A stretch of 64,000 nucleotides of DNA, taken from positions 49,704 to 113,703 of IMG/VR virus record IMGVR_UViG_3300044730_000313, one strand, 5' to 3'. This stretch comes from a virus. Under the pieces are notes generated by a model that had not been told where the DNA came from, searched no databases, and saw only the letters and a program-made list of their open reading frames with translations. Positions 1 to 64,000 of this stretch are shown piece after piece. A program made the position numbers and the translations under genes. Positions within the stretch are counted from its first letter, which is position 1, and every line of letters begins with the position of its first letter.

Positions 1-66
1 TAATATGAATAATTATAATTTCCAAGAGCTATAACGAGTTTTGGTAAATCGCTATAACTGAATCAG

Positions 67-3000
67 TTAGAGATTTTTGAAAGCTTTGACCACTGAGCTA
101 TTTAGGCTCTTCTTTTTGCTCACACTTATTCCTTTTCTCCCACCTCTTTTGTATTGTTCTTCTATCTCCTCCGCTGTAAACATTTGATCATCAAGCTCTT
201 GTTCAGTGATTGGGGCAGGGGCTTGAACTGCAGGTGCTGAAGGAGCTGCTGCTGGAACTTTTCCTTGTGAAACAATTGGAGGTGTGGCAGTAGTACCAGG
301 AGCCATTACTTGGTACTGCTTTCCATCAGGACCAACATACACTGTAGGTATCTGAGGTTGGAAAGGAGCGTTCATATTGATGGTTCTGAAGCGTGGGTCA
401 TAGCGGAAGTTGTACAGATTCTCGTATGTGGCTAACTTCCTGTTTTCCAATTGGTTACGCATGAACTTATCTCCAATAGAACTCAAGGCAGACTGTGTAA
501 TAGCTTTAGTCTTAGACTTGGCAGTTTCTTGTCTTACGTACTGTCTGTCTAGTATTTCTAGGTTTTTCAGACCGAACTCATTCAAGAGGTTTCTATTCTC
601 TCTGTATACAGCATCCTTCATAGCCTGATTAGCTCTGAACTGCTCACCTAGCACCTTTTGGTTAGCTGCATACTTTTGAGCGTTTAGCATAGACTGAGCA
701 GCAGGGTTATATCCCAGCATCCTTTGTTGTGATCTGAAGGCAGCTTCGTTCTCATTCAAAATATCCTGATAGGATATATCATAAGGAACAGACAGCTGAG
801 GTTGGAGTGTTTGAGCCTGTACAGGTTCTAACTGGTTATTAGCCAAGGCATACATCTCACCAATCAATTGTCTTGGATCAAGTTCTTCTGTATCTGTAGG
901 TCTAACGTAAGGAAGCACCTGACCGATTATATCCAATAAGGGATTTCTCTTATAAGGAGTGATGGGAATGACAGATGGACGTGCGGTTGTTTTATCATCT
1001 GTAGTGGTAGCAGTGGTCTTCTTCTCAACATTAAGCTCACCTGAAGCAATACTAGTTGGAGTTTTCTTTGGTAGAGCAGCAATGTATTGTTCAGTGCGAG
1101 GACCAAAGAACATATCTAAGTTGGTGTCAAGAATCTCATCTGTTGAAAGCTTCTTTAGGTCATCTAAAGAATTGATACCCTTTGCTTTAGCTCTTGCTGT
1201 TACAGTGCCAGCATCCAAGATTATTTTCTTAGCAATGTCAGGGAAATACGCATGGTATCTCTTTTGAAGCTCTAATATATATGGATTTTTCTTTCCTGGA
1301 TTCTGAGCATTTGCTGCTTTAGCTTTTTCATACAGCTCCATTATTTGTCTCACCTTTGCCTCTTCAGTGGTGGCAATTGGATAGTCTGATGCATCAGCTA
1401 CATCTGCAGCAATAGTATTTACAACAGGTGCTGCAGCAGCTCTTGTAGACAATGGAACTACCGCTGGAGTTATCACTTCTTCTTCTGTATCAGGAAAATC
1501 TATAGGTGCTGCAACAGGAGCGAACGGAACAGTAGCTTTTGCAGGAGCTGCTGCAGGAGCTGTTTGTTGCATTTGTTGAGCTGTTGCTTTTGGAAGCGAT
1601 GGTACTGACATAGGAATTCCTAAAGGACCAGTTGCTCCTGAGGGAAGCATCATCTTCATTGCGGGAGCCACTTGTCGTGCAGTTCTTGAAACTCCAAGAA
1701 CAGGTGACAATATAGGTCCAAATAATCCTCCAAATTGAGCGTTTTGTTTTATAGCCTTCTTGTCCATCTTCACTTTACCTCTAGCCAAATCATCAGCAAC
1801 CAATCCCATTTCTTCAGCTGTATCATTGATGGCATTCTGCAAGGATGCAGCAGTCATCTTCTTATCTGCAAGCTCTTTGAGTTTTTGATTAGCTCCTAAC
1901 ATAGTGTATTGCAAGGAGTTGAGTGTCATTTTATCTATAGGCGTGCTCACCTCAAAGTCTTCTAACATCTGCGTTGCTTTATCAAGCTTTTTGTTCTGCT
2001 TGTTCTCTTTCTTAGATAGATCAGCCACATAGGTTTTGAACTTCTTACCCTTAGCCTCTTCTCCAAGCATTGGAATATAAGACTTAGGTATCTTGAGATT
2101 ACCAAACACTACAAGGTTAGAATCACCACTTGTGCCATCTTGTAGCTTTACAGCAGGTTCACCTCTTTCCACCTCTACAGGGTTCTCACCATAGGTGATA
2201 CCAATACCAGTGTTTCCTCTTCCATCAGACTCATCGTGGGATTGACCTCTGAACATGATAGTTTCACCACCATCTGGTAGATAGGGATTCTGAGACATTG
2301 TTTCTGCATATCCACCCCAGTGTGTCTGGAGCTCTCCACCCATTTGCATAGCTGGTCTTTCTGTAGACATAGCTCGTGCACTAGGAGGAGTGTAGGCTTT
2401 CAGGTGACCACCAGCTCTGAGCATATCTGCATCATGAGGAGGCTTTAGAAGGTCTTTTACATTGTGCCCTCCAAAGGATACAATCTTCTGTGGTTGCCAT
2501 GTATGACTTACCCATTTGTATGGAGATGTCATTCCACCATCTTCCATGTTAGCACCAAACTGTTGCTGAACACCTATTCCAAAGTTTTGTCCTACAATTT
2601 TGTTTATGTTTTGTCTAGACAAATCTTGTTGATTCTCAATCTTTTTCTCTTGTAGTCTATCAATTGCAGACCCTATGAACCTAGTTGCAAAACCGATGGG
2701 TCCACCAAACAAACTACCAACACTACCAAGCACCTCACTATATCCACCAGTTGTACCTCCTCCAGCAATGTTAGCAAGTTGTTGACCTTGTGAACTTCCC
2801 AAAGCATCCATAAATGCTCCACCACCAGCAGCCTTATGCAGCTTACCACCATGATAGAATTGCTTGTAACGCTCACTATCATTCAAGGGTTCATATCCAA
2901 GATTGTCATAAAGTGTACCAGGAGCATAGGTGTTCATGATTTCTCCACCCCCTACAGATGCTCCAAACTCAGCAAGCACATTTGTACCTACGCCATAAGA

Positions 3001-3720
3001 TGGGAACATTTGTTCTGGTTGAAATGCCATATCTTCTGGTCTAAGATATTGTCTTCTAGGCTCTTGTACAGGTCTACTAGCAGCAGCCTGACCCATTACA
3101 TCCGTTAAAGCAGTTTGCTGTTTTGCTGCTCTATATGCTTCTCTTTGAGCCTTAATGTTTTGAATACCACCAATCACCTGACCAATAACAGGGATACCTT
3201 TTGCTAAGTTAGGCTTCTTTTTAGGGGACGGCATAGCTGGAACATTATAATCAGTTCCCCAGTTAAACTGTTGTTGCTGAAGGTTTTGTGCACTAGGTGT
3301 AAGTTGAGGGCCAGTAGGACCTAGTCCAGGAATCTCATTTCCTACCTGAGATTTTGCAACTTTCTTTCCTTTCTTGGCACCAGCCATTTCTGCAAACTGT
3401 GCCACCTGGCCCATGTCCATTCCACCACCTTGACCACCACCACTCTGAGCTATTTGAGCTGCAGCTTGTTGAATAGCTTCCATTTTAGCACGGTCAGCAC
3501 TGGTCATACCTGTAAACTGGTAATCAAGCTCATCATACATACCACGAACATCAGCAGGCTGATACATAGTGGAGGGTGCTTCACTGGTCATATACGTACC
3601 TATCTGAGCCTTCTTAAGCTCTTTACCATGCTTGGCCATGAATGCTTCTTCTGTAGGAAACTTCTTGTAGAATTCCTTTTCAGACTTAACACCAGCGATC
3701 TTTAGAATGTTCTTTTTCAT
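67..3720 (-). CDS. Large Gly/Ala/Gln-rich putative virion protein
   Basis: A 1217-residue protein, the most downstream complete gene of the minus-strand virion arm in this window. The first 45 residues are basic and end in a KHGKELKKAQ segment. A glycine/alanine-rich region follows (SGGGQGGG near residue 95), then a long Ala/Pro/Val-rich low-complexity stretch around residues 700-800 and a basic C-terminus. No enzymatic motif or membrane segment was recognised. The gene follows the 513-residue gene by one base and shares its low-complexity style. Its position at the end of the tail genes suggests a tail-associated or internal (ejected) virion protein. That role is inferred from context only. 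The start is an ATG giving MKKNILK. Confidence 0.7.
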   Translation of the reverse strand: MKKNILKIAGVKSEKEFYKKFPTEEAFMAKHGKELKKAQIGTYMTSEAPSTMYQPADVRGMYDELDYQFTGMTSADRAKMEAIQQAAAQIAQSGGGQGGGMDMGQVAQFAEMAGAKKGKKVAKSQVGNEIPGLGPTGPQLTPSAQNLQQQQFNWGTDYNVPAMPSPKKKPNLAKGIPVIGQVIGGIQNIKAQREAYRAAKQQTALTDVMGQAAASRPVQEPRRQYLRPEDMAFQPEQMFPSYGVGTNVLAEFGASVGGGEIMNTYAPGTLYDNLGYEPLNDSERYKQFYHGGKLHKAAGGGAFMDALGSSQGQQLANIAGGGTTGGYSEVLGSVGSLFGGPIGFATRFIGSAIDRLQEKKIENQQDLSRQNINKIVGQNFGIGVQQQFGANMEDGGMTSPYKWVSHTWQPQKIVSFGGHNVKDLLKPPHDADMLRAGGHLKAYTPPSARAMSTERPAMQMGGELQTHWGGYAETMSQNPYLPDGGETIMFRGQSHDESDGRGNTGIGITYGENPVEVERGEPAVKLQDGTSGDSNLVVFGNLKIPKSYIPMLGEEAKGKKFKTYVADLSKKENKQNKKLDKATQMLEDFEVSTPIDKMTLNSLQYTMLGANQKLKELADKKMTAASLQNAINDTAEEMGLVADDLARGKVKMDKKAIKQNAQFGGLFGPILSPVLGVSRTARQVAPAMKMMLPSGATGPLGIPMSVPSLPKATAQQMQQTAPAAAPAKATVPFAPVAAPIDFPDTEEEVITPAVVPLSTRAAAAPVVNTIAADVADASDYPIATTEEAKVRQIMELYEKAKAANAQNPGKKNPYILELQKRYHAYFPDIAKKIILDAGTVTARAKAKGINSLDDLKKLSTDEILDTNLDMFFGPRTEQYIAALPKKTPTSIASGELNVEKKTTATTTDDKTTARPSVIPITPYKRNPLLDIIGQVLPYVRPTDTEELDPRQLIGEMYALANNQLEPVQAQTLQPQLSVPYDISYQDILNENEAAFRSQQRMLGYNPAAQSMLNAQKYAANQKVLGEQFRANQAMKDAVYRENRNLLNEFGLKNLEILDRQYVRQETAKSKTKAITQSALSSIGDKFMRNQLENRKLATYENLYNFRYDPRFRTINMNAPFQPQIPTVYVGPDGKQYQVMAPGTTATPPIVSQGKVPAAAPSAPAVQAPAPITEQELDDQMFTAEEIEEQYKRGGRKGISVSKKKSLNSSVVKAFKNL

Positions 3721-3721
3721 G

Positions 3722-5263
3722 TTAGTTATATTTATCTAACCATCCACCCTTGGTTGGTTTGTTATAGTTTGTAAAGTTAAGCAATTGATCTAACTTCTTA
3801 AGTGGTTGAGCATCAGCATTGTTTACACTCACACCACCTTTAGCCACAGGATATTCTGTTACATATTCTCCATCAAACTCATAGTCTTCTCCTGGTTCCA
3901 TGTATTGGACATCTCCTGTGTCAGATATTCCGAGGAGGGGTTGATCTACACCCTCCATAGTGATTACATTTGAAGGGATGATGACAGGCCCACCCACGTT
4001 CTCAGGGTTCCAATATCCCATAGGATCTACAGGTATGTCCCCTCCATCTTGTAGGGTGCCTGTAGCAGATGCATAGTCAGCACCCTCCTGGTATGTAGCA
4101 TCTCTAATACCTCCTACAAAAGACTTGAGAGCAGCTTTGCTAGGGAAGTACATAGTCTTCTGCTCATTGTATTTGCCTGTAGGATAGGTAAAGGTGTATT
4201 TAGTTGGCTTGTTTTCAAACTGACTAGCTTTGAGAGGACTAGGCGCATTTGGTACAGGAAGCTCATATCCTAAGTCTATTGCTTCTCTAGGAATAGGGAT
4301 AGGTTTTGCTAGTTTCTTACTTTCAGGAAGAGGAAAAGGTCCAATTGTTCTTGAAGTTTGTTGCTTCTTTACAGGTGGTTGTTTCTTTACAGGTGGTTGA
4401 TACTTAAGACTTTTTCTTACAGGAGGATGATATATTTCTACAGCAGCACTATAAGGAAGAACATTTGTTTCTGTTAAATTTTTATTTTCCTCTAACGCTT
4501 CTGTTAACCCTTTAATTTTTCTAGATGTATCAAAACCAGGATCTCCAACCACTATAACATCTTTAGGCACCTGAGGATATTGGGATGGACCCCAATACTG
4601 TCTAGGAAGAGATTGCTCTGTGTATTTAGGAAGAAATCTTCTTTTTCCTTGATAGTCTCCATGTATAAGATTACTGAATGCACCAACTAGACCAGAGCTG
4701 CTCATTAAAGAAAAGTTACTAAGGTTCTTTTTTACATCAGCTCTAGCTTTAGCAAGATCTTTCTGTCCTCTTATGTAGTTTCTAACGCTATCCTGCCAAC
4801 GTCTGTAATCATTTATATCTGTTGTAATAGCGCTACCATTCTGACTAATAGTCTTAGGTTTGAAGTCTAGTCCAGCTTGGTAGTATTTCATCTCCTGTCC
4901 ATTCTGTGCACTAGCCTTTGTCTTCTTAGCATAGGGACCGTTAGAAGGAGCAGGACTCTGTGTACGTGCGTAGGTGAATCCTACAGCACCAGGGAGAACA
5001 CCACCCATTTGCATTGTTCCACCCCATGCTCCGTTGTAGTTGAATCCAACATCCGTTAGACCTCCCATAGTTCCTTCTATGCCATTCTGTGCTTGGGGAG
5101 CGTCATACTTATCTAACCATCCTCCAGATTCAGCTTTGTAGGGCTTAGCGCCACCAGCAATAGCTCCAAAGAACTTACGTTGTTGTTCTGTCAGGGGATG
5201 CCCATGCACCTCCTTATCGTGAAGGATTTTCCTTGCTTTTGTGGATGTGAGTTTCTTTGCCAT
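3722..5263 (-). CDS. Putative virion protein with repeated GGWLDKY motif
   Basis: A 513-residue protein of unknown function. The N-terminus (residues 12-40) carries a HGHPLTEQQRKFFGAIAGG segment, a short element I associate with N-termini of structural proteins in uncultured phages. GGWLDKY occurs at residues 47-53 and again as the last residues (GGWLDKYN), so the motif brackets the protein. A Pro/Lys-rich stretch with a tandem PPVKKQ-type repeat lies near residue 300, and an acidic region (GEDYEFDGEY) near residue 460. The stop codon overlaps the next upstream gene by one base, indicating co-transcription with the tail genes. It is probably a virion or assembly protein. Confidence 0.7.
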   Translation of the reverse strand: MAKKLTSTKARKILHDKEVHGHPLTEQQRKFFGAIAGGAKPYKAESGGWLDKYDAPQAQNGIEGTMGGLTDVGFNYNGAWGGTMQMGGVLPGAVGFTYARTQSPAPSNGPYAKKTKASAQNGQEMKYYQAGLDFKPKTISQNGSAITTDINDYRRWQDSVRNYIRGQKDLAKARADVKKNLSNFSLMSSSGLVGAFSNLIHGDYQGKRRFLPKYTEQSLPRQYWGPSQYPQVPKDVIVVGDPGFDTSRKIKGLTEALEENKNLTETNVLPYSAAVEIYHPPVRKSLKYQPPVKKQPPVKKQQTSRTIGPFPLPESKKLAKPIPIPREAIDLGYELPVPNAPSPLKASQFENKPTKYTFTYPTGKYNEQKTMYFPSKAALKSFVGGIRDATYQEGADYASATGTLQDGGDIPVDPMGYWNPENVGGPVIIPSNVITMEGVDQPLLGISDTGDVQYMEPGEDYEFDGEYVTEYPVAKGGVSVNNADAQPLKKLDQLLNFTNYNKPTKGGWLDKYN

Positions 5264-6129
5264 TACTTGTAAGAGATTTGAGATGGTGTAATGATAAACT
5301 GGCTAACTAGATGAGCATCATAGCGGTTGTCCAATATGTGTCTCACCTTCAACTCTTTAGCACGCAGAGGTTCTTTCTTGAAGGATCTCTTGCCATAGTC
5401 CATATTAGCCTGGTTTACCACCTTATCCAAAGATAGGGATTCACATGTACGTATGAATAATGGTTCCTGCTTATGCTTAACCAATGACCAGAATGTGTTA
5501 TACTGGTAGAAGTTGTCACTCTTGGTGAATGTAATTGTCTTACTATCAGTGTTATATATTGGATACTTCAAGTAGTCCTTCAGGTTATTGATTGGTTTGG
5601 GAACCAGCTCAAGCACACCAGAAGACTGCTGACCGTTATACAAAACAGCTTTATTGAACCAAGCATCATCAGTTTCCACCTTACGGTTGTCATCAGACAC
5701 ACCATCTGGATCAGAGAAGTATCTATATGCCTTAGTGTAATCTTGCACACTCTGAAGGATTTCATCTCTGTATTGGTAAGCAAAAGGATACTCAATGATG
5801 TAAGGCTCAATGTTTCCGTAGAAGTAATTGTACACCACTGGGTTCTTCAGGTGCCTCCAGATACAAGCACTATAGGATTGCGTGTAGGTGGCTGCCACCT
5901 GTTCATTAGGTGTCACTTGAGAAATAGGGAAGTTAATAGACTTTTTGCAGCCACCTGTGGATGTAATAGTAATTACACTAGCAGCACTATTCACGCTATA
6001 CACCACTCCATCAATCAGTTGACTCTTGGGTACATCTGTAGCTATTACATTTCCGAGGTTATCAGAAATGGTAAAAGGCCCGCTCCTGGGAGAGGCTTTC
6101 ACTAGCTTTATGAATACGTTTTGAGGCAT
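5263..6129 (-). CDS. Tail-associated structural protein
   Basis: A 288-residue protein directly downstream of the 1684-residue tail protein. The N-terminal ~70 residues look like a small beta domain (GPFTISDNLGNVIATDV, then VVYSV and ITITSTGGC). The rest is alpha/beta and rich in aromatic residues (VVYNYFYGNIEPYIIEYPF). No catalytic motif is visible. The order of this gene after a stabilisation-like protein and before the low-complexity proteins suggests a distal tail or adaptor component. The function is inferred from position. Confidence 0.65.
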   Translation of the reverse strand: MPQNVFIKLVKASPRSGPFTISDNLGNVIATDVPKSQLIDGVVYSVNSAASVITITSTGGCKKSINFPISQVTPNEQVAATYTQSYSACIWRHLKNPVVYNYFYGNIEPYIIEYPFAYQYRDEILQSVQDYTKAYRYFSDPDGVSDDNRKVETDDAWFNKAVLYNGQQSSGVLELVPKPINNLKDYLKYPIYNTDSKTITFTKSDNFYQYNTFWSLVKHKQEPLFIRTCESLSLDKVVNQANMDYGKRSFKKEPLRAKELKVRHILDNRYDAHLVSQFIITPSQISYK

Positions 6130-6139
6130 TTATATCTTT

Positions 6140-9100
6140 TTATAATGGAGCTGTTGTAGTGGTAGTGGTAGTGGATGAACTGCTGGTAGTGGTTGTAGTT
6201 GTTGTACACTCTAAACAATCATCCTCACTTGTACAAGATGTGCCGCACAAAGCAATAATTACTCCTGGATCAGAATAGGGCACTGCTTCAGTGCTAAAGC
6301 ACAAGTTTACAGTGGATGCTGGATTTACAGGAATGAATGATATGCTCTTGCTTCCACATACATACCCAGCTACATTATGAACCTCCTCTGTTGGGTTATG
6401 AATAACATAACACTCACAAGGATATGCAGTTGTAGTGGTTGTGGTGGTGCTAGTGCTAGTTGTTGTTGTAGTGGTGATTTCACAAGCCACTCCCTCCAGA
6501 TCACAGCCTGTATAATCTGTTGTTGTACTAGTTGTTGTGGATGTAGATGTACTTGTTGTGCTGGTACTAGTAGTAGTTGTAGTGTTTGGAATAGGATTAG
6601 CTACAATAGCATCAAAGTCACCACAGCAATCATTTAGTCCTGAATAGAAGAAGTTGTTCTCACCAATATACCAGTTAGGGATGTAGCTATGAAAGCTTAT
6701 CCAGCTCTTGGTATTGAAGTTAAAAGACACTGTCCAGCTCTTGTTACAGAAGTAGTCTGTGTCTGTAAGGAACACTTCTGTCTTGGTTAACTTCTCTGCA
6801 CCACAGCAGTCTACAGGTTTCTCTAAGTAGAACTTCTTATCTACATCATCATATATGATACCTTCCACCTTTGGAACATAGTCAAGCTTGGTGATAATCA
6901 CCCTGTCATACTTGCTATCATATACACCATGCAGTCCTACACCATTAAAGTGATTATCCACATCCACCTTAGGGAAGTAACGTAATATCTCAAATGCCAG
7001 ATGGTCTGTAAAGAACCTATTCATTCCTGAACCAAATCCTGATAAATCAACAGCTTCTGTACCAGTGATGAGGAACACTTGACCACGCTTAGCATCTATA
7101 GTCACTTGTCCTTGTGGTATCTTGAGGAGCATCTTGTTCTGGGTTCCTACATATCCCAAGTCAGTTTCAGCAAAATCAATTGGAGGGGCTCCTCTAAACA
7201 GCGATGGGTTACCAACATATGCTGCCTGAGGGTTGCTAGTATCAATGGTTAACAAGTTGTTGTACATCAACGTCTTGTTCTCAAATCTAGCCAGAATAGC
7301 TCTGTTCTGAATTCCATCTAAAGAGATAAGGTCTCCAAAGTTTTGAGGGAAGTCAAAGTAAGATATGGCTCTGTAAACCAACCAGTTATTCACCCTATTA
7401 TCAGCATCTATGTTTTGAGGATCTGAGTAGATGGTTCTAAACGGATACTGTGTATAACATATTGTCTTCCAATCAAAAGGTAAGTGAGTGAATGTATTCT
7501 CTCTGTTTTGCTTAGAGAAAGTTACATTATAGTAGTAGGTGTTGTCCTGAGCAATAGGGACATAGCTTTCTTGTACCCAGTCATCAGGAATACTTGTACT
7601 TACATGTGGCCAGAAGTCACCCTCTCTGTTGTTAAAAGCTTGACGTAGATCTACGTTATAAGAACTCTCACAGTAGAAATAAGGAATACCATAAGCAAAC
7701 TGATACATCTTACCATCGTAGAATGTTCTACCAGCACTTGTAATTGGAGTTTGCTCATTAGGACAATCAAGATTATTTGCCTTAATTGAGAAGAAGTTTG
7801 TTAATACAGCTGTCTCAATTGACGCATCTACAAGGATGGAACGTGCTGAGTGCCAGTATTCTGGGTAGGCCACATTACCAATCTCATCATAGAATATATC
7901 ACTATCATCAGGAGCATTCACCCTGTTATCAATAAAGAAGGGCAGTTTGGTCTTGAAAGCAAACTTGCTGATGAACGTATCACCACCAAAGAACGTAGCT
8001 GTAGTAGTTGTTGCAGGAGTGATATCCACTTGAAATCCTGTATCCACTGTATCATAAGAGTATATCTGTCCATACTGATTGACAAATATGTTCTTAAGAG
8101 ATCCGTAATAAGAGACAACACTTATGTATTCATCCTTAGCAGGAACAGGACAATTGTCTAGACTTCCATCAACACCCGCCTCACTAAGAGTCATTCTAGA
8201 CCTATCGTTTACAGTGCCTGATATAGTGGGGGTTTGATTAGGGAATGGTAGAGGAGATCTAGGACCACCTGTATATGTTTCTTTAGTCTTTAGATATACA
8301 GAACTCTCTCTGTTCCAGTTGTTTATATCCTTGTTATCATTAACACCCTGTACACCAGGAATCAGGTATTGTTTGAGATCAAGCTCACGTTGCTTTATTC
8401 CCAATCCATTAGCAATTGAATTACTATAGTCATAGCTAGCAATTGAGTTGTAGGAATAAGCGTAGTTTTGTCTGGTGATACCATTTATATAGATGGTGAG
8501 GTAGGCTTGATAGGCAGCAAACAGAGCGCTAGCGTTGTATGCACCAGTGGTGATGAGTGCTATTTGATTAGCGCTATCTAATGCATCCTGTTGAGCCTCA
8601 AGACTTACTAGTCTATACATGGCGTTATCTCTCACTTGTGTAAAGTGAGCTCTACCAGCACCAAATATTACATTCTCTAGTTTTAGTACACCACCTAAGA
8701 ACGGTTGTCCAAAGGATGTTTCAGGAGAGTTAAATACATGTCTGTACTTTGCACCCTCCTCATCAAACGCATTTAGTTGAGCTGGAGCACACAGATCATA
8801 TCCAATTTCGTCTACTAATTCAATACTATAACCACCATCACCACTTGCATAAGTGGGAGGACTAAGAGAGGGTATAGTTCTAACACCACCAAACGTAGAT
8901 CCATCTACTGTCCAGGTGCTTTGTTCTAAAGCTGCTTGAGGAGCATTACAACATCCGTTGCTCGGATTCTGAGCACAATATTCTGCCCAGTTAGCATATC
9001 CTACAGGAGGAAGTAATATAGATCCCGTAAGTGCATCTATTCCACAAGATATTCCTCCAGGAACAGGTGGATAATAATTAAATGTGGCAAGATCACCAGG

Positions 9101-11194
9101 TGCCACTGTAATTTTATACCAACTGTACGTGTTAGATATAATTGATCCTTGCGCTCCTCCACCAAATATAGGAGAGGGAAAACTTAACGCGCAAAGATTA
9201 AATGATGTATTCAGAGGAAAATCACCACTAACACCAATTGTTTTTGTAACAGCTTCTCCTGAATAACAATCAATATACTTTATAGTGCCAGGCTGTGTTG
9301 CATATACAGTGAACTGTCTACATACAGAGGACGTACTTCTAGAAGCAAGAGGAATTGTGAAAGCATTGCTTTTCTCTAACAAGAACGGGTCTTGTCTTAA
9401 ATCGTTGTAAGGATAGTTGGGGAAGTAATACTCTTGACCTTCGCGCTCATACTTACCCACATTTCTAAGTATACCCTTAGCTACAATGGATTTGTTTGTG
9501 CTTCTGTCACCACGGATAATCTTGAATCCAGCTATCTGACTCTTTTGTTCAGCTGTAAGATTGGAAGAGTTGATAAGAGACTGTACCTGTTGTACGTCTA
9601 TTTTAACACCTAGTGGGAATATAGCGTCCTTTTGGATAGCCATAGAGTCTTGGCCTGCGAAGATGGCAGACTCAAATATGGGACTCACCAGGACATCTGG
9701 AAACTTATGGTGTCTAATGGGTTGACCAGCCAAGTCTCCCCATAGTTCTTCATTGCAAGGATATTCTTCTGTGGACTCCCAATAAGAAAACTCACCAAAC
9801 TGGTAGGGTCCTTTGTACTCTGTTGCTGGAGAATAGCCAGGAGAGAACCCTGTCACTACAGCTGTATTATATATCTTCCAATAGGGGCTAGTTCCTGTTA
9901 CAGGATCTGGATCACCTATAAAGTCATCATTTGTAGGAGAAACAGGAGATAGGTCTAACACATTTGCAATTCTACCAGGAATGTGGAAACCGTCAGTTTG
10001 CTTACCGTTAGTGAGCAAGAACACTATCTCAAAAGCATACACCTCATCCCTTAGATATCCTCTAAGGTTGGTGGCATTGAATGCATCAGCATAGGTTTCT
10101 GTATTAGGGATACGATAGGTTTCCCACTGCAGAGCGATACCGTTAGCTATCTTCTGGTAATTAATTCTTTCTACAGAAGTGAGTTGGTCCCACACCAGAA
10201 TATCACGTACAGCTGTTATATCTTGAGCAATCTCGTAATATGGAAACTTCTCAAGTATGTCATTAATTGTCAGACGAACATTGGTTTTGTTCTGACCTGT
10301 GTAAGTAATCACCTGACTAGGACCATCAATAAAATAGGTGCCTATCAACTCAACGGAGGTAATGGCATTTACAGTTTTAATAACTGCTACATTAAAATAA
10401 TCGTACAGTCCTGTATTATCTAAGTTGCTGACAGTGAGCTCAATAGATTTACCCACCTGATAATTAAAATTAACAGTGGTGATACTGGGGTCAGCAATAG
10501 GAGTGGGATTGGTAACAGAGTAGTAGGAAGTGAAAGGGTTTCCAGCAGGATCGGAATACTGAATAGCAAACTGATATGTACCTGCTTGAAGGTCACCCCC
10601 TGTGGTTATTCTAGTGACATCCAGCTGAGGAATAACAAAATCAGGCTGGACATTTAACCCGTTGCAATCTATCTCATTGCTGTACACAGGGTCGCACGCA
10701 GGTGTACCTCCTATGAGAACATAGGGTAGGTTTTCTGGGTTGAGATCAATATATCTACGAGGATTGATTCCATCTGTCCAGTACACCTCTGTTGTGCACT
10801 CTGTAATTCTGTGGACAGCCTTATGGATGGGATGATTAATGTTGAAATTGAGACAAGGAGCACTTACATAGGTGCGATAGATACAGTCGTTATTATCCAT
10901 GTAGCCAATCTCAGAAGCACCTGTTTCTGGGTTGGTGATAAAGAATACATGTTTACTTCTCTCTTGGATGAAATGGGTACCTATTAATACAAAGCCAGGA
11001 GGGAACGTAACACAAAGTTCGTTCCCTGGCTCATTCTGATAGTTTACAGAATTAGCATCAAAGTTTTCTACAGCAGCATTCAGCGCATACGTTAGCTTAC
11101 CCTTAGGAATCTGGTTGAGGGTCTGATCGAGGTTTAAGCCAGTGGTAGCGTTATTATACTCCTGTCTGATATTGCCTTGTTCTTGCTCAGCCAT
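6140..11194 (-). CDS. Giant tail protein, stabilisation/nozzle-like, with Thr-rich C-terminal module
   Basis: A 1684-residue protein and the largest gene in the window. About the first 1500 residues are a beta-rich body with many NPxxY, WTDGINPRRYID and SWISFHSYIPNWYIGENNFFYS-type segments. These resemble the stabilisation proteins (P22 gp10-like name) annotated in crAss-like phages, which form the distal tail tube or muzzle. The last ~180 residues differ: two Thr/Ser-only linkers, a small Cys-flanked domain starting PCECYVIHN, and a final poly-Thr tail. Similar linkers and a similar domain recur in the appendage genes at 14.8-16.0 kb. The gene is five bases from the tail-tube-like gene upstream. 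I am confident that it is structural and less so of the exact role. Confidence 0.75.
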   Translation of the reverse strand: MAEQEQGNIRQEYNNATTGLNLDQTLNQIPKGKLTYALNAAVENFDANSVNYQNEPGNELCVTFPPGFVLIGTHFIQERSKHVFFITNPETGASEIGYMDNNDCIYRTYVSAPCLNFNINHPIHKAVHRITECTTEVYWTDGINPRRYIDLNPENLPYVLIGGTPACDPVYSNEIDCNGLNVQPDFVIPQLDVTRITTGGDLQAGTYQFAIQYSDPAGNPFTSYYSVTNPTPIADPSITTVNFNYQVGKSIELTVSNLDNTGLYDYFNVAVIKTVNAITSVELIGTYFIDGPSQVITYTGQNKTNVRLTINDILEKFPYYEIAQDITAVRDILVWDQLTSVERINYQKIANGIALQWETYRIPNTETYADAFNATNLRGYLRDEVYAFEIVFLLTNGKQTDGFHIPGRIANVLDLSPVSPTNDDFIGDPDPVTGTSPYWKIYNTAVVTGFSPGYSPATEYKGPYQFGEFSYWESTEEYPCNEELWGDLAGQPIRHHKFPDVLVSPIFESAIFAGQDSMAIQKDAIFPLGVKIDVQQVQSLINSSNLTAEQKSQIAGFKIIRGDRSTNKSIVAKGILRNVGKYEREGQEYYFPNYPYNDLRQDPFLLEKSNAFTIPLASRSTSSVCRQFTVYATQPGTIKYIDCYSGEAVTKTIGVSGDFPLNTSFNLCALSFPSPIFGGGAQGSIISNTYSWYKITVAPGDLATFNYYPPVPGGISCGIDALTGSILLPPVGYANWAEYCAQNPSNGCCNAPQAALEQSTWTVDGSTFGGVRTIPSLSPPTYASGDGGYSIELVDEIGYDLCAPAQLNAFDEEGAKYRHVFNSPETSFGQPFLGGVLKLENVIFGAGRAHFTQVRDNAMYRLVSLEAQQDALDSANQIALITTGAYNASALFAAYQAYLTIYINGITRQNYAYSYNSIASYDYSNSIANGLGIKQRELDLKQYLIPGVQGVNDNKDINNWNRESSVYLKTKETYTGGPRSPLPFPNQTPTISGTVNDRSRMTLSEAGVDGSLDNCPVPAKDEYISVVSYYGSLKNIFVNQYGQIYSYDTVDTGFQVDITPATTTTATFFGGDTFISKFAFKTKLPFFIDNRVNAPDDSDIFYDEIGNVAYPEYWHSARSILVDASIETAVLTNFFSIKANNLDCPNEQTPITSAGRTFYDGKMYQFAYGIPYFYCESSYNVDLRQAFNNREGDFWPHVSTSIPDDWVQESYVPIAQDNTYYYNVTFSKQNRENTFTHLPFDWKTICYTQYPFRTIYSDPQNIDADNRVNNWLVYRAISYFDFPQNFGDLISLDGIQNRAILARFENKTLMYNNLLTIDTSNPQAAYVGNPSLFRGAPPIDFAETDLGYVGTQNKMLLKIPQGQVTIDAKRGQVFLITGTEAVDLSGFGSGMNRFFTDHLAFEILRYFPKVDVDNHFNGVGLHGVYDSKYDRVIITKLDYVPKVEGIIYDDVDKKFYLEKPVDCCGAEKLTKTEVFLTDTDYFCNKSWTVSFNFNTKSWISFHSYIPNWYIGENNFFYSGLNDCCGDFDAIVANPIPNTTTTTSTSTTSTSTSTTTSTTTDYTGCDLEGVACEITTTTTTSTSTTTTTTTAYPCECYVIHNPTEEVHNVAGYVCGSKSISFIPVNPASTVNLCFSTEAVPYSDPGVIIALCGTSCTSEDDCLECTTTTTTTSSSSTTTTTTTAPL

Positions 11195-11199
11195 TGGTA

Positions 11200-12174
11200 T
11201 TAGTTATTGCGTCTCCAACCATACATTCCACCAACACGATTGGGTAGTTCGTACATATTAAATCTATTCAAGTCATTTTTAATCCTACGCTGCTTAGCCC
11301 AAGGATCTTGCTTCTTAATCTCAATATCAGCCATGATAAATGCTTCTTCAGATTGCTGCTTGTAATATGCGAGCTTCTGTTGGAGCTGGTTAAAGGTTTC
11401 ATCATTGGTCTGGTTGGTGAGGGTTTCCATCATTTTAAACTTGATGAAAGCCTCAATATATTCCCTGATACGGAAGTTGTTGGGAATCAGTTGATTACCA
11501 CCAGCGTCATACTCTGTGGCATAGAAAATCAGGTGTACAATACCATTACGGAAGTTGGTGACAAACTTGTTATCCCTAATGTCAAATGAATCATACCCAG
11601 CAGAACCAGGGGTAAACTCACGAAGAGGGGGTGCCTCTTGATAGAACTCCCAGTTGTTTGTGTATTCCACACCGCAGTTCTTTTGTGCAGAGATGTTACC
11701 AGGCTTGAGTAGATATTCCCTACGATATAGCACAGGAGCTTGGTTGTTTGTTTTGTATACTGTCTGAATAATCTCAGGCATACAAGACCCATCACATCCT
11801 ACATTACCACAACAAGGACTGGGAATAGGACAGTCTGTAACAATTGGACTCACCTGTATAGTGGTGGCTGTAGCAGCCTGGGAATAGAATGAGTTGGCTG
11901 TCTGATAGGGAAAGCCATTAATAGCTGTACAAAGCCACGCTTCACGAACAGCATAAAAGTTATCTGGGAGCCTAGCTTCATAGTCACAGATGTTTAACAC
12001 TTCCTCTTGAATAACATACGTTGCTCTACCCAACTTCAATAGACACTTGTCTAGGTAAGTGGGGAACATGAGGTCATCGATAGCCCCTGTATCGAAATAG
12101 CTTTTAAACTCTTCCTTTACAGTGGAATAGATAATCTCAGGAGAGATGAAGTTATATTTGTAGTAGTATGACAT
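11200..12174 (-). CDS. Tail tubular/adaptor-like protein
   Basis: A 324-residue protein. The N-terminal half (YSTVKEEFKSYFDTGAIDDLMFPTYLDKCLLKLGR, then RLPDNFYAVREAWL) matches the general pattern of short-tailed-phage gatekeeper or adaptor proteins (T7 gp11 / P22 gp4 type), with helical bundles followed by an LPDNF loop. A Cys-rich insert (CPIPSPCCGNVGCDGSC) lies near residue 120. The C-terminal third is helical and charged. It sits between ring-like proteins and the giant tail protein, the position of the tail tubular protein in crAss-like phages. The family call is inferred from pattern and order. Confidence 0.6.
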   Translation of the reverse strand: MSYYYKYNFISPEIIYSTVKEEFKSYFDTGAIDDLMFPTYLDKCLLKLGRATYVIQEEVLNICDYEARLPDNFYAVREAWLCTAINGFPYQTANSFYSQAATATTIQVSPIVTDCPIPSPCCGNVGCDGSCMPEIIQTVYKTNNQAPVLYRREYLLKPGNISAQKNCGVEYTNNWEFYQEAPPLREFTPGSAGYDSFDIRDNKFVTNFRNGIVHLIFYATEYDAGGNQLIPNNFRIREYIEAFIKFKMMETLTNQTNDETFNQLQQKLAYYKQQSEEAFIMADIEIKKQDPWAKQRRIKNDLNRFNMYELPNRVGGMYGWRRNN

Positions 12175-12179
12175 CTAGT

Positions 12180-12656
12180 TTACTTTTTCCATTCGTGATA
12201 AATATGTTGATATCTGTTGTCGGTTTTTATGTAGTGAGACAACAATCTGGATGTTGTTCTGGAGGGTTTGAAATACCACAGTGCTGAGTGTCTGAATCTA
12301 GCTGTATCTTTGAACCACACCCACCCAAAGAAATAACCCTCTGTATGGAAGTTGAAATTGTAGATACGCTTGCCCTTCTCTTTGGTCTTTTTCCAGTCTA
12401 TAGGGAGATTGACAAACTCTTTACCATCCACCCCCTTCATCTTTCTACGCTTCTTTTTGTTTATGGAGAATTCACCAAACCCATAAGGAAGTCTTGCTCT
12501 CTCACCTGTCTCTAGGATGTACTCTTTGAAAGCATCGTTATAGGTGTAAACGATGTTTCTCCACTCGTCAAATGTTAATTTAACCGATGGATTTTTCTTA
12601 CAGAAATGATTGTAGTTTTCTTTACTGGCGCTTCTCCAGTCTATTTTTACTCGCAT
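12180..12656 (-). CDS. Small basic HU/IHF-like or ring protein
   Basis: A 158-residue basic protein. The segment ARLPYGFGEFSINKKKRR near residues 53-70 resembles the beta-arm entry of HU/IHF proteins (GFGxF followed by basic residues). In crAss-like phages, genes at this place were first annotated as IHF subunits and later assigned to portal-to-tail ring components, as far as I recall. The neighbours (242-residue ring-like protein upstream, tail-tube-like protein downstream) favour a structural role. Its stop abuts the next gene, and its ATG overlaps the end of the 242-residue gene by one base. Confidence 0.6.
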   Translation of the reverse strand: MRVKIDWRSASKENYNHFCKKNPSVKLTFDEWRNIVYTYNDAFKEYILETGERARLPYGFGEFSINKKKRRKMKGVDGKEFVNLPIDWKKTKEKGKRIYNFNFHTEGYFFGWVWFKDTARFRHSALWYFKPSRTTSRLLSHYIKTDNRYQHIYHEWKK

Positions 12657-13384
12657 TATCTAGTGTTTGGAACGTTGGGCGCTTGACCATCAACTCCATC
12701 ACTTGTAATGTCTGTCTTCAATTTGAAGTAGGTGGATAGTAACTTCTGGGAAGTTAACTCTAGCACTTGCTTCTCTAGGTAACCAGGAACAGGGGACTCT
12801 TTGTCAAGAGGATTCTTGCAGAGCTCTTCTGTTGTATATTCTGGGCTACCACAGCCACACTCTGGGAACATAATGGAATTAGGAACATCCTCCTCGAACA
12901 AAGCAACAAGTCTGATGGCTTTCAGAAGGGGGTTATTCACATACAGATATCCATTAGTAATCCAGTAGTATTCTTCCTTCTTGATGATAGGAAGCTTAAG
13001 CAAGTTAATATATCTATTGATGGTTATTTCTTTTAGCTTCTTTCCCTGACCACTCATTGCATTAATTGAGTATACACCCTGGATAACATACTGATAGTTA
13101 CCCTCTGTGATGCGGGGAAGCTTGAACTTAGTTCTAGCTACAGAACAAGGATCAGAATATTCACAACATTCAGAAATAGGAACTTCCACCATCTCCAAAC
13201 AGGGAATGGTCGTGAACACTGTATCAGTAGCCCAAAGCTTCCTCAGATTAGTCTCACGTTTGATAAGGAGGAAGGCATTGTTCTTAATCTCAGACATGAC
13301 AGCCCTATCCGTGATCAAGTTGTCTGTAGACAGCAACTTATGCATAGAGCGCACATCTGAAACTAATTTCCTAAAAGTTGACAT
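12656..13384 (-). CDS. Ring/connector-like structural protein
   Basis: A 242-residue protein. The N-terminal segment ITDRAVMSEIKNNAFLLIKRETNLRKLW followed by CLEMVEVPISEC is a pattern I associate with neck-ring proteins of crAss-like and related Bacteroidota phages. The central part is beta-rich and contains several Cys residues (FPECGCGSPEY). No enzyme motif is present. Its ATG overlaps the stop of the metallophosphoesterase gene by one base and its stop overlaps the HU-like gene, so the three are translationally coupled. Confidence 0.6.
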   Translation of the reverse strand: MSTFRKLVSDVRSMHKLLSTDNLITDRAVMSEIKNNAFLLIKRETNLRKLWATDTVFTTIPCLEMVEVPISECCEYSDPCSVARTKFKLPRITEGNYQYVIQGVYSINAMSGQGKKLKEITINRYINLLKLPIIKKEEYYWITNGYLYVNNPLLKAIRLVALFEEDVPNSIMFPECGCGSPEYTTEELCKNPLDKESPVPGYLEKQVLELTSQKLLSTYFKLKTDITSDGVDGQAPNVPNTR

Positions 13385-14634
13385 TATAAATACTGTTTGA
13401 ATATGTTTGTTATTCCATAATCAAAGTCTATGAGGAATCCAGTCACTTCACCTTTAGCTATTGTGTAGCCATTCTTATCATCCCAACCACTCTTGGCTGT
13501 AGAGAAAGCAGGAAGCTGGAAGAACTTAATACCGTTAAAATCCAAGCTCACCTCGTGGTGTTTATCTCCTGTGAAGATGTAGAAGTTATCATGGTCAGAC
13601 CATGCTTCTTTATATTCCATAGGAAATAGACCAGCTAGTTTGGCAGGTTTCAAAGCATCCCCATGATTGAACATCATGGCTGAGCTTCCGTAGCTAACAT
13701 ACTTCCTATATCTAGGAGAGATGTCAAAGGACACACGGTTTTCATTTCTGAAATAGATTTCTAACCAGCTAGCCAAGTGCCATCCTACAAACTCATCGTG
13801 GTTACCAGCTACAAATATCACCTCCACATCACCACCTCTTTGAAGAAGTAGGTTTATTACATTCACCTCATGATCACATATTGCCTGAAAAGCAGTGTGA
13901 TAGGAAAGGATGTTCTGCTGAGGTGTACCCTTTGTAGTGGTGTTTGTGAACTCACTGTTGAATTCGTCAGACCCAATTATGTATTTAATTTCTGTAACGT
14001 TGTTAGAAAGAATGGCTTGGTTAAGAATTGTTTCCACTTTTTGAATATAGGTGGCAAATCTTTCCAAAATATCATTGTTTCCTTCTATATCTAGCTTGTT
14101 CAGGTGGGAGTCCTGTTTATTAATTACCAAACAAGCATTTGCTTTAGACAGCTCAAATCTAGGACCAATTATCTCAGGAGATACTGGTTGGTAGGTCTCT
14201 AAAAACGAAATGAACGAGTCTTGGAAAACTTGTTCATTCTTCTTCTTACCCAACCAGGCTTTCACCTGGTAATAAGGGTGTTCAACATTTCCCCAGTAGT
14301 TTTGGACGTATTTAGTTATCTCCCACTTGTCCGTATCAATCTTACACTTTTCAATCAGGTCCTCTAAACTCTTAATCTCTTCCTTGGTGTTTACCACTAT
14401 CTCACCTGTCCCTTTCTGCACATCCTCAATAAACCTAACAATTGTGTCTTCTAGCTCTCCAATATAGTTTCCAATCTCTGCCTCATTTTCCACAGTTTCT
14501 ACGTTTCTGAGTTCTCGCATCAACGTATCCACCTCATCCTCTGTAATGTTTAGTTTCTCTGCATAGAACTTCTTGCTCTTTTTCCAGTGTAGCATTTGCT
14601 CCATCTGGTGCAGAAGGGATTGATTTTCAGGCAT
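13384..14634 (-). CDS. Calcineurin-like metallophosphoesterase
   Basis: A 416-residue protein. The metal-binding motifs of the metallophosphoesterase fold appear in order: QDSHLNK (DxH, about residues 174-180), GSDEFN (about 221), GNHDE (277-281), NHGD (about 330) and GDKHHE (about 365). The N-terminal 100 residues contain a helix-turn-helix-like segment (KKFYAEKLNITEDEVDTLMREL) and a coiled-coil-prone stretch. The substrate is unknown; the family includes nucleases, nucleotidases and protein phosphatases. It is the first gene after a strong minus-strand terminator and has its own Bacteroidetes-type promoter at 14663-14694. An enzyme inside the tail cassette is unusual. Confidence 0.85.
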   Translation of the reverse strand: MPENQSLLHQMEQMLHWKKSKKFYAEKLNITEDEVDTLMRELRNVETVENEAEIGNYIGELEDTIVRFIEDVQKGTGEIVVNTKEEIKSLEDLIEKCKIDTDKWEITKYVQNYWGNVEHPYYQVKAWLGKKKNEQVFQDSFISFLETYQPVSPEIIGPRFELSKANACLVINKQDSHLNKLDIEGNNDILERFATYIQKVETILNQAILSNNVTEIKYIIGSDEFNSEFTNTTTKGTPQQNILSYHTAFQAICDHEVNVINLLLQRGGDVEVIFVAGNHDEFVGWHLASWLEIYFRNENRVSFDISPRYRKYVSYGSSAMMFNHGDALKPAKLAGLFPMEYKEAWSDHDNFYIFTGDKHHEVSLDFNGIKFFQLPAFSTAKSGWDDKNGYTIAKGEVTGFLIDFDYGITNIFKQYL

Positions 14635-14662
14635 TTATGATTTAGTTTAGTTAAAATTGCCA

Positions 14663-14694
14663 TAAAGGTACGAAACTTTTTGATATTTTCCAAA
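14663..14694 (-). promoter_or_regulatory. Bacteroidetes-type promoter for the metallophosphoesterase/tail operon
   Basis: Read on the minus strand: TTTG (14691-14694), 20 bases, then TACCTTTA (14663-14670). This fits the TTTG/TAnnTTTG consensus of the Bacteroidetes primary sigma factor. It lies 29 bases before the ATG of the 416-residue gene and downstream of the terminator at 14742-14774, so it would restart transcription for the tail genes. Confidence 0.7.
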
Positions 14695-14741
14695 TTATTT
14701 TAACCACTTAGGTTAGTGTGGATAACCAAGTTAGTTATAAA

Positions 14742-14774
14742 TAAAAAACTCCCAGGGGTAGAAACCCCCAGGAG
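14742..14774 (-). terminator. Intrinsic terminator between appendage and tail-tube genes
   Basis: On the minus strand a ten-pair stem (CTCCTGGGG with CCCCTGGGAG, two G-U pairs) around a short loop is followed immediately by six U. It would end transcripts from the Thr-rich appendage genes. The next gene has its own promoter. Confidence 0.8.
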
Positions 14775-14778
14775 AAAG

Positions 14779-14806
14779 CCCTGAAAACCAACAAACAGGG
14801 TTTTTT
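14779..14806 (+). terminator. Terminator-like hairpin with plus-strand T run
   Basis: CCCTG (14779-14783) pairs with CAGGG (14796-14800) and is followed on the plus strand by six T. No plus-strand gene precedes it closely, so it may block antisense transcription. On the minus strand it stacks just before the stronger terminator. Confidence 0.45.
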
Positions 14807-14812
14807 AATACA

Positions 14813-15478
14813 TTATAGTCCGCAAGGTCCTGTAGGCGTTATGCTTCCACTTCCTCCAGTTTGAACAACTGTTCCAGTTTCTGCACATATAAATATACCG
14901 CCTGCTCCTACAGTTTGTGTAAAGGGTTCACCAGCACATGATAACCATTCTATACTAATAGAGGGGGTACCAACCACATTATATTCTGTACAGTTTAAAG
15001 GAGTCTCTGTGGTTGTAGTTGTTGTAGTGGGTGGAACCTCTGTAGTGGTGCTGGTTGTTGTAGTGGATGATGTACTTGTTGTTGTAGTGGTGCTACTACT
15101 AGTAGATGTAGTGGTAGACGTACTAGATGTAGTGCTAGTGGTGCTAGTGGTACTAGATGTGCTGGACGTAGTGGTAGTGGTTGTACACTCCTTATCAATT
15201 ACAATATCTATAAAGTTGGTACACAGAGGATTAGCAGACATCACTCTTATAATAGTGGTGCCATTGGGAACTAATGTGCTAGTGTAGCCAGCCAGAAGAG
15301 CTGCTTTACTCACCCCTGTTTCAAATGCTGATACAAACCCATCAACATCTGAGTAGAGGTTGAATGGGCCTGTATCAGTTCCAGCTGTCGTTAATGTTAT
15401 TGTTACAATCACAATAGTGTAGTGGTTGTTGTGGTGGTTGGCAGTAGAGTGGTAGTGGTAGTTGTTGTTGTGGGACAA
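14813..15478 (-). CDS. Thr-rich appendage protein, probably the -1 frame continuation of the preceding gene
   Basis: The open frame is 221 codons, but its first codon is a TTG with AGGAG only one base away, and no ATG precedes the conserved part. The first ~22 codons (His/Asn-rich) are the out-of-frame reading of ACA/ACC threonine repeats that the neighbouring frame reads as Thr. From about 15418 downward the frame becomes sensible: a beta domain (VTITLTTAGTDTGPFNLYSD), a ~50-residue Thr/Ser linker, then a small Cys-flanked domain (NCTEYNVVGTP ... GPCGL). I suspect one long appendage or fibre protein with the 15409-15969 frame, joined by a -1 shift in the repeat. A separate gene with a poor start is the alternative. 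Confidence 0.6.
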   Translation of the reverse strand: MSHNNNYHYHSTANHHNNHYTIVIVTITLTTAGTDTGPFNLYSDVDGFVSAFETGVSKAALLAGYTSTLVPNGTTIIRVMSANPLCTNFIDIVIDKECTTTTTTSSTSSTTSTTSTTSSTSTTTSTSSSTTTTTSTSSTTTTSTTTEVPPTTTTTTTETPLNCTEYNVVGTPSISIEWLSCAGEPFTQTVGAGGIFICAETGTVVQTGGSGSITPTGPCGL

Positions 15479-15969
15479 GCTCCTATATTAGCAGAAGATA
15501 CTCCTGGTAAAGGAGGAACTACCAATGTACCTGTACAAGCACAAACATAAATAGTACTAAAGCTACTCACTACAGCAGTTCTATAAGCACCACCACAAGC
15601 ATAGTAATTAATGTTTACGGGAGTGATAGTGTTGTTAGTGATGGAGTAGAAATTACAAGAAGGACAAAGAATTGTTGTTGTACTGGTGGTAGTTGAACTT
15701 GTAGATGTAGAAGTGGTAGTTGTGCAACAGATACCTAAAGCAGTTGACAAACTATCAATCTGATCTTGTAGGTCACAAATCTTTTCATCTACCTTCTGAA
15801 GAGCTACTGATAGGTTATTGCATGTAGCAATTCCTGTACAAGAAAGATTGGGACCACTGTACACAACTGATTGACTACCAATAGGTTGTGCTGAGCAGGG
15901 ATCGTTTCCTCCACAAGGGGTTACTATGGGCTCTGGCGTACAACAAGGGTTCTGAGGAACGTAATACAT
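15409..15969 (-). CDS. Thr-rich appendage protein, N-terminal part
   Basis: A 186-residue product with a clear ATG (MYYVPQNPCC). The N-terminus is Cys/Pro-rich. A short coiled-coil-prone segment follows (ISVALQKVDEKICDLQDQIDSLSTAL, about 62-82), then a Thr/Ser linker, a ~60-residue Cys-flanked beta module (CPSCNFYSITN ... IGAC), and two octameric Thr runs before the stop. The ending inside a Thr repeat and the overlap with the next frame suggest that translation or the intact gene continues in the -1 frame. It is probably a trimeric virion appendage. Similar modules occur in the 14813-15478 frame and at the C-terminus of the 1684-residue tail protein. Confidence 0.65.
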   Translation of the reverse strand: MYYVPQNPCCTPEPIVTPCGGNDPCSAQPIGSQSVVYSGPNLSCTGIATCNNLSVALQKVDEKICDLQDQIDSLSTALGICCTTTTSTSTSSTTTSTTTILCPSCNFYSITNNTITPVNINYYACGGAYRTAVVSSFSTIYVCACTGTLVVPPLPGVSSANIGACPTTTTTTTTLLPTTTTTTTLL

Positions 15970-15989
15970 TATATGATGATTTTAAGCTA

Positions 15990-17111
15990 TTAAGGAATAT
16001 ACATGATGTAGTAACAACCAAGACCAGGTTGGAAATTAGAGTGAGCTAATCCTCCTCCTGTAGAAGAAATTGCTTTATCAATAATGGTGATGCCAGTTGT
16101 TTTAGAGTTAGTGATTCCAATATCAGCAGTTCCCGCTGCACCAGCTAAAGAGTAACTAGTGTTACCTCCGTAGGTTGCAGTTTGAGCTAAAGGAGTAGTT
16201 GGTGTAAGAGTTACCTGACCACCAGAAAGCGTTGTAAAATGCGTGTGTCCAGGATCACTAATTTTAGGATCTGTCGTATGTGTGTGAGCAGGAATTTGAG
16301 CAGTGGTGAGTATCACTGTGTTAGAACCAGCTGTTCCTAGTAATGTATAAGTAGGATTTCCAGCAATCGTAGGATCAACAGCAGGATTTAGGGGTCCTCC
16401 AGCCATGCCTGTTGTAGCACCAACTGGCACACGTCCTCTTTTATCAGGGGTGCCATTTAAACCATTACAAAGATAGATTTTATCCCATGCTCCAAGACCT
16501 TTACCAGTGTTGTCAAAATTACCAGGTATTGTACCATAGTATTCAACAACAGTGAAAGGCACCATTCTATCCTTGTAGGAAGTAGGAGGAGCAGGTGGTG
16601 TACAAGCTGCCACTAATGCACAGAGCTCTGATTTCTTTACATAGTTGGTTTGAACATCTAATACAAATGCGTTGAAGTCAACAATGTGTGCACAAAGCTT
16701 TGTAATCACTGCCTGAAGGATGGCATGTGTTCCAGAGGTTGATGTTACGCCTGTAAGACATCCAATTGTATAGGGTCCTTCTAGAGCAACAAATTTGTTT
16801 TCTACAACAACTAGTCTTGCATCAAGCTCACATACAGCTTTAATAATAGCACTAATTACATTAGGAAGTGAGAGGTCCTGACACTCTACTAGGTTTTTAT
16901 TTACGATGTTACATATAATGGTGGGGTTAATCTCAAGGATAATCCCTGTACCGTTAAGCGTAGATGTGAGAAACTCAATCAGTGCTTGCTCTACATAAGA
17001 TAGAGAGTCACCATTTTTGATTCCCAGAATGGGAACATCTATTCCTGTATATCTAACGCATTGATCTGATACAATCTCTGCGCATCCGTTAAAACAATTA
17101 GAACAAGACAT
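15990..17111 (-). CDS. Tail-collar-domain fibre protein
   Basis: A 373-residue protein. The C-terminal half is a phage tail collar domain of the microcystin-dependent-protein type: KIYLCNGLNGTPDKRGRVPVG near residue 215, TTAQIPAHTHT near 270, and a terminal HSNFQPGLGCYYIMYIP. The N-terminal 190 residues are helical with Cys residues and probably attach or trimerise the fibre. Such proteins are receptor-binding short tail fibres or baseplate spikes. The gene is the upstream neighbour of the Thr-rich appendage genes, consistent with a host-recognition cluster. Confidence 0.8.
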   Translation of the reverse strand: MSCSNCFNGCAEIVSDQCVRYTGIDVPILGIKNGDSLSYVEQALIEFLTSTLNGTGIILEINPTIICNIVNKNLVECQDLSLPNVISAIIKAVCELDARLVVVENKFVALEGPYTIGCLTGVTSTSGTHAILQAVITKLCAHIVDFNAFVLDVQTNYVKKSELCALVAACTPPAPPTSYKDRMVPFTVVEYYGTIPGNFDNTGKGLGAWDKIYLCNGLNGTPDKRGRVPVGATTGMAGGPLNPAVDPTIAGNPTYTLLGTAGSNTVILTTAQIPAHTHTTDPKISDPGHTHFTTLSGGQVTLTPTTPLAQTATYGGNTSYSLAGAAGTADIGITNSKTTGITIIDKAISSTGGGLAHSNFQPGLGCYYIMYIP

Positions 17112-17378
17112 TTATTTAGATTTTAGAATTTTAACTCTGCTTGCAATCATGTTTACAGTGAATGCAGCGGCATAATTTGGATTACAAAGTTTGTAAACAA
17201 GTATTCTCCTGTAGTTGAGCAAGTCTAACATTGCTCCTCCAGGTATAGGTTGGTTCAGAATGTAAACAATATTGTTGTATAGATTACCTGCTAGATTGGC
17301 TAGCTTACAATCTATTTCAGCAATAAGTGCTGGAATACTAGCACATTCTGGACAATGCGTAAGCCTTGGTGATAACAT
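17112..17378 (-). CDS. Small structural-cluster protein
   Basis: An 88-residue protein starting MLSPRLTHCPECASIPALIAEIDCKLANLA, with a CPEC pair and amphipathic helices. I recognise the pattern (CPxC-x-xIPxLIAEIDCKLA) as recurrent in fibre clusters of uncultured Bacteroidota phages but know no function for it. Its stop directly precedes the collar fibre gene. The start overlaps the 50-residue Cys-rich gene by 41 bases in another frame. Confidence 0.65.
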   Translation of the reverse strand: MLSPRLTHCPECASIPALIAEIDCKLANLAGNLYNNIVYILNQPIPGGAMLDLLNYRRILVYKLCNPNYAAAFTVNMIASRVKILKSK

Positions 17379-17490
17379 TTGTTATAATTTTTCGTCCTTG
17401 TTTAGTAGCTGCATTACACAGTCCACAAAGACCGTTTATCAATTGACACCCACATCCAACGTTAGCTCCGCAGTTTCTGCACTTAGCCAT
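17338..17490 (-). CDS. 50-residue Cys-rich small protein
   Basis: An ATG at 17488-17490 opens a 50-codon frame beginning MAKCRNCGANVGCGCQLING and ending SRMC. Nine Cys residues include CxxC, CxC and CxxC spacings, as in a zinc-binding knuckle. It lies between the 187-residue gene (two bases upstream of its start) and the 88-residue gene, and its 3' end overlaps the latter. Conserved spacing and codon-like composition support a real gene. The function is unknown. Confidence 0.6.
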   Translation of the reverse strand: MAKCRNCGANVGCGCQLINGLCGLCNAATKQGRKIITNVITKAYALSRMC

Positions 17491-17491
17491 A

Positions 17492-18055
17492 TTAGTAGAA
17501 GTTTATTACGTAGTTATTTCCAGAACATCCACAATTGTTTTTGAGGAAGTTATTAAGCATCATGTCAGCTTGATTGTACAACTTCATAGCTTCATCTACA
17601 GCACAGTTGTTAGCAGCAGCTATAGAACCCTGTATAAAGAAATAGATGGTAGTGAGATCCACCTTTGCTTGTGTTTTGATTGCTCTATCACATTCCATCA
17701 TATCAAGCTTCATGAACGCATTGTCAAACTTCTCCTGTAGCTTTTCCACACGCATAATAGACTTCTCTACAAAGTTGATGTATGCAGGGGCTACAGAATA
17801 CCTCAAACGATAAACCCCGTCAGGTAGTGGTTGGTCCACTCCTACAGGGCTCAGTCCTAGGTTTGATGTTGTGAATACATTAAAGTCGTTAACACTGAAC
17901 GGTTTAACTACCACTCCAAAACCAGGAACATTAATCTCAATCGTTGCTCCAGAAACAACAGGTGGGTCCGTGGGATATACAGACGCATCAGCAACTCCTA
18001 GTGTTTGTACATTGTATGTAGGAATCACCAATATGTCTAGTTTCAAGTCTGCCAT
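17492..18055 (-). CDS. Conserved structural-type protein with immunoglobulin-like N-terminus
   Basis: A 187-residue protein. Residues 1-85 look like a beta domain (IEINVPGFGVVVKPFSVNDFNVF, then PLPDGVYRLRYSV). Residues 90-175 are helical (VEKSIMRVEKLQEKFDNAFMKLDMMECDRAI), followed by a Cys/Asn-rich tail. The PGF-x-PLPDGVYxxxYS pattern recurs in gut and aquatic Bacteroidota phages near fibre genes. It may be an adaptor that attaches appendages. It begins just after a terminator stem, so its promoter is unclear. Confidence 0.6.
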   Translation of the reverse strand: MADLKLDILVIPTYNVQTLGVADASVYPTDPPVVSGATIEINVPGFGVVVKPFSVNDFNVFTTSNLGLSPVGVDQPLPDGVYRLRYSVAPAYINFVEKSIMRVEKLQEKFDNAFMKLDMMECDRAIKTQAKVDLTTIYFFIQGSIAAANNCAVDEAMKLYNQADMMLNNFLKNNCGCSGNNYVINFY

Positions 18056-18071
18056 GTTGTTTTAAATAAAT

Positions 18072-18112
18072 AAGCCAGAGGATCTGAGTTTTAATCCTCT
18101 CACCTCTGGCTT
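18072..18112 (-). terminator. Intrinsic terminator after the 396-residue virion protein
   Basis: On the minus strand AAGCCAGAGG (18103-18112 complement) pairs with CCTCTGGCTT (18072-18081 complement) in a perfect ten-base stem, followed by a U-rich tract (TTATTTATTT). It closes the highly expressed capsid-side operon. Confidence 0.8.
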
Positions 18113-18147
18113 AGGTTAATATAAATGTTTATATCTCTACCCTACTA

Positions 18148-19338
18148 TTATGGGATTCTGGTTGTCGTACTAGTAGTAGTGGTAGTTGGGGTGGCAGTGG
18201 TAGTAGATGTAGTGGTGATACAAGAGTTATCAGCAGTTACAGTACCAAGACCAGCCTCAAGAACATCCTCAATCAATCCACCAATAGGGTTAGCAGAACC
18301 ATTAGTTTGAGTTTGAGGAGTAGCAATGATTACAGTGCTATCTTCCATGATGTAGTCACCCCACTGGTAAGCAGACTTGTTATACTCGTTGAACTTGATG
18401 TAATAAGTATCGTAGGTAGTACCATCAGATACCCAGCTCTCGAAGTTCTCGTTATAACCATTCATTCTGTAGAGGTGCTTCAAATATCCAGCTTGATAGC
18501 TGTAGAAGTTCTTCTCCAGTTGAGCAATCTCAGCAGAAGTACCAACAGCGTAAGAAGAACGCTGAATGATTACAGGAACTGCTGAAATGTTACAAGCATC
18601 AGCTACGATGAAGTCAGCTGTGGTTGCAGGTCCATTGATAATGAACGTACGGAACCACATGCGGTCATACTCGAAAGGAAATGCTGCCACATCACAAGGC
18701 TGGCCATATTTGGTAAGAGGCTTACCAGTGATACGGAGAACAGCGTTTTGGTTGTTACCAATTCTCTGGAACTCATAGAAGTCAGAGAATGTGATGTTGT
18801 CAGGATTGTTTCCAGGAGCTTGCAACAAGAAATGATAGATGATGTCATCAATCAAAGCAGGTACATCAACAATATCACAAGGATCACCACCACACTCGCA
18901 ACAAGGAGCTTGTACGGTTACTGAACGAGTGAAACCATTGAAATACAGGGTATCCAGGTAGCTAGAGTGAGCACGCAGAGTTACGGTGATAACATCACCA
19001 CACTGTACGTTCCACTGTCCAACTTCTGTAATTTGAGTTACAGGTGTAGGACATCCAACCACTTTGTACCACTCAGTTACGTTGCTGTTGCAACCAGATC
19101 CTGAAGGACAACCTTTAATCTTATCAGAACGCTTAGAGCCTTGCAGATAAGTATTAGTACGGCCCTGCGCAATATAGAAATAGGGAGCAGCGGCAATATT
19201 GCCAACTGTGGCAAGGGTGTAGTCATTTCTGAAGATACCCACTTGACCAGCGCTCAAGTTTTGCGTAGATCCAGAGCTAGGGAGCGCAGTTTGCCCTACT
19301 GGTACTACGAAGAGCGTAGTTAATGAAAAATCAGCCAT
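18148..19338 (-). CDS. Abundant virion protein with Thr-rich C-terminus
   Basis: A 396-residue protein. The N-terminal half is beta-rich with paired Cys (GCPSGSGC, CCECGGDPC). The middle carries helical and beta segments with many Tyr (EKNFYSYQAGYLKHLYRMNGYNENFES). The last ~25 residues are a Thr/Ser linker of the type seen in the appendage genes. It ends at a strong terminator and uses regular codons, which suggests high expression. It could be a capsid-decorating, head-fibre or collar protein. No fold could be assigned with certainty. Confidence 0.65.
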   Translation of the reverse strand: MADFSLTTLFVVPVGQTALPSSGSTQNLSAGQVGIFRNDYTLATVGNIAAAPYFYIAQGRTNTYLQGSKRSDKIKGCPSGSGCNSNVTEWYKVVGCPTPVTQITEVGQWNVQCGDVITVTLRAHSSYLDTLYFNGFTRSVTVQAPCCECGGDPCDIVDVPALIDDIIYHFLLQAPGNNPDNITFSDFYEFQRIGNNQNAVLRITGKPLTKYGQPCDVAAFPFEYDRMWFRTFIINGPATTADFIVADACNISAVPVIIQRSSYAVGTSAEIAQLEKNFYSYQAGYLKHLYRMNGYNENFESWVSDGTTYDTYYIKFNEYNKSAYQWGDYIMEDSTVIIATPQTQTNGSANPIGGLIEDVLEAGLGTVTADNSCITTTSTTTATPTTTTTSTTTRIP

Positions 19339-19366
19339 TTTGTTTTATTTTAGGTGATTAAAAAAT

Positions 19367-20098
19367 CTATTCGTTTGTTTGAATTCTGTATATCGAGTTT
19401 TGTACAGCAGATTGATTCTCAGTGTACATTGCAAGGTTTTGTACTGTTAAGTCTAACAGTTCATCCTCCAGATATAGTTCAAGTTCGCAGTCTTGATCAA
19501 ATGATGGTTGGCCATCTAGCATTACATATCCTGTCTTATTAATATATACAGGGTAACGCATATAGGACATATATATCTTACTTGGAGTGAAGGTACCATC
19601 TGTGAAGATGGATATTTCATCTGTCGAAAGGAAGTTGAAAGTCTCTTGATATTCAAAAGAAGGCTTGTAGTGAGTGTTATTCAGGATGAACTGAAGGTCA
19701 CCGTGTTTAGCCAAGTCTCTGTTAATCCAGATTTTTCTGTCCTTACACACCCCTTTGTCAGCCAGTACATATGCATCAATATAGAACATATACTTTGGAA
19801 CAAGGAGATGTATATTAGCAAACCATTGATTTAGTTCAGCGTTCTTAAGAGTGAGATCAAGAGGTTGGTGGTTATAAGTGACCACTAAGCTTTGGAGGTC
19901 CTCGTAACGCTTCTTAAAAGCGTCAAGTCCCATCCCACTCACTACACTAAAACCATCAACCTTTTGTTTTATCAGCTTAATCTGGGCCTCATTGAGAGCC
20001 AGAATTTTATCTTCTAAGTTTATCTGCTGGTGTATGTTGGTCGATAGTTTATTTAGTTTTTGGTCAATCTTGTATAATAAACTATCTACTGGTATCAT
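19367..20098 (-). CDS. Connector/neck-type structural protein
   Basis: A 243-residue protein. The N-terminus MIPVDSLLYKIDQKLNKLST...EDKILALNEAQIKLIK is helical and coiled-coil-prone. The rest is mixed and Tyr-rich (YMSYMRYPVYINKTGYVMLDG), ending with the acidic segment LELYLEDELLDLTVQNLAMYTEN. The N-terminal pattern recurs in Bacteroidota phage virion cassettes. Its ATG overlaps the upstream 322-residue gene by four bases (ATGA type), so the two are co-translated. A head-tail connector or ring role is inferred from position. Confidence 0.6.
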   Translation of the reverse strand: MIPVDSLLYKIDQKLNKLSTNIHQQINLEDKILALNEAQIKLIKQKVDGFSVVSGMGLDAFKKRYEDLQSLVVTYNHQPLDLTLKNAELNQWFANIHLLVPKYMFYIDAYVLADKGVCKDRKIWINRDLAKHGDLQFILNNTHYKPSFEYQETFNFLSTDEISIFTDGTFTPSKIYMSYMRYPVYINKTGYVMLDGQPSFDQDCELELYLEDELLDLTVQNLAMYTENQSAVQNSIYRIQTNE

Positions 20099-21063
20099 AC
20101 TGCAGCTAATTTCTTAGATTTCAGCTTACCTTCGAGAGTGAGGAGCAAGTCCTGATTATCATCGTCAGCAAGCAATTTAATTAAATCATCTTCGTCCTTA
20201 GCTACTTCAAACTCACCCTCATAAATTTTACCATTTGGTCTTGCCCTATAGATTGAATGTGTGAGAGCTTGTTTCACTAAGTCTTTGATATGGAGTAAGT
20301 TATCCTTCATATCTGCGAAGCGTGTGAACACTTCGACAGGATTTAACCCTTGATACTTACCGTTCTTAAACTCGGTTTGTTTGAGGACATTGTCTACAAG
20401 GTTGTAAACAGCTTCCTCCTTAGTATCATCAGTTACAGGTAATCCCAACAAGCGTGCCACTTTTCTTTTTCTCTCAGGAGTCATAGTGTCAAATTTGACA
20501 ATAGCCTTGTTGATAAGTTGCTTCTTCTTGAACATCACTGCGTTTTCAATATCCTCATCAGCCACATAAAACTGTGTATCTGCAGGATATTCACCACGCT
20601 CCCAAGCTTGATAAGAGCTTGCAATTGTGGGGTGAACACGCAACCAAGAGAAGGCTATTTCCTGAAGAGGAATAGAAAGATCAAAGAAGTTGTCTCCATC
20701 AAGCAGCTTTACAGGCTGAACGTGCAAAGTGTCATTTGTAGATGTGGACATTCCATAGTTCCAGAAACTAGAACGAGGACCTAGATCAACATCACCAAGA
20801 GCAGCTTGTAGCTTGTCTCTAAGTGCTGTTACACGCTCAGTCTCCATTTCTCTCTCTAGAGGATCAGAGATTCTGCGTATGTAAGCAGCATCAGGATCAA
20901 TACCTGTGCGATACTTACCATCAAGTTCTTTGTAAGGATACTTAAACACCCCTGTTCCAGGGATGCGTGTAAGTCCTCTTAAAGAAAGGCCACCTTGCAT
21001 TGTTTGAAGTTGAGAGTTGTTATACTCCTTCTTAAGTGTTGAGATTTTACCTAACTTACCCAT
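20095..21063 (-). CDS. Capsid-proximal structural protein
   Basis: A 322-residue protein immediately downstream of the major capsid gene. It contains an early DPDAAYIRRISDPLEREMETERVTALRDKLQ helix and a GPRSSFWNYG segment. The C-terminal half is helical and charged, with a final acidic patch and a basic tail. No enzymatic motif was found. The position after the capsid gene and a structured RNA spacer suggests a minor capsid or vertex protein made at a different level from the capsid protein. Confidence 0.6.
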   Translation of the reverse strand: MGKLGKISTLKKEYNNSQLQTMQGGLSLRGLTRIPGTGVFKYPYKELDGKYRTGIDPDAAYIRRISDPLEREMETERVTALRDKLQAALGDVDLGPRSSFWNYGMSTSTNDTLHVQPVKLLDGDNFFDLSIPLQEIAFSWLRVHPTIASSYQAWERGEYPADTQFYVADEDIENAVMFKKKQLINKAIVKFDTMTPERKRKVARLLGLPVTDDTKEEAVYNLVDNVLKQTEFKNGKYQGLNPVEVFTRFADMKDNLLHIKDLVKQALTHSIYRARPNGKIYEGEFEVAKDEDDLIKLLADDDNQDLLLTLEGKLKSKKLAAV

Positions 21064-21090
21064 ATGTAGTTTATTTATTTGGTTTATTTG

Positions 21091-21147
21091 CAGAGATGTG
21101 AGGTATGAACCTCATGGCAATTGGGAATTTCCCAATCCCCATCTCTG
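21091..21147 (-). ncRNA. Cloverleaf-like RNA element after the capsid gene
   Basis: CAGAGATG (21091-21098) pairs with CATCTCTG (21140-21147). Inside it sit two perfect six-base hairpins, TGAGGT/ACCTCA (21099-21114) and TTGGGA/TCCCAA (21121-21135). There is no linker on one side and four to six bases on the others. The three-way junction forms from either strand. On the minus strand it lies in the transcript between the major capsid gene and the next gene, and has no U-run, so it is more likely an mRNA stability or processing element than a terminator. Confidence 0.55.
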
Positions 21148-21153
21148 TAGTTT

Positions 21154-21195
21154 GAGAAGGCTCCCCCACCCTGAAAGTGGGGGGCATTCCTTCTC
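21154..21195 (-). terminator. Long GC-rich hairpin just after the capsid stop
   Basis: GAGAAGG (21154-21160) pairs with CCTTCTC (21189-21195), and inside it CCCCCAC (21163-21169) pairs with GTGGGGG (21177-21183). It lies 36 bases after the capsid stop codon on the minus strand. No U-run follows, so it may attenuate or protect the capsid mRNA 3' end rather than fully terminate. Confidence 0.5.
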
Positions 21196-21230
21196 GGTAG
21201 GTTATAAGAACAGCCTAAGCTGTAGTCTTA

Positions 21231-22784
21231 TTAGAATTGTGGGATTTCTTCAATCAACACTGTACGAGACAGGTCTTCAATGAATACATCACAACGATCC
21301 TTCATCCAGATTTCGTATCCTGGGAATTTGTTCGCAGAGCTCATACCCTGAGACTTAGCAAAGCCTAAGTGGTGGCGAGTTCCATCGATATATCCCCAAG
21401 TCATAGAAGGAGCACCCTTCATACGCACCTCACGGATGTTATTAACCATAGAGCCATCAGACATAGGACTTACGTCAAACACCATGAATACAGGGGTTGA
21501 CTTCTTGTTCTGTCCAAACTCCAGGTTAGTTTGAGGAAGGTCAAGTTCTTTCAGGTGAATCAGTTCAACACGACCAGTCTCACGAGTTACCATTGCATCG
21601 AATGCAAAGTTGTAAGTGATGTGTTGTCCTTCTCCTTGCATGTAACGGTTTCCGCTATCAGCCATGAAGGTAAGACCGCTGTTCAAAGCGTCTGTCTTCA
21701 AAGCTTGCTGGAACACGTCAAAACCTGCTTCGTTAGTGTACATTTTAACACGACGGTCTTTAACATCCACACGACGATAGAACAGGTCACCAAACACAGA
21801 ACGAATCAGGTTGGCAGTAAATTCACCACGGTTGTATTGAACCAGGTTACCGTTGTTACGCATGCGGTGGTAAACACCAGCAGAAGTACGCTTAAGTTCT
21901 TGCTTAGATCCGTTGGTCTTTACAGTACCAGGACGAGACCAAATCATACGCTTAACTTTCAACTCAAGCATAGACTTACGCATCCAGAACTCAATAAATG
22001 GCTCCCACTTAACATCGTTACGAGTTAAGGGAAGTTGGTTACGACGCTGAGGTGCATATACAAGGATATCCAAAGGACGTCCTGCAGAGTCACGCATCAT
22101 TTTGTCATCAGCCCACTCAGTGATTTTGTGCTCGAAACCATATGCAGAACCCAAAGATTCAAACATAGTGATTTGCTCACCCAAACGAGGAAGACCTAAC
22201 AAATCTTGATCGAACTCACCAATTGCAGCATCAACCAACTCAAGCTCGATACCTACCTGCAAAAAGGTGGGGCTTACGAAATCTACAGTTGGGTTGTCTG
22301 TAACCAAAGTGAAGGTGTACAAGAATCCCATGTTCCAAGGAACGGGGTCCTTGATAACATAGAAACGAGGACCATACTGACGTGTACCAACAGAAATGAT
22401 AGCGTTCTTAGAGAACTCATTTGTGTCAATTACGAGTTGGAACTCTTGACCATCGATACCAGGCTTGCTCAACTCAAGAGTTGAGTTAGGTACATCGATG
22501 ATTTTGGGGAATTTGTAGGGAACAGCTACTTGCCATTTCCAAGCATCGCTATTATTATCAATGTAATAAGGCGTGCTTTTGTTGATCATGTCAAGAAAGT
22601 CATTGCTGTACAGAGAGCTCTGTGTATAGAGGCTGATGATCTTCTTGTCGTAATCAGCAGGCTCAGTTGAGTGAAAGCTCTCCAGGTGGTTAGCGTCAGT
22701 TAGCTTACCTACAGCACGCTTGTCCATAGAAGCGACACGAGCATACGTGAAGCCAGTTAGACCTGGGATTGTTTGAATTGCCAT
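21231..22784 (-). CDS. Major capsid protein (HK97-like, probable)
   Basis: A 517-residue protein in the position and size range of crAss-like and large HK97-fold capsid proteins. It begins MAIQTIPGLTGFTYARVASMDKRAVGKLTDANHLE. The middle is rich in Arg/Met with long helical stretches (VKWEPFIEFWMRKSMLELKVKRMIW), and the C-terminus is beta-rich. It follows the scaffold-like gene and precedes a strongly folded 3' spacer, as expected for the most abundant late transcript. Regular codon usage (GGT, CGT, AAC) also points to high expression. The fold is inferred from context and length, not from an alignment. Confidence 0.75.
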   Translation of the reverse strand: MAIQTIPGLTGFTYARVASMDKRAVGKLTDANHLESFHSTEPADYDKKIISLYTQSSLYSNDFLDMINKSTPYYIDNNSDAWKWQVAVPYKFPKIIDVPNSTLELSKPGIDGQEFQLVIDTNEFSKNAIISVGTRQYGPRFYVIKDPVPWNMGFLYTFTLVTDNPTVDFVSPTFLQVGIELELVDAAIGEFDQDLLGLPRLGEQITMFESLGSAYGFEHKITEWADDKMMRDSAGRPLDILVYAPQRRNQLPLTRNDVKWEPFIEFWMRKSMLELKVKRMIWSRPGTVKTNGSKQELKRTSAGVYHRMRNNGNLVQYNRGEFTANLIRSVFGDLFYRRVDVKDRRVKMYTNEAGFDVFQQALKTDALNSGLTFMADSGNRYMQGEGQHITYNFAFDAMVTRETGRVELIHLKELDLPQTNLEFGQNKKSTPVFMVFDVSPMSDGSMVNNIREVRMKGAPSMTWGYIDGTRHHLGFAKSQGMSSANKFPGYEIWMKDRCDVFIEDLSRTVLIEEIPQF

Positions 22785-22812
22785 TTTTTATCCTTTTGTG
22801 TTTATGAAAAAA

Positions 22813-24105
22813 TTATAAAAACCATGAATTTTGTTTAGAAGGCTGAGAGCTACTGCCAGTTCCTGACTTAACTTTAGTCACTTGTCTAGCTACTTCCCCA
22901 AACAGTTCGTTTGATTTCTTAGAAACGCCTGTTCTTTGGATGGTAGATAGTGTAGGATCTTTTTCTAAGATCTTCAGTAGCAGTGCAACCTTCACTTTAG
23001 TTGCATGGTTTTCAGGTCTTTTCAACTCTAAGATGGTACGATCAAAATCTGTGAGAGTTTCTCCTGATGCTGTTTTATACTTATCTACCAGCAGGAAGTC
23101 TTGTAGTTCGTTTGCCAACTTAGGGTTGATGGGTATCCCGTCAAACTCCTTGGATTTCAGCTTATCCTGAAGGACTTGCTGAACGTTATTAATATACTGA
23201 TTCTTGACAGCTTGTTTCTGTTGTAGCTCTTGCTCAGCCTTTTGCTCCATTTGGGCAAGTTTCTGGGCTTCCTTCTTAACAAGCACTTTGTGGTGCTTTG
23301 TTGCTACGCTTTCCAGATCGCCATAGTTTTTAAGCCTTTCCACCTCTGTATTGATGTCATCAGGCTCAAACCCTTGATCAGATAGAGCTTGCTTAATTAC
23401 TGTCACTTGATTATTCTCCTGTGACAAGTCCATATCAGCGAAGCTCACAACATTGTTATATGCACCAAAGTATTCCTTTGGATTAACACCTTTTACGAAT
23501 ATAGCATCGAACGCTTGTTGATAGTCTTCACCAAATTGACCAATGAAGTTCTGTACCATTTCAACAGCCCCTTTCTTCTTCTCATTCTGGAATCTTTCCA
23601 GAAACTCTTCAGGAGTAGAGATGTTCACTTCTTCTTCATCTTCATCCTGTGAGAAAACACCTAGTTTGAAAAGGTCGCGAGACAGAGCTGTGAATTGACT
23701 CACTTGCTCATCCACTTCTGTATTTTCATCAGAGTTAGCTTCTTCTGTTGCAGCAGGTTTAGCTTCTGCAGCAGGAGCTTTCTTTTTAACTGGTTGAGGA
23801 TCAGCTTCTTGTGCTTCTTCCTCATCCCCAGCGTTGTCTCCCAGGAAGCTAGAAATCAGGTCTTGACCTGAAAGTTCTTTACCATCTTCTTTGGGAACAA
23901 CCTCTTTACCTTTTGGAACATCAGGTTTTGTATCTGGTGTAGGGGGTGTAGCCTCTTTTACAATCTCCTGAAGTTGATCAGGACTGCTTGTAGAGGTTTC
24001 AGGAGACAGAAGATCATTCAAAAGTTCTGCTCCACCAGGTCCCATCTCCATAGTGTTCTCAATACTAAAGTTGCCAAATGATGGCGTCTCAAGGTTCTCA
24101 GCCAT
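22813..24105 (-). CDS. Acidic scaffold-like capsid assembly protein
   Basis: A 430-residue protein. Residues 1-150 are acidic and disordered (Glu/Asp/Pro/Ala-rich). Residues 270-310 form a Gln/Glu/Lys coiled coil (KKEAQKLAQMEQKAEQELQQKQ), and the C-terminus is basic. The composition and the position directly upstream of the capsid gene are typical of phage scaffolding proteins, which direct capsid assembly and leave before DNA packaging. A Bacteroidetes-type promoter precedes it at 24137-24167, so scaffold and capsid can be transcribed apart from the packaging genes. Confidence 0.7.
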   Translation of the reverse strand: MAENLETPSFGNFSIENTMEMGPGGAELLNDLLSPETSTSSPDQLQEIVKEATPPTPDTKPDVPKGKEVVPKEDGKELSGQDLISSFLGDNAGDEEEAQEADPQPVKKKAPAAEAKPAATEEANSDENTEVDEQVSQFTALSRDLFKLGVFSQDEDEEEVNISTPEEFLERFQNEKKKGAVEMVQNFIGQFGEDYQQAFDAIFVKGVNPKEYFGAYNNVVSFADMDLSQENNQVTVIKQALSDQGFEPDDINTEVERLKNYGDLESVATKHHKVLVKKEAQKLAQMEQKAEQELQQKQAVKNQYINNVQQVLQDKLKSKEFDGIPINPKLANELQDFLLVDKYKTASGETLTDFDRTILELKRPENHATKVKVALLLKILEKDPTLSTIQRTGVSKKSNELFGEVARQVTKVKSGTGSSSQPSKQNSWFL

Positions 24106-24136
24106 ATGTAGTTGTTTTTGATTGGTTTATGAAAAG

Positions 24137-24167
24137 TAAAAGTATATAATACCTATTGAATAACAAA
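24137..24167 (-). promoter_or_regulatory. Bacteroidetes-type promoter for the scaffold-capsid operon
   Basis: Minus strand: TTTG (24164-24167), 19 bases, TACTTTTA (24137-24144), about 31 bases before the scaffold ATG. The spacer is one base shorter than the 20 of the other five sites. Confidence 0.6.
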
Positions 24168-24234
24168 GAGTTAGATGGCTATATAGGCTGTTTTCGTAGA
24201 TAATATAGCATTAATGTAATTCACTCTAACCAAA

Positions 24235-24489
24235 TTACTTTAACTCCACCCATCTGAAACCCAGTTTCCATAGGAATCTGGCTGTCTTGGAGGACTCTTT
24301 ACTCACCTTTGTCTCGCTCCAATCAGGGTGTTTTAGGTGGAAATGCTCATGCAAGGCGGTGAGTAAATACCTATACCCACTCAATCTTACGTCTAATTCT
24401 ATCTTATTCTTATCATCCCAAGCCAATCCATGAGCCTTTTCTCTACCTAATTTACGGTGTTCAACTTTGTGTGGGTTTGTTATTTCCAT
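24235..24489 (-). CDS. Small HExxH metallopeptidase-like protein
   Basis: An 84-residue protein from the ATG at 24489; an upstream TTG would add five residues. LLTALHEHFHLKHPDWSE at residues 42-59 contains HEHFH, the HExxH zinc-binding signature of metallopeptidases, with a third His (H54) six bases of protein sequence downstream, as in SprT/WLM-type minimal domains. Such short HExxH proteins are frequent in phages and mostly uncharacterised. Lying between portal and scaffold genes, it could act on head proteins. A structural zinc role is equally possible. Confidence 0.6.
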   Translation of the reverse strand: MEITNPHKVEHRKLGREKAHGLAWDDKNKIELDVRLSGYRYLLTALHEHFHLKHPDWSETKVSKESSKTARFLWKLGFRWVELK

Positions 24490-24700
24490 ATTGACTTGCC
24501 TCAAATATCTCTTTAAGAGCTTGATAAGTAATGAGTAATGACATCCTCTTTATCTTTTCCACCATCTCAGCTTCATCCTCAGACAGCAAAACAGTGTCCA
24601 TATCCTCAACAACACCCATTGCCTGTATGCAGGCTGTGATGTCTTCATGAGGGGTGGGGTCAAATTCTAGAGTGTCATCTAATATCTCGTTGATATCCAT
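24461..24700 (-). CDS. Small acidic protein in the packaging operon
   Basis: A 79-residue, strongly acidic protein (MDINEILDDTLEFDPTPHEDITACIQAMGVVEDMDTVLLSEDEAEMVEK). It starts at the portal stop codon (one-base overlap) and its end overlaps the HExxH gene by 29 bases. No domain was recognised. Tight coupling to the portal gene suggests a packaging or head-assembly role. Confidence 0.6.
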   Translation of the reverse strand: MDINEILDDTLEFDPTPHEDITACIQAMGVVEDMDTVLLSEDEAEMVEKIKRMSLLITYQALKEIFEASQYGNNKPTQS

Positions 24701-27294
24701 TATTCTTTCTTAGGTTTCTTTGCTCTTCCTTTTGCGTTCTCTTTAGCTATGGCCAAATCATTTTTCTGATTCTCACGAGCCACTTGCAGTTTCTCCCTTT
24801 CGAGAGCAAGCTTTTCAGCAGCCAGTCTGTTCTTTGTACCAATGTCTGCCATCTTTATTTGGTAATCCTTATCTGTTCTTTCTCTTTCTGCAGCTAACTT
24901 ACTGACTTCCAACACATCAGGAACTCCTGACTCATCTACATCAGAGAGCCCCATACCCATGGATTTAGCTTCAGCATTAATCAGGGCAATCTCTTTCTTG
25001 TTGATACGGTCAAGCTCGTTCTGGTAGTTTTCGTTAGCAATGTCTTGTTCCTTCTGTATTTGAGCTTGTTGAATCTGGGCTTGAGCAATCTGACCTTGTT
25101 GTTCAACTTGTTGTTGCTGGATTTGCAACTGTTGTTCTTGCATAGCCTGTTGTCTGTCACGCAAGTCTTTGAACACTTTCTTCATAGCTCTCATAGACTT
25201 GGTGCTGTACAGCTCAATCACATCATATAGAGATCCACCATTCTGCATCAAAGGTTGGGCCAATTGACGAAGCTCATTGAACATTTGTGTATCCTCAGGA
25301 CGATTTGTCAAGAACACCTTTAGGTCACGAAACTTAAGGTCTGATCCATTAACAGAAACAAAAGCTGATTCACCCTCGTTAGTAATATAGCTGAGTGTGG
25401 ATTGAGGCTTCTTACTTTCTACATACAGAGCTGCATCAATGATTGCTTGATAGAGCTGACCCATTACATATTCGTGTGCTATAAACAGAGGTTCTGTCTG
25501 AGCATAAGATTGTTGTACAGCCGTGTTTACACCTGTAGCAGATTCACTAGCTGTAATAGATCCCATACGTTGTCTACTCATCCCTACGAGTTCCCAACAC
25601 TCATTCTTAAGCTGTTGGGCTAATGTATAACGAGATTGGATTTCCTGTGTTCTGGTGAGGTCAATATCTCTAAACTGGTTGAAGCTAGATGGACTCTTCA
25701 GGTTCTCAGGAGAGTCATCAATAAACACAACACCACGGTTGCGTGCTTCCATTTCCCAGATGTCTAATGCATCTTGACCATCACCATCCTTTGGAACAGG
25801 GATGTGCCTGATGGATGTCAAATACACCTTACCCACTTCCTTCTCTAGTAACTTATAAAGCTGGTTCATACATACATTGTACAACACTTGGAAAGGCTTC
25901 ATTAAATCAACCAGAGATTTAGCTTCTGTATTCTTCACCTCAAAGGTGATACCAATAATAGGGCAGTAGTTAAGAAGCTTAAATGGTTTAACATGATATA
26001 TGTCTGGACCAATCTTTGTTCCCTGATACCATTGATTAATCCATCCCCATTCTAGTGATTGTTGTGTAGGAACAGTGCCACTTTTATAATTTTCATCTAC
26101 GAGAACAGATTGTTCGTTACCAAGTTCATCTAAATAAATGAGTTTACCAATCTTCTTCTTGCTCATCCAATAACAACGAACAACAACATATTTATATCCA
26201 AATGAACTAACGTTTGATGTTAGCCCTAAGAAGTCTTTTAGTCCATCACTATTCTCCTTCATTTCTGATTCAATAATCATACGCGTTTGAAGGACCAGTG
26301 GGTCAAATGTATCGTATGTTACTGAGTCAATACCAGGCACCACATTTGGATTGCCCAAATTAGACTCACGTACATTGATAAGTCCATAGTCTTGAAGTGA
26401 GCTCCTAAGGTGATCAATTTCTTCTTTAGTGAGGTCAGGAATACTTTCAATGATTTCTGAAAGCTCCATAACTTGCACTGTACCAGCGGCATAAGCCCCC
26501 TGAGCTCTACCTGTAGGATCAGAGATATACTTACGATCAGGAGTTGTAAGAAACCAAGTGTTCTTAGGGTTAGCCACCTCAACATTAAATCCAAGCTTTG
26601 AGTTGTCTTCATATATGTGATAGAATTCTCTTCCAGAAATCAACATGTCACGAAATGCATCTTCACTCTTTTCCTTCATGTTGAATTCAGCTTTCTGACA
26701 AGTGAGTACGTGGTTAGCCCACTTCTCAGCCACAGAGGTGTAACTGTCTAACACCTCTTTCACTTCATCCATTGTCATTTGCTGCACCTCATCATCAGAA
26801 AGCTCTTGACCATTTATAGCAGCATTTGCTAGGATTTGTTGTCTAGCTCTTCCAATCACGTATTGCTGAAGGATTTCTGTTTTGAACTCGAGCTCTTCAG
26901 ACTTACTATCATCATCAAATGCTTTCACCCTGAATGTATCAGGGCGTTTACTTATTTCACCCACTAGTTCATTAACAGGGGTGGTGATGATGGAATACAT
27001 CTTTACATATGCAGGAAGTTGAAGGTCAGCTGTAAGTACATCTGTAAAGCTTCTCACCTGTGGTTCTTGATAGAAGTCTTCCATCCTCAGGATGCCCTTC
27101 ATTAGGTCATAGTTCTTTACAAACGTGTCACGGTTCTTTACAAACTCAGCATAAGCCTTGTTTGCAAAGTAGTCCATAGTGTTCTTTATCCAGCTTTCGT
27201 CCTGCTTTTCCTTGTCCGTTTTAAACTGGTCAGGAAATATGTTAAGATAGGCATACCTAATGGTAGCATCTTTCGTATATCTAATAATTGCCAT
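24700..27294 (-). CDS. Portal protein
   Basis: An 864-residue protein directly downstream of the large terminase (one-base overlap), the standard place of the portal. The N-terminus includes TDVLTADLQLPAYVKMYSIITTPVNELVGEI and a helical arm. The middle carries QRMGSITASESATGVNTAVQQSYAQTEPLF, a segment style typical of large portals. The C-terminal ~150 residues are a Gln-rich coiled coil with a basic end, probably the barrel/crown region. The size matches crAss-like portals. Portals form the dodecameric DNA channel at one capsid vertex and dock the terminase. Confidence 0.8.
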   Translation of the reverse strand: MAIIRYTKDATIRYAYLNIFPDQFKTDKEKQDESWIKNTMDYFANKAYAEFVKNRDTFVKNYDLMKGILRMEDFYQEPQVRSFTDVLTADLQLPAYVKMYSIITTPVNELVGEISKRPDTFRVKAFDDDSKSEELEFKTEILQQYVIGRARQQILANAAINGQELSDDEVQQMTMDEVKEVLDSYTSVAEKWANHVLTCQKAEFNMKEKSEDAFRDMLISGREFYHIYEDNSKLGFNVEVANPKNTWFLTTPDRKYISDPTGRAQGAYAAGTVQVMELSEIIESIPDLTKEEIDHLRSSLQDYGLINVRESNLGNPNVVPGIDSVTYDTFDPLVLQTRMIIESEMKENSDGLKDFLGLTSNVSSFGYKYVVVRCYWMSKKKIGKLIYLDELGNEQSVLVDENYKSGTVPTQQSLEWGWINQWYQGTKIGPDIYHVKPFKLLNYCPIIGITFEVKNTEAKSLVDLMKPFQVLYNVCMNQLYKLLEKEVGKVYLTSIRHIPVPKDGDGQDALDIWEMEARNRGVVFIDDSPENLKSPSSFNQFRDIDLTRTQEIQSRYTLAQQLKNECWELVGMSRQRMGSITASESATGVNTAVQQSYAQTEPLFIAHEYVMGQLYQAIIDAALYVESKKPQSTLSYITNEGESAFVSVNGSDLKFRDLKVFLTNRPEDTQMFNELRQLAQPLMQNGGSLYDVIELYSTKSMRAMKKVFKDLRDRQQAMQEQQLQIQQQQVEQQGQIAQAQIQQAQIQKEQDIANENYQNELDRINKKEIALINAEAKSMGMGLSDVDESGVPDVLEVSKLAAERERTDKDYQIKMADIGTKNRLAAEKLALEREKLQVARENQKNDLAIAKENAKGRAKKPKKE

Positions 27295-29318
27295 TATGAG
27301 AACAATTTACTTTTTTTTCTTGGGAATAATCCTCTTGATTCTGTGAATAGCTGGTTTTTCTTATTTGGTCTAAAGAATGCTTTTAATCTGTCATCTCCTG
27401 ACCCACCCACCTTTCCAAGTATGGGGTCCATTTTAAGAGCCTGTGCAATAGCTAGCTCTGCAGCCACAATACGGTCAAAGTTACCCTGATCGTTATACTG
27501 AATTATCTCTTCCAGCAGAACAGGATCAAATATCTTAGACACACCTGTCACCTCTTTAATAATGTCACCATCTTCATTCTTTTCCTGATATACAACAGCC
27601 TCCATATACTTCTTGAGACAGTTGTGCAGATAGTCTCTTATCTTATCTGCTGAGCGGTGCACTCCATACTCACGTTTGACGGTAGTACCAGGCACCACTT
27701 CTTTCAACCATTCAGGTTGTTTCTCAAGGTAGTGTGCATCTCCTTTAGCTTTCATATATTCTATAAAGGAGATGTCATCATTTTCACACAGTGTTCGTGC
27801 GTTATAATACTTGATTAGAAGTCTAGCCTGTTCTTCCCAGGTTTCCTTCTTATCAGGTCTTGCACAATACGAAGCTACGAACATATCTTGGTATTTCTCA
27901 CCAGTGATGTCGTGCATTCTCTTATAAATATATACAGACCCCAAAGATGTAGAATAGGCAGCTTGTCCTTGTCTATAAGGGTCAACTCCTGCTACATAGA
28001 GTCCGTATGGTGGGTTTTCTAAAGGAAACTCATATATCACTACAGGGGCATCCTTTAAATCACTGCTTTTCAGAGGGAAGTTGGTAATGGGTTGTTTATC
28101 TGTAAACTCATGACTAATCTTCTCTCCATCATGGAACAATATAACAGGGGTGCCTGTACGTTCTTGACCAATAAGTCTAGCTTTCTGACGTTTAGCTGCT
28201 TCTATGTCAAATATGTTGGTGTCCTCATTTAGGAAGATGTCATCCACCTCAAGTGGGTAGTACATCTTCTCTTTTAGGTAGGCCACTCTATCTCCAGCCT
28301 TTTTAAGGCGTTCTAAATTACCCTCTGTAATTTCTTTAGCCTTATCCTCATTGCTCACCAGCATCCTTACATTATGTAGGTCGCTGTCCTTGGGCTGATC
28401 TAGGAATGCTCCAAGTGTACTTTCTTCCTTAGCCTCCATTCGATATTTATACGAAATAAACAGGCCATGAATACGTTTCTCATCCTTCTCATTGTTATAC
28501 GTAAGGAAGTTAAAGTTGTCTACATCAAACATGAGGCTCTTGGCATCCATGAATCGCTTCATGTCACCACCAGTCCCAGTAAGAATTGGAGAGCACCCCC
28601 ATCCATAAGGAGTTGTAAAACCTGGCACAGCTGCCTGAAATCCTCGGAGAAAATTACCCTTACCAATCTCATCTATAATTAATTTACGGGGTTTGGTACC
28701 AGCAATAGCTTCCTCATTGTTACCCTCATCCAGGTTACGGATGAGAATCTGAGAGAAGGGTATACGTTCTCCTGATTTGGTCTTAATACCTAGGGTGACT
28801 TGGTTTTTCCAGTTATCCTCAACCCTTTGCCATCTCCATGCTTCAGGCAAAAAGTTAAGGCCCTTGTCCAGCTTATCCGTGATCAGCTTTATATCGGGGG
28901 CATTCAACCCAGCGATCACATTCTGGGAATTCTCATCAAATGTAGCGCCCCACCCTATGTAAGAAGCCTCGAGTACAGACTTGGCAAAACGTCGAATTCC
29001 TAGTATCACTAGTCCTTTCTTGTCTTGTTGAGCCCTCTCTATTTCGTTTGTCACAATCCACTCATTATCACGAAGGAGTGGGTTGGCATATTTCTGTGAT
29101 ATTCTACCACGTTCATCAATAACATCCACCTCTGTGTGCCATATGTTTAGGTGCCAGTAGAGGAAAGGGTTGATAAACACCCCGTTCATCATAGCACCGT
29201 TTAAGCATATATTCCTATGGAAGTCAAAAAAGGGTTTGTATTCTGCAGACTCACGGTCAGGAATACGCCCCTGGTTTATATACCAGTCTTTGTAATCTAT
29301 GCTTTGTATGTCACTCAT
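27294..29318 (-). CDS. terL: Terminase large subunit
   Basis: A 674-residue DNA-packaging motor. Walker A is at residues 107-114 (GIRRFAKS, with Lys113) and Walker B at 213-219 (LIIDEIG). The C-terminal nuclease domain begins near AGVDPYRQGQ (about 440), with a further acidic site in LCENDDISF (about 505) and a late Asp in GNFDRIVAAELAIA (about 630). The ATPase pumps DNA into the prohead and the RNase-H-like domain cuts concatemers. No small terminase was identified, although the small genes upstream are candidates. Confidence 0.9.
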   Translation of the reverse strand: MSDIQSIDYKDWYINQGRIPDRESAEYKPFFDFHRNICLNGAMMNGVFINPFLYWHLNIWHTEVDVIDERGRISQKYANPLLRDNEWIVTNEIERAQQDKKGLVILGIRRFAKSVLEASYIGWGATFDENSQNVIAGLNAPDIKLITDKLDKGLNFLPEAWRWQRVEDNWKNQVTLGIKTKSGERIPFSQILIRNLDEGNNEEAIAGTKPRKLIIDEIGKGNFLRGFQAAVPGFTTPYGWGCSPILTGTGGDMKRFMDAKSLMFDVDNFNFLTYNNEKDEKRIHGLFISYKYRMEAKEESTLGAFLDQPKDSDLHNVRMLVSNEDKAKEITEGNLERLKKAGDRVAYLKEKMYYPLEVDDIFLNEDTNIFDIEAAKRQKARLIGQERTGTPVILFHDGEKISHEFTDKQPITNFPLKSSDLKDAPVVIYEFPLENPPYGLYVAGVDPYRQGQAAYSTSLGSVYIYKRMHDITGEKYQDMFVASYCARPDKKETWEEQARLLIKYYNARTLCENDDISFIEYMKAKGDAHYLEKQPEWLKEVVPGTTVKREYGVHRSADKIRDYLHNCLKKYMEAVVYQEKNEDGDIIKEVTGVSKIFDPVLLEEIIQYNDQGNFDRIVAAELAIAQALKMDPILGKVGGSGDDRLKAFFRPNKKNQLFTESRGLFPRKKSKLFS

Positions 29319-29650
29319 CGTCTGCTTCTAAGAAAGTCTTCAGCCATTGAGCTCAACTCTCCGTTACCTCTCACCTCCACCTTAGCTTCTTCTTTCTCAC
29401 GCAGTTTTTCTACAACCTCCAGAAGAGCAAGGTAGTTTTTCATCGTTTCTTGGATGAACTTACCCTGTGCCTCAATGGAGGCAATCACCATGGGTATCAT
29501 TCCTCCTTTAGACGTTGGTTTCCACTCTACACGGTCTTTTAGTTCGTGCAGAGGATTAGCATCCACATAAGCCTTCCAGCTTCGTAGTTGCTGCTCAGCC
29601 CAATCGAGCTCAGCATTTATGTATGTAGTTTTCTTAATAGTCTTCGCCAT
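29315..29650 (-). CDS. Helical protein upstream of terminase
   Basis: A 111-residue, highly charged, mostly helical protein (ELDWAEQQLRSWKAYVDANPLHELKDRVEWKP). Its stop overlaps the terminase ATG (four bases) and its start overlaps the 93-residue gene. No domain was recognised. Position and helical nature make it a candidate small terminase or packaging accessory; this is an inference from position. Confidence 0.6.
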   Translation of the reverse strand: MAKTIKKTTYINAELDWAEQQLRSWKAYVDANPLHELKDRVEWKPTSKGGMIPMVIASIEAQGKFIQETMKNYLALLEVVEKLREKEEAKVEVRGNGELSSMAEDFLRSRR

Positions 29651-29915
29651 CTTGCTCTTTTAAAATGTCATCCAGATTCATGCCATCTTTTATAATCTGG
29701 TCAAGTTCACTGTCATCTGTATGAGGAACATCTAGCTCTAGCTGTGACTTATACTTGTCTAGAGCAAAAAGTATCTCTTTATCTGTCAGCCCCCATATAT
29801 CTCCATACTCATCTAGCGCTGTGGCTAGGTGTCTACCCATATTATAATTGGGATAGGCAGTGTGTAGTTGTTGGAGAAGTGTGAGTATCTGACTATAATA
29901 ACTTGCCTTTCTCAT
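29634..29915 (-). CDS. Small protein of the packaging operon
   Basis: A 93-residue protein (MRKASYYSQILTLLQQLHTAYPNYNMGRHLATALDEYGDIWGLTDKEILFALDKYKSQLE-type helices, acidic C-terminus DDILKEQDGEDY). It overlaps the 111-residue gene by 17 bases. The function is unknown. Confidence 0.6.
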   Translation of the reverse strand: MRKASYYSQILTLLQQLHTAYPNYNMGRHLATALDEYGDIWGLTDKEILFALDKYKSQLELDVPHTDDSELDQIIKDGMNLDDILKEQDGEDY

Positions 29916-29919
29916 CAGC

Positions 29920-30102
29920 TTATTTTACTATCAAGCCAGCGCTTGCAGCAGATAGCCTATCTAATCCTGGTGAAACAACACTCTTGATTAGTTTAGCTAT
30001 TTCTTCATTAGCTAGCGTTTTTACATCATCTGAAATACCTGGTGTGGCAACTAGAGCTCCTAGTTTTTCAATAACCACCCATGCTTCTACTACTGGATTC
30101 AT
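29920..30102 (-). CDS. Small helical protein
   Basis: A 60-residue, Ala/Val-rich amphipathic protein (MNPVVEAWVVIEKLGALVATPGISDDVKTLANEEIAKLIK). Its ATG overlaps the stop of the preceding gene by four bases, which supports co-translation. It is too polar for a clear membrane segment. The function is unknown. Confidence 0.55.
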   Translation of the reverse strand: MNPVVEAWVVIEKLGALVATPGISDDVKTLANEEIAKLIKSVVSPGLDRLSAASAGLIVK

Positions 30103-30356
30103 ATTAATTGGTTTAAATCTTCGTCATCAAGTTTTTTAGAAGGGTCAATTTCCACCTCTACGTCAAAGTTAATATCCTCTTTATCACCCTTGGTGTAATA
30201 GTCTTCCTTGATAGCAATTCCTATATTATCTTGCAGCTCGTCAGGAACTCCTATAATATCCACAAAATCAGCGCCTTTATTCCAAGCGTCTGTAAGCACC
30301 TCAATGAATAGCTTCAGAGGTATCTTCTTAAGGGTGATTTCTTGTCTATTTTCCAT
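30099..30356 (-). CDS. Small conserved-type protein, acidic C-terminus
   Basis: An 85-residue protein (MENRQEITLKKIPLKLFIEVLTDAWNKGADFVDIIGVPDELQDNIGIAI) with an acidic tail. It overlaps its neighbours by 4 and 11 bases in a compact operon. No domain was recognised. Confidence 0.6.
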   Translation of the reverse strand: MENRQEITLKKIPLKLFIEVLTDAWNKGADFVDIIGVPDELQDNIGIAIKEDYYTKGDKEDINFDVEVEIDPSKKLDDEDLNQLI

Positions 30357-30636
30357 TGCTTTTCATTTCTTCTTCCTGGTCTGGTGTAACCAACGCTATC
30401 CACTTTTCTAATGGACAGGCACATGAGAGGCATTTGGTTTTAGCAGACAGGGTGCACCCACAATGTGTACAATGTGCATCTGGTCTGACGCTTTTATAAT
30501 TCTTTCTGTTTCTGGAGTGGTATTCACACCCCTCACAGATGGTCAACCTTTGTTCACTCGTCTCTTTTATCGTGCTCCTCAACTTTTTGGGCGGCAGCAG
30601 GTTGTTCCTCCACCCCTCGTAAATCTGGGAAATCAT
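30346..30636 (-). CDS. Zinc-ribbon protein
   Basis: A 96-residue protein with CEGCEYHS near residue 34, CTHCGC near 56 and CLSCACPLEKW near 69: three Cys pairs, as in small phage zinc-ribbon proteins with a terminal CPxxKW. It probably binds nucleic acid or a protein partner. The first 83 bases overlap the HU-like gene in another frame, which is a long overlap. No internal ATG before the Cys pairs offers a shorter product. Confidence 0.65.
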   Translation of the reverse strand: MISQIYEGWRNNLLPPKKLRSTIKETSEQRLTICEGCEYHSRNRKNYKSVRPDAHCTHCGCTLSAKTKCLSCACPLEKWIALVTPDQEEEMKSNGK

Positions 30637-31012
30637 ATGTCTTTGGTTTTAAGTCTCTTATGTTATCCAGCGCTGTTTGCAGCTTTAATCCAGCTGCCCT
30701 TCTTTTGGCTTCTGGCAATGTTTCGTCCACCGCCTTCTTCTCAAACAGGGCCTTTTGGCTTAAGTATTTCTGCATGGTTTTCACTGCCTTCCCATCATTA
30801 AAAAAGAACTTCCCAAACCCACTGATTTCCAAGCTCTTGTGTTGATGTGTAGCCTCGTTAGCGCTTTGGAACTGGTGATTGACAACAGCCTCAATGGTTT
30901 TTTCACTAATCATAAGCTTTACAGCCATCTTCCTAATCAGATAGTCTTTGACAGACAGACTAATAGGCTTATCCGTGAACAAGTCTGATTTCAAGGGTGA
31001 TGTCATTGTCAA
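30554..31012 (-). CDS. HU/IHF-like DNA-binding protein
   Basis: A 152-residue protein. Residues 17-72 follow the HU/IHF layout: a helical N-terminus (LSVKDYLIRKMAVKLMISEKTIEAVVNHQFQSANEA) then HKSLEISGFGKFFFNDGKA, corresponding to the GFGxF turn before the DNA-binding arms. A helical, Ala/Lys/Glu-rich extension of ~75 residues follows. An IHF-like gene upstream of terminase is typical of crAss-like phages, and it may help packaging or late transcription. A second ATG two codons in (31006) is an equally good start. Confidence 0.65.
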   Translation of the reverse strand: MTMTSPLKSDLFTDKPISLSVKDYLIRKMAVKLMISEKTIEAVVNHQFQSANEATHQHKSLEISGFGKFFFNDGKAVKTMQKYLSQKALFEKKAVDETLPEAKRRAAGLKLQTALDNIRDLKPKTYDFPDLRGVEEQPAAAQKVEEHDKRDE

Positions 31013-31316
31013 AGTTTAATGTGATGCGTGGATTCACCTTCACCTTTGTCCCATCCTTCACCAACACCCCCAGTTTTTTAAGCCTAGAAATGATGTTATT
31101 TATGGAGGCATTGGTGGTGCCATATCTCTCACAGAAGTCCTTGCGTATATTGGCATAAGAGATGTTGCCCCTTACAGCAGCAAAGGCTAAGAGCTGTAAT
31201 TCCCTTTGTGTCAGCTTTAAATCGTTCACAGCAGACAGAATGGTGTAATACCTCTCAGCTAGAAGGACATTATCCCCTTCTTGTTTCCTTAGCTTCTGTA
31301 ATACAATGTTCTTCAT
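30969..31316 (-). CDS. Winged-helix transcription regulator
   Basis: A 115-residue protein, the first gene of the minus-strand arm. Residues 37-85 (LTQRELQLLAFAAVRGNISYANIRKDFCERYGTTNASINNIISRLKKLGVLVK) form a helix-turn-helix plus wing, similar to LuxR/MarR-type DNA-binding domains. A short beta C-terminus follows. Its place next to the divergent promoter region and a Bacteroidetes-type promoter suggests that it controls the virion operon or the early arm. Which promoter it binds is unknown. Confidence 0.7.
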   Translation of the reverse strand: MKNIVLQKLRKQEGDNVLLAERYYTILSAVNDLKLTQRELQLLAFAAVRGNISYANIRKDFCERYGTTNASINNIISRLKKLGVLVKDGTKVKVNPRITLNFDNDITLEIRLVHG

Positions 31317-31330
31317 AGATTTAGTTAGTA

Positions 31331-31362
31331 CAAAGATAGGAACTATTTATAACATGGTCAAA
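31331..31362 (-). promoter_or_regulatory. Bacteroidetes-type promoter of the virion arm
   Basis: Minus strand: TTTG (31359-31362), exactly 20 bases, TATCTTTG (31331-31338), 15 bases before the winged-helix gene ATG. Both boxes match the Bacteroidetes sigma consensus. Confidence 0.75.
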
Positions 31363-31798
31363 TACAATCTTTTATGCTATTGCTATATTATGTCTTATTT
31401 CCCTTATTCCCGTCTACCAGAAGCCATAAAAAAGCTTTATATCTAAAGGATGTATAGAATAATAACCCGCCCTCCACCCCAAAGTTACAACATCCTTCAG
31501 ATAGGTTCCAAATTTATTTTTTGCACACGGTAGTGAAAAACGCTACCTAGCGCAAAATTTTAGTCAACCTATCCCTTGACAAACACTCCCCTATAGTAAA
31601 GCTCTAGCTTGACATTCCCCCCTACCAGGTTCCACGTGAAACAGATCCCCCCTGTTTTTTACCCCCTGGAAAAACCCCCCTATCCGTGAGGGGGGAGCTT
31701 ACTCCACACCAAGGACCGGGGGGCAATGTGCGCGGTGGGAGCCACCCCCCGTGTAATTCGTTAACAAGGAGCCACCTTGTAAAAAACTGTCGAATTTT
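31363..31798. other. Divergent intergenic region, origin or control region candidate
   Basis: A 436-base gene-free region between the two arms. It holds a GGTAGTG/CGCTACC hairpin (31529-31547, AAAAA loop), two CTTGACA sequences 33 bases apart (31575 and 31608), the parS-like palindrome, several runs of five to seven C or G between 31617 and 31750, a GGTGG/CCACC hairpin nested beside G6 and C6 tracts (31718-31750), and an ACAAGG/CCTTGT hairpin (31764-31780) just before the early gene, overlapping an AGGAG. No plus-strand promoter matching the consensus was found. The density of repeats and palindromes suggests a replication origin or regulatory hub. Confidence 0.5.
31629..31642. promoter_or_regulatory. 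parS-like ParB-binding palindrome
   Basis: GTTCCACGTGAAAC fits GTTYCACGTGRAAC, the core of bacterial parS centromere sites bound by ParB. Only the middle Y/R positions differ between the arms. No ParA or ParB gene occurs in the window, so host ParB would be the reader. Confidence 0.6.
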
Positions 31799-32245
31799 AT
31801 GTCACAAGAACTGCGTGTTAAATCAGGTGTTTGGTCAGCAAAAGGCAACTTCACAGCTCGTACAGCTTATGGCCAAACTTTCTTCGTCCACAGAAACCAA
31901 ATGACCGAGTTGGGTTATGAGAACAAACAGGACGAAAGTGGGAAATGGTCTAATCCTACAGTTAAGTTCCCATTCTATGCTGTCGTAGACACAAGCATGA
32001 TTGGTCAGCTTGACAAGGATGGCAATCCTGCGGTTGGAGAAGATGGCAAGCCTGTCCAAGTTGCTCGCATCAACGCACTCTCAGTGTTCAAAGACCTCGA
32101 TGAGTTGAAAGCTTGTGCAATCGAAGAGCGTACTATTGGTTCAGACATCGAACTTGCAGTACAGCAGCACATTCGCAGCAAGGCTAGCACAGCTGGTCTC
32201 AGCGAGCAGGCTATCAGCAGCATTCTTGCTAACTCACTCGTGTAA
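31799..32245 (+). CDS. First gene of the early arm, unknown 148-residue protein
   Basis: Product begins MSQELRVKSGVWSAKGNFTARTAYGQTFFVHRNQM and ends in a helical region (SDIELAVQQHIRSKASTAGLSEQAISSILANSLV). Two-part layout: beta-rich N-terminal 100 residues, helical C-terminus. Codon choice (GCT, CGT, GGT, AAC) is more regular than in neighbouring small genes, which suggests high expression. A hairpin lies directly before the start and a strong terminator directly after the stop, so it is a monocistronic unit. No family was recognised. Its position makes it a likely early takeover or abundant DNA- or nucleoid-associated protein. Confidence 0.75.
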   Translation: MSQELRVKSGVWSAKGNFTARTAYGQTFFVHRNQMTELGYENKQDESGKWSNPTVKFPFYAVVDTSMIGQLDKDGNPAVGEDGKPVQVARINALSVFKDLDELKACAIEERTIGSDIELAVQQHIRSKASTAGLSEQAISSILANSLV

Positions 32246-32253
32246 TGATTTAC

Positions 32254-32290
32254 GAAAGTGTCCTCAATCAGGGGACACTTTCTTTTATTC
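32254..32290 (+). terminator. Strong intrinsic terminator of the first early gene
   Basis: GAAAGTGTCC (32254-32263) pairs perfectly with GGACACTTTC (32273-32282), followed by TTTTATT. It isolates the 148-residue gene from the downstream RNA region. Confidence 0.85.
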
Positions 32291-32394
32291 ATTATATATA
32301 TGGGTGGGTAAACATGAAATGTTGATTGGGTGGGACTATAATCGATGCACAATGTATTGATTTTGTGTGAGTTAGAGAGTGGCTGTGTAACCCA

Positions 32395-32800
32395 TTGCAC
32401 CTTTTAGGGGGTAAAACCAGACATTGCTAATATGCATGTCTACAAAGAATATATATAGCATTAACCTAGCTAGCATATACATGGGAGAAATTTATTGTCA
32501 CATTCTATGTATGTTAACAAACCAGCCACTGTATAGTCTACGGGCTAGGTGTGGAGACAGTTGAGTGTAATGGAAACTATTACTATCTATCGCCATTATG
32601 CAATATAACCAGAATGATAGTGGGCAGCCTGGGAAGACAGGCATTAATGCACCATCCTAGCTTCCCAAGGGCTAGCGGTTGTAATATCCAATTGGAGGTA
32701 AAGATGCGAGTAGGACAATGCTGCCTTTAACCCAGCGAGCCCTCGATTTCAAGAACGCCAGTTCTTGTATTACAACTGAGTGCAGAGGGATATGTATAGG
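32395..32800 (+). ncRNA. Candidate structured non-coding RNA
   Basis: The 655 bases at 32246-32900 contain no convincing gene. The part from about 32400 to 32780 is full of complementary segments in order: TTTTA/TAAAA (32402-32416); AGACAT/ATGTCT (32419-32441); CCAGCC with GGCTAGG (32522-32549); GTGTAATGG with CCATTATGC (32565-32601, two G-U); TGGGAAG/CTTCCCA (32630-32667). Last comes a nine-base stem GTTGTAATA (32678-32686) with TATTACAAC (32768-32776). It encloses three directly abutting hairpins: TCC/GGA (32687-32696), GGTAAAG with CTTTAACC (32697-32732) and a perfect seven-base CAAGAAC/GTTCTTG (32750-32767). It lacks tRNA landmarks. The strand is inferred from the plus-strand arm. It may be a large ornate phage RNA of the GOLLD/ROOL kind or a new class. 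Confidence 0.6.
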
Positions 32801-32900
32801 TGTTCATCTGTTCTACTTCATAGAATAGAGGCTTTTTGGTGATGCAAAACCATATATTTTTATCTAAATCCTTATTAATCAATCATTTAAACTAATTAAC

Positions 32901-33110
32901 ATGAAGTATTTGTTAAAGCTACTGTTCATGACAGTGGCATTCCTTGTTGTAGCACCAGGTGTATTGTTATATTGCCTGTGGCACCTTGATCTCAGCACAT
33001 TTAGAATCATGTGGTTTGATCAGAAAATGATCATTAGAGAGCCTATGTACAAATTGTTTAACATTAAAATTATGGGTTATGGCACTAAGCCTCAATCATT
33101 CAGAGCATGA
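32901..33110 (+). CDS. Small membrane protein
   Basis: A 69-residue protein with one strong transmembrane segment at residues 4-27 (LLKLLFMTVAFLVVAPGVLLYCLW), a short basic N-terminus and a ~40-residue polar C-terminus. It is the first gene after the RNA region and has an A-rich leader. It is probably an inner-membrane protein; host takeover, exclusion or lysis timing are possible roles but unproven. Confidence 0.6.
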   Translation: MKYLLKLLFMTVAFLVVAPGVLLYCLWHLDLSTFRIMWFDQKMIIREPMYKLFNIKIMGYGTKPQSFRA

Positions 33111-33261
33111 TGAAGCACTCATCACCTATCCTTTGCCATTAGCTCAGGATGGGGACAAGAAACTGTGGATTATTAATAGCTGTCAAATATGGGCCTTAAA
33201 CTATGAATCAGCTCTTGAGCTGGCTTATATGGCACAATCAGCATATGAAGAGTTTTCATAA
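33079..33261 (+). CDS. Small unknown protein
   Basis: A 60-residue acidic protein (MALSLNHSEHDEALITYPLPLAQDGDKKLWIINSCQIW...). It overlaps the end of the membrane protein gene by 32 bases in another frame and ends 17 bases before a terminator, which supports it as the last gene of a short operon. The function is unknown. Confidence 0.5.
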   Translation: MALSLNHSEHDEALITYPLPLAQDGDKKLWIINSCQIWALNYESALELAYMAQSAYEEFS

Positions 33262-33277
33262 AAGCAAGCAATCGTAC

Positions 33278-33311
33278 GGGCCTGCATTTCTATGCTGGGC
33301 CCTTTATTTTT
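33278..33311 (+). terminator. Intrinsic terminator
   Basis: GGGCC (33278-33282) pairs with GGCCC (33298-33302) around an inner GCAT/ATGC stem, followed by TTTATTTTTT. Confidence 0.8.
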
Positions 33312-33332
33312 TAACTAATTCAATCAACAAAC

Positions 33333-33482
33333 ATGGAAAAGATAGCAAAAATAGTTGTACTAATGATTGTCCTTCTGGCAGTAATTGGTGGTCTCATGTC
33401 TTGTGCAACCAATGGATATGGGTGCAAAGGCAGAGCTAAAGAGCCTACAGGCACTGTTGGTAAGAGATGGAAAGCAATGTAA
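33333..33482 (+). CDS. Small putative lipoprotein
   Basis: A 49-residue protein with ATG after an A-rich leader. Residues 1-22 are a signal-like hydrophobic segment (MEKIAKIVVLMIVLLAVIGG) ending in LMSC, a lipobox with Cys24 as the acylation site. The mature part is short and basic with a GYGCKGR motif. It is flanked by terminators on both sides, so it is its own unit, though no consensus promoter was seen. A phage lipoprotein could block superinfection at the envelope; that role is inferred. Confidence 0.65.
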   Translation: MEKIAKIVVLMIVLLAVIGGLMSCATNGYGCKGRAKEPTGTVGKRWKAM

Positions 33483-33510
33483 GATTTGACGAGTTGGGTT
33501 ACTAAGGATG

Positions 33511-33546
33511 AAAGGACAGCCTTGAAATACAGGCTGTTCCTTTTTT
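33511..33546 (+). terminator. Intrinsic terminator after the lipoprotein gene
   Basis: GGACAGCC (33514-33521) pairs with GGCTGTTCC (33532-33540, one bulge) and is followed by six T. Confidence 0.8.
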
Positions 33547-33624
33547 AACATGTCGTAAAAAGGACAAAAATACACCATAAAGTGCTTTTTATGACACATT
33601 TATATGCAACACCATCCATTTTAC

Positions 33625-33690
33625 TGCATTTCTGCATTATTATATGCATTCTAATGCACTTTATCGCTCACTTGAACTAATTTTATCGCT
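33625..33690. repeat. Short direct repeats upstream of a membrane-protein gene
   Basis: TGCATT occurs at 33625, 33633 and 33645, with TGCACT at 33655. TTTATCGCT occurs at 33660-33668 and 33682-33690, 22 bases apart. All lie within 80 bases before the ATG at 33704. They could be operator sites or a phage-specific promoter. Confidence 0.45.
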
Positions 33691-33703
33691 TAAAATACTC
33701 ATT

Positions 33704-33988
33704 ATGGAACCTTTAAATCCAAGAGAAAGGGCTTTTATTGTCCTTCTAGCATTATGTTTAGTTTTTTTATATCAACAAGTGAACAGTGTACAACCGCTTA
33801 AACAAGCTGCTGCAGACTGTCAAACAAAACTTGATGTACAAACAAAAAGAGCTGACTCATTGGAGGTTGAGTTGTTTCCTTTAGAGACACAGCTTGGCAG
33901 ATATGAGATGGCTTTTACTATAATGGCAAGACGATATCCTAAATGTGCTGATATATACAGCATGATAATATCGGAGGAAACAGAATGA
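33704..33988 (+). CDS. Small membrane-anchored coiled-coil protein
   Basis: A 94-residue protein. The ATG at 33704 is chosen over one 60 bases upstream because the earlier one lies in the repeat region and would precede a normal MEPLNPRERAF start. Residues 11-24 form a transmembrane segment (FIVLLALCLVFLYQQV). A coiled-coil-prone stretch follows (LKQAAADCQTKLDVQTKRADSLEVEL), with an acidic end. This is the layout of a small spanin- or exclusion-like membrane protein, but no lysis neighbours are present. The function is unknown. Confidence 0.6.
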   Translation: MEPLNPRERAFIVLLALCLVFLYQQVNSVQPLKQAAADCQTKLDVQTKRADSLEVELFPLETQLGRYEMAFTIMARRYPKCADIYSMIISEETE

Positions 33989-34028
33989 TAGCTAATCTTA
34001 AACGCTACGCCATGCGTAGAATAAACCT

Positions 34029-34052
34029 AAAGTGGTCAGATTCGACCACTTT
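34029..34052 (+). other. Perfect nine-base hairpin between small genes
   Basis: AAAGTGGTC (34029-34037) pairs with GACCACTTT (34044-34052). An A-rich tract follows instead of U, so it is not a standard terminator. It sits 13 bases before the ATG of the 88-residue gene and may be a processing or translation-control element. Confidence 0.5.
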
Positions 34053-34065
34053 AAAAACAAATAAT

Positions 34066-34332
34066 ATGGCACAACAAACAGCAGTTAATTGGTTATTGTC
34101 TGAATTGCAGATAAGACTTTTGAAAATCAAATCAGAACCTGATGGGATTGTAAGAGAAAAAATGATAAATAGTTTTCTCATTGATGCAGAACAAGCCGAA
34201 GCAATGGAGGAGGAACAGATAGTAGAGTCTTGGCATAATGGATATGCTAATCAATCTCCTATGATAGACGAAGCTAATTGTGGACAGACATACTATAACG
34301 AAACATATGGAGGGATGTCAGGGAAGTTCTGA
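34066..34332 (+). CDS. Small protein, MAQQTA paralogue 1
   Basis: An 88-residue protein from the ATG at 34066. That start is supported by the shared leader ACAAATAATATG and shared N-terminus MAQQTA with the next gene. Helical, acidic middle (AEQAEAMEEEQIVESWHNGY) and a C-terminal TYYNETYGG that matches YYNETYKK in the paralogue. The frame is open further upstream to 33985, but that part contains the hairpin and has no conserved counterpart. The family is common in Bacteroidota phages but of unknown function. Confidence 0.65.
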   Translation: MAQQTAVNWLLSELQIRLLKIKSEPDGIVREKMINSFLIDAEQAEAMEEEQIVESWHNGYANQSPMIDEANCGQTYYNETYGGMSGKF

Positions 34333-34346
34333 CACCACAACTTCCC
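34321..34346 (+). other. Hairpin at the end of the first MAQQTA gene
   Basis: GGGAAGTT (34321-34328) pairs with AACTTCCC (34339-34346), overlapping the stop codon. A C/A-rich tract follows rather than U, so it is a stability or processing hairpin rather than a terminator. Confidence 0.45.
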
Positions 34347-34374
34347 CCACCAAATAACACACAAAACAAATAAT

Positions 34375-34608
34375 ATGGCACAACAAACAGCAATGCAGAC
34401 ATTTATTGCTTGGGGTGACGAGATGTTACTAAAGCACCCACAAAAGATTTTATCTTTCGGAGAAGCAATAGATAAAGCTGTTGAGTTATTACAAATGGAG
34501 AAGGAGCATATAGTTGAAGCATTCTATGAAGGAATGAAAACAAACCCATTTGACCCTAATAGAGGTAGAGGAACAATGTATTACAACGAAACCTATAAAA
34601 AACAGTAA
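34375..34608 (+). CDS. Small protein, MAQQTA paralogue 2
   Basis: A 77-residue protein (MAQQTAMQTFIAWGDEMLLKHP... KEHIVEAFYEGMK ... MYYNETYKKQ). It shares the N-terminus, an EHIVEAF/EQIVESW helix and the YYNETY end with the preceding gene, indicating tandem duplication. The leader is also duplicated. The function is unknown. Confidence 0.65.
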   Translation: MAQQTAMQTFIAWGDEMLLKHPQKILSFGEAIDKAVELLQMEKEHIVEAFYEGMKTNPFDPNRGRGTMYYNETYKKQ

Positions 34609-34609
34609 T

Positions 34610-34828
34610 ATGGTAGGAACAATCTTCAGAAAACACGTAGAAAGACATGAAATGGGCACTGCTGGTAAGTCTATGTATCAAGACTGGAAGGTGGTGGCTG
34701 ATTTGGGTAATGATATCTACAGCTGTGTACGCGTAGATAATACACAAGATCCAATGGGTGCAGCTAGTCCTCAAAAGCGTACATTTAGAGGGTCTGACAT
34801 TCAAAAACACCTCAAAAACAAGCAGTGA
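34610..34828 (+). CDS. Small unknown protein
   Basis: A 72-residue basic protein from the ATG at 34610, one base after the preceding stop; MVGTIFRKHVERHEMGTAGKS... with a Lys/Arg-rich C-terminus. An upstream in-frame ATG would overlap the previous gene by 59 bases and is less likely. No domain was recognised. Confidence 0.6.
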   Translation: MVGTIFRKHVERHEMGTAGKSMYQDWKVVADLGNDIYSCVRVDNTQDPMGAASPQKRTFRGSDIQKHLKNKQ

Positions 34829-34829
34829 T

Positions 34830-35348
34830 ATGTATTTCACCGTCGAACTTGTGCTTAAGAGTTATATGCCTAGGCAATTAGAGCCTGGAATGTGGTTTAT
34901 CACTAAACTCAATCCTGGCACTAGAAAAGAATACACAGAAATATGGGCGCTTGACAAAACTCCTTTAGAACCCCTAGAAGAATTTATCACCAAAAATGGT
35001 GCACCAGTCGAGCCCTATATCATCTATGATGAACAAGTGCTAGCTGAACCACATGAAATAGGGTGGTGGGATGATGGTCCACAGTTTGAAGAGCTTAGAG
35101 ATATAGAGCTCAAAGACATCAACCTCATTCTAGAAGAATACGACGGGTATATTGATATCATGATTGACGATTGGGATTTTGCTCATGAGGATGAGGCTAA
35201 TCCTGTTCTCAATGCTGATCCTATTACTAAAATTGAAAAGGTCACGCTATGCATTCCAGGTCTTTATGATGAGGAGGAAGAAGATGATGAGGATGATCCA
35301 GATGGAGACTGGGATGATATGGATGATGACACATGGAAAGAAGATTAA
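34830..35348 (+). CDS. Unknown protein with very acidic C-terminus
   Basis: A 172-residue protein. The N-terminal 70 residues are mixed (VLKSYMPRQLEPGMWFITKLNPGTR). The last 30 residues are nearly all Asp/Glu (YDEEEEDDEDDPDGDWDDMDDD), a DNA-mimic-like or disordered acidic tail. It starts one base after the preceding stop. No domain was recognised. Acidic tails in phage early proteins sometimes bind host DNA-binding proteins; that is speculative here. Confidence 0.6.
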   Translation: MYFTVELVLKSYMPRQLEPGMWFITKLNPGTRKEYTEIWALDKTPLEPLEEFITKNGAPVEPYIIYDEQVLAEPHEIGWWDDGPQFEELRDIELKDINLILEEYDGYIDIMIDDWDFAHEDEANPVLNADPITKIEKVTLCIPGLYDEEEEDDEDDPDGDWDDMDDDTWKED

Positions 35349-35349
35349 A

Positions 35350-35529
35350 ATGAAAACACTCATGAAACTAATCAAAGAATTCATCTTTGGCAGGCGTGCA
35401 GATGCTGTCTGTCAGATTAAACCAGGCTTTAAAACCACCTATCCACCTAACCAGCCAGATGAATGGGCTTGGAAACAGGAGTTTAAGGTGGGTATGATGT
35501 GTGGTAAAAAAGCAATCTATTTAAACTAA
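35350..35529 (+). CDS. Small basic protein
   Basis: A 59-residue protein (MKTLMKLIKEFIFGRRADAVCQIKPGF...WAWKQEFKVGMMCGKKAIYLN). It starts one base after the preceding stop. The first 14 residues could form an amphipathic helix. The function is unknown. Confidence 0.55.
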   Translation: MKTLMKLIKEFIFGRRADAVCQIKPGFKTTYPPNQPDEWAWKQEFKVGMMCGKKAIYLN

Positions 35530-35535
35530 TAGTCT

Positions 35536-36111
35536 ATGGGAATGGATGTACATGGTATTGCTCCTCAAACAGTTGGGGACAAACCTGAGAGACCAGAAAA
35601 CTGGGACTCTCTAACAGAATATGAACGTAGTATGTATTACAATGAACTAAATAGCTGGGAAGCTCACAATCCTGGTGTTTATTTCAGAGCTAGTGGATGG
35701 GCTTGGATACCTATTCACGCTATATGTGACTTTGCTATATACATTGCAAAGCTTCCTTTTAATACTAAAGGATGGGGAGAAAACAATGGATATGGTCTAA
35801 AGACACAGCAAGAGTGTGATGACCTAGCTAATGCTATTGAGCTCTATCTAGAGCTTAATAACGCTAATATGCATGATATGGATGACAGAATGTATCTGTG
35901 TCTTGGTTCATGGACCACTGCAAATAGTCGTTTCATGCCTAAAGAACTTGAGGATGAGCTTAATGAAGTGTATCCTCGAGGCACAATCCTATACAATGGT
36001 GTTGTTACAAAGGATGGCACATTAGCTTATTCAGCACACAGTTGTCCTCTCTATCACATACAAAACTTTGTCACATTCCTTCGCAAATGTGGAGGATTTG
36101 AAATCTTGTAA
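35536..36111 (+). CDS. Conserved phage protein of the MGMDVxG family
   Basis: A 191-residue protein that starts MGMDVHGIAPQ. This N-terminus is shared by a family of uncharacterised phage proteins (MGMDVYG...) with a Trp-rich, helical core. Here that core is YFRASGWAWIPIHAICDFAIY and a C-terminal SCPLYHIQNFVTFLRKCGGFEIL. No catalytic motif was recognised. It belongs to the block of small early genes before the polymerase. Confidence 0.7.
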   Translation: MGMDVHGIAPQTVGDKPERPENWDSLTEYERSMYYNELNSWEAHNPGVYFRASGWAWIPIHAICDFAIYIAKLPFNTKGWGENNGYGLKTQQECDDLANAIELYLELNNANMHDMDDRMYLCLGSWTTANSRFMPKELEDELNEVYPRGTILYNGVVTKDGTLAYSAHSCPLYHIQNFVTFLRKCGGFEIL

Positions 36112-36113
36112 CC

Positions 36114-36142
36114 AATTAAATCACAAATAAAAATCAAAGCAC
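36114..36142 (+). promoter_or_regulatory. Repeated A-rich 5' leader, copy 1
   Basis: AATTAAATCACAAATAAAAA followed by TCAAAGCAC directly before an ATG. Near-identical leaders precede the ATPase gene (44328-44355) and the SSB-like gene (45022-45050). It is a probable translation-enhancing leader in a host that does not rely on Shine-Dalgarno pairing. Confidence 0.6.
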
Positions 36143-36433
36143 ATGTCAAGAAAATCAATGTTCACAGATGAACAAATCAAGCAAATGAAGCAAGAAATCC
36201 GTACAGGAGAACCTATTGTAATGTTGGCAGAAAAACTTGCTCCAAGGTACAATGTATCAGAGAATAGCATGCGTATAAAGCTGTACAGCTTAGCTAGACG
36301 CACGTACAAGATTGCAGAATGGACTGGTCCAAAGCAACGTAGAAGAAGAATAGATAACACTCTTACAGTTCCCACACAGGTGACAGGTAAGAAAGTGGTT
36401 ATGTATGATGATCACATCCGTATTTATTTCTAA
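36143..36433 (+). CDS. Small DNA-binding-like protein
   Basis: A 96-residue protein. Residues 7-52 (FTDEQIKQMKQEIRTGEPIVMLAEKLAPRYNVSENSMRIKLYSLARR) resemble a helix-turn-helix recognition unit, and a basic RRRR patch follows. It has the shared leader, which suggests strong translation. It is probably a transcription or nucleoid regulator. The target is unknown. Confidence 0.6.
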   Translation: MSRKSMFTDEQIKQMKQEIRTGEPIVMLAEKLAPRYNVSENSMRIKLYSLARRTYKIAEWTGPKQRRRRIDNTLTVPTQVTGKKVVMYDDHIRIYF

Positions 36434-36453
36434 ACATGTAAATACACATCCTT

Positions 36454-36666
36454 ATGCCTACACTCGTCTATCGCTCTGCCTGGAGCACAGTAACACCCTT
36501 AGTTTATTGTGATGGTTCTCATGATGCAGCTGTTAATGAATTCATTGACAGACTTATGAAAGCCAAGCTACGTACAACAAGATTGGTTCTTGATAACAAC
36601 AAGATGTATTACAAACCTAGTAACCAATACAAAAGATTTGTTGTTCGTATGCGAAAAATTAAGTAG
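36454..36666 (+). CDS. Small basic protein
   Basis: A 70-residue basic protein (MPTLVYRSAWSTVTPLVYCDGSHDAAVNEFIDRLMKAKLRTTRLVLDNNKMYYK...). It ends 11 bases before a terminator. No domain was recognised. Confidence 0.55.
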   Translation: MPTLVYRSAWSTVTPLVYCDGSHDAAVNEFIDRLMKAKLRTTRLVLDNNKMYYKPSNQYKRFVVRMRKIK

Positions 36667-36677
36667 ATTTGGGCTAC

Positions 36678-36713
36678 GGTTCCTATCCTCATTTAAGAGG
36701 GTAGGAACCTTTT
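36678..36713 (+). terminator. Intrinsic terminator before the polymerase block
   Basis: GGTTCCTA (36678-36685) pairs with TAGGAACC (36702-36709), extended by CCTC/GAGG, followed by TTTT. Confidence 0.8.
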
Positions 36714-36726
36714 AAATCCAAACTAT

Positions 36727-36957
36727 ATGGCAAAAGACAAATGCGTACTATGTGGCGCTGAAACTCCATATGATGAGAGTTTGCACATAGATTATAGACA
36801 TGGGTATATTGAAGGAGCTGGACAGCTCTGTAAAGCATGCTATGATAGGGGAACCAAACGAACGCACATTCTTATTCCTGCGGACGTTATCTATAATACC
36901 CCGAATGATCAAGAACTAGGCAACAAGGTGAGAACTATTTACAATCAAAGCATTTAA
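36727..36957 (+). CDS. Small zinc-finger protein
   Basis: A 76-residue protein with CVLCGAE at residues 6-12 and CKACYDRG at about 38-45, a CxxC...CxxC zinc-ribbon pair. The C-terminal part is helical. It is probably a nucleic-acid-binding or adaptor protein in the replication block. One base separates it from the next gene. Confidence 0.65.
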   Translation: MAKDKCVLCGAETPYDESLHIDYRHGYIEGAGQLCKACYDRGTKRTHILIPADVIYNTPNDQELGNKVRTIYNQSI

Positions 36958-36958
36958 A

Positions 36959-37222
36959 ATGGCAACTAAAAAATCAGTGGTAAAAGAAACAGCTCGTTTA
37001 ACTATCATATGTGATTCAAATCAAGAATCTACAGTGAAAATCAAAGGAGACATACATACTCTTACAGCAGCACTTGCTTCTCTAATGGCACATGAAGATG
37101 AAGATAATGTGTTTCGTGAGATGATGGCGTTAGCTATTCGTGTTGTTTTAGATGAAGACAAACAAAAGAAGAAGAAGAAATCTGCAACTAAAAAGAAAGC
37201 AGCTCCTAAAAAGAAGAAATGA
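36959..37222 (+). CDS. Small protein with Lys-rich tail
   Basis: An 87-residue protein. The first 60 residues are mixed alpha/beta (RLTIICDSNQESTVKIKGDIHTLTAAL), and the last 22 are almost only Lys/Ala (KKKKKSATKKKAAPKKKK), like a histone-type DNA-binding tail. Its stop overlaps the polymerase start by four bases, so it is co-translated with it. Confidence 0.6.
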   Translation: MATKKSVVKETARLTIICDSNQESTVKIKGDIHTLTAALASLMAHEDEDNVFREMMALAIRVVLDEDKQKKKKKSATKKKAAPKKKK

Positions 37223-39177
37223 TGAATGTAATCATTTATGATATCGAAACCTTAAAAGAATATTTTCTAGTGGTGTGTCTTATTCCTCAAGAACCATATA
37301 GGGTTTTTAAGGTGAATCAAGAAGACAACAATCTGGATGCGTTTATCAACTTCACAGAGAAACACAGAGACTATTATTGGGTGGGTTATAACAATCTACG
37401 CTTCGATAGTCAGGTGGTAGAGTGGGTGATACGCAACAATGAGTATTGGCATGAACTTTCCAATTTGGAAATAGCTGCTAAGATTCATCAAAAGGCTGCT
37501 GATGTCATACATGACGCTAATTTCGATGTGTTTCCTGAATTTAGGGAGTATGAGCTCAGCCTTAAACAGATTGATCTATTCAAGATACACCACTTTGACA
37601 ACAAGAATAGACGTGTGAGTCTGAAGAGGCTTGAGTTTGAGATGGACCTAGAGAACATTGAAGAGATGCCCATTCATCATGACACTGTAGGGATGACTAG
37701 AGATGATATCATCCTTACGACAGAATACTGTCTCAATGATGTGTGGGCTACCTATCAGTTCTACAAGGTGACCATTGGTGATACGGACCATCCTTTGTAT
37801 AAAGGTGACAATAGAATACAGCTCAGACAGGACATACAAGAAGAATTCAACATCCCTTGTCTTAACTATTCTGATAGTAAGATTGGAGATGAGATGATTA
37901 AAAAGTATTACTGTGAACAGAAGGGTATAGACTATCGTGATCTGCCTAAAAAGGGTAAGTTTGAGAAGAAAACCCATGTAAAGAACTGTATCGCAGACTA
38001 TGTAAAGTTCCAAACGCTCGAGCTGCAAGAGTTCCTATCACGCATTAGGAAGATGAGTTTGGGTATGCAGGATGATTTCAAAGAGGAACTACACTTCTAT
38101 GGTAATGTGTATTCCTTTATGAAGGGTGGTTTGCATACAGAGAACAGTCCCAAGATCTTTGAAGCTGATGAGGAGCACGAGATTATTGACTGGGATGTAT
38201 CCAGCTATTATCCAGCCATTATCATCAACAATGATCGCTATCCAAGACATTTGGGTAAAGAATTCCTTCAGGGCTATAAGACAATGTTTGAGAAGAGGTT
38301 GGAACTCAAGCCTTTAGCTAAGAAGGACAAGAAAATCAAGGGTATTGTAGGGGCTCTAAAGCTTGCTGTAAACTCTGTTTATGGTAAGAGCTCTGACATA
38401 CAGTCCTGGATTTATGATAGACAGCTCACTATGTTCACCACTATAACGGGTGAGCTTAGCCTAATGATGCTCATAGAAGCTTATGAACTAGCTGGTATTA
38501 ACGTAATAAGTGCAAACACTGATGGTGTCACTATTAGGATTAAAAAGAATCTAATAGACAAAATGCACGAGATAAACAGCTGGTGGAGTGAGCTAACACA
38601 ATATGAGCTCGAGAGGGCTGACTATCAAAAGATTATATTTTCCACGGTAAATGACTATCTTGCGATAAAAACAGATGGTGAAATCAAGAAGAAAGGCGAT
38701 TTCCTCACTGATTTTGAGCTACATAAGAACAAGTCAGCGCGCATTGTACCAATGGCTCTCGAACAATATTTTGTTCGTAATATACCTGTTGATACTACTA
38801 TTCGCAGTCATAGTGTTATCTTTGACTTCTGTCTCAGACAGAAAGCTTCCAAAGACTTCCACTACGAAGGAATAGATAGGTCCACGGGTGTTAAGACTGT
38901 GTACAATAAGCTGATTCGTTATTACATCTCCAACACTGGAGAAAAGCTCCTGAAAATCAAGAATGAGGACTCTACAAGTGGTGCTGCAGCTGTTTCCCAA
39001 GTGGAAGCTGGTGAGTGGCTGGCCACTGTATGCAATAAACTTGATAAAAACCATCCTCTGGACAACATCAATTATGCCTATTACATTGAGCGTGCTGAGA
39101 AGCTCATTAGGAAGATTGAAACAGAGGGTAAAGCCCGCAATGTAGTTGTAAATCCTAATCAGTTAAGTTTGTTCTGA
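37219..39177 (+). CDS. Family B DNA polymerase with 3'-5' exonuclease
   Basis: A 652-residue replicative polymerase. Exonuclease motifs: DIETL (8-12), YNNLRFD (57-63) and YCLNDVWATY (about 169-178). Polymerase motifs: A, DVSSYYPAIIINND (about 325-337); B, KLAVNSVYGK (about 379-388); C, SANTDGVTI (about 430-438). Motif C has Asn in place of the first Asp of the usual DTDS, while the second Asp is kept; this variant occurs in some phage polymerases. The length is compact for the family, with no obvious TPR insertions of protein-primed enzymes. The first of two adjacent ATGs is used. Confidence 0.9.
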   Translation: MMNVIIYDIETLKEYFLVVCLIPQEPYRVFKVNQEDNNLDAFINFTEKHRDYYWVGYNNLRFDSQVVEWVIRNNEYWHELSNLEIAAKIHQKAADVIHDANFDVFPEFREYELSLKQIDLFKIHHFDNKNRRVSLKRLEFEMDLENIEEMPIHHDTVGMTRDDIILTTEYCLNDVWATYQFYKVTIGDTDHPLYKGDNRIQLRQDIQEEFNIPCLNYSDSKIGDEMIKKYYCEQKGIDYRDLPKKGKFEKKTHVKNCIADYVKFQTLELQEFLSRIRKMSLGMQDDFKEELHFYGNVYSFMKGGLHTENSPKIFEADEEHEIIDWDVSSYYPAIIINNDRYPRHLGKEFLQGYKTMFEKRLELKPLAKKDKKIKGIVGALKLAVNSVYGKSSDIQSWIYDRQLTMFTTITGELSLMMLIEAYELAGINVISANTDGVTIRIKKNLIDKMHEINSWWSELTQYELERADYQKIIFSTVNDYLAIKTDGEIKKKGDFLTDFELHKNKSARIVPMALEQYFVRNIPVDTTIRSHSVIFDFCLRQKASKDFHYEGIDRSTGVKTVYNKLIRYYISNTGEKLLKIKNEDSTSGAAAVSQVEAGEWLATVCNKLDKNHPLDNINYAYYIERAEKLIRKIETEGKARNVVVNPNQLSLF

Positions 39178-39437
39178 TGGCACATAAGAAACAAAGACCA
39201 CTATCTAGTGATCATCCTAAGCTAAAGATACTAGCTGAGTTGGAAGAGACTAAAGGACAGGGTGCAAAGTTTCCTGATTACAATCCTCCTCCTAAAAGAA
39301 AGACAGAAATGAGGAAGGATGAAAGAAAAGCATATAAACTTCTCAAGGAAAGGGAACAGAAGAGAAACACTCCAATAGCAAAATCATTTGTTGGTTGGGA
39401 GTATAAAGATAGATATGCACACAGAAAAACAGAATAG
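39177..39437 (+). CDS. Small basic protein coupled to the polymerase
   Basis: An 86-residue, Lys/Arg/Glu-rich, probably disordered or helical protein (RKTEMRKDERKAYKLLKEREQKR). Its ATG overlaps the polymerase stop. It may bind DNA or the polymerase. No domain was recognised. Confidence 0.6.
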   Translation: MAHKKQRPLSSDHPKLKILAELEETKGQGAKFPDYNPPPKRKTEMRKDERKAYKLLKEREQKRNTPIAKSFVGWEYKDRYAHRKTE

Positions 39438-39438
39438 C

Positions 39439-39870
39439 ATGAACATTAAGAAAGGAGACAAGTTCAAGGATTACATAGGAACTCCTTGCTTCATTAGCTA
39501 TATCAAGGGAGACATCATAAAGCTGTCATTCATAGAAGAGCGTCCACACATGGAGACCTGGGATAAGAAAGAGTTTCTAGCTGAGATTAGCAAGAACAGA
39601 TTCTTTCCACAACCCAAGGTGACTATCAATAGAACAAACATCTCAGAACATCTAGTTGAGTATCAACTCAATATGATAGGCAAAACAGTAGAACAAGCTC
39701 GTGAGTTGGAAGATTGGTATCACCAGTGGACCATGACTACAAAACAGTTTGAACTATTTAAAGCATACGCCATTCCTTTGTTACGTAAGGTATTTAAATT
39801 TAACAAACGAGCTGCGGAGAATACATTTGACTGGTTTAATCTAGGCTATGGTCTTCGCATAAAAGACTAA
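39439..39870 (+). CDS. Unknown protein
   Basis: A 143-residue protein from the ATG at 39439, one base after the previous stop; an upstream ATG would overlap more. The N-terminus (KKGDKFKDYIGTPCFISYIKGDIIKLSFI) looks like a small beta-barrel. The rest is helical and charged. The function is unknown. Confidence 0.6.
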   Translation: MNIKKGDKFKDYIGTPCFISYIKGDIIKLSFIEERPHMETWDKKEFLAEISKNRFFPQPKVTINRTNISEHLVEYQLNMIGKTVEQARELEDWYHQWTMTTKQFELFKAYAIPLLRKVFKFNKRAAENTFDWFNLGYGLRIKD

Positions 39871-39875
39871 CACCC

Positions 39876-40043
39876 ATGTTCTGGATAATTTTAATTGTAG
39901 GCCTCACATTTGCAGGCATAATAGCATATGAGCTTTATCGAGCTCCTAATATAGAGGATGATGATAGTTCTATATATGACCCAACCACTACATGTTGGGA
40001 TGATGATGATGAAAACAAAAATCACACAGAAGGTCACTTTTAA
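39876..40043 (+). CDS. Small single-pass membrane protein
   Basis: A 55-residue protein: residues 2-20 form a transmembrane segment (FWIILIVGLTFAGIIAYEL), followed by a very acidic tail (IEDDDSSIYDP...CWDDDDENKN). It lies in the 180-base gap between two longer genes and is a good small gene by spacing and composition. The function is unknown. Confidence 0.6.
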   Translation: MFWIILIVGLTFAGIIAYELYRAPNIEDDDSSIYDPTTTCWDDDDENKNHTEGHF

Positions 40044-40052
40044 AACAATTTT

Positions 40053-40610
40053 ATGGGAGCACAACAATTCACCGTTATCAGCAGAGGTATGTCTGCTAAA
40101 GAAGCATATGAAAGAGCTGTGGCTGAAGCTGATGACTATCACGGTCATCAAGAAGGCTATTCTGGAGCAATTAACGCTACACCAGGATTTAGTGATGCCA
40201 CTGCTAAGTATTTGGCTAGCAAACTTCCTAGGTATAACTTCATAGAAGAGCGCCTAGACAAACTTACTAAGTTCCAAGGTGCTGAGTGTATTTGTATTAA
40301 GAAACCTAAGCCTAATACTAACAGGATTAAGACACAAGTGGAGCACATTGTTGAAGCTGGCACAAAGAAATGGGTGCTATTGTATTGTGTCTATGAAGCC
40401 TGGAGCGATAAGTTTATAGCCTCTTTTGAGAAAAAAGGAGAAGCTGTAGCTAGAGCTCGTCAGCATACAGAGAACACAAAAGCAGAGACACATGTAAGAA
40501 TAGAGAAGAAGCTTCACAAAGGAATACCACTAACAGCTAAAATCACCTACAAAAAAGCAAAAGATGAAGCAGAAGGAGAATGGGAATTCTACGGTTGGGC
40601 AAGCTGCTGA
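40053..40610 (+). CDS. Conserved phage protein of the MGAQQF type
   Basis: A 185-residue protein that starts MGAQQFTVISRGMSAKEAYERAVAEADDYHGHQEGYSGAI. This HGHQEGY-type N-terminus recurs in diverse phages in proteins of unknown function. The rest has a basic, alpha/beta composition. It overlaps the next gene by 47 bases. Confidence 0.65.
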   Translation: MGAQQFTVISRGMSAKEAYERAVAEADDYHGHQEGYSGAINATPGFSDATAKYLASKLPRYNFIEERLDKLTKFQGAECICIKKPKPNTNRIKTQVEHIVEAGTKKWVLLYCVYEAWSDKFIASFEKKGEAVARARQHTENTKAETHVRIEKKLHKGIPLTAKITYKKAKDEAEGEWEFYGWASC

Positions 40611-40848
40611 TTATCTCTACCATTTGACAGATGAGACAGGAGAGGTTTATTACAACTACATAATTATATGTGGAGAACCTTGGCCACACAGAGAGGTGAG
40701 AAAACATCACGCTGCTTTGTACACTTATGGAGAGATGCTTGTAGCAAAAGCTTATTTTTCTAGAAGGAAAATAAGAACATTTGAGAAAATGATTATGAAA
40801 CCTGGATACAGAAAGAAAACAAATGACAAACCAACAAAAATTTCCTGA
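40564..40848 (+). CDS. Small basic unknown protein
   Basis: A 94-residue protein with many Tyr/Lys (LYHLTDETGEVYYNYIIICGEPWP) and a Lys-rich C-terminus. It overlaps both neighbours (47 and 26 bases), typical of the compact replication operon. No domain was recognised. Confidence 0.55.
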   Translation: MKQKENGNSTVGQAADYLYHLTDETGEVYYNYIIICGEPWPHREVRKHHAALYTYGEMLVAKAYFSRRKIRTFEKMIMKPGYRKKTNDKPTKIS

Positions 40849-41020
40849 GGACTTTGAGCGGGAAGCACTGAAAGATTCTGTATATTTGCTGGAAGAACAA
40901 CAAAGAATAATGCAGGAGATCAATGAAGAAGAAAATCGCCTGCCTGCAAAGATTACACTTCTTACACCACTCCCTGAACCCAAGCAAGATGAATCTCAAG
41001 TTAACACCCTACCATTTTGA
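40823..41020 (+). CDS. Small acidic unknown protein
   Basis: A 65-residue, mostly helical acidic protein (FPEDFEREALKDSVYLLEEQQRIMQEINEEENR) with a Pro-rich end. It overlaps the loader-like gene by 32 bases. It may be a helicase or primase accessory; this is inferred only from position. Confidence 0.55.
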   Translation: MTNQQKFPEDFEREALKDSVYLLEEQQRIMQEINEEENRLPAKITLLTPLPEPKQDESQVNTLPF

Positions 41021-41615
41021 AGAGCTGATTAAAAAGAGTTATTCTCTCGATCTAATTTTCTTACTAAAGCTGATTGAGGAGCAACATGACATCACACCTC
41101 TCTGTGAAGGGAGTGTAAAGATTGCTGCGCTTCGTCAGACTTTAGTGAGAAAAGGTCTCATTACAGAGGCAGAAGAGAAACTAACTACCATTGGTCAAGA
41201 GCTCATTAAGTTTATTGACACCAAAGAACCAAAGAAGATTGTAAAGAAGAAGCCTGCAACCACAGAGTTTGAAGAGTGGTGGAAAGCATATCCAGGCACA
41301 GATACCTTCAAGCATAATGGTAAGAGTTTTACAGGTGCAAGAAGCTTGAGACAAAACAAGGATGAATGCAGACTGAAGTTTGATAAGATTCTTCTTGAGG
41401 GTGAGTATACAGCAGCTGAGATGATAGAAGCACTAAAGTTTGACGTGTTACAGAAGAAAGAAAGTTCTGTGAAGAGTGGGACCAATAGGCTCACTTACAT
41501 GCAAAACAGTCTCACCTATCTGAATCAGCGTAGCTATGAACCATTTATTGAACTAATTAAAGACGGTGTTAAAATTGAACAAGCACCTAAAATTGTAGGA
41601 GGAACCGATATATGA
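40989..41615 (+). CDS. Replisome organiser/helicase-loader-like protein
   Basis: A 208-residue protein from the ATG at 40989, inside the end of the preceding gene. The N-terminal ~75 residues look like a winged helix (VKIAALRQTLVRKGLITEAEEKLTTIGQELIKF). The central FEEWWKAYPGTDTF segment resembles the FxxFWxxYP signature near the C-termini of phage replication and DnaB-loading proteins. With the DnaB-like helicase two genes downstream, a helicase-loading role is plausible. The family is assigned by motif and context. Confidence 0.6.
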   Translation: MNLKLTPYHFEELIKKSYSLDLIFLLKLIEEQHDITPLCEGSVKIAALRQTLVRKGLITEAEEKLTTIGQELIKFIDTKEPKKIVKKKPATTEFEEWWKAYPGTDTFKHNGKSFTGARSLRQNKDECRLKFDKILLEGEYTAAEMIEALKFDVLQKKESSVKSGTNRLTYMQNSLTYLNQRSYEPFIELIKDGVKIEQAPKIVGGTDI

Positions 41616-41998
41616 ATACAGTAGTAAAACAAATCGTTAGTTGGGCAGACAAAACAGATATGAAAACTATACCTGTTGGCATGCTGAAAGATTGGGTGTT
41701 AGAAATGGAACAACTAGAGGAAGAAGAAAAAGAGTCTCATGAAGCAGAAAATGACTATCTGCCAGATGTTGCGGTATTAAAACTTGTTTATTCTTATCTA
41801 ACTGACCAAGTAGATCCTCAGCCAAGTTTAGATTTAAAAGACATATCTCATTTAAAACCTGAAGATCTTATTAATTATGAAATCCCTTCAGAATTAATTA
41901 CTTATCAGGAGTATACACCTGCTCACATGAAGAAAATGATGGGCATGTTATCTAGAATTATAATTAGAATGGAAGATAAACGTATAGACACTGTATGA
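41612..41998 (+). CDS. Unknown replication-operon protein
   Basis: A 128-residue acidic helical protein (MNTVVKQIVSWADKTDMKTIPVGMLKDWVLEMEQLEEEEKE...). Four-base overlaps at both ends couple it to the loader-like and helicase genes. No domain was recognised. It may bind the helicase. Confidence 0.6.
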   Translation: MNTVVKQIVSWADKTDMKTIPVGMLKDWVLEMEQLEEEEKESHEAENDYLPDVAVLKLVYSYLTDQVDPQPSLDLKDISHLKPEDLINYEIPSELITYQEYTPAHMKKMMGMLSRIIIRMEDKRIDTV

Positions 41999-43056
41999 GC
42001 TTTGATCAACTAAAACAGGAGGTGCAGCTAGGCCTTGATGGCAGAAATGGAGGTATTCCTATGGGCTTTGATAGGCTTAATAGGTATATTGGCATCCGTA
42101 AGAGCATGTACTTTCTAGTGGGTGGTTTGACAGGCTCTGGTAAGACATCCTTCATAGATGATGCATTCGTGCTCAATCCTTTTGACTGGTATATCAGTCA
42201 GAAAGACCCAAAACTCAAGCTACGTATCATATATCGTTCAATGGAGCGATCTAGAACGTATAAACTAGCAAAATGGGTTGGCAGGAAGATATTTCTAGAC
42301 CATGGTGTCATCATCCCTGTTCCTAAGCTATTGGGCTGGACAGAGAAGATGAATCATGATGAGCATGATTTGTTCCTGATGTATGAAGACTACATGAATA
42401 GGATGGATGATGTTATCACCATCATTGATGGACCAGAGAATCCTGTAGGTATAGCCAAGGAACTAAAGGCGCATGCTCTTAAGAACGGGCGCATTGAGCA
42501 AGTGGATGAGTTTAATAAGCGCTATTTCCCTAACAATGAAAGTGAAATAACCATTGTTGTTATTGATCACATAGGCCTACTAAAGACCACTAAGGACCAA
42601 ACCACTAAAAAGCAAGCTATAGATAAAATGTCAGATGAGCTCAGATTTGCTCGTGACTTTTATGGATATACACCTGTTGTAGTGAGTCAGTTCAATCGTG
42701 ACATTAGTAATCCTATAAGAATAAAGAACGGTGATGTAGAGCCTCAGCTCGAGGATTTTGCAGAATCATCTAGCACCCAAAATGACTCAGATATTGTGCT
42801 AGCACTATTTGATCCTATTCGCTACAAGGTGGCTGACCCTAGTGGTTATGACCTAGAGAAGCTTAAGGATGAATTCGGTGCTAAGTATTTCAGGAGTCTT
42901 AGGCTAATAAAGAATAGCTATGGCGAAGATGATGTAAGAATAGGCCTAGGTTTTATGGGCCAAATAGGTATGTTCAAAGAACTGCCCAGGCGTAAGGATA
43001 TGACAGATGCTGATTATGAGTCAGTGGTGAACAAGTCCTTTTTTCTAAACAAATAA
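41995..43056 (+). CDS. DnaB-like replicative helicase
   Basis: A 353-residue RecA-fold ATPase. Walker A is at residues 43-52 (GGLTGSGKTS), Walker B near 188 (VVIDHIG) and the Gln/Arg sensor region near 229 (PVVVSQFNRD). It lacks the N-terminal helical domain of host DnaB, as do several phage helicases (T7 gp4 C-domain type). It unwinds DNA ahead of the PolB. The neighbours, loader-like protein, SF2 helicase and primase, complete a phage replisome. Confidence 0.85.
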   Translation: MSFDQLKQEVQLGLDGRNGGIPMGFDRLNRYIGIRKSMYFLVGGLTGSGKTSFIDDAFVLNPFDWYISQKDPKLKLRIIYRSMERSRTYKLAKWVGRKIFLDHGVIIPVPKLLGWTEKMNHDEHDLFLMYEDYMNRMDDVITIIDGPENPVGIAKELKAHALKNGRIEQVDEFNKRYFPNNESEITIVVIDHIGLLKTTKDQTTKKQAIDKMSDELRFARDFYGYTPVVVSQFNRDISNPIRIKNGDVEPQLEDFAESSSTQNDSDIVLALFDPIRYKVADPSGYDLEKLKDEFGAKYFRSLRLIKNSYGEDDVRIGLGFMGQIGMFKELPRRKDMTDADYESVVNKSFFLNK

Positions 43057-43062
43057 TAACAT

Positions 43063-43233
43063 ATGAGTATTAAATTATTTAGCACAGCTCCCACGGAAGG
43101 TGATGTGTTTTGGCAAGTTGTGCTATTTCCAACAATCACTGTCCTAAGGAACCGTGAGTTTGATGGAGCATATTATGCAGTGAGCGTTGAATGGCTATTT
43201 TGGTCTGTAACAACTATTTTAAATGACAATTAG
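43063..43233 (+). CDS. Small unknown protein
   Basis: A 56-residue protein (MSIKLFSTAPTEGDVFWQVVLFPTITVLRNREFDG...), six bases after the helicase stop and overlapping the SF2 helicase start by 11 bases. It is hydrophobic and Trp-rich at the end. The function is unknown. Confidence 0.55.
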   Translation: MSIKLFSTAPTEGDVFWQVVLFPTITVLRNREFDGAYYAVSVEWLFWSVTTILNDN

Positions 43234-44299
43234 AGATCAGAGACAACAGGAGTTTGCTAACATTTGGATAAACAGCGGTAAACATGGTATACTTAATCTG
43301 TGCCCTAGATTTGGCAAGATTTACACCACCATCAATATAATTGAGAAGCTGAAGCCAAAGAGCATTCTTATTGCCTATCCAGACAACAAAATCAAGGACT
43401 CTTGGAAGACAGACTTTGAAAAGCGTGGGTTTGATGACAGTGGTGTTACATACACTACGCACCTGAGCCTGAAGAAGTACACAGAGAATCTGTATGATCT
43501 TGTAGTGCTCGATGAGATACACCTGCTGTCTGAGGCTCAAATAGAGGCTGCTGCAGAGCTCCTAGAGATAAACATCAATGTCCTGGGGCTCACAGGCACT
43601 ATAACTAGCTGGACAGAGCGTACACTAGCAGAAGAGCTTGATTTGTCTGTTGTAGCCACCTATTCAATAGAGAAGGCTATAGAGGAAGGGGTAATTGTGG
43701 ATTATGAAATCACGGTGGTCCGTGTTCCTCTAGATAACAAACGTAAGAATAACTATAAGGGTAAGTTGCGCACTGAGAAGGCACAGTTTGATGCATATGG
43801 ATATGTAATAAACAGCCTAGAAGCGCAGGGCAAATCCACCATGTTTCTTAGACTCGCAAGGATGCGTGTTATCCAGAACAGTATAGCTAAGATGGAAAAG
43901 ACTAGAGAACTACTCAAAAAGCATAAGGATGAACGAGTATTAGTGTTCTGTGGTGTCACCAAGATAGCTGACCAACTGGGCATCCCGTCCTATCATAGCA
44001 AGAAGGAAGAGAAAAAGATATTTGATGATTTTGTGAGTGGTAAGGGTAATCATTTAGCTGTTGTAAAGATTGGTAATACAGGAGTGACATACAAACCACT
44101 CAACCGCGTGATTATCAATTATTTTGACAGCAATGCAGAAAACCTGGCTCAGAAGATCAACAGATGTATGGCTATGGAGTACAACAATCCCGAGAAGAAA
44201 GCACAGATATACATCGTGTGTTCTAATGAGGATGTTGAAGCAAAGTGGCTCAAAAAAGCGCTAGAATTCTTTGAAAAAAGCAAGATAAAATTTGTTTAA
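43223..44299 (+). CDS. Superfamily 2 helicase
   Basis: A 358-residue compact DEAH-type helicase. Walker A-like CPRFGKIYTT is near residue 28; Ile replaces the usual Thr after Lys. DEIH is near 95, LTGT (motif III) near 121, a conserved VLVFCG segment near 235, and QKINRCMA (motif VI with Arg) near 309. It resembles small UvsW/SNF2-like phage helicases used in branch migration and recombination-dependent replication. Confidence 0.8.
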   Translation: MTIRDQRQQEFANIWINSGKHGILNLCPRFGKIYTTINIIEKLKPKSILIAYPDNKIKDSWKTDFEKRGFDDSGVTYTTHLSLKKYTENLYDLVVLDEIHLLSEAQIEAAAELLEININVLGLTGTITSWTERTLAEELDLSVVATYSIEKAIEEGVIVDYEITVVRVPLDNKRKNNYKGKLRTEKAQFDAYGYVINSLEAQGKSTMFLRLARMRVIQNSIAKMEKTRELLKKHKDERVLVFCGVTKIADQLGIPSYHSKKEEKKIFDDFVSGKGNHLAVVKIGNTGVTYKPLNRVIINYFDSNAENLAQKINRCMAMEYNNPEKKAQIYIVCSNEDVEAKWLKKALEFFEKSKIKFV

Positions 44300-44322
44300 T
44301 TGAAAGGAATTTCTTATCTTTA
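44291..44322 (+). promoter_or_regulatory. Bacteroidetes-type promoter for the ATPase-SSB unit
   Basis: TTTG (44291-44294), 20 bases, TATCTTTA (44315-44322), 33 bases before the ATPase ATG. The first box overlaps the end of the helicase gene. Confidence 0.7.
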
Positions 44323-44327
44323 TAGCT

Positions 44328-44355
44328 ATTAAATCACAATAAACCCTTAAAGCAC
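44328..44355 (+). promoter_or_regulatory. Repeated A-rich 5' leader, copy 2
   Basis: ATTAAATCACAATAAACCCT followed by TAAAGCAC directly before the ATPase ATG. It is aligned with copies 1 and 3, with a slightly different middle. Confidence 0.6.
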
Positions 44356-45027
44356 ATGGCAAGTAAATTAATCGGAATTGTAGGTCAAACAGGCACAGGA
44401 AAATCCACAGCTATTAAACACCTAGATCCAAAAGAAACGTACATCATCAATGTAGCAAAGAAAGAACTCCCGTTCAAAGGCTCAGAGAAACTGTACAACA
44501 CAGAGAACAAGAATTACAAGGAGGTGGATGATGCAAACGAAATTACACGTTTGCTCAGGACCATCTCAGACAAAGCTCCTCACATCAAGAATATCGTTAT
44601 TGAGGACAGCAATTACATCATGGGATTCAACATTGTATCTAAGGCCACAGAAGTGGGCTACACCAAGTTTAGCTTGATGGCAAAAGATATGGTGGACCTA
44701 TTCAGAGAGTCCCGCAAGCTTCGTGAAGACATTACAGTGTTCTACCTCACTCATCCCGAGACTATTGAGGATGGTGGTGATATTGTAGGATATAAGATTA
44801 AGACCGCTGGTAAGCTGATTGACAATCAGGTGTTACTAGAAGGACTTATGACTGTGTGTCTATACACGTATGTTGATGAGAATAAAGATGGCACAGCTAG
44901 CTATCATTTCATCACCAACAGGTTTAAAAAGATGCCTGCAAAGAGCCCAGATGGTATGTTTGCAGAGGTTAAAATCCCTAACAACTTACAGTTGGTAGTG
45001 GACAGAGTAAAAGAGTATTATAATTAA
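44356..45027 (+). CDS. AAA/RecA-like phage nucleotide-binding protein
   Basis: A 223-residue P-loop protein: Walker A at 10-18 (GQTGTGKST), Walker B-like NIVIEDSNYI near 81, and FYLTHPE near 133. It resembles the phage AAA ATPases often paired with SSB-like genes in crAss-like and other phages (annealing or recombination accessory). It has its own promoter and the strong shared leader, and is followed 23 bases later by the SSB-like gene, probably on one transcript. Confidence 0.75.
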   Translation: MASKLIGIVGQTGTGKSTAIKHLDPKETYIINVAKKELPFKGSEKLYNTENKNYKEVDDANEITRLLRTISDKAPHIKNIVIEDSNYIMGFNIVSKATEVGYTKFSLMAKDMVDLFRESRKLREDITVFYLTHPETIEDGGDIVGYKIKTAGKLIDNQVLLEGLMTVCLYTYVDENKDGTASYHFITNRFKKMPAKSPDGMFAEVKIPNNLQLVVDRVKEYYN

Positions 45028-45050
45028 ATCACAAATAAAAACAAAGCACA
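45022..45050 (+). promoter_or_regulatory. Repeated A-rich 5' leader, copy 3
   Basis: AATTAAATCACAAATAAAAA followed by CAAAGCACA directly before the SSB-like ATG. It differs from copy 1 by one missing T and one added A. Confidence 0.6.
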
Positions 45051-45914
45051 ATGGCAATTCAAGGAGACAAAAGAGAAAGACAAGCATTACCTGAGGTGAG
45101 CAAAAAGGTGGGATTGTTTGAAGCACGTGTAGTGGCTATCAATCCTACAACAGAAGAGTTCAAAGAAGTGTTAAACATTGAACTTCCTGAGGACAGCAAA
45201 GCAACTGAGTATCTAGGTACAAGCAGAGATGGTAACACCTTCCTGCGTATAGATATCTGGTTGCAAGAAGTCAAAAAGGGAGATAAGTTCAAAGTGACAT
45301 TCTTCCTAGAGAACAAAGAGCGTGAGAACAAAGATGGCAGCAAAAAGCAGTATATCGATAATATTGGTAGATGTGCTTGGGCTGATGATCCAAACAATCT
45401 CGCTGACTGGTTTACAAAGCGTGACTATCGCGTAGCGTTTGTAGGTGAAGAAGAACTCTATGGTTTTATGCGTACATGGTTAGAGCTTGATTATTCACAA
45501 CCTAAGGCAGACTTATCGTTAGAGTGGAAGAAGCTTATGAAAGGAAACGTTAAGGAGCTTAAAGAACAAGTGAATGGTGCTTATTGCACAAATGTAGCAG
45601 CTCTTGCCACCATCACCGTTAAGCAGAAAGATGGTGAGAACAAAGAATATCAGAGCATTTACAATAAAGCATTCCTGCCTGCCTATTATCTGAAGAACTT
45701 CCGTCTTATCGATTACAATGATCCCACAGTACAAAGTGGTTTGCGTGGTAAGAAGTCTAAGGACCTCAAGCCTCACGAGCGCTTTGTGGTGAACGTTACA
45801 GGAGAGTATGGTTGTAAAGACTATTACACTCTGCGTGACTTACAGGAGTATAACCCAGATGACAATCTGGTAGCTTCTGATAAGGCACTCTCTGATGACG
45901 GTAGTGATTTCTAA
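45051..45914 (+). CDS. Single-stranded DNA-binding-like protein
   Basis: A 287-residue protein. The N-terminal ~130 residues are OB-fold-like (LFEARVVAINPTTEEFKEVL ... FLRIDIWLQEVKKGDKFKVTFFLENKE). The C-terminus is acidic and ends in SDDGSDF, the acidic-plus-Phe tip typical of SSBs that recruits replication partners. It follows the ATPase gene and ends at a terminator. High-expression codon use fits a stoichiometric DNA-coating protein. The call rests on tail, context and size. Confidence 0.65.
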   Translation: MAIQGDKRERQALPEVSKKVGLFEARVVAINPTTEEFKEVLNIELPEDSKATEYLGTSRDGNTFLRIDIWLQEVKKGDKFKVTFFLENKERENKDGSKKQYIDNIGRCAWADDPNNLADWFTKRDYRVAFVGEEELYGFMRTWLELDYSQPKADLSLEWKKLMKGNVKELKEQVNGAYCTNVAALATITVKQKDGENKEYQSIYNKAFLPAYYLKNFRLIDYNDPTVQSGLRGKKSKDLKPHERFVVNVTGEYGCKDYYTLRDLQEYNPDDNLVASDKALSDDGSDF

Positions 45915-45931
45915 TTTCCATTCCCCTTCAC

Positions 45932-45969
45932 AGCCCTCATCAGAGCAATCTGGTGGGGGCTTTATTTTT
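45932..45969 (+). terminator. Intrinsic terminator after the SSB-like gene
   Basis: AGCCC (45932-45936) with GGGCT (45957-45961), extended by CATCAGA/TCTGGTG (one G-U), followed by TTATTTTT. Confidence 0.8.
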
Positions 45970-45974
45970 ATTCT

Positions 45975-46355
45975 ATGATAGCAATTCCTGTTAGCGTAGG
46001 TGAGCTGATTGATAAATACACCATCCTACAAATCAAACGTTCTAAGGTGAGTGCTGATAAGCTTGCAAAGGTGCAGCATGAGATGGGTGCCCTTTTACCT
46101 TTAGTGGGACCATTTATTGGCATTGATACAATTGCCAGGCTCTACGAAGATTTAATAGGGGTAAACACTCAGCTTTGGGATGTGGAAGATAAAATTAGGA
46201 GATTGGAAAAGGATAAGAGTTTTGGTGATGAGTTTGTAGGACTTTCTAGAGCTGTCTATCATCTAAACGATGAACGGTTTGCTATCAAGAATAAAATTAA
46301 CATGCTTACAGATTCAGACATCCAAGAAGTAAAACAGTATATTGACTACAAATGA
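45975..46355 (+). CDS. DUF6165-like protein
   Basis: A 126-residue protein that starts MIAIPVSVGELIDKYTILQIKRSKV. PVSxGELIDKxTILxIK is the signature I know from DUF6165 proteins, usually found near glycan or LPS biosynthesis genes; their function is unknown. Helical throughout. Its stop overlaps the primase start by four bases. Confidence 0.7.
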   Translation: MIAIPVSVGELIDKYTILQIKRSKVSADKLAKVQHEMGALLPLVGPFIGIDTIARLYEDLIGVNTQLWDVEDKIRRLEKDKSFGDEFVGLSRAVYHLNDERFAIKNKINMLTDSDIQEVKQYIDYK

Positions 46356-47362
46356 TTACAGGAGAAAGAAGGATTAGACTCACTCCTCAAGCTGTTCTTC
46401 AGAAGATTTCAGAGTATGACATATTTAGGTTCTACATGCCTGAAAAAGGCTGGAAGATTAATCAGGCTACATTCTCTCCATTTAGGCAGGAGAACAATCC
46501 ATCCTTCCTGATAGGTAATAGGAAGGGGTTTCTATCATTTATAGACTTTGCTGATACCAGCAAGCGTGGTGACTGCTTTACATTCGTAAAGATGCTCCAC
46601 AACCTATCCACAATGGATGATGTCCTGAGGATGATAGATAGAGACTTTGGACTGGGATTTCTACCTAGTACAGCCACAGGTGATTACAAAGTAATTACCA
46701 AGGCATATAAGCAGCCCGAAGAGGTGGGTAAGCGCTATTCCCTGATTCAGGTGGTTACGCGTAAGTTCACGCAGGAAGAGCTAGCTTATTGGAACGAATA
46801 TCACCAGAGCCTGGATGATCTAAGAGCTAACAATGTCTATGCTATCAAGAAGCTCTATCTGAACAAACAGCTGTTTCCTTTGAAGGATACAGAACTAAGG
46901 TTTGGTTACTATTATGATGGGTGCTGGAAGATCTACCGTCCGTTTGCTGATAAGAAAAGCAAATGGGTGCCTAACAATGTCCCTATTACAACAATGGATG
47001 GCAAAGAGGATATATCCAATTGCAAGATAGCCTTTATCAACAAGTCCAAGAAGGACTATATGGTGATGAAAAAAGTGTTCCCTTGCTGTTGTGCTGTCCA
47101 AAATGAGGGACTAGGATGTTTCTCTGATGGGAATGTAGAATTCTTAAAAGCTAACTCTGATAGACAAATCCTAAGCTTTGATAGCGATGAGACGGGTGTA
47201 CACAACTCTAAGCAGATTACAGAACTGTTTAACTTTGAGTATATTAACGTCCCACGTAAGTATCTATCTGAAGGAATAAAGGATTGGGCTGACCTAGTAA
47301 AAGCCTATGGGTATTATCCCGTAGAAAACTATTTAAGACAAAAAGGATTACACGATTTTTAA
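46352..47362 (+). CDS. DnaG-like primase with degenerate zinc site
   Basis: A 336-residue protein. Residues 40-75 follow the CHC2 zinc-domain pattern (SPFRQENNPSFLIGNRKGF ... RGDCFTFV), but the metal-binding Cys/His positions are Ser, Arg and Phe. A TOPRIM-type acidic motif occurs late (ILSFDSDETGV, about residue 275). It makes RNA primers for lagging-strand synthesis and works with the DnaB-like helicase. It is short compared with host DnaG (about 600), lacking the C-terminal helicase-interaction domain. Confidence 0.75.
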   Translation: MITGERRIRLTPQAVLQKISEYDIFRFYMPEKGWKINQATFSPFRQENNPSFLIGNRKGFLSFIDFADTSKRGDCFTFVKMLHNLSTMDDVLRMIDRDFGLGFLPSTATGDYKVITKAYKQPEEVGKRYSLIQVVTRKFTQEELAYWNEYHQSLDDLRANNVYAIKKLYLNKQLFPLKDTELRFGYYYDGCWKIYRPFADKKSKWVPNNVPITTMDGKEDISNCKIAFINKSKKDYMVMKKVFPCCCAVQNEGLGCFSDGNVEFLKANSDRQILSFDSDETGVHNSKQITELFNFEYINVPRKYLSEGIKDWADLVKAYGYYPVENYLRQKGLHDF

Positions 47363-47372
47363 AACAAACAAC

Positions 47373-48161
47373 ATGGAAAACAAAACTTCCTACGTATCAG
47401 CAAGAAGTATTTTGACACAGGCATCTGTGCCTGTAGAAACCAGGACTTACAAGCCTGTAACACATCAACAACTCATGGATCTCACCCTGGAAAGCATACA
47501 ACAAGCAGGGTTTGAACTGGGTGATGAGACTTACACAGCAGCTAAGAATGGTAATGTAGCAAACGGTAGATATACCATTACCAATGTAGCAGATAGCGAA
47601 ATGCAGCTACAAATTGGTTGGCAGAACAGCTATGACAAGAGCCTCAGCCTAAAGTTTGCTATCGGTACACGCATCTTCATTTGCCAAAATGGTTGTGTAT
47701 CAGGAGATTACGGTGCTTTTAGAAAGAAGCATCAAGGGGAAATACAGACATTCACTCCTGCAGCCATCACTGAGTATATCAAAAGAGCAGGTGAAGCCTT
47801 CCAGAAAATGCAACAAGAGCGTGAGAGAATGAAAACCATTGAGCTCACTAAGCGCACAACAGCTGAGCTAATTGGTAGAATGATTATTGAGGAGAACGTT
47901 ATTGAAAGCACACAGCTCAACATCATTCGCAGAGAGATAGAAGCTCCATCTTTTGACTATGGTGCACCTAACAGCATGTGGGAACTCTATCAGCACACCA
48001 CGTATGCTATGAAGGAAGTGCATCCAAGTCTTTGGATGAGAAACCACATTAACGCACACTCGTTCTTTGTTAATGCATCTGGTATAATTGTATCTCCTAC
48101 ACAGATTAGTGTAGAGGTGCCTGAACCAGGAGCCTTAGAACAATTAGAAATGCAATTTTAA
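47373..48161 (+). CDS. DUF932-like phage protein
   Basis: A 262-residue protein. The segment LQIGWQNSYDKSLSLKFAIGTRIFICQNGCVSGDYG (about 90-125) matches the NSYDKS...GxxVxxCxNG pattern of DUF932 / plasmid- and phage-type proteins of unknown function. The C-terminal part is helical. It starts 11 bases after the primase stop. Confidence 0.7.
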   Translation: MENKTSYVSARSILTQASVPVETRTYKPVTHQQLMDLTLESIQQAGFELGDETYTAAKNGNVANGRYTITNVADSEMQLQIGWQNSYDKSLSLKFAIGTRIFICQNGCVSGDYGAFRKKHQGEIQTFTPAAITEYIKRAGEAFQKMQQERERMKTIELTKRTTAELIGRMIIEENVIESTQLNIIRREIEAPSFDYGAPNSMWELYQHTTYAMKEVHPSLWMRNHINAHSFFVNASGIIVSPTQISVEVPEPGALEQLEMQF

Positions 48162-48162
48162 T

Positions 48163-48873
48163 ATGAATTGGGAGAAATTCGCAGACCAGTTTGACGAAAG
48201 CTGGCACATCAAAATGAAACCATTCATTGAGAGTGAAGCTTGTGACACTATCTATGAGTTTCTCAAAAAGGAAGCAAAGAGGGGCAAGAAGATTGCCCCT
48301 CTCTCTTCTAACGTTTTTAGAGCGTTTAGAGAAACTAAGTTTACAGACATCAAGGCTATTATGGTGGGCATGTGTCCCTATCATACGTTCAAGAATGGAG
48401 AACCTGTAGCAGACGGTTTGCTAATGGGTTGCTCCACAACAGGATATCCACAGCCTTCATTAGATAAGTTTTACGATGCTTTGGAGAAAGAGTTCCACGA
48501 TGGGCTCAATCTCAAAATGAATAAGAATCCAGATGTTAGCTATTTGGCTAACCAAGGAATTCTAATGCTTAACGCAGCTCTCACTGTAGAGGCTAATAAA
48601 GCAGGCTCACATAATGCCATTTGGGAACCATTCATGAAATATCTATTCGAGAATGTGTTAGATACAATAGGCGCTCCAATCATCTTCCTTGGGAAAGATG
48701 CAGCTAAATATGAGCGCTATGTAGCCCCTTTTACATGGACATTCACAGTATCACACCCCGCCAGCGCATCATACAAGAATACTGACTGGGATACAGAGGG
48801 TGTGTTTAAGAAAGTGAGCCAGATAGTTAAACAAAACAACAATCTAGACATTAACTGGCTAGATGTAAACTAA
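48163..48873 (+). CDS. Family 1 uracil-DNA glycosylase-like protein, catalytic Asp replaced
   Basis: A 236-residue protein of UNG size. It keeps the frame of motif A (GMCPYH, 69-74, where UNG has GQDPYH), the LNxxLTV motif (LMLNAALTV, with Asn137), SH...WEPF, and motif B (SHPASASY, His198). The water-activating Asp of GQDPYH is Cys71, and the preceding Gln is Met. It may be inactive, use another mechanism, or act as a uracil-DNA binder. UDG genes are common in crAss-like phages. It starts one base after the DUF932-like gene. Confidence 0.75.
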   Translation: MNWEKFADQFDESWHIKMKPFIESEACDTIYEFLKKEAKRGKKIAPLSSNVFRAFRETKFTDIKAIMVGMCPYHTFKNGEPVADGLLMGCSTTGYPQPSLDKFYDALEKEFHDGLNLKMNKNPDVSYLANQGILMLNAALTVEANKAGSHNAIWEPFMKYLFENVLDTIGAPIIFLGKDAAKYERYVAPFTWTFTVSHPASASYKNTDWDTEGVFKKVSQIVKQNNNLDINWLDVN

Positions 48874-48884
48874 ATCAATTATTT

Positions 48885-49196
48885 ATGGAAATGACAGTAG
48901 ATGATCTCCAATTAGGAGATGAGTTCCTCTATTCTGTACAGGGAACTATTGCCAGGGCTAAGGTGATTAGACCCGTAGTGCCTAAAAAGGTACAACCCAC
49001 ACACATAGTAGGTAAGACATTTTACAAGTCTGTTAAATGTAAGGTGGCTGTAAAAGAAACATCTTACACTACAAACTGGGGTGGAAAAACACGCACATGG
49101 ACCAAAAAAGAATACAATGCTTCAGACAATTACACAGTTGAGAAGTTTGTAGACCTTAATTACAGAAACGTTTGGTTAATTAAAAGAGAAGACTAA
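48885..49196 (+). CDS. Unknown protein
   Basis: A 103-residue, beta-rich protein (DDLQLGDEFLYSVQGTIARAKVIRPV ... ETSYTTNWGGKTRTWTKKEYN). Two near starts exist (MEM). Its stop overlaps the next gene by one base. The function is unknown. Confidence 0.6.
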   Translation: MEMTVDDLQLGDEFLYSVQGTIARAKVIRPVVPKKVQPTHIVGKTFYKSVKCKVAVKETSYTTNWGGKTRTWTKKEYNASDNYTVEKFVDLNYRNVWLIKRED

Positions 49197-49591
49197 TGAA
49201 ACCTTTAAAAGTTGGAGAAAACCTCACCCTAAATATGGGTGATTTTATTGTGATTGCCTCAGGTGGTAATTTAGATTATGGATGGTATTGTGGACAGAAT
49301 AGATATGGGTCCACGCTTCATTATTACAGTATATGGGCTCCTGGAAGTGCTTTGGAAGACTATGAGCAGTATGAAAAAGGAGAACCAATACGATCATGGG
49401 TAGCTGAGAGGTTTAAAAGAGCAGGCGGATTTACCTCTAAATGCTTTTACAAGAACTTCCTTAACAGTTGGTATGAAGGTAGAATACTAAAGCCAGGTAA
49501 TCCAGATGAGCTATTTACACATCCAGAGCAACTAGAAAGATACAACAAATCTAAAGAAGCACTAATCAGAATTAAATTCCTACAACCATGA
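49196..49591 (+). CDS. Unknown Tyr-rich protein
   Basis: A 131-residue protein (MKPLKVGENLTLNMGDFIVIASGGNLDYGWYCGQNRYGSTLHYYS...). The C-terminal part is basic. A four-base overlap couples it to the rIIA-like gene. No domain was recognised. Confidence 0.6.
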   Translation: MKPLKVGENLTLNMGDFIVIASGGNLDYGWYCGQNRYGSTLHYYSIWAPGSALEDYEQYEKGEPIRSWVAERFKRAGGFTSKCFYKNFLNSWYEGRILKPGNPDELFTHPEQLERYNKSKEALIRIKFLQP

Positions 49592-51915
49592 TTTTAGAAA
49601 AACAGAAAGAATCAATGGTTCACCAAGAGGGTGAATCACAAGAATCGATTGGAATGTCCCTTGACCTAGACTCAGCACAGATTTTGATGCAGATGTTGAG
49701 TAAGAACTTGTATTCAGATGATATTGGTTCTACTATCAGGGAGTGTGCATCTAATGCACTAGATTCTCACCGCAGGGCTGGTGTTGATAAGCCTATTGTG
49801 GTGTCTCTATCTATCAACAAAGAGGATAATTATGAGTTCTCCGTGGAGGACTTTGGTACAGGACTAGATGCTGAAGACGTAAAGAATATTATCAGCAAGT
49901 ATGGTAAGTCTACCAAGCGTAACAGCGCTACAGAACTAGGTATGATGGGGCTAGGTTTCAAAGCTCCGCTAGCGTACACATCCAGTTTCTATTTTGTCTG
50001 TCGTAAGGATGGAATGGAACGTAAGTATATGATGTACGAGGGTGAGGATGTCAATACTATTGACCTTCTTTATGAAGCACCCACAGATCAACCTAATGGT
50101 GTCAAGGTGATTGTACCTCTTAAACCCTATGACAAGCACACCTTTATTCGTAAGATTAAAGAGCAGCTTGCATATTTTGAGAGCGTTTACTTTGATGTAC
50201 CAGAAATACATAATGACTTTGTAATTACACGCCATGAATTCTTCCAATTTTCGGAACTTGCTAGTAATAATTATCTGCATATCTGTCTGGATAATGTCTA
50301 TTATCCTATTGACTTTGATAAACTGGGCATCGATTCGATTTATCTTCCAGTGGCTCTTAGATTTAGTTTGACAGATGGTATATTTCCCACTCCTAACAGG
50401 GAATCCATCCGATATACACAAGAGGCCAAGGCTGTGATTCTCAAGCGTTTACAACAAGCTTCTAACTATTTCATTGAGAAATACAATGAGACGGTGAAGG
50501 AAACTGCAGATTTGAAGACTATCATTGACTATTTTGATAGTGATAATCGCTATCTAAAGATGGGTAAGTCTAGTTGGAACGTAAATCCTCTGTCTAAGTT
50601 TGCTACAATAGACATTGCAGCTCCTAAACTCAAGGGTATCAATCTACTTGATATGCAACAGTTGGTGAGACTGCAGGAGTATATGCTTGGTGAGTATGAT
50701 GCTAAGTTCTATGTGAATGGTAAAACCATGAGGGAAGCTAAACGCTATTATGGAGCAACATCTATCAAAAAGCTCAGCCACACAGTGTATGTATATGAAG
50801 GAGATAAGATTTCTGGACTCAAGAAAGACTATCTGAAAAGCATACAGCCTGACAAGTATACAGACAGTCTGATTGTAAGAAAATCTAGGAGTTTTCCCTT
50901 ACGCAGCAAGAATGGTAGAGGTGATTATGACAATTATTACACTATGCTCAAGCTGGGTAAGCATCCAAAGAGTGAGTGGAGACAAAGGATTCAGGAGTTT
51001 CAATCCATCATAAATGGCTATACCAGCCAATTTGTGAACATTGATACTATGGATGTGCCACAAAGCTTTATTGATGCTAGGAAGAAACAGCGTATCACCA
51101 CTGGTCAAATCAAGGGTACAGGTGCTGCTAGTGGTCCCCGTAGAGTGAAGCTAAAAGGCGAGATGATATGTAAGCAAGCTACAGAACTAGAGCGCTGGGT
51201 AGATAACAAGAACTGTAAGTGGGTTAGTAAGACCTATGATATGGCTAAGTTCCACCAGAATCCGTTTCTCCTCATCTATGGTAAGCAGGAGGATATGGAT
51301 AAGATGGATAAGTGGTTCAGGCCTACAAGAAGTCTTAAGATTGAACTAGCAGTTCTTAGTGAGCGTGAAATCAAGCTCGTAGAGAAGATAGAATTACATA
51401 ACCTAATGTCATTTAGTAAATTTATGGAAGGAAAGAATAAAAAGTTCCAACGGATAGCAACAGCATGCTTTATTGATAAGCTTACAGATGATTACAAATA
51501 TGTATTCCGTAATGTAGAAGCACTTCGACCTATTTCTACAGATCTGCATGACAAAGTGGTAAGTCTTGCTAATTATAGAAATGTTAATTTCAGAAGCCTG
51601 AATGATGACATAAGAGACACCATTATAGAACATGCAAAAGAGAATAAAGCATTTGATCTATCTATGTATTCCACTGTTGTAGAAATAGAGACTATTTGCA
51701 AGAAGCTTCCGTTCCTAGATGCAATGATGAGCAACATTCGTTATTATGGAGATGTGGATGATGATAAACCACTACTCACAGCTCTCAAGGATCTATTCAA
51801 ATACCACAAGCATAGAATAGATTGGAAGAACTACAGAATACGCTTCAATGAAGATCTCCCTTTGGAGGACACGCTAACAACGGAAACTGTTGAACAATTG
51901 GTACAACAAGATTAA
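49588..51915 (+). CDS. rIIA-like GHKL ATPase
   Basis: A 775-residue protein. The N-terminal ~200 residues carry the GHKL/HSP90-type ATP site: N-box RECASNALDSH (about 51-61), G1 DFGTGL (about 87), G2 GMMGLGFKAP (about 118-127). The long C-terminal part is mixed. T4 rIIA has this domain order, and the pair rIIA/rIIB influences lysis timing and exclusion. The next gene is an rIIB-like protein, which strongly supports the call. A terminator follows directly. Confidence 0.8.
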   Translation: MILEKQKESMVHQEGESQESIGMSLDLDSAQILMQMLSKNLYSDDIGSTIRECASNALDSHRRAGVDKPIVVSLSINKEDNYEFSVEDFGTGLDAEDVKNIISKYGKSTKRNSATELGMMGLGFKAPLAYTSSFYFVCRKDGMERKYMMYEGEDVNTIDLLYEAPTDQPNGVKVIVPLKPYDKHTFIRKIKEQLAYFESVYFDVPEIHNDFVITRHEFFQFSELASNNYLHICLDNVYYPIDFDKLGIDSIYLPVALRFSLTDGIFPTPNRESIRYTQEAKAVILKRLQQASNYFIEKYNETVKETADLKTIIDYFDSDNRYLKMGKSSWNVNPLSKFATIDIAAPKLKGINLLDMQQLVRLQEYMLGEYDAKFYVNGKTMREAKRYYGATSIKKLSHTVYVYEGDKISGLKKDYLKSIQPDKYTDSLIVRKSRSFPLRSKNGRGDYDNYYTMLKLGKHPKSEWRQRIQEFQSIINGYTSQFVNIDTMDVPQSFIDARKKQRITTGQIKGTGAASGPRRVKLKGEMICKQATELERWVDNKNCKWVSKTYDMAKFHQNPFLLIYGKQEDMDKMDKWFRPTRSLKIELAVLSEREIKLVEKIELHNLMSFSKFMEGKNKKFQRIATACFIDKLTDDYKYVFRNVEALRPISTDLHDKVVSLANYRNVNFRSLNDDIRDTIIEHAKENKAFDLSMYSTVVEIETICKKLPFLDAMMSNIRYYGDVDDDKPLLTALKDLFKYHKHRIDWKNYRIRFNEDLPLEDTLTTETVEQLVQQD

Positions 51916-51919
51916 ACAA

Positions 51920-51946
51920 AAAAGGGGGACTAAAACTCCCCCTTTT
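51920..51946 (+). terminator. Intrinsic terminator between rIIA-like and rIIB-like genes
   Basis: AAAAGGGGGA (51920-51929) pairs perfectly with TCCCCCTTTT (51937-51946), so the U-tract is part of the stem. Read-through probably feeds the rIIB-like gene. Confidence 0.75.
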
Positions 51947-51970
51947 ATTAAACTTTTAAAAAACAATCAA

Positions 51971-53509
51971 ATGAGTATTTTCAGCCTAAACTGGTTCAAA
52001 TCAAGAAAACAACAAGAGATCGATGATCTCAAGCATGACATCAAAGTAAAGGAGTTACAAAGACAACTAGAGAGACTAGATGGTCCTCCAGTTCCTGTAT
52101 TACCACAAAACGTAACTGTATCTTCTAATTATGTGCCCTACAGTTCAATAGTTAATCAGCTGTCTAAGCCTTACAAGAATATCAAATTGGTGAATGACAT
52201 GCTCACTATTGTTCTGAATGACGGGTCTATTATCAGTAAGCCTGGTGCTACTAACGATGACTTTATATATGCTCGTAATGCATCCACAGAGCAACAACTA
52301 CTCAACCTGGTTGCTAATCAGGAGATTGTAGCAGAAAGAAGGAAGGAAGAAGCAGAGCTAGCTAGAACAAGGGCTCTTAGACAAGGTATTGAACAGCTTA
52401 CACAACTAGATGACTTTGAACTAAAAGGTGGTTCTGTCTATCTAACAGGTATTGACCGTTCTCTGCCACAATTATTGGTAGAAGAGTTTGTTGTTATTGC
52501 ATCTAGAAATAAATTCAATCGCTATGCACTAGCTAATGATGAGGAGTTTCAGTCTCTGAAGCGCTTCTTTATGTGGTGCTGTCTGAACCCTCGTGCAGAG
52601 GTGGCAGACAAGCTGTACAACTTCCTGAAGAAGAACGCGTTCAAGATTACCAAGCAGGGCTTCTTTGCAGCGCTCAGAAACGTTGTAACACTACATGGTT
52701 CTCCAGAGCTTGTACAGTTTATATCTAATGCCTACATCAAGGTGAAGGCTGTATGGAAGAAGAGTCCAGACCAATATGAGGTGTACCTTAAGGATGGTGT
52801 TTATTCTTTCATCCATATAGATGATACATACACTACAGAGCTTGTAGATTGTGACTGTCATGATATGGATGAGGATGGTGAGGAGTATTGGTATAGTGGA
52901 AACTGTGATGACTGTGATGAAAACGATCAAAGAGAAGAAACAGTGAAGAGAACTGATCTAGGTGAACTTATTGGTAATCTGACAGAGCTCTATCTGGACC
53001 TGCCTAATAGAAGCGAGAACAGATTTACAGATGCTCACACAAAAACTTTTGACATTCGTGTAGGTAGACCTGTAAACATGGACCCAAAGCTATGTCGTTG
53101 GAATACAGACGATTGTGGTGCTGAGGGTTTACACTTCACTTCTGATGAGATTCACTATGTAGGATGTGGTGACCAGTCTGTGTTAGTCCTCATTAACCCA
53201 ATGAAGGTGGTGGGTATTGGCGAATCCAAGGGCAGATGCTGGGAATATCTTCCTATCATGACTGTTCCTACTGAAGAAGCAACATCTATTTTGCATGATC
53301 TGGACTTTGACACACTGCAGCTTGATGATAGCTATGCTGTTCGTGAGCTAGAGGGTCTGACAGAAAAGGTGAAAGATGGCTTTGTAGCAGAGAGCAAGAA
53401 GCATCAGTTCAACATGCCTCACATATCCACAAGAGACATCGAGAACATCGTTGCATCTTTGGATGAGATGAAGAACGAGATTAGCAAGCGCATCGTTGCT
53501 CTTGATTAA
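51971..53509 (+). CDS. rIIB-like protein
   Basis: A 512-residue protein from the ATG at 51971. The in-frame extension upstream overlaps the rIIA gene and reads through the terminator, so it is rejected. N-terminal coiled coil (EIDDLKHDIKVKELQRQLERL), then an rIIB-type core: FMWCCLNPRAEVADKLYNFLKKNAFKIT (about 195-225) and late FTDAHTKTFDIRVGRPVNMDP ... EGLHFTS ... GDQSVLVLINPMKVVGIG. That TDxHTxxFDxxxG...GLH pattern is typical of rIIB proteins. An acidic, Cys/Asp-rich insert (DCDCHDMDEDGEEYWYSGNCDDCDE) lies between. It is a partner of the upstream rIIA-like ATPase. Confidence 0.8.
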   Translation: MSIFSLNWFKSRKQQEIDDLKHDIKVKELQRQLERLDGPPVPVLPQNVTVSSNYVPYSSIVNQLSKPYKNIKLVNDMLTIVLNDGSIISKPGATNDDFIYARNASTEQQLLNLVANQEIVAERRKEEAELARTRALRQGIEQLTQLDDFELKGGSVYLTGIDRSLPQLLVEEFVVIASRNKFNRYALANDEEFQSLKRFFMWCCLNPRAEVADKLYNFLKKNAFKITKQGFFAALRNVVTLHGSPELVQFISNAYIKVKAVWKKSPDQYEVYLKDGVYSFIHIDDTYTTELVDCDCHDMDEDGEEYWYSGNCDDCDENDQREETVKRTDLGELIGNLTELYLDLPNRSENRFTDAHTKTFDIRVGRPVNMDPKLCRWNTDDCGAEGLHFTSDEIHYVGCGDQSVLVLINPMKVVGIGESKGRCWEYLPIMTVPTEEATSILHDLDFDTLQLDDSYAVRELEGLTEKVKDGFVAESKKHQFNMPHISTRDIENIVASLDEMKNEISKRIVALD

Positions 53510-53513
53510 TAAA

Positions 53514-53545
53514 TTTGGGGGTGTAACATTTATTTCTTATATTTG
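53514..53545 (+). promoter_or_regulatory. Bacteroidetes-type promoter inside a terminator stem
   Basis: TTTG (53514-53517), 20 bases, TATATTTG (53538-53545), a perfect match to both boxes, 24 bases before the HNH gene ATG. The two boxes flank or lie in the loop of the hairpin at 53517-53556. Confidence 0.75.
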
Positions 53546-53560
53546 TTACACTCCCCTATT
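53517..53560 (+). terminator. Terminator hairpin overlapping the HNH promoter
   Basis: GGGG plus GTGTAAC (53517-53527) pairs with GTTACAC (53545-53551), an unpaired T, and CCCC (53553-53556), followed by TATTTAT. It would end the rIIB-like transcript at the point where the next promoter starts. Confidence 0.65.
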
Positions 53561-53569
53561 TATAACTAT

Positions 53570-53974
53570 ATGACAATCAAGAAGAAACGAAAGCCTAGGA
53601 AACCTAGGGTGGAGAGACCAAGGAATGCTGGCACAATGACTGAATCAGCATTCTGGTCCTTTATTCGCAGTGCTCTTAGGCAGAAGAGCAGATGGTGGAA
53701 ACCTATATTGCAATGCAAACTGGAAGCCCGTAGAGCCTACAAAGGTCCTAATAAGAGGCAGAAATTTGAATACCAATGCAAACAATGCGAGAAATGGTTC
53801 CAAGAAAAGAAAATCAATGTTGATCACATTCATCCAGCAGGCAGTCTCAACTGTGCAGCAGACCTCCCAGGATTTGTAGAACGCTTGTTCTGTGAAAAGG
53901 AGAATCTGCAGGTGCTGTGTGAGAAATGTCATGATGAAAAAACTAAACAAGAAAAACTATGTCAGAAGAAGTAA
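53570..53974 (+). CDS. HNH endonuclease
   Basis: A 134-residue protein. A basic N-terminus (KKKRKPRKPRVERPR) is followed by QCKQCEKW (CxxC zinc pair), KINVDHIHPAGSL (DH of the HNH motif, about 80-92), ENLQVLCEKCHDEKT (Asn, CxxCH). All HNH residues are present. Possible roles are a homing-like or packaging-associated nuclease or a DNA-repair nuclease. It has its own promoter, unlike most of the small genes. The ATG at 53570 is preferred to a TTG 27 bases upstream that lies in the promoter. Confidence 0.8.
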   Translation: MTIKKKRKPRKPRVERPRNAGTMTESAFWSFIRSALRQKSRWWKPILQCKLEARRAYKGPNKRQKFEYQCKQCEKWFQEKKINVDHIHPAGSLNCAADLPGFVERLFCEKENLQVLCEKCHDEKTKQEKLCQKK

Positions 53975-54240
53975 ACCAGATTATCATTAACAGAGAACCC
54001 TCTTTTACAGAGGTGTGGCATGAAGGCTATATAGAATCCAAAGGAGAACGCCATTACTTTTGGCTTATTGATCCTCAAGGTGTAGACCCAAGAGGTAATG
54101 AATATGCACCAGAGGTGAGATGGTTCTTTGCCCGTGTACCCAGAGAGGTGAGGGTGATGTACAATTCTATTATTGAAGCTTTTAAACAAACACAGAAAGA
54201 TGATAGTGCAGACAGTGCACGAGATCCTAAATCCCTTTGA
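53959..54240 (+). CDS. Unknown protein
   Basis: A 93-residue protein (MSEEVNQIIINREPSFTEVWHEGYIESKGERHYFWLIDPQGVDPRGNEYAPEVRWFF...). It overlaps the HNH gene by 16 bases and the next gene by 41. Acidic and Tyr/Trp-rich. The function is unknown. Confidence 0.55.
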   Translation: MSEEVNQIIINREPSFTEVWHEGYIESKGERHYFWLIDPQGVDPRGNEYAPEVRWFFARVPREVRVMYNSIIEAFKQTQKDDSADSARDPKSL

Positions 54241-54427
54241 TGTAGAAGTGCGAGAGCTGGGGTATGGAGTGGCTTTGTTTCTTATAACAGGAAGCATACA
54301 TTCCAACCCCCAGTTCATCGTACGTTTCTATCACACAGGGGAACTTAGAACCGTGGACCAAAATGACCTGCGTGTATATGGTAATCCAACAGCAGGTGAA
54401 TCTTTAAAACCAAAAGACAATGATTAA
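54200..54427 (+). CDS. Small unknown protein
   Basis: A 75-residue protein from the ATG at 54200 (MIVQTVHEILNPFDVEVRELGYGVALFLITGS...). An earlier in-frame start would overlap the previous gene further. It overlaps the nuclease gene by eight bases. No domain was recognised. Confidence 0.55.
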   Translation: MIVQTVHEILNPFDVEVRELGYGVALFLITGSIHSNPQFIVRFYHTGELRTVDQNDLRVYGNPTAGESLKPKDND

Positions 54428-55469
54428 AGGACAAGTAAAAACAGAAGCAAACTATCGAGCTAAAGCAATTGATAGTTCGTCCAGCTTGAAGGAATTCAGT
54501 ATGGACAGAAAGAAATATTATCGTAAGTATATCCTGGGTGAGAGTGTAGAGGATAAGGACACCCAGGCAGCAACAATTGGTAGAGTGGTAGAAACACTAC
54601 TACTAGAGCCAGAGCTCTTTGATGAGAAGTTTTATATGTCAGCTTGTGCAACTGCTCCAACATCTTTGATGCTAGCATTTGTAGAAGGCTTGTATAAGTT
54701 TACTAAAGAAGCCACAGATGATGATGGTAATGTAACCAGAAGCTTTGAAGACATATCTAAAGACGCATATGCAGAGTCTGGGTTCAAGATTAAATATGAC
54801 GCTGTAATTAGCAAGTTTGTAGGAAGTGATGCAGAAATCTATTACAATGAAATCCGTAAGGTGAGAAGTCAAAATCTGACAGTTGTCACTACAGAGGATG
54901 TCACTAATGCTGAAAAGATTGTAGAAGAGCTGCGTAATAATCCTGTAACCAAAAACGTTGTTAATCTAGTGAGCAGCCCACGCTACACAGTGTATAATCA
55001 GCTGCAGGTGGAGGGATATGTGTTTGATGGTCATGAGTTTAAGAGCATGATGGACAAGGTGGTGGTAGATCACGAAGCATGTACAATTCAGGTGTATGAC
55101 CTGAAGTGCACATGGTCTGTAGAGAACTTCCTAGAGGAGTATTATCTCTATCGCAGAGCGTATATTCAGGCACTGTTGTATTACAAGGCAGCTATTCATT
55201 TTATGAATAACACGGAGGATGTACGAGGCTATCGTGTAGAACCTCCACGTTTTATTGTTTGTGACAGCACCAACTACTACAATCCGTTGATTTATACGCT
55301 TTCTGACAAGGATCTCGAGGATGCATACAATGGCTTCACCCACAAGAATAGAGAATATACGGGTGTAGGCACGCTTATTGCAGACCTAAAATGGGCTCTG
55401 GAGAACAACATCTGGAACATTAGTAGAGAAAACAGTATTAATAACGGACTTGTAAACATTAGAGGATAA
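54420..55469 (+). CDS. PD-(D/E)XK nuclease (RecB/exonuclease VIII type)
   Basis: A 349-residue protein. SSLKEFSMDRKKYYRKYI near residue 20 and IGRVVETLLLEPE near 57 match the N-terminal part of the RecB-type nuclease fold. The catalytic core is FKSMMDKVVVDHEACTIQVYDLKC (about 205-230; Asp and the DxK pair), followed by YRRAYIQALLYYK (YxxQxxxY-type motif). These enzymes degrade or process DNA ends for recombination. It pairs functionally with the RecA and SF2 helicase genes of this arm. Confidence 0.8.
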   Translation: MIKGQVKTEANYRAKAIDSSSSLKEFSMDRKKYYRKYILGESVEDKDTQAATIGRVVETLLLEPELFDEKFYMSACATAPTSLMLAFVEGLYKFTKEATDDDGNVTRSFEDISKDAYAESGFKIKYDAVISKFVGSDAEIYYNEIRKVRSQNLTVVTTEDVTNAEKIVEELRNNPVTKNVVNLVSSPRYTVYNQLQVEGYVFDGHEFKSMMDKVVVDHEACTIQVYDLKCTWSVENFLEEYYLYRRAYIQALLYYKAAIHFMNNTEDVRGYRVEPPRFIVCDSTNYYNPLIYTLSDKDLEDAYNGFTHKNREYTGVGTLIADLKWALENNIWNISRENSINNGLVNIRG

Positions 55470-56023
55470 TGATTGATGTAAAAAAGACAGTTACGAGTAT
55501 ATTTATGGTGCCCACTCTTAAGATACCAAGAGGTGAGCTGCAGGATAATGGGTTTGTTAATGGTTATGTAAGTGATGGAGGCAGAGAGTTGCAGTATGAA
55601 AACTGCATCTATCTGCTATTCCAGCCTAAAAACCTAGATAAGTTCAGAGAATTCTTAGACAACGAGTATGAACGCACCAAAGCCATTATTGATGATTATG
55701 ATTATCAAGAAGGTTTTGTAGTGGTTGTTTATCAACTCGATAACAAGTTCAAGAAAGACTTTGGACTTATTAAAGAAGGTTTGTATTCTCGCACCTCTAA
55801 AGAATTCCAGGCATTGTTTCCTAAAATAATCAAGATAAAGAAGAACGGACTGCAAAAGGATGAAATCAGCTTGCAATACCGTGTCTTTAACAGGACAGAA
55901 GACTTGATTAAGTTTTGGGAGGATAAGCTAGGCGTGGAGTTTGACGATGACCAAGAGGTTTGGCATGCATTCATCCTAGAGGATGAGATTCTTAACATTG
56001 AAAAACTTAAAGAGTATGTTTGA
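55469..56023 (+). CDS. Unknown protein
   Basis: A 184-residue protein (MIDVKKTVTSIFMVPTLKIPRGELQDNGFVNGYVSDGGRELQYENCIYLLF...) with an alpha/beta appearance and a charged C-terminus. It starts one base into the nuclease stop. No family was recognised. Confidence 0.6.
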   Translation: MIDVKKTVTSIFMVPTLKIPRGELQDNGFVNGYVSDGGRELQYENCIYLLFQPKNLDKFREFLDNEYERTKAIIDDYDYQEGFVVVVYQLDNKFKKDFGLIKEGLYSRTSKEFQALFPKIIKIKKNGLQKDEISLQYRVFNRTEDLIKFWEDKLGVEFDDDQEVWHAFILEDEILNIEKLKEYV

Positions 56024-56228
56024 TAATGAAATAGCAGAGGTGCTAAGAAAAACCTATGGAGACGAAAAGTTTCGTATATTCTGCGAGATGCAAGTGACCA
56101 GAAACAAGCTTGCAACAGATGAGCTCAACAGATTAAATGAGTCTGAAGATATGAGCTATGAGCGTTACTTTTGGCAAACTAAATTAGATGAGGTGGCAAG
56201 AAACGAAAAACTAAACAAAAATGGATAA
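56016..56228 (+). CDS. Small helical protein
   Basis: A 70-residue protein from the ATG at 56016 (MFDNEIAEVLRKTYGDEKFRIFCEMQVTRNKLATDELNRLNE...). It overlaps the previous gene by eight bases and the next by eight. The function is unknown. Confidence 0.55.
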   Translation: MFDNEIAEVLRKTYGDEKFRIFCEMQVTRNKLATDELNRLNESEDMSYERYFWQTKLDEVARNEKLNKNG

Positions 56229-56631
56229 ACTACTAGAAACCTATCCTTACGCTACAGATGCTGTAAGGGAATGGTTCATGGGAAAGATGATTGAGTCTTT
56301 CAAAGATCAAAGTGTACCAGCTGAATTTAAAGAATACATGCGTCAGCAGGGGATATCAAACGATAGGTTGTCAAAGATCCTTTCAGATAATCCCAGAGTG
56401 TTGTTTGATGTATTTGATGATAACAATTTGATTATCAACATTGTACATACAGACCAGGGATTTACATGGGATGTTGGAGATGTTAAGAACATACAATACT
56501 ATCCATCTAGAAAGGAAGCAGAACTAGCTGCTGTTGAACGTACCTTTAGTATATTGGATGAAAGATTAAACATTATCATCTCAGAAACCAAAAACAATGA
56601 AGGACAAGATAGTACAACAAGTGGTGAGTAA
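56221..56631 (+). CDS. Unknown protein
   Basis: A 136-residue protein (MDKLLETYPYATDAVREWFMGKMIESFKDQSVPAEFKEYMRQQGISNDRLS...) with a helical N-terminus and a beta middle. It overlaps the MazG-like gene by 35 bases. The function is unknown. Confidence 0.6.
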   Translation: MDKLLETYPYATDAVREWFMGKMIESFKDQSVPAEFKEYMRQQGISNDRLSKILSDNPRVLFDVFDDNNLIINIVHTDQGFTWDVGDVKNIQYYPSRKEAELAAVERTFSILDERLNIIISETKNNEGQDSTTSGE

Positions 56632-56848
56632 ATACACCGAGCGCAGCGATAGAGGTTATCAGAAGTATGGCACCACACTGCAGGAGAATAATAGGGACAT
56701 CTACCTAAAACACCTTCAGGAGGAGCTTATGGATGCTACCCTCTACCTAGAAAAACTTATTACGTTAGAACAGGAGATGAGAATCCTCTGTATAAAGCAT
56801 CTTGATAATAAGGAACTAGGTGAAGCTGTAAGGAAATTAGTTAGTTAG
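56597..56848 (+). CDS. MazG-like small phage protein
   Basis: An 83-residue protein: YTERSDRGYQKYGTTLQENNRDIYLKHLQEELMDATLYLEKLI (about 13-55). The KYGTTL...L..L.EELMDAxxYLE pattern occurs in small phage proteins related to all-alpha NTP pyrophosphatases. It could clean unwanted nucleotides next to the ribonucleotide reductase. The short length leaves catalytic competence unsure. Confidence 0.6.
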   Translation: MKDKIVQQVVSKYTERSDRGYQKYGTTLQENNRDIYLKHLQEELMDATLYLEKLITLEQEMRILCIKHLDNKELGEAVRKLVS

Positions 56849-56872
56849 AATTTTTCCATTCTCTTGGAATTT

Positions 56873-56910
56873 AAGGGGTGGTGATTTAACTTCGCCACCC
56901 CTTATTTTTC
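56873..56910 (+). terminator. Intrinsic terminator before the ribonucleotide reductase
   Basis: AAGGGGTGGTG (56873-56883) pairs with CGCCACCCCTT (56893-56903, one G-U), followed by ATTTTT. Confidence 0.85.
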
Positions 56911-56932
56911 ACCTTTAAAACACGAATTATTT

Positions 56933-58783
56933 ATGGATTTAGGATTGGACGCACTAAGTAAGTTAACAGTTTTTAGTAAGTATGCAAAGTATGTGCCTGA
57001 ATTAAAGCGCAGAGAGACCTGGGAAGAGATTGTAGCCAGGTATGAGAACATGATGGTCAAGAAGTATCCCAAGCTCGAGGACCAGATTAAAGAGGCTTCT
57101 CAGTTCATTTTAAACAAGAAAGTGCTTCCTTCCATGAGAGCCCTGCAGTTTGCAGGACCAGCTGCTGAGGTGAATAACTCAAGGATTTACAACTGTTGCT
57201 ATCTTCCCATAGATAGTATACACAGCTTCAGTGAGACTATGTTCTTGCTGCTGGGCGGTACAGGAGTGGGCTATAGTGTTCAAAAACAACACGTTGCACA
57301 GCTTCCTACCATCACAAAGCCTGGTAAAGCTCGTAACTACCTAATTGAGGACAGCATTATGGGATGGGCAGACGCTGTAAAGGTGCTCATGAAAGCCTAT
57401 CTGGAGGGTGGTTTTACACCTAAATTTGACTTTAGAGCCATTCGTAAGAAGGGTGCTAGGTTGATTACAGCTGGTGGTAAAGCTCCTGGACCAGAACCTT
57501 TAAAGATATGTCTAGCCCATGTACAGGCTGTATTAGACAGGAAGCAGGAAGGAGAATCACTATCTTCGTTAGAGTGCCACGATATTCTGTGTCATATTGC
57601 AAACAGTGTGCTGGCTGGTGGTATTCGTAGATCAGCCATGATTGCCCTGTTTAGCCATGATGATGAGGAAATGATCACCTGTAAGTATGGAAACTGGTGG
57701 GAGACTAACGAACAGCGTGGAAGAGCTAACAACTCTGCTGTGCTCCTAAGAGGTTCTGTTGAGAAAGAGGAGTTTGACAGCCTCTGGAAGCGCATAGAAG
57801 CTTCTGGATCTGGGGAGCCTGGTATCTACTGGACTAATAACCTAGACTGGGGCACCAATCCCTGTTGTGAGATAGCTCTCAGACCCTATCAGTTCTGTAA
57901 CCTATGTGAGGTGAATGTAAGTGATATTGTTAGTCAGGAGGACCTGAATGACCGTGTTACAGCAGCTGCGTTCTTTGGAACTCTGCAGGCTGGATTCACA
58001 GATTTTCACTATCTACGTCCTATATGGTCTAAAACCACCCAGAAGGATGCCCTCCTTGGGATAGGCATGACTGGTATTGGATCAGGGGAAATACTTAAAT
58101 GCAACCTAGCTGCTGCAGCCCGCGTGGCAAAGATGACTAATGCTATCATTAGCGAGAAAATAGGCACTAATGAGGCAGCTCGTGTAACATGTATCAAGCC
58201 TTCTGGTACAACTAGTCTTGTTCTGGGAACAGCATCAGGTATACACGCTTGGCATGCTCCATATTACCTACGCACAATGCGTTTTGGTAAGAATGAGGAC
58301 ATTGCAGCTTATTTGATGGTGAATCACCCTGAACTGTGTGAAGACGATGTACTTAGACCACATGATACTGTATGTGTACGCATTCCTGTTAAGGCACCTG
58401 AAGGATCTATATTCAGAACAGAGAGCCCTATTGACACATTAGAGCGTGTTAAGAAGTTCTCCATCGAGTGGATTAAAGAAGGTCACCTAATAGGAGACAA
58501 CACACATAACGTATCAGCCACCATCTCTCTAAAGGAAGAAGAATGGCCTACAGTAGGTGAGTGGATGTGGAATAACAGAAATCATTATAACGGATTAAGT
58601 GTTCTCCCTTACTGGGGCGGTACATACAAACAAGCTCCTTTTGAGGACATCACAGAAGAAGAATATACAACAAGGCTCAACGCATTACATACACTAGACC
58701 TCACTAAAGTGACAGAATTAGATGACACTGTGGAGTTTGGTCAAGTGGCTGCATGTGCAGGCGGAGCATGTGAAATATCTTAA
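56933..58783 (+). CDS. nrdJ: Adenosylcobalamin-dependent ribonucleotide reductase, class II
   Basis: A 616-residue enzyme that reduces ribonucleotides to deoxyribonucleotides. Early motifs are MRALQFAGPA and SRIYNCCYLPID (about 68-92, containing one redox Cys). NPCCEIALRPYQFCNL (about 307-322) holds the thiyl-radical Cys and Glu. PSGTTSLVLGTASGIHAWHAPYY (about 422-444) is the nucleotide-binding loop. The end CAGGACEIS carries the CxxxxC pair reduced by thioredoxin. The layout fits the monomeric Lactobacillus-type class II enzymes but is shorter. The enzyme needs vitamin B12 from the host and works with or without oxygen. Flanked by terminators, it is transcribed alone, although no consensus promoter was found. 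Confidence 0.85.
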   Translation: MDLGLDALSKLTVFSKYAKYVPELKRRETWEEIVARYENMMVKKYPKLEDQIKEASQFILNKKVLPSMRALQFAGPAAEVNNSRIYNCCYLPIDSIHSFSETMFLLLGGTGVGYSVQKQHVAQLPTITKPGKARNYLIEDSIMGWADAVKVLMKAYLEGGFTPKFDFRAIRKKGARLITAGGKAPGPEPLKICLAHVQAVLDRKQEGESLSSLECHDILCHIANSVLAGGIRRSAMIALFSHDDEEMITCKYGNWWETNEQRGRANNSAVLLRGSVEKEEFDSLWKRIEASGSGEPGIYWTNNLDWGTNPCCEIALRPYQFCNLCEVNVSDIVSQEDLNDRVTAAAFFGTLQAGFTDFHYLRPIWSKTTQKDALLGIGMTGIGSGEILKCNLAAAARVAKMTNAIISEKIGTNEAARVTCIKPSGTTSLVLGTASGIHAWHAPYYLRTMRFGKNEDIAAYLMVNHPELCEDDVLRPHDTVCVRIPVKAPEGSIFRTESPIDTLERVKKFSIEWIKEGHLIGDNTHNVSATISLKEEEWPTVGEWMWNNRNHYNGLSVLPYWGGTYKQAPFEDITEEEYTTRLNALHTLDLTKVTELDDTVEFGQVAACAGGACEIS

Positions 58784-58801
58784 AGATTCGACAGTTAACG
58801 A

Positions 58802-58838
58802 AAGCCCTGGGTGTGTCTACACTCGGGGCTAATTTTTG
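58802..58838 (+). terminator. Intrinsic terminator after nrdJ
   Basis: AGCCC (58803-58807) pairs with GGGCT (58826-58830) with inner GTGT/ACAC, followed by AATTTTTG. Confidence 0.75.
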
Positions 58839-58848
58839 TGAAAAAAGG

Positions 58849-58880
58849 TTTGGTTTTCATAGAGAAAACTGTTATATTTG
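58849..58880 (+). promoter_or_regulatory. Bacteroidetes-type promoter of recA
   Basis: TTTG (58849-58852), 20 bases, TATATTTG (58873-58880), 21 bases before the recA ATG. Both boxes match fully. Confidence 0.8.
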
Positions 58881-58901
58881 TGCATTAAACAACAACTACA
58901 T

Positions 58902-59933
58902 ATGGCAAAAGCAAAACAAGAAAGCTCTGAATCAAAGAGCAAATTCCAAGAAGCATTAGACAAGTTAAACAAGACGTATGGTGTGGGCACAGTGCTTGCA
59001 CTAGACAGCAAATCTGGTGGTGATTATGACATCATCAGTACAGGATCTATTGGGTTTGATTATATCACCCTAGGTGTGGGTGGGTTTGTGAAAGGTAGAA
59101 TGTACGAACTAATGGGTTGGGAGGGTACAGGTAAGTCAACTATTTGTGGTCACGCAGCAGCTGAATGTCAAAGAGCAGGAGGCACTGTACTGTATATAGA
59201 TGGCGAGCATGCTGTAGATAAGAACTATTTCCAAGCCCTGGGTGTTGATACAACTAAGATGTTGATTGCCCAACCAGCCTGTGGCGAAGAGGGTTTCAAC
59301 ATTGCTATGGAGATGATTAACACTGGAGAGATTGATTTAGTGATTATCGACTCAGACTCTAGTTTGATTCCTAAGAAGGTGTTAGATGGTGAGGTGGGTG
59401 ATAGTGCTATCGGTAAGAAAGCTGTCCTGAACAGCAATGCCTATCCAAAGCTCAAAACTGCTGCAGCAAACAATAACGTTTGTGTCATAGTTATCAGTCA
59501 ATACCGCGAGAAAATAGGCGTAATGTTTGGAAATCCCACCACAACACAGGGAGGACATGCGCTGAAGTTTTATTCAGACGTAAGAATAGAGGTGAGCAGG
59601 TCATTAGCCAAGGAGGGTGATGTCACTTATGGTAATCTTACTAAGGTGAAGGCTACAAAGAATAAGATGAATCCTCCTTATAGAATGTCTACCTTTGAGA
59701 TTGTGTATGGTCAGGGTATTGACAAGGTGGGTGAAATACTTGACCTGATGAATGAGTATGAAGTGGGTAGAAAGTATGGTAAGACCATGACTTTTAATGA
59801 CACTAAATATGACCTAGAACAGTTTAAGGGTATGCTCTTAGATAACCCTGAGTTCTATGCAGAAATCAAAGACGCTATTCTTAACAAAATCAAAGAAGCA
59901 GATATAAATGTCGAAGAAAATGTTGAAGATTAA
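58902..59933 (+). CDS. recA: RecA recombinase
   Basis: A 343-residue protein from the ATG at 58902; an upstream in-frame TTG lies in the promoter and is rejected. Walker A at 72-80 (GWEGTGKST), YIDGEHAVD (about 94-102, as in RecA IDAEHALD), Walker B LVIIDSDSSLIP, then VIVISQYREKIGVMFGNPTTTQGGHALKFYSDVRIEV. That segment follows bacterial RecA loop L2 and its surroundings closely. It coats single-stranded DNA and drives strand exchange. Slightly shorter than typical RecA, with an acidic C-terminus. It starts the last operon of the arm from its own promoter. Confidence 0.85.
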   Translation: MAKAKQESSESKSKFQEALDKLNKTYGVGTVLALDSKSGGDYDIISTGSIGFDYITLGVGGFVKGRMYELMGWEGTGKSTICGHAAAECQRAGGTVLYIDGEHAVDKNYFQALGVDTTKMLIAQPACGEEGFNIAMEMINTGEIDLVIIDSDSSLIPKKVLDGEVGDSAIGKKAVLNSNAYPKLKTAAANNNVCVIVISQYREKIGVMFGNPTTTQGGHALKFYSDVRIEVSRSLAKEGDVTYGNLTKVKATKNKMNPPYRMSTFEIVYGQGIDKVGEILDLMNEYEVGRKYGKTMTFNDTKYDLEQFKGMLLDNPEFYAEIKDAILNKIKEADINVEENVED

Positions 59934-60357
59934 ATTCAAGAAAAAAGATGAGCAGAGCAAGCTACCTGTAAAGGGTAGCTTGAACGCTGCTTGCTATGAT
60001 GTATACGCACACAGCATCAAGATAGAGCGTCCTGACAAGATTATTGTAGGACTGGGCTTTAGCACAGAGATCCCTCCTGGGTTTAAAGGCATTCTTGTAC
60101 CAAGGAGTAGTATTAGTAAGACCAATTGGTTTTTGGCTAACTCGATGGGTATAATTGATGCTGACTACCGTGGGGAATGGATGATGGTCCTTAAGACTAG
60201 CAATAGTGTTATGTATGATGCACTTCCATTTGCTATAGGAGAGCGCTGTGCACAAATCTATTTTGAGAAGGTGAATGATGTAGAAATAGAGGAAGCAGAT
60301 GAACTTTCTGATACAGCAAGAGGTGAAGGAGGCTTCGGATCAACTGGTAAAAATTAA
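59908..60357 (+). CDS. dut: dUTPase
   Basis: A 149-residue trimeric-type dUTPase (a start at 59920, MLKIKFKKK, is also possible). Motif 1 AACYDVYA, motif 2 PRSSISK (about 66-72), motif 3 GIIDADYRGEW (about 82-92), motif 4 GERCAQIYF, motif 5 RGEGGFGSTGKN at the C-terminus are all present. It hydrolyses dUTP, lowering uracil incorporation. It overlaps recA by 26 bases. Together with the UDG-like protein it forms a uracil-control set. Confidence 0.9.
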   Translation: MSKKMLKIKFKKKDEQSKLPVKGSLNAACYDVYAHSIKIERPDKIIVGLGFSTEIPPGFKGILVPRSSISKTNWFLANSMGIIDADYRGEWMMVLKTSNSVMYDALPFAIGERCAQIYFEKVNDVEIEEADELSDTARGEGGFGSTGKN

Positions 60358-60360
60358 CCT

Positions 60361-60588
60361 ATGGGTAAATTAATACTATCTCTAGAGGATGAAAATGTCA
60401 GCTTATATTCCAAGCAATACCTCAGTATTATAGAACTATCTGATGAGATAGAGGCTAGACTAGAGGAAATAAACGGAATGGATAAGCGTAAGAAAAAAGA
60501 GCTGAAGCAGGCTAAACAGGATGTTAACTTCCTAATAGACATGTATAATGCTAAATCTAAATTTAAAACCTACAACCGCGTAAAATAA
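60361..60588 (+). CDS. Small coiled-coil protein
   Basis: A 75-residue protein (MGKLILSLEDENVSLYSKQYLSIIELSDEIEARLEEINGMDKRKKKELKQAKQ), acidic and coiled-coil-prone then basic. It is adjacent to dut by three bases and overlaps the next gene by one. The function is unknown. Confidence 0.55.
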   Translation: MGKLILSLEDENVSLYSKQYLSIIELSDEIEARLEEINGMDKRKKKELKQAKQDVNFLIDMYNAKSKFKTYNRVK

Positions 60589-61016
60589 TGGACTCAAACC
60601 AACTATTTGCAGTGAAAGAATACCAACGAGACTTTGAAGAGAAGTTTGGTATAAAGCTCCATATTGACTGGGTGGCTATGAAGGGCATGTCTATACGCTA
60701 TCATAGAGCCTATAACAACTACTATCTAGATCCTAAAACTATACTAGATGAGTGTGTTAAGGAGTTTGGAGCTAGCTTACGAAAGATAAGAGATAGAAAG
60801 ACTAGATTACATTGCAACGGTAACACACGAGAAAGAATGGCTGTAGAGGCTTATTCTAGAAAGGTGATAGACGGTAATGTTAACCTTAAAGAAGCAGCCA
60901 ATCTTATCAACAGAGACAGAACTATGCTTTACCATTATGCAATGAAATATGACCAGAACATGCAAAGTGTGCGGGAAGAAGAGCGAGAGCGATTGGTGCT
61001 TTCAGCACAAGCCTAG
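60588..61016 (+). CDS. DNA-binding-like protein
   Basis: A 142-residue basic protein. The C-terminal half NLKEAANLINRDRTMLYHYAMKY (about 105-127) resembles the DnaA domain IV signature region or another helix-turn-helix recognition unit. The middle is Arg-rich (ASLRKIRDRKTRLHCNGNTRERMAVEAYSRK). It may bind origin or operator DNA. The call is weak. Confidence 0.55.
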   Translation: MDSNQLFAVKEYQRDFEEKFGIKLHIDWVAMKGMSIRYHRAYNNYYLDPKTILDECVKEFGASLRKIRDRKTRLHCNGNTRERMAVEAYSRKVIDGNVNLKEAANLINRDRTMLYHYAMKYDQNMQSVREEERERLVLSAQA

Positions 61017-61368
61017 AAAACCTCTACCAAAAATGTCCAGTGGATTTACTAAAAAACTGGACAAATCTGAAGAGGCAATTCGACAGATTTCCGAATTAAG
61101 AGAGTTCTTTTTACAGATTTGGAGTAGGAGATCACATCACTCAGAAGTTAGTGGTAGGTGGTTAGGCAAAGAGCCCTTGACAGTCTTCTTTCATCACATC
61201 CTTCCTAAGGAAAAATATCCTCAGGCTAGTCTAGACGAAGAGAATATTGTGCTCCTAACATTGGAAGAGCATGAACAAGTGGAGCTAGACATGTACAGAT
61301 ATGAGGAGATTAATAGACAGCGAGAACTATTAAAAGCTAAATACGATGGAAACCTATCAAGATTTTGA
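60949..61368 (+). CDS. HNH-like recombination/nuclease protein
   Basis: A 139-residue protein. An N-terminal CKVCGKKSESDWC zinc-type cluster (5-17) is followed by a late WSRRSHHSEVSG ... VFFHHILPKEKYP ... ENIVLLTLEEHEQVE (about 55-115). The HHxxP...NxVxLxxxEH pattern matches small phage HNH proteins (NinG-like or recombination-associated). It overlaps the preceding gene by 68 bases. Catalytic residues look largely intact. Confidence 0.6.
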   Translation: MTRTCKVCGKKSESDWCFQHKPRKPLPKMSSGFTKKLDKSEEAIRQISELREFFLQIWSRRSHHSEVSGRWLGKEPLTVFFHHILPKEKYPQASLDEENIVLLTLEEHEQVELDMYRYEEINRQRELLKAKYDGNLSRF

Positions 61369-61387
61369 AAACTTTAAACCAAACAGA

Positions 61388-61687
61388 ATGTCAAACCAAT
61401 TTTTCTACACTCGTAAGGAACTAAAGAGTGGTACACCAGAAAACCCTGTGTATAATGTGTTCCGTGACAGCTTTAACATTAACAAAGTGATTCGCTCTGT
61501 AGCTATTGAGGACGGACGTGTCATGATCTTATTAGATGACCTGCATGAGCGTGCTCAAGAGGTGCCTGATATTGACCCCCGTACTAACAAGGTGAAGGGA
61601 ATGAAGCGCCAGAAGAACACTTTCCAGTCTGAGATTTATCTAGAGGGAGAAGATGTTGAACGCTTTTATAACGCCACTGCTGTATAA
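61388..61687 (+). CDS. Unknown protein
   Basis: A 99-residue protein from the ATG at 61388; an upstream in-frame ATG at 61346 overlaps the previous gene. MSNQFFYTRKELKSGTPENPVYNVFRDSFNINKVIRSVAIEDG then a basic C-terminus. Its stop overlaps the GT11 gene by one base. No domain was recognised. Confidence 0.6.
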   Translation: MSNQFFYTRKELKSGTPENPVYNVFRDSFNINKVIRSVAIEDGRVMILLDDLHERAQEVPDIDPRTNKVKGMKRQKNTFQSEIYLEGEDVERFYNATAV

Positions 61688-62469
61688 TGAGTAAGGTCAT
61701 TAGTCCCACCTGCATAGTGCCTAGCATAGCTGGGAGATTAGGGAACAATATGTTCATGATTGCCCATGCCTATGCTAGAGCCCTAGAGCAGAACAGACAA
61801 ATGGTAGTTCCAAGATATCAGGTGGGTCACATGGCTGACTTCCTGGATAATATATTCAGGAAGCTGGATGTCTATATAGACATGCCTGATGACCTGCAAC
61901 ACACAGGAGCCACTATTTATGGTGGGTATTTTCAAAGTGAGAAGCATTTTAGAAATCACAGTGAGGCTGTAAAACAACTATTCTCTCCCACCAGAGAGTT
62001 TATTGAGCAAACTCAAGCCAAATACCCCTTTCTGAAGAACAATGCGGTGGTTTGCATCAGTGTAAGACGTGGGGACTATTTAATATACAGTGACTATCAT
62101 CCTGTTGTATCAAAAGAATACATTGAAGCAGCTCTCAAACACCTCCCCCCTGCAAACCATTATTTCATATTCAGTGATGACTTCCCTTGGTGCAAAGAAA
62201 ACCTAGGCCATTTACCAAACGTACATTACATAGAAGCGCCTGTACATGAACAGATGTGGCTTATGTCCATGTGTGACCACTTTATAATCTCCAACTCATC
62301 GTTTTCCTGGTGGGGTGCCTACCTATCTCGTAATCCAAACAAGGTGGTGGTAGCTCCTCAGACGTGGTTTGGACCTAGATTTGTGGGAACATGGCATGAT
62401 ATGTATTGTGATAAGTGGATTATCCAACCCACAGAATATAGAGATGGTTACATCTACCCAAAAAGTTAA
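61687..62469 (+). CDS. GT11 family alpha-1,2-fucosyltransferase-like protein
   Basis: A 260-residue protein. GRLGNNMFMIAHAYARA (about 11-27) is the GT11 N-terminal signature. VCISVRRGDYL (about 121-131) carries the GDP-fucose-binding RRGDY motif. ISNSSFSWWGAYL (about 202-214) is the third conserved block. The enzyme would transfer fucose to a glycan or, as an O-fucosyl relative, to a protein. It is one of two glycosyl genes ending the early arm. Targets may be host surface polysaccharide or virion Thr-rich linkers (inferred). Confidence 0.85.
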   Translation: MSKVISPTCIVPSIAGRLGNNMFMIAHAYARALEQNRQMVVPRYQVGHMADFLDNIFRKLDVYIDMPDDLQHTGATIYGGYFQSEKHFRNHSEAVKQLFSPTREFIEQTQAKYPFLKNNAVVCISVRRGDYLIYSDYHPVVSKEYIEAALKHLPPANHYFIFSDDFPWCKENLGHLPNVHYIEAPVHEQMWLMSMCDHFIISNSSFSWWGAYLSRNPNKVVVAPQTWFGPRFVGTWHDMYCDKWIIQPTEYRDGYIYPKS

Positions 62470-62472
62470 CTA

Positions 62473-63753
62473 ATGATATCCGTACTAACCCTTACGTACA
62501 AAAGACATCATCTTCTAGAAGAAGCTATTGAGTCTTTCTTGAGACAGAAAACATCCTATCCAAAAGAGATGGTGGTAATTAATGACAATAAACATGTAGA
62601 CTATGTTTTTGATCATCCTGAAGTGAAGATTATCAACCACAAAGAGAGATTTCCCTCTATATCAGCTAAGTTGAGATGGGGATTTGAGCAGTGTAAATAT
62701 GACCATGTATACAGGTTAGATGATGATGACTTGTTAGCTCCTACAGGTTTACAGCTTGCATGCGATGATATTGTTAACAATCCTGATTATGATGTCTACC
62801 GTGCTGCAGGATTCTATTTCTTTGTCAATAACAACTTTGAAAGAATTGTCAGCAGCATCAATAATGGAAACATTTACGCCAGGAAGTATATTAACAGGAT
62901 TAAGTGGCCTCATAGTAGCATAGGAGAAGATGCTGAAATCACCTTTCACCAAGGGGCTAGTATATACGAAAGTAAGAGTGGTATACCCACAATGGTGTAC
63001 AGATGGGGAATGAATACATTTCATCTGTCAGGAGGAGGAGATAGACCCAGTGAGCTTGCCTTACAACAGGCAGACGAGTCCTTTAATAGAATAGGAGGGA
63101 ATGTAAAAGGCACTGTTGAACTGAAGCCAAGGTTTAAACATGACTACTATCAGACAATAAAAGCACCAAATGTGATCACTACACCCACAGACAGACTTAC
63201 AGAGATTGCCAATAGTTTAGGCACAGACAAAGGCACATCAGCCTTCTGTAAGCATTCTTATACAGTTACATACAATGAATTGTTTGAATCCCTGGTTCCT
63301 CAGCACGTTCGTATGCTAGAGATAGGGGTGGCAGATCCCAGGTTTCCTGGAGCTTCTACAAAGATGTGGAGACAATATTTCCCAAGCTTAACATTTGTTG
63401 GGTATGACATCAATCCTGAAGCCACTAAGTTTGCTCAGGAGGGAGTGTCTATATTTATTGGAGACCAGAACAAGCCTGCAGATCTACAGAGATGCATTCA
63501 GGAACATGGGTCTGATTGGGATATTATTATAGATGATGGTTCTCATTATGGAGAACATGTAATCACCACCTTCAGAGAGTTTTACAAACATCTAAAGCCA
63601 AATGGCTATTATATTGTGGAAGACATGCATGCTGTGTTTATGCATGCTACAGAAACTATACGCGAGATACAAAGGATATTAGAAGAGGAAGGACATGAGT
63701 TCTCCAACTTCTATCAAGAGCACGGTGGTAAGCTTCTTATCATCAAGAAATGA
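62473..63753 (+). CDS. GT2 glycosyltransferase-methyltransferase fusion
   Basis: A 426-residue two-domain protein. Residues 1-220 are a GT-A glycosyltransferase family 2 domain (ISVLTLTYKRHHLLEEAIESFLRQ, then the DDDD metal-binding cluster near 82). Residues 235-426 are a SAM-dependent methyltransferase of the cephalosporin-hydroxylase/MycE type: VRMLEIGVADP (about 283-292), VGYDINPEA (about 310), DIIIDDGSHYGEH (about 350-362). One protein could add a sugar and methylate it. It follows the fucosyltransferase by three bases, and the arm's terminator comes next. Confidence 0.8.
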   Translation: MISVLTLTYKRHHLLEEAIESFLRQKTSYPKEMVVINDNKHVDYVFDHPEVKIINHKERFPSISAKLRWGFEQCKYDHVYRLDDDDLLAPTGLQLACDDIVNNPDYDVYRAAGFYFFVNNNFERIVSSINNGNIYARKYINRIKWPHSSIGEDAEITFHQGASIYESKSGIPTMVYRWGMNTFHLSGGGDRPSELALQQADESFNRIGGNVKGTVELKPRFKHDYYQTIKAPNVITTPTDRLTEIANSLGTDKGTSAFCKHSYTVTYNELFESLVPQHVRMLEIGVADPRFPGASTKMWRQYFPSLTFVGYDINPEATKFAQEGVSIFIGDQNKPADLQRCIQEHGSDWDIIIDDGSHYGEHVITTFREFYKHLKPNGYYIVEDMHAVFMHATETIREIQRILEEEGHEFSNFYQEHGGKLLIIKK

Positions 63754-63785
63754 GAAAAGCCCCTGAAAAGGGGCTTTCTTATTAA
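63754..63785. terminator. Bidirectional terminator between the arms
   Basis: AAAGCCCC (63756-63763) pairs with GGGGCTTT (63770-63777), loop TGAAAA. T-rich on the plus strand after the stem and A-rich before it, so it can stop both the early arm and the minus-strand genes that converge on it. Confidence 0.85.
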
Positions 63786-63807
63786 ACAAACAACTATAAA
63801 ACAACAA

Positions 63808-63945
63808 CTATTTTGATAGGCGTTTCACCTTCATAGGCCACATCTTACTCTTTAAACGAAGCTTTGTGTCAGCTTCCTTCATATAATTAGAATTAGGCCT
63901 GGGATTGGGCACCTTTGGAGCCTTTTTGGGTCTACCTGATTTCAT
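63808..63945 (-). CDS. Small basic protein of the virion arm
   Basis: A 45-codon minus-strand frame with ATG at 63943-63945 (MKSGRPKKAPKVPNPRPNSNYMKEADTKLRL... ending KRLSK). A GGAGG lies 10 bases before the ATG, one of the few Shine-Dalgarno-like sites in the window. It follows a partial structural gene by one base. Lys/Arg/Pro-rich; the function is unknown. Confidence 0.5.
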   Translation of the reverse strand: MKSGRPKKAPKVPNPRPNSNYMKEADTKLRLKSKMWPMKVKRLSK

Positions 63946-63946
63946 A

Positions 63947-64000
63947 TTAGTAGCAACCTCCTCTGCATTTACCACCCAATTTCATCATCTTAGCTCCGCC
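63947..64000 (-). CDS. C-terminal end of a minus-strand gene, cut by the window
   Basis: The last 17 codons of a frame entering from beyond 64000, reading GGAKMMKLGGKCRGGCY then stop. The Gly/Lys/Cys-rich end resembles C-termini of Gly-rich virion proteins. It shows that the minus-strand virion arm resumes past the early arm, as in a circular or permuted genome. Confidence 0.55.
   Translation of the reverse strand, partial: GGAKMMKLGGKCRGGCY

What the first reader, a model, noticed from the sequence alone, without database searches (positions are those of the whole stretch)
32395..32800. Large, compactly folding RNA candidate in a gene-free stretch of the early arm
A 655-base stretch without a convincing gene sits in an otherwise gene-dense phage. 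Its last 100 bases form a nine-base closing stem (32678-32686 with 32768-32776) around three directly abutting hairpins, one with a perfect seven-base stem and GCCA loop. At least five further stems precede it. This degree of zero-linker packing is typical of large ornate RNAs such as GOLLD and ROOL in phages, but I cannot match it to either from memory. It could be a new class.
Basis: partly seen in the sequence, partly recalled or inferred. Interest (0 to 1): 0.8.

Follow-up and report, generated by a model that had tools for sequence, protein, structure and literature searches.

The report
Divergent twister ribozyme in crAss-like phages
The gene-free stretch holds a probable self-cutting RNA, a divergent relative of the twister ribozyme that Rfam's models miss and that sits between genes in many crAss-like phages known from environmental sequence data.

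Summary
The structured RNA is real, but it is not a GOLLD/ROOL-like giant. Window 32640-32793 (+) has the anatomy of a type-P1 twister ribozyme: P1, scissile U32645|A32646, 4-bp P2, P4 with a CCCAA loop, pseudoknots T1 (CCC:GGG) and T2 (two bases), and GAGGG. Across 56 divergent copies P4, P5 and P1 covary at nearly every pair; P2 and T2 show compensatory changes; T1 has one example. A covariance model built only from phage copies hits loci that Rfam itself scores as twister, at the same coordinates. Rfam's twister models miss the phage copies even at E<=10. The variant differs from canonical twisters in T2 (CC:GG for GC:GC), an extra U in L4, and the P5 arm. About 180 distinct copies were collected; 25 of 26 large contigs checked encode a Crassvirales capsid. 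Copies lie between genes in sense orientation. Most likely it cuts polygenic transcripts; cleavage was not tested. The three inner hairpins and most upstream stems are no more stable than chance. A second form carries a conserved domain inserted in the active-site loop.

The parts
32640..32793 (+). Whole twister-like ribozyme element (P1 to P1')
   Evidence: structural alignment with 55 relatives; CM R1 hits the 5' half at 32639-32709, E 5e-7, and 32710-32795 weakly
32641..32644 (+). P1 5' strand (pairs with 32790-32793; in this copy 2 Watson-Crick pairs and 1 G-U)
   Evidence: P1 register shown across copies; read from sequence
32645..32646 (+). Predicted scissile U|A dinucleotide
   Evidence: position equivalent to the twister U-A site in the Rfam consensus ccuuUAAcgCcGCC
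32648..32651 (+). P2 5' strand UGCA (pairs with 32781-32784)
   Evidence: compensatory UGUA/UACA, UGCG/CGCA and AGUA/UACU in relatives
32652..32653 (+). T2 pseudoknot 5' strand CC (pairs with GG 32669-32670)
   Evidence: UC:GA in L144; GC:GC in canonical twisters
32657..32661 (+). P4 5' strand CUAGC (pairs with 32671-32675)
   Evidence: 5 of 5 pairs change on both sides
32662..32670 (+). Loop L4 UUCCCAAGG: CCC (32664-32666) forms T1 with GGG 32787-32789; GG forms T2
   Evidence: near-invariant even in copies collected by their 3' half only; T1 compensatory CCA:UGG in L088
32676..32686 (+).
   Evidence: 9 of 10 pairs change on both sides
32687..32767 (+). Variable P5 domain with three hairpins, specific to this phage
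   Evidence: no similar sequence in other loci held; inner part z -0.03
32768..32778 (+). P5 3' strand
32781..32784 (+). P2 3' strand UGCA
32785..32789 (+). L1 3' strand GAGGG: G equivalent to the catalytic guanine, GGG of T1
   Evidence: 132-135 of 135 copies at each position in copies collected by their 5' half only
32790..32793 (+). P1 3' strand
32627..32642 (+). GC-rich hairpin (GCCUG/CAGGC) ending 3 nt before the cut; would end the upstream product
   Evidence: read from sequence; hairpins in this position are enriched across copies, 24% vs 4% shuffled
32522..32554 (+). Small conserved hairpin module CCAG-[CCAC]-UGUA-[UAGUC..GGCUA]-GGU-[GUGG]; function unknown
   Evidence: same module with compensatory inner stem in L022/L613, L057, L140, L156, L009
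32295..32465 (+). Conserved block downstream of the 148-aa gene; probably promoter/leader DNA, not part of the ribozyme
   Evidence: conserved sequence, weak consensus structure, core motif once in this genome
32793..32865 (+). Conserved hairpin/U-tract segment 3' of the ribozyme, also found apart from it
   Evidence: 76-98% identical in a dozen loci, sometimes upstream of a ribozyme

Best explanation
Window 32640-32793 (+) encodes a divergent twister-type self-cleaving ribozyme (type P1, with a long P5 arm). Shown: conserved sequence, covarying helices, the double-pseudoknot topology, P1 register, sense orientation between genes, and Crassvirales distribution. Inferred: once transcribed, loop L4 (CCCAAGG) folds back onto GAGGG (T1) and onto the CC after P2 (T2). 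This places the U32645-A32646 phosphate in the active site, and the RNA cuts there by 2'-OH attack. Inferred function: the cut divides the early transcript. The upstream RNA ends in a 2',3'-cyclic phosphate just after a hairpin. The downstream mRNA or small RNA begins with a 5'-OH capped by the folded ribozyme and its P5 domain, which may protect it from 5'-end-dependent decay.
For: P2-T2-P4-T1-GAGGG order and spacing match canonical twisters (consensus printed), apart from one extra U in L4 and the P5 insertion. Structural scan gave 151 distinct hits and 0 in reversed sequence. Covariation over 56 copies: 92.1% of cells paired vs 33-46% when slid; 21 of 28 pairs with double-sided changes. P1 diagonal -1/0,-2/1,-3/2,-4/3 with z +2.3 to +6.5, not required by any search. 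CM R1, built from phage copies only, hits L336, L409, L372, L382 and L415 (E 9.5e-5 to 0.036), which Rfam scores as twister-P1 or twister-P5 at overlapping places. Active-site residues near-invariant in the unselected half of the copies. Downstream gene on the same strand 150:4, upstream 143:18. Hairpin just before the cut 24% vs 4%.
Against: No cleavage data. Rfam twister models do not match the phage copies at E<=10 (window at E<=5). T2 is CC:GG where twister has a conserved GC, and the closing pair of L4 is C-G or A-U with an extra U. P1 is weak and in many copies not formed; contiguous length averages 2.5 bp, although P1 is reported dispensable in one twister (PMC5408937). T1 hardly varies, so covariation supports it only through L088 and canonical twisters.
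Confidence: 0.86

Rival explanations
1. A twister-fold RNA that no longer cleaves, kept as a stable 5'-leader, protein-binding or regulatory structure.
For: P1 is weak in many copies; a few relatives have altered residues next to the cleavage site or in T2 (L147, L159, L548); the P5 domain is large and diverse.
Against: Scissile U-A, the L1 guanine and T1/T2 bases are near-invariant where no search required them, as expected if catalysis is selected; P1 still covaries.
Confidence: 0.1
2. A large ornate RNA of the GOLLD/ROOL kind or a new giant class spanning 32395-32800.
For: 655-nt gap; whole-gap folding z -3.6; another conserved hairpin module at 32522-32554.
Against: No Rfam match to such families; 32465-32640 and the inner P5 hairpins are not conserved as a whole and not more stable than chance; in relatives other sequence, including apparent small genes, lies between the same landmarks.
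Confidence: 0.03
3. A DNA-level element (origin, recombination or packaging site, mobile insertion) with inverted repeats.
For: Several copies per contig in some phages; modular neighbours.
Against: Strong sense orientation to genes, G-U pairs and pseudoknot complementarity, and recovery of Rfam-scored twisters by the phage model.
Confidence: 0.01

Closest known systems
Type-P1 twister ribozyme (Rfam RF03160)
   Same: P1, U|AA, 4-bp P2, 2-base T2, P4, U-CCCAA loop, 3-bp T1, GAGGG, in the same order
   Different: T2 CC:GG instead of GC:GC; one extra U before CCC; L4 closed by C-G/A-U; long P5 with variable domain; weak P1; not matched by the Rfam model at E<=10
Type-P5 twister ribozyme (Rfam RF02684)
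   Same: has a P5 helix at the same junction
   Different: in type P5 the ends of the molecule lie in P5 and P1 is closed; here P5 is closed and the ends lie at P1
Twister-sister ribozyme
   Same: vague similarity in sequence and secondary structure reported between the two classes (PMC5408937)
   Different: no pseudoknots reported there and cleavage on the opposite strand (PMC5408937); pseudoknots are supported here
GOLLD / ROOL large phage RNAs
   Same: noncoding RNA in phage intergenic space
   Different: much larger; no sequence or structure match

Membership tests
Twister ribozyme | Three essential stems P1, P2, P4 (P0, P3, P5 optional) | tested here: met
   P4 5/5, P2 2/4 and P1 4/4 pairs with double-sided changes; P1 only 59% of cells paired
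Twister ribozyme | Scissile dinucleotide with conserved A 3' of the cut, next to P1 | tested here: met
   U at -1 in 117/122; U, A, A conserved in copies collected by 3' half only
Twister ribozyme | Pseudoknot T1 of 3 bp between L4 and L1 plus A-A | tested here: met
   CCC:GGG in almost all; CCA:UGG in L088; A of CCCA and A of GAGGG conserved
Twister ribozyme | Pseudoknot T2 pairing of two L4 bases with two L2 bases | tested here: met
   CC:GG, UC:GA in L144, GC:GC in canonical
Twister ribozyme | T2 made by the conserved GC dinucleotide; near-invariant G-C pair closing L4 | tested here: not met
   CC/GG and C-G or A-U with an extra U; reason to call it a divergent variant, not a canonical member
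Twister ribozyme | Catalytic guanine in L1 | tested here: met
   first G of GAGGG 132/135
Twister ribozyme | Match to Rfam twister models | tested here: not met
   no match at E<=10 or for the window at E<=5; the reverse test, phage CM against Rfam-scored twisters, is positive
Twister ribozyme | Self-cleavage at U|A giving 2',3'-cyclic phosphate and 5'-OH | not testable with these tools
   needs in vitro transcription or end mapping
GOLLD / ROOL / HEARO / OLE | Match to the Rfam covariance model | tested here: not met
   none at gathering or E<=5

The most novel reading that the evidence does not exclude
Crassvirales carry a distinct, elaborated lineage of twister ribozymes that processes their transcripts. 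Its second form has a conserved two-strand domain (GURG-AUAUAAAG..GUGAAA-CYAC) inserted in the active-site loop L4, which would make it a natural twister controlled by a ligand, protein or tertiary contact.
Probability: 0.2. Interest if true: 0.88.

Novelty: new variant of a known kind. Interest (0 to 1): 0.63.

Why it matters
What natural twister ribozymes are for is still largely open. Here is a lineage with at least 180 distinct copies, fixed orientation between genes and a defined group of phages, missed by current RNA annotation. It makes the question testable by mapping RNA ends in an infected culture. It also suggests that the twister core tolerates a re-paired T2, very large P5 domains and a conserved insertion in the active-site loop, which is useful for ribozyme searches and design.

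Tried and rejected
Rfam at gathering threshold and permissive E-values for GOLLD/ROOL and others: nothing. Gathering-level absence of twister is uninformative, because the RF03160 cut-off of 67.2 bits also misses clear twisters. A tRNA or tRNA-like P5 domain: ARAGORN found none in 184 inserts; only L154 looks tRNA-like by eye. A P5 domain shared across phages: 122 of 184 inserts are singletons and the clusters are small. Search of cultured phages and of plasmids with the consensus: no real match. Pattern scan of bacterial genomes: scattered hits, mostly chance, used only as background. The conserved block 32295-32465 as an RNA: consensus structure weak. A DUF2828 RNA-binding gene as general partner: only in a minority of loci. 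Literature: no paper found in the open library describes a twister in crAss-like phages; most subscription papers are not covered.

Full report
Setting. The window is part of a 113.7-kb virus record in IMG/VR. It is a Crassvirales phage: its capsid protein matches Pfam Crass_capsid at 3.6e-27 and its terminase matches a PHROGs terminase family. The gap 32246-32900 lies after the 148-aa gene in the rightward arm.

From gap to motif. Related loci fetched through the 148-aa gene share short noncoding pieces with the gap. One is UUAAUGCACC..AGCUUCCCAAGGGCU-[long stem]-CUGAGUGCAGAGGG. Copies selected by one half usually carry the other half: 135 of 152 by the 5' half (at most 2 mismatches of 9), and 123 of 167 by the 3' half (at most 4 mismatches of 18). 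The 5' pattern occurs once in the window and once in the whole record; model R1 likewise finds only this place.

Anatomy. The consensus is N4-U|AA-UGCA-CC-AUAA-[P4]-UU-CCC-AA-GG-[P4']-[P5 ... P5']-A-G-UGCA-GA-GGG-N4'. I recognised the order as that of the twister ribozyme from memory and then tested it. The Rfam twister-P1 consensus printed by cmscan for a canonical copy has the same order: P1-UAA-P2(4)-GC-...-P4-U-CCCAA-GC-P4'-...-P2'-GAGGG-P1'. Reviews describe the same parts: three essential stems, optional P0, P3 and P5, two pseudoknots, a U-A cleavage site, and an active-site guanine (PMC5408937; PMC6154101). P5 is given there as present in 1% of annotated twisters.

Tests. (a) P1 was not part of any search, yet the four diagonal pairs next to UAA and GAGGG covary (z +3.0, +5.6, +4.2, +2.7; +2.6, +6.5, +5.6, +2.3). 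Contiguous P1 length is 2.49 against 1.37 with shuffled partners. (b) In an alignment of 56 divergent copies (the middle of P5 was left out of each) the model pairs 92.1% of cells against 33-46% for slid versions. P4 changes on both sides in 5/5 pairs, P5 in 9/10, P1 in 4/4, P2 in 2/4, T2 in 1/2, T1 in none. The scan that fed this alignment required complementarity in P2, T1 and T2 and three of four pairs in P4, so those percentages are partly by construction. The first set, which required none of P1, P4 or P5, shows the same P4 covariation. (c) A structural scan for the twister anatomy over 4.8 Mb found 151 distinct hits and none in reversed sequence. They include P2 UGUA/UACA, UGCG/CGCA and AGUA/UACU, T2 UC:GA (L144), T1 CCA:UGG (L088), and canonical twisters with GC:GC. 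A looser version of the scan loses this specificity (84 hits in reversed sequence), so later sets were filtered for the CC:GG or UC:GA form. (d) A covariance model built from the phage copies only (R1) hits L336, L409, L372, L382 and L415; Rfam scores overlapping places as twister-P1 or twister-P5. (e) Rfam's own models do not reach the phage copies. The likely reasons are the altered T2 and L4 and the long P5 insertion.

The domain inside P5 is not shared with other loci held and not more stable than shuffles in this copy; over 127 unrelated copies the inner domains are modestly stable (mean z -0.83). The upstream part 32395-32640 has z -0.21. It does contain one small conserved module at 32522-32554 whose inner stem changes in a compensatory way in relatives.

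Distribution and context. Of 26 large contigs taken from the motif searches and from the search with the neighbouring 148-aa gene, 25 encode the Crassvirales capsid and 21 have an R1 match, 23 places in all. The gene after the element is on the same strand in 150 of 154 cases and the gene before it in 143 of 161, by a crude ORF caller. Some contigs have two or three copies, often 160-370 nt apart. A GC-rich hairpin ends within 14 nt of the cut in 24% of copies against 4% in shuffled sequence; the window copy has GCCUG/CAGGC at 32627-32642.

Mechanism. Shown: fold, conservation, orientation. Inferred: co-transcriptional self-cleavage at U32645|A32646, dividing the transcript. The upstream product would end just after a hairpin, and the downstream product would start with the folded ribozyme and its P5 domain at a 5'-OH end. 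The protective role of that cap is a guess.

A second form. In about 40 loci the same core carries an insertion between P4 and CCCAAGG: GURG-AUAUAAAG..GUGAAA-CYAC, followed by a CUGAUUAA/UUAAUCAG stem. A scan for the two strands gave 40 hits, with outer stem GUGG/CCAC in 28, GUAG/CUAC in 11 and AGAG/CUCU in 1; reversed control 2. The motif also occurs as a stand-alone hairpin in L613 and L654. An insertion in the active-site loop with conserved internal-loop sequence suggests control of cleavage, but this is untested.

Limits. Scan outputs were capped, so counts are lower bounds. Copies are related by descent, so covariation counts are not independent events. E-values from R1 are rough. No RNA data were available.

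Noticed in passing
L136 about 2630-2890 (+), L144 about 2886-3130 (- strand coordinates), and some 38 other loci: Second form of the ribozyme with a conserved structured domain (GURG-AUAUAAAG..GUGAAA-CYAC plus CUGAUUAA/UUAAUCAG) inserted in loop L4; the outer stem covaries.
   Followed up: partly
window 32522-32554; L022 (- strand) 4807, L156 3817, L057 (- strand) 2262, L140 (- strand) 3584, L009 7783: Small RNA module CCAG-[NCAC]-UGUA-[variable stem]-GGU-[GUGN]; in most of the other loci followed by a GCUUCAACCUGC tail. No known family recognised.
   Followed up: partly
window 32295-32465: Conserved block after the 148-aa gene (GGGUGGG twice, UUGAUU..UGUGAGUUAGAGAG, UAUAGCAUUAA), more conserved than the gene itself in the nearest relatives; one copy in this genome; possibly an early promoter of the phage polymerase.
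   Followed up: partly
window 32793-32865; L182, L098, L006, L025, L123, L156: Conserved hairpin/U-tract segment, 3' of the ribozyme here but just upstream of it in L123 and L156; looks like a phage-specific terminator.
   Followed up: partly
L120 3266-4651 and L609, L571, L050, L586, L624, L102, L577: DUF2828/DUF7788 (phrog_850, RNA-binding) gene about 210-720 nt downstream of the nearest ribozyme copy; a possible RNA partner protein.
   Followed up: no
L045 3500-5115: About 1.6 kb of apparently gene-free sequence with three ribozyme copies (3715, 4771, 4935), suggesting an array of small RNAs cut apart.
   Followed up: no
L144 (- strand) 2545: Triple change in T2: C-G to U-A together with G to A at the base before P2', hinting at a base triple.
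   Followed up: no
L372 6251-6786: A twister (Rfam twister-P5, 37.3 bits) within 500 nt of a Hammerhead type III match (42.5 bits, below cut-off).
   Followed up: no
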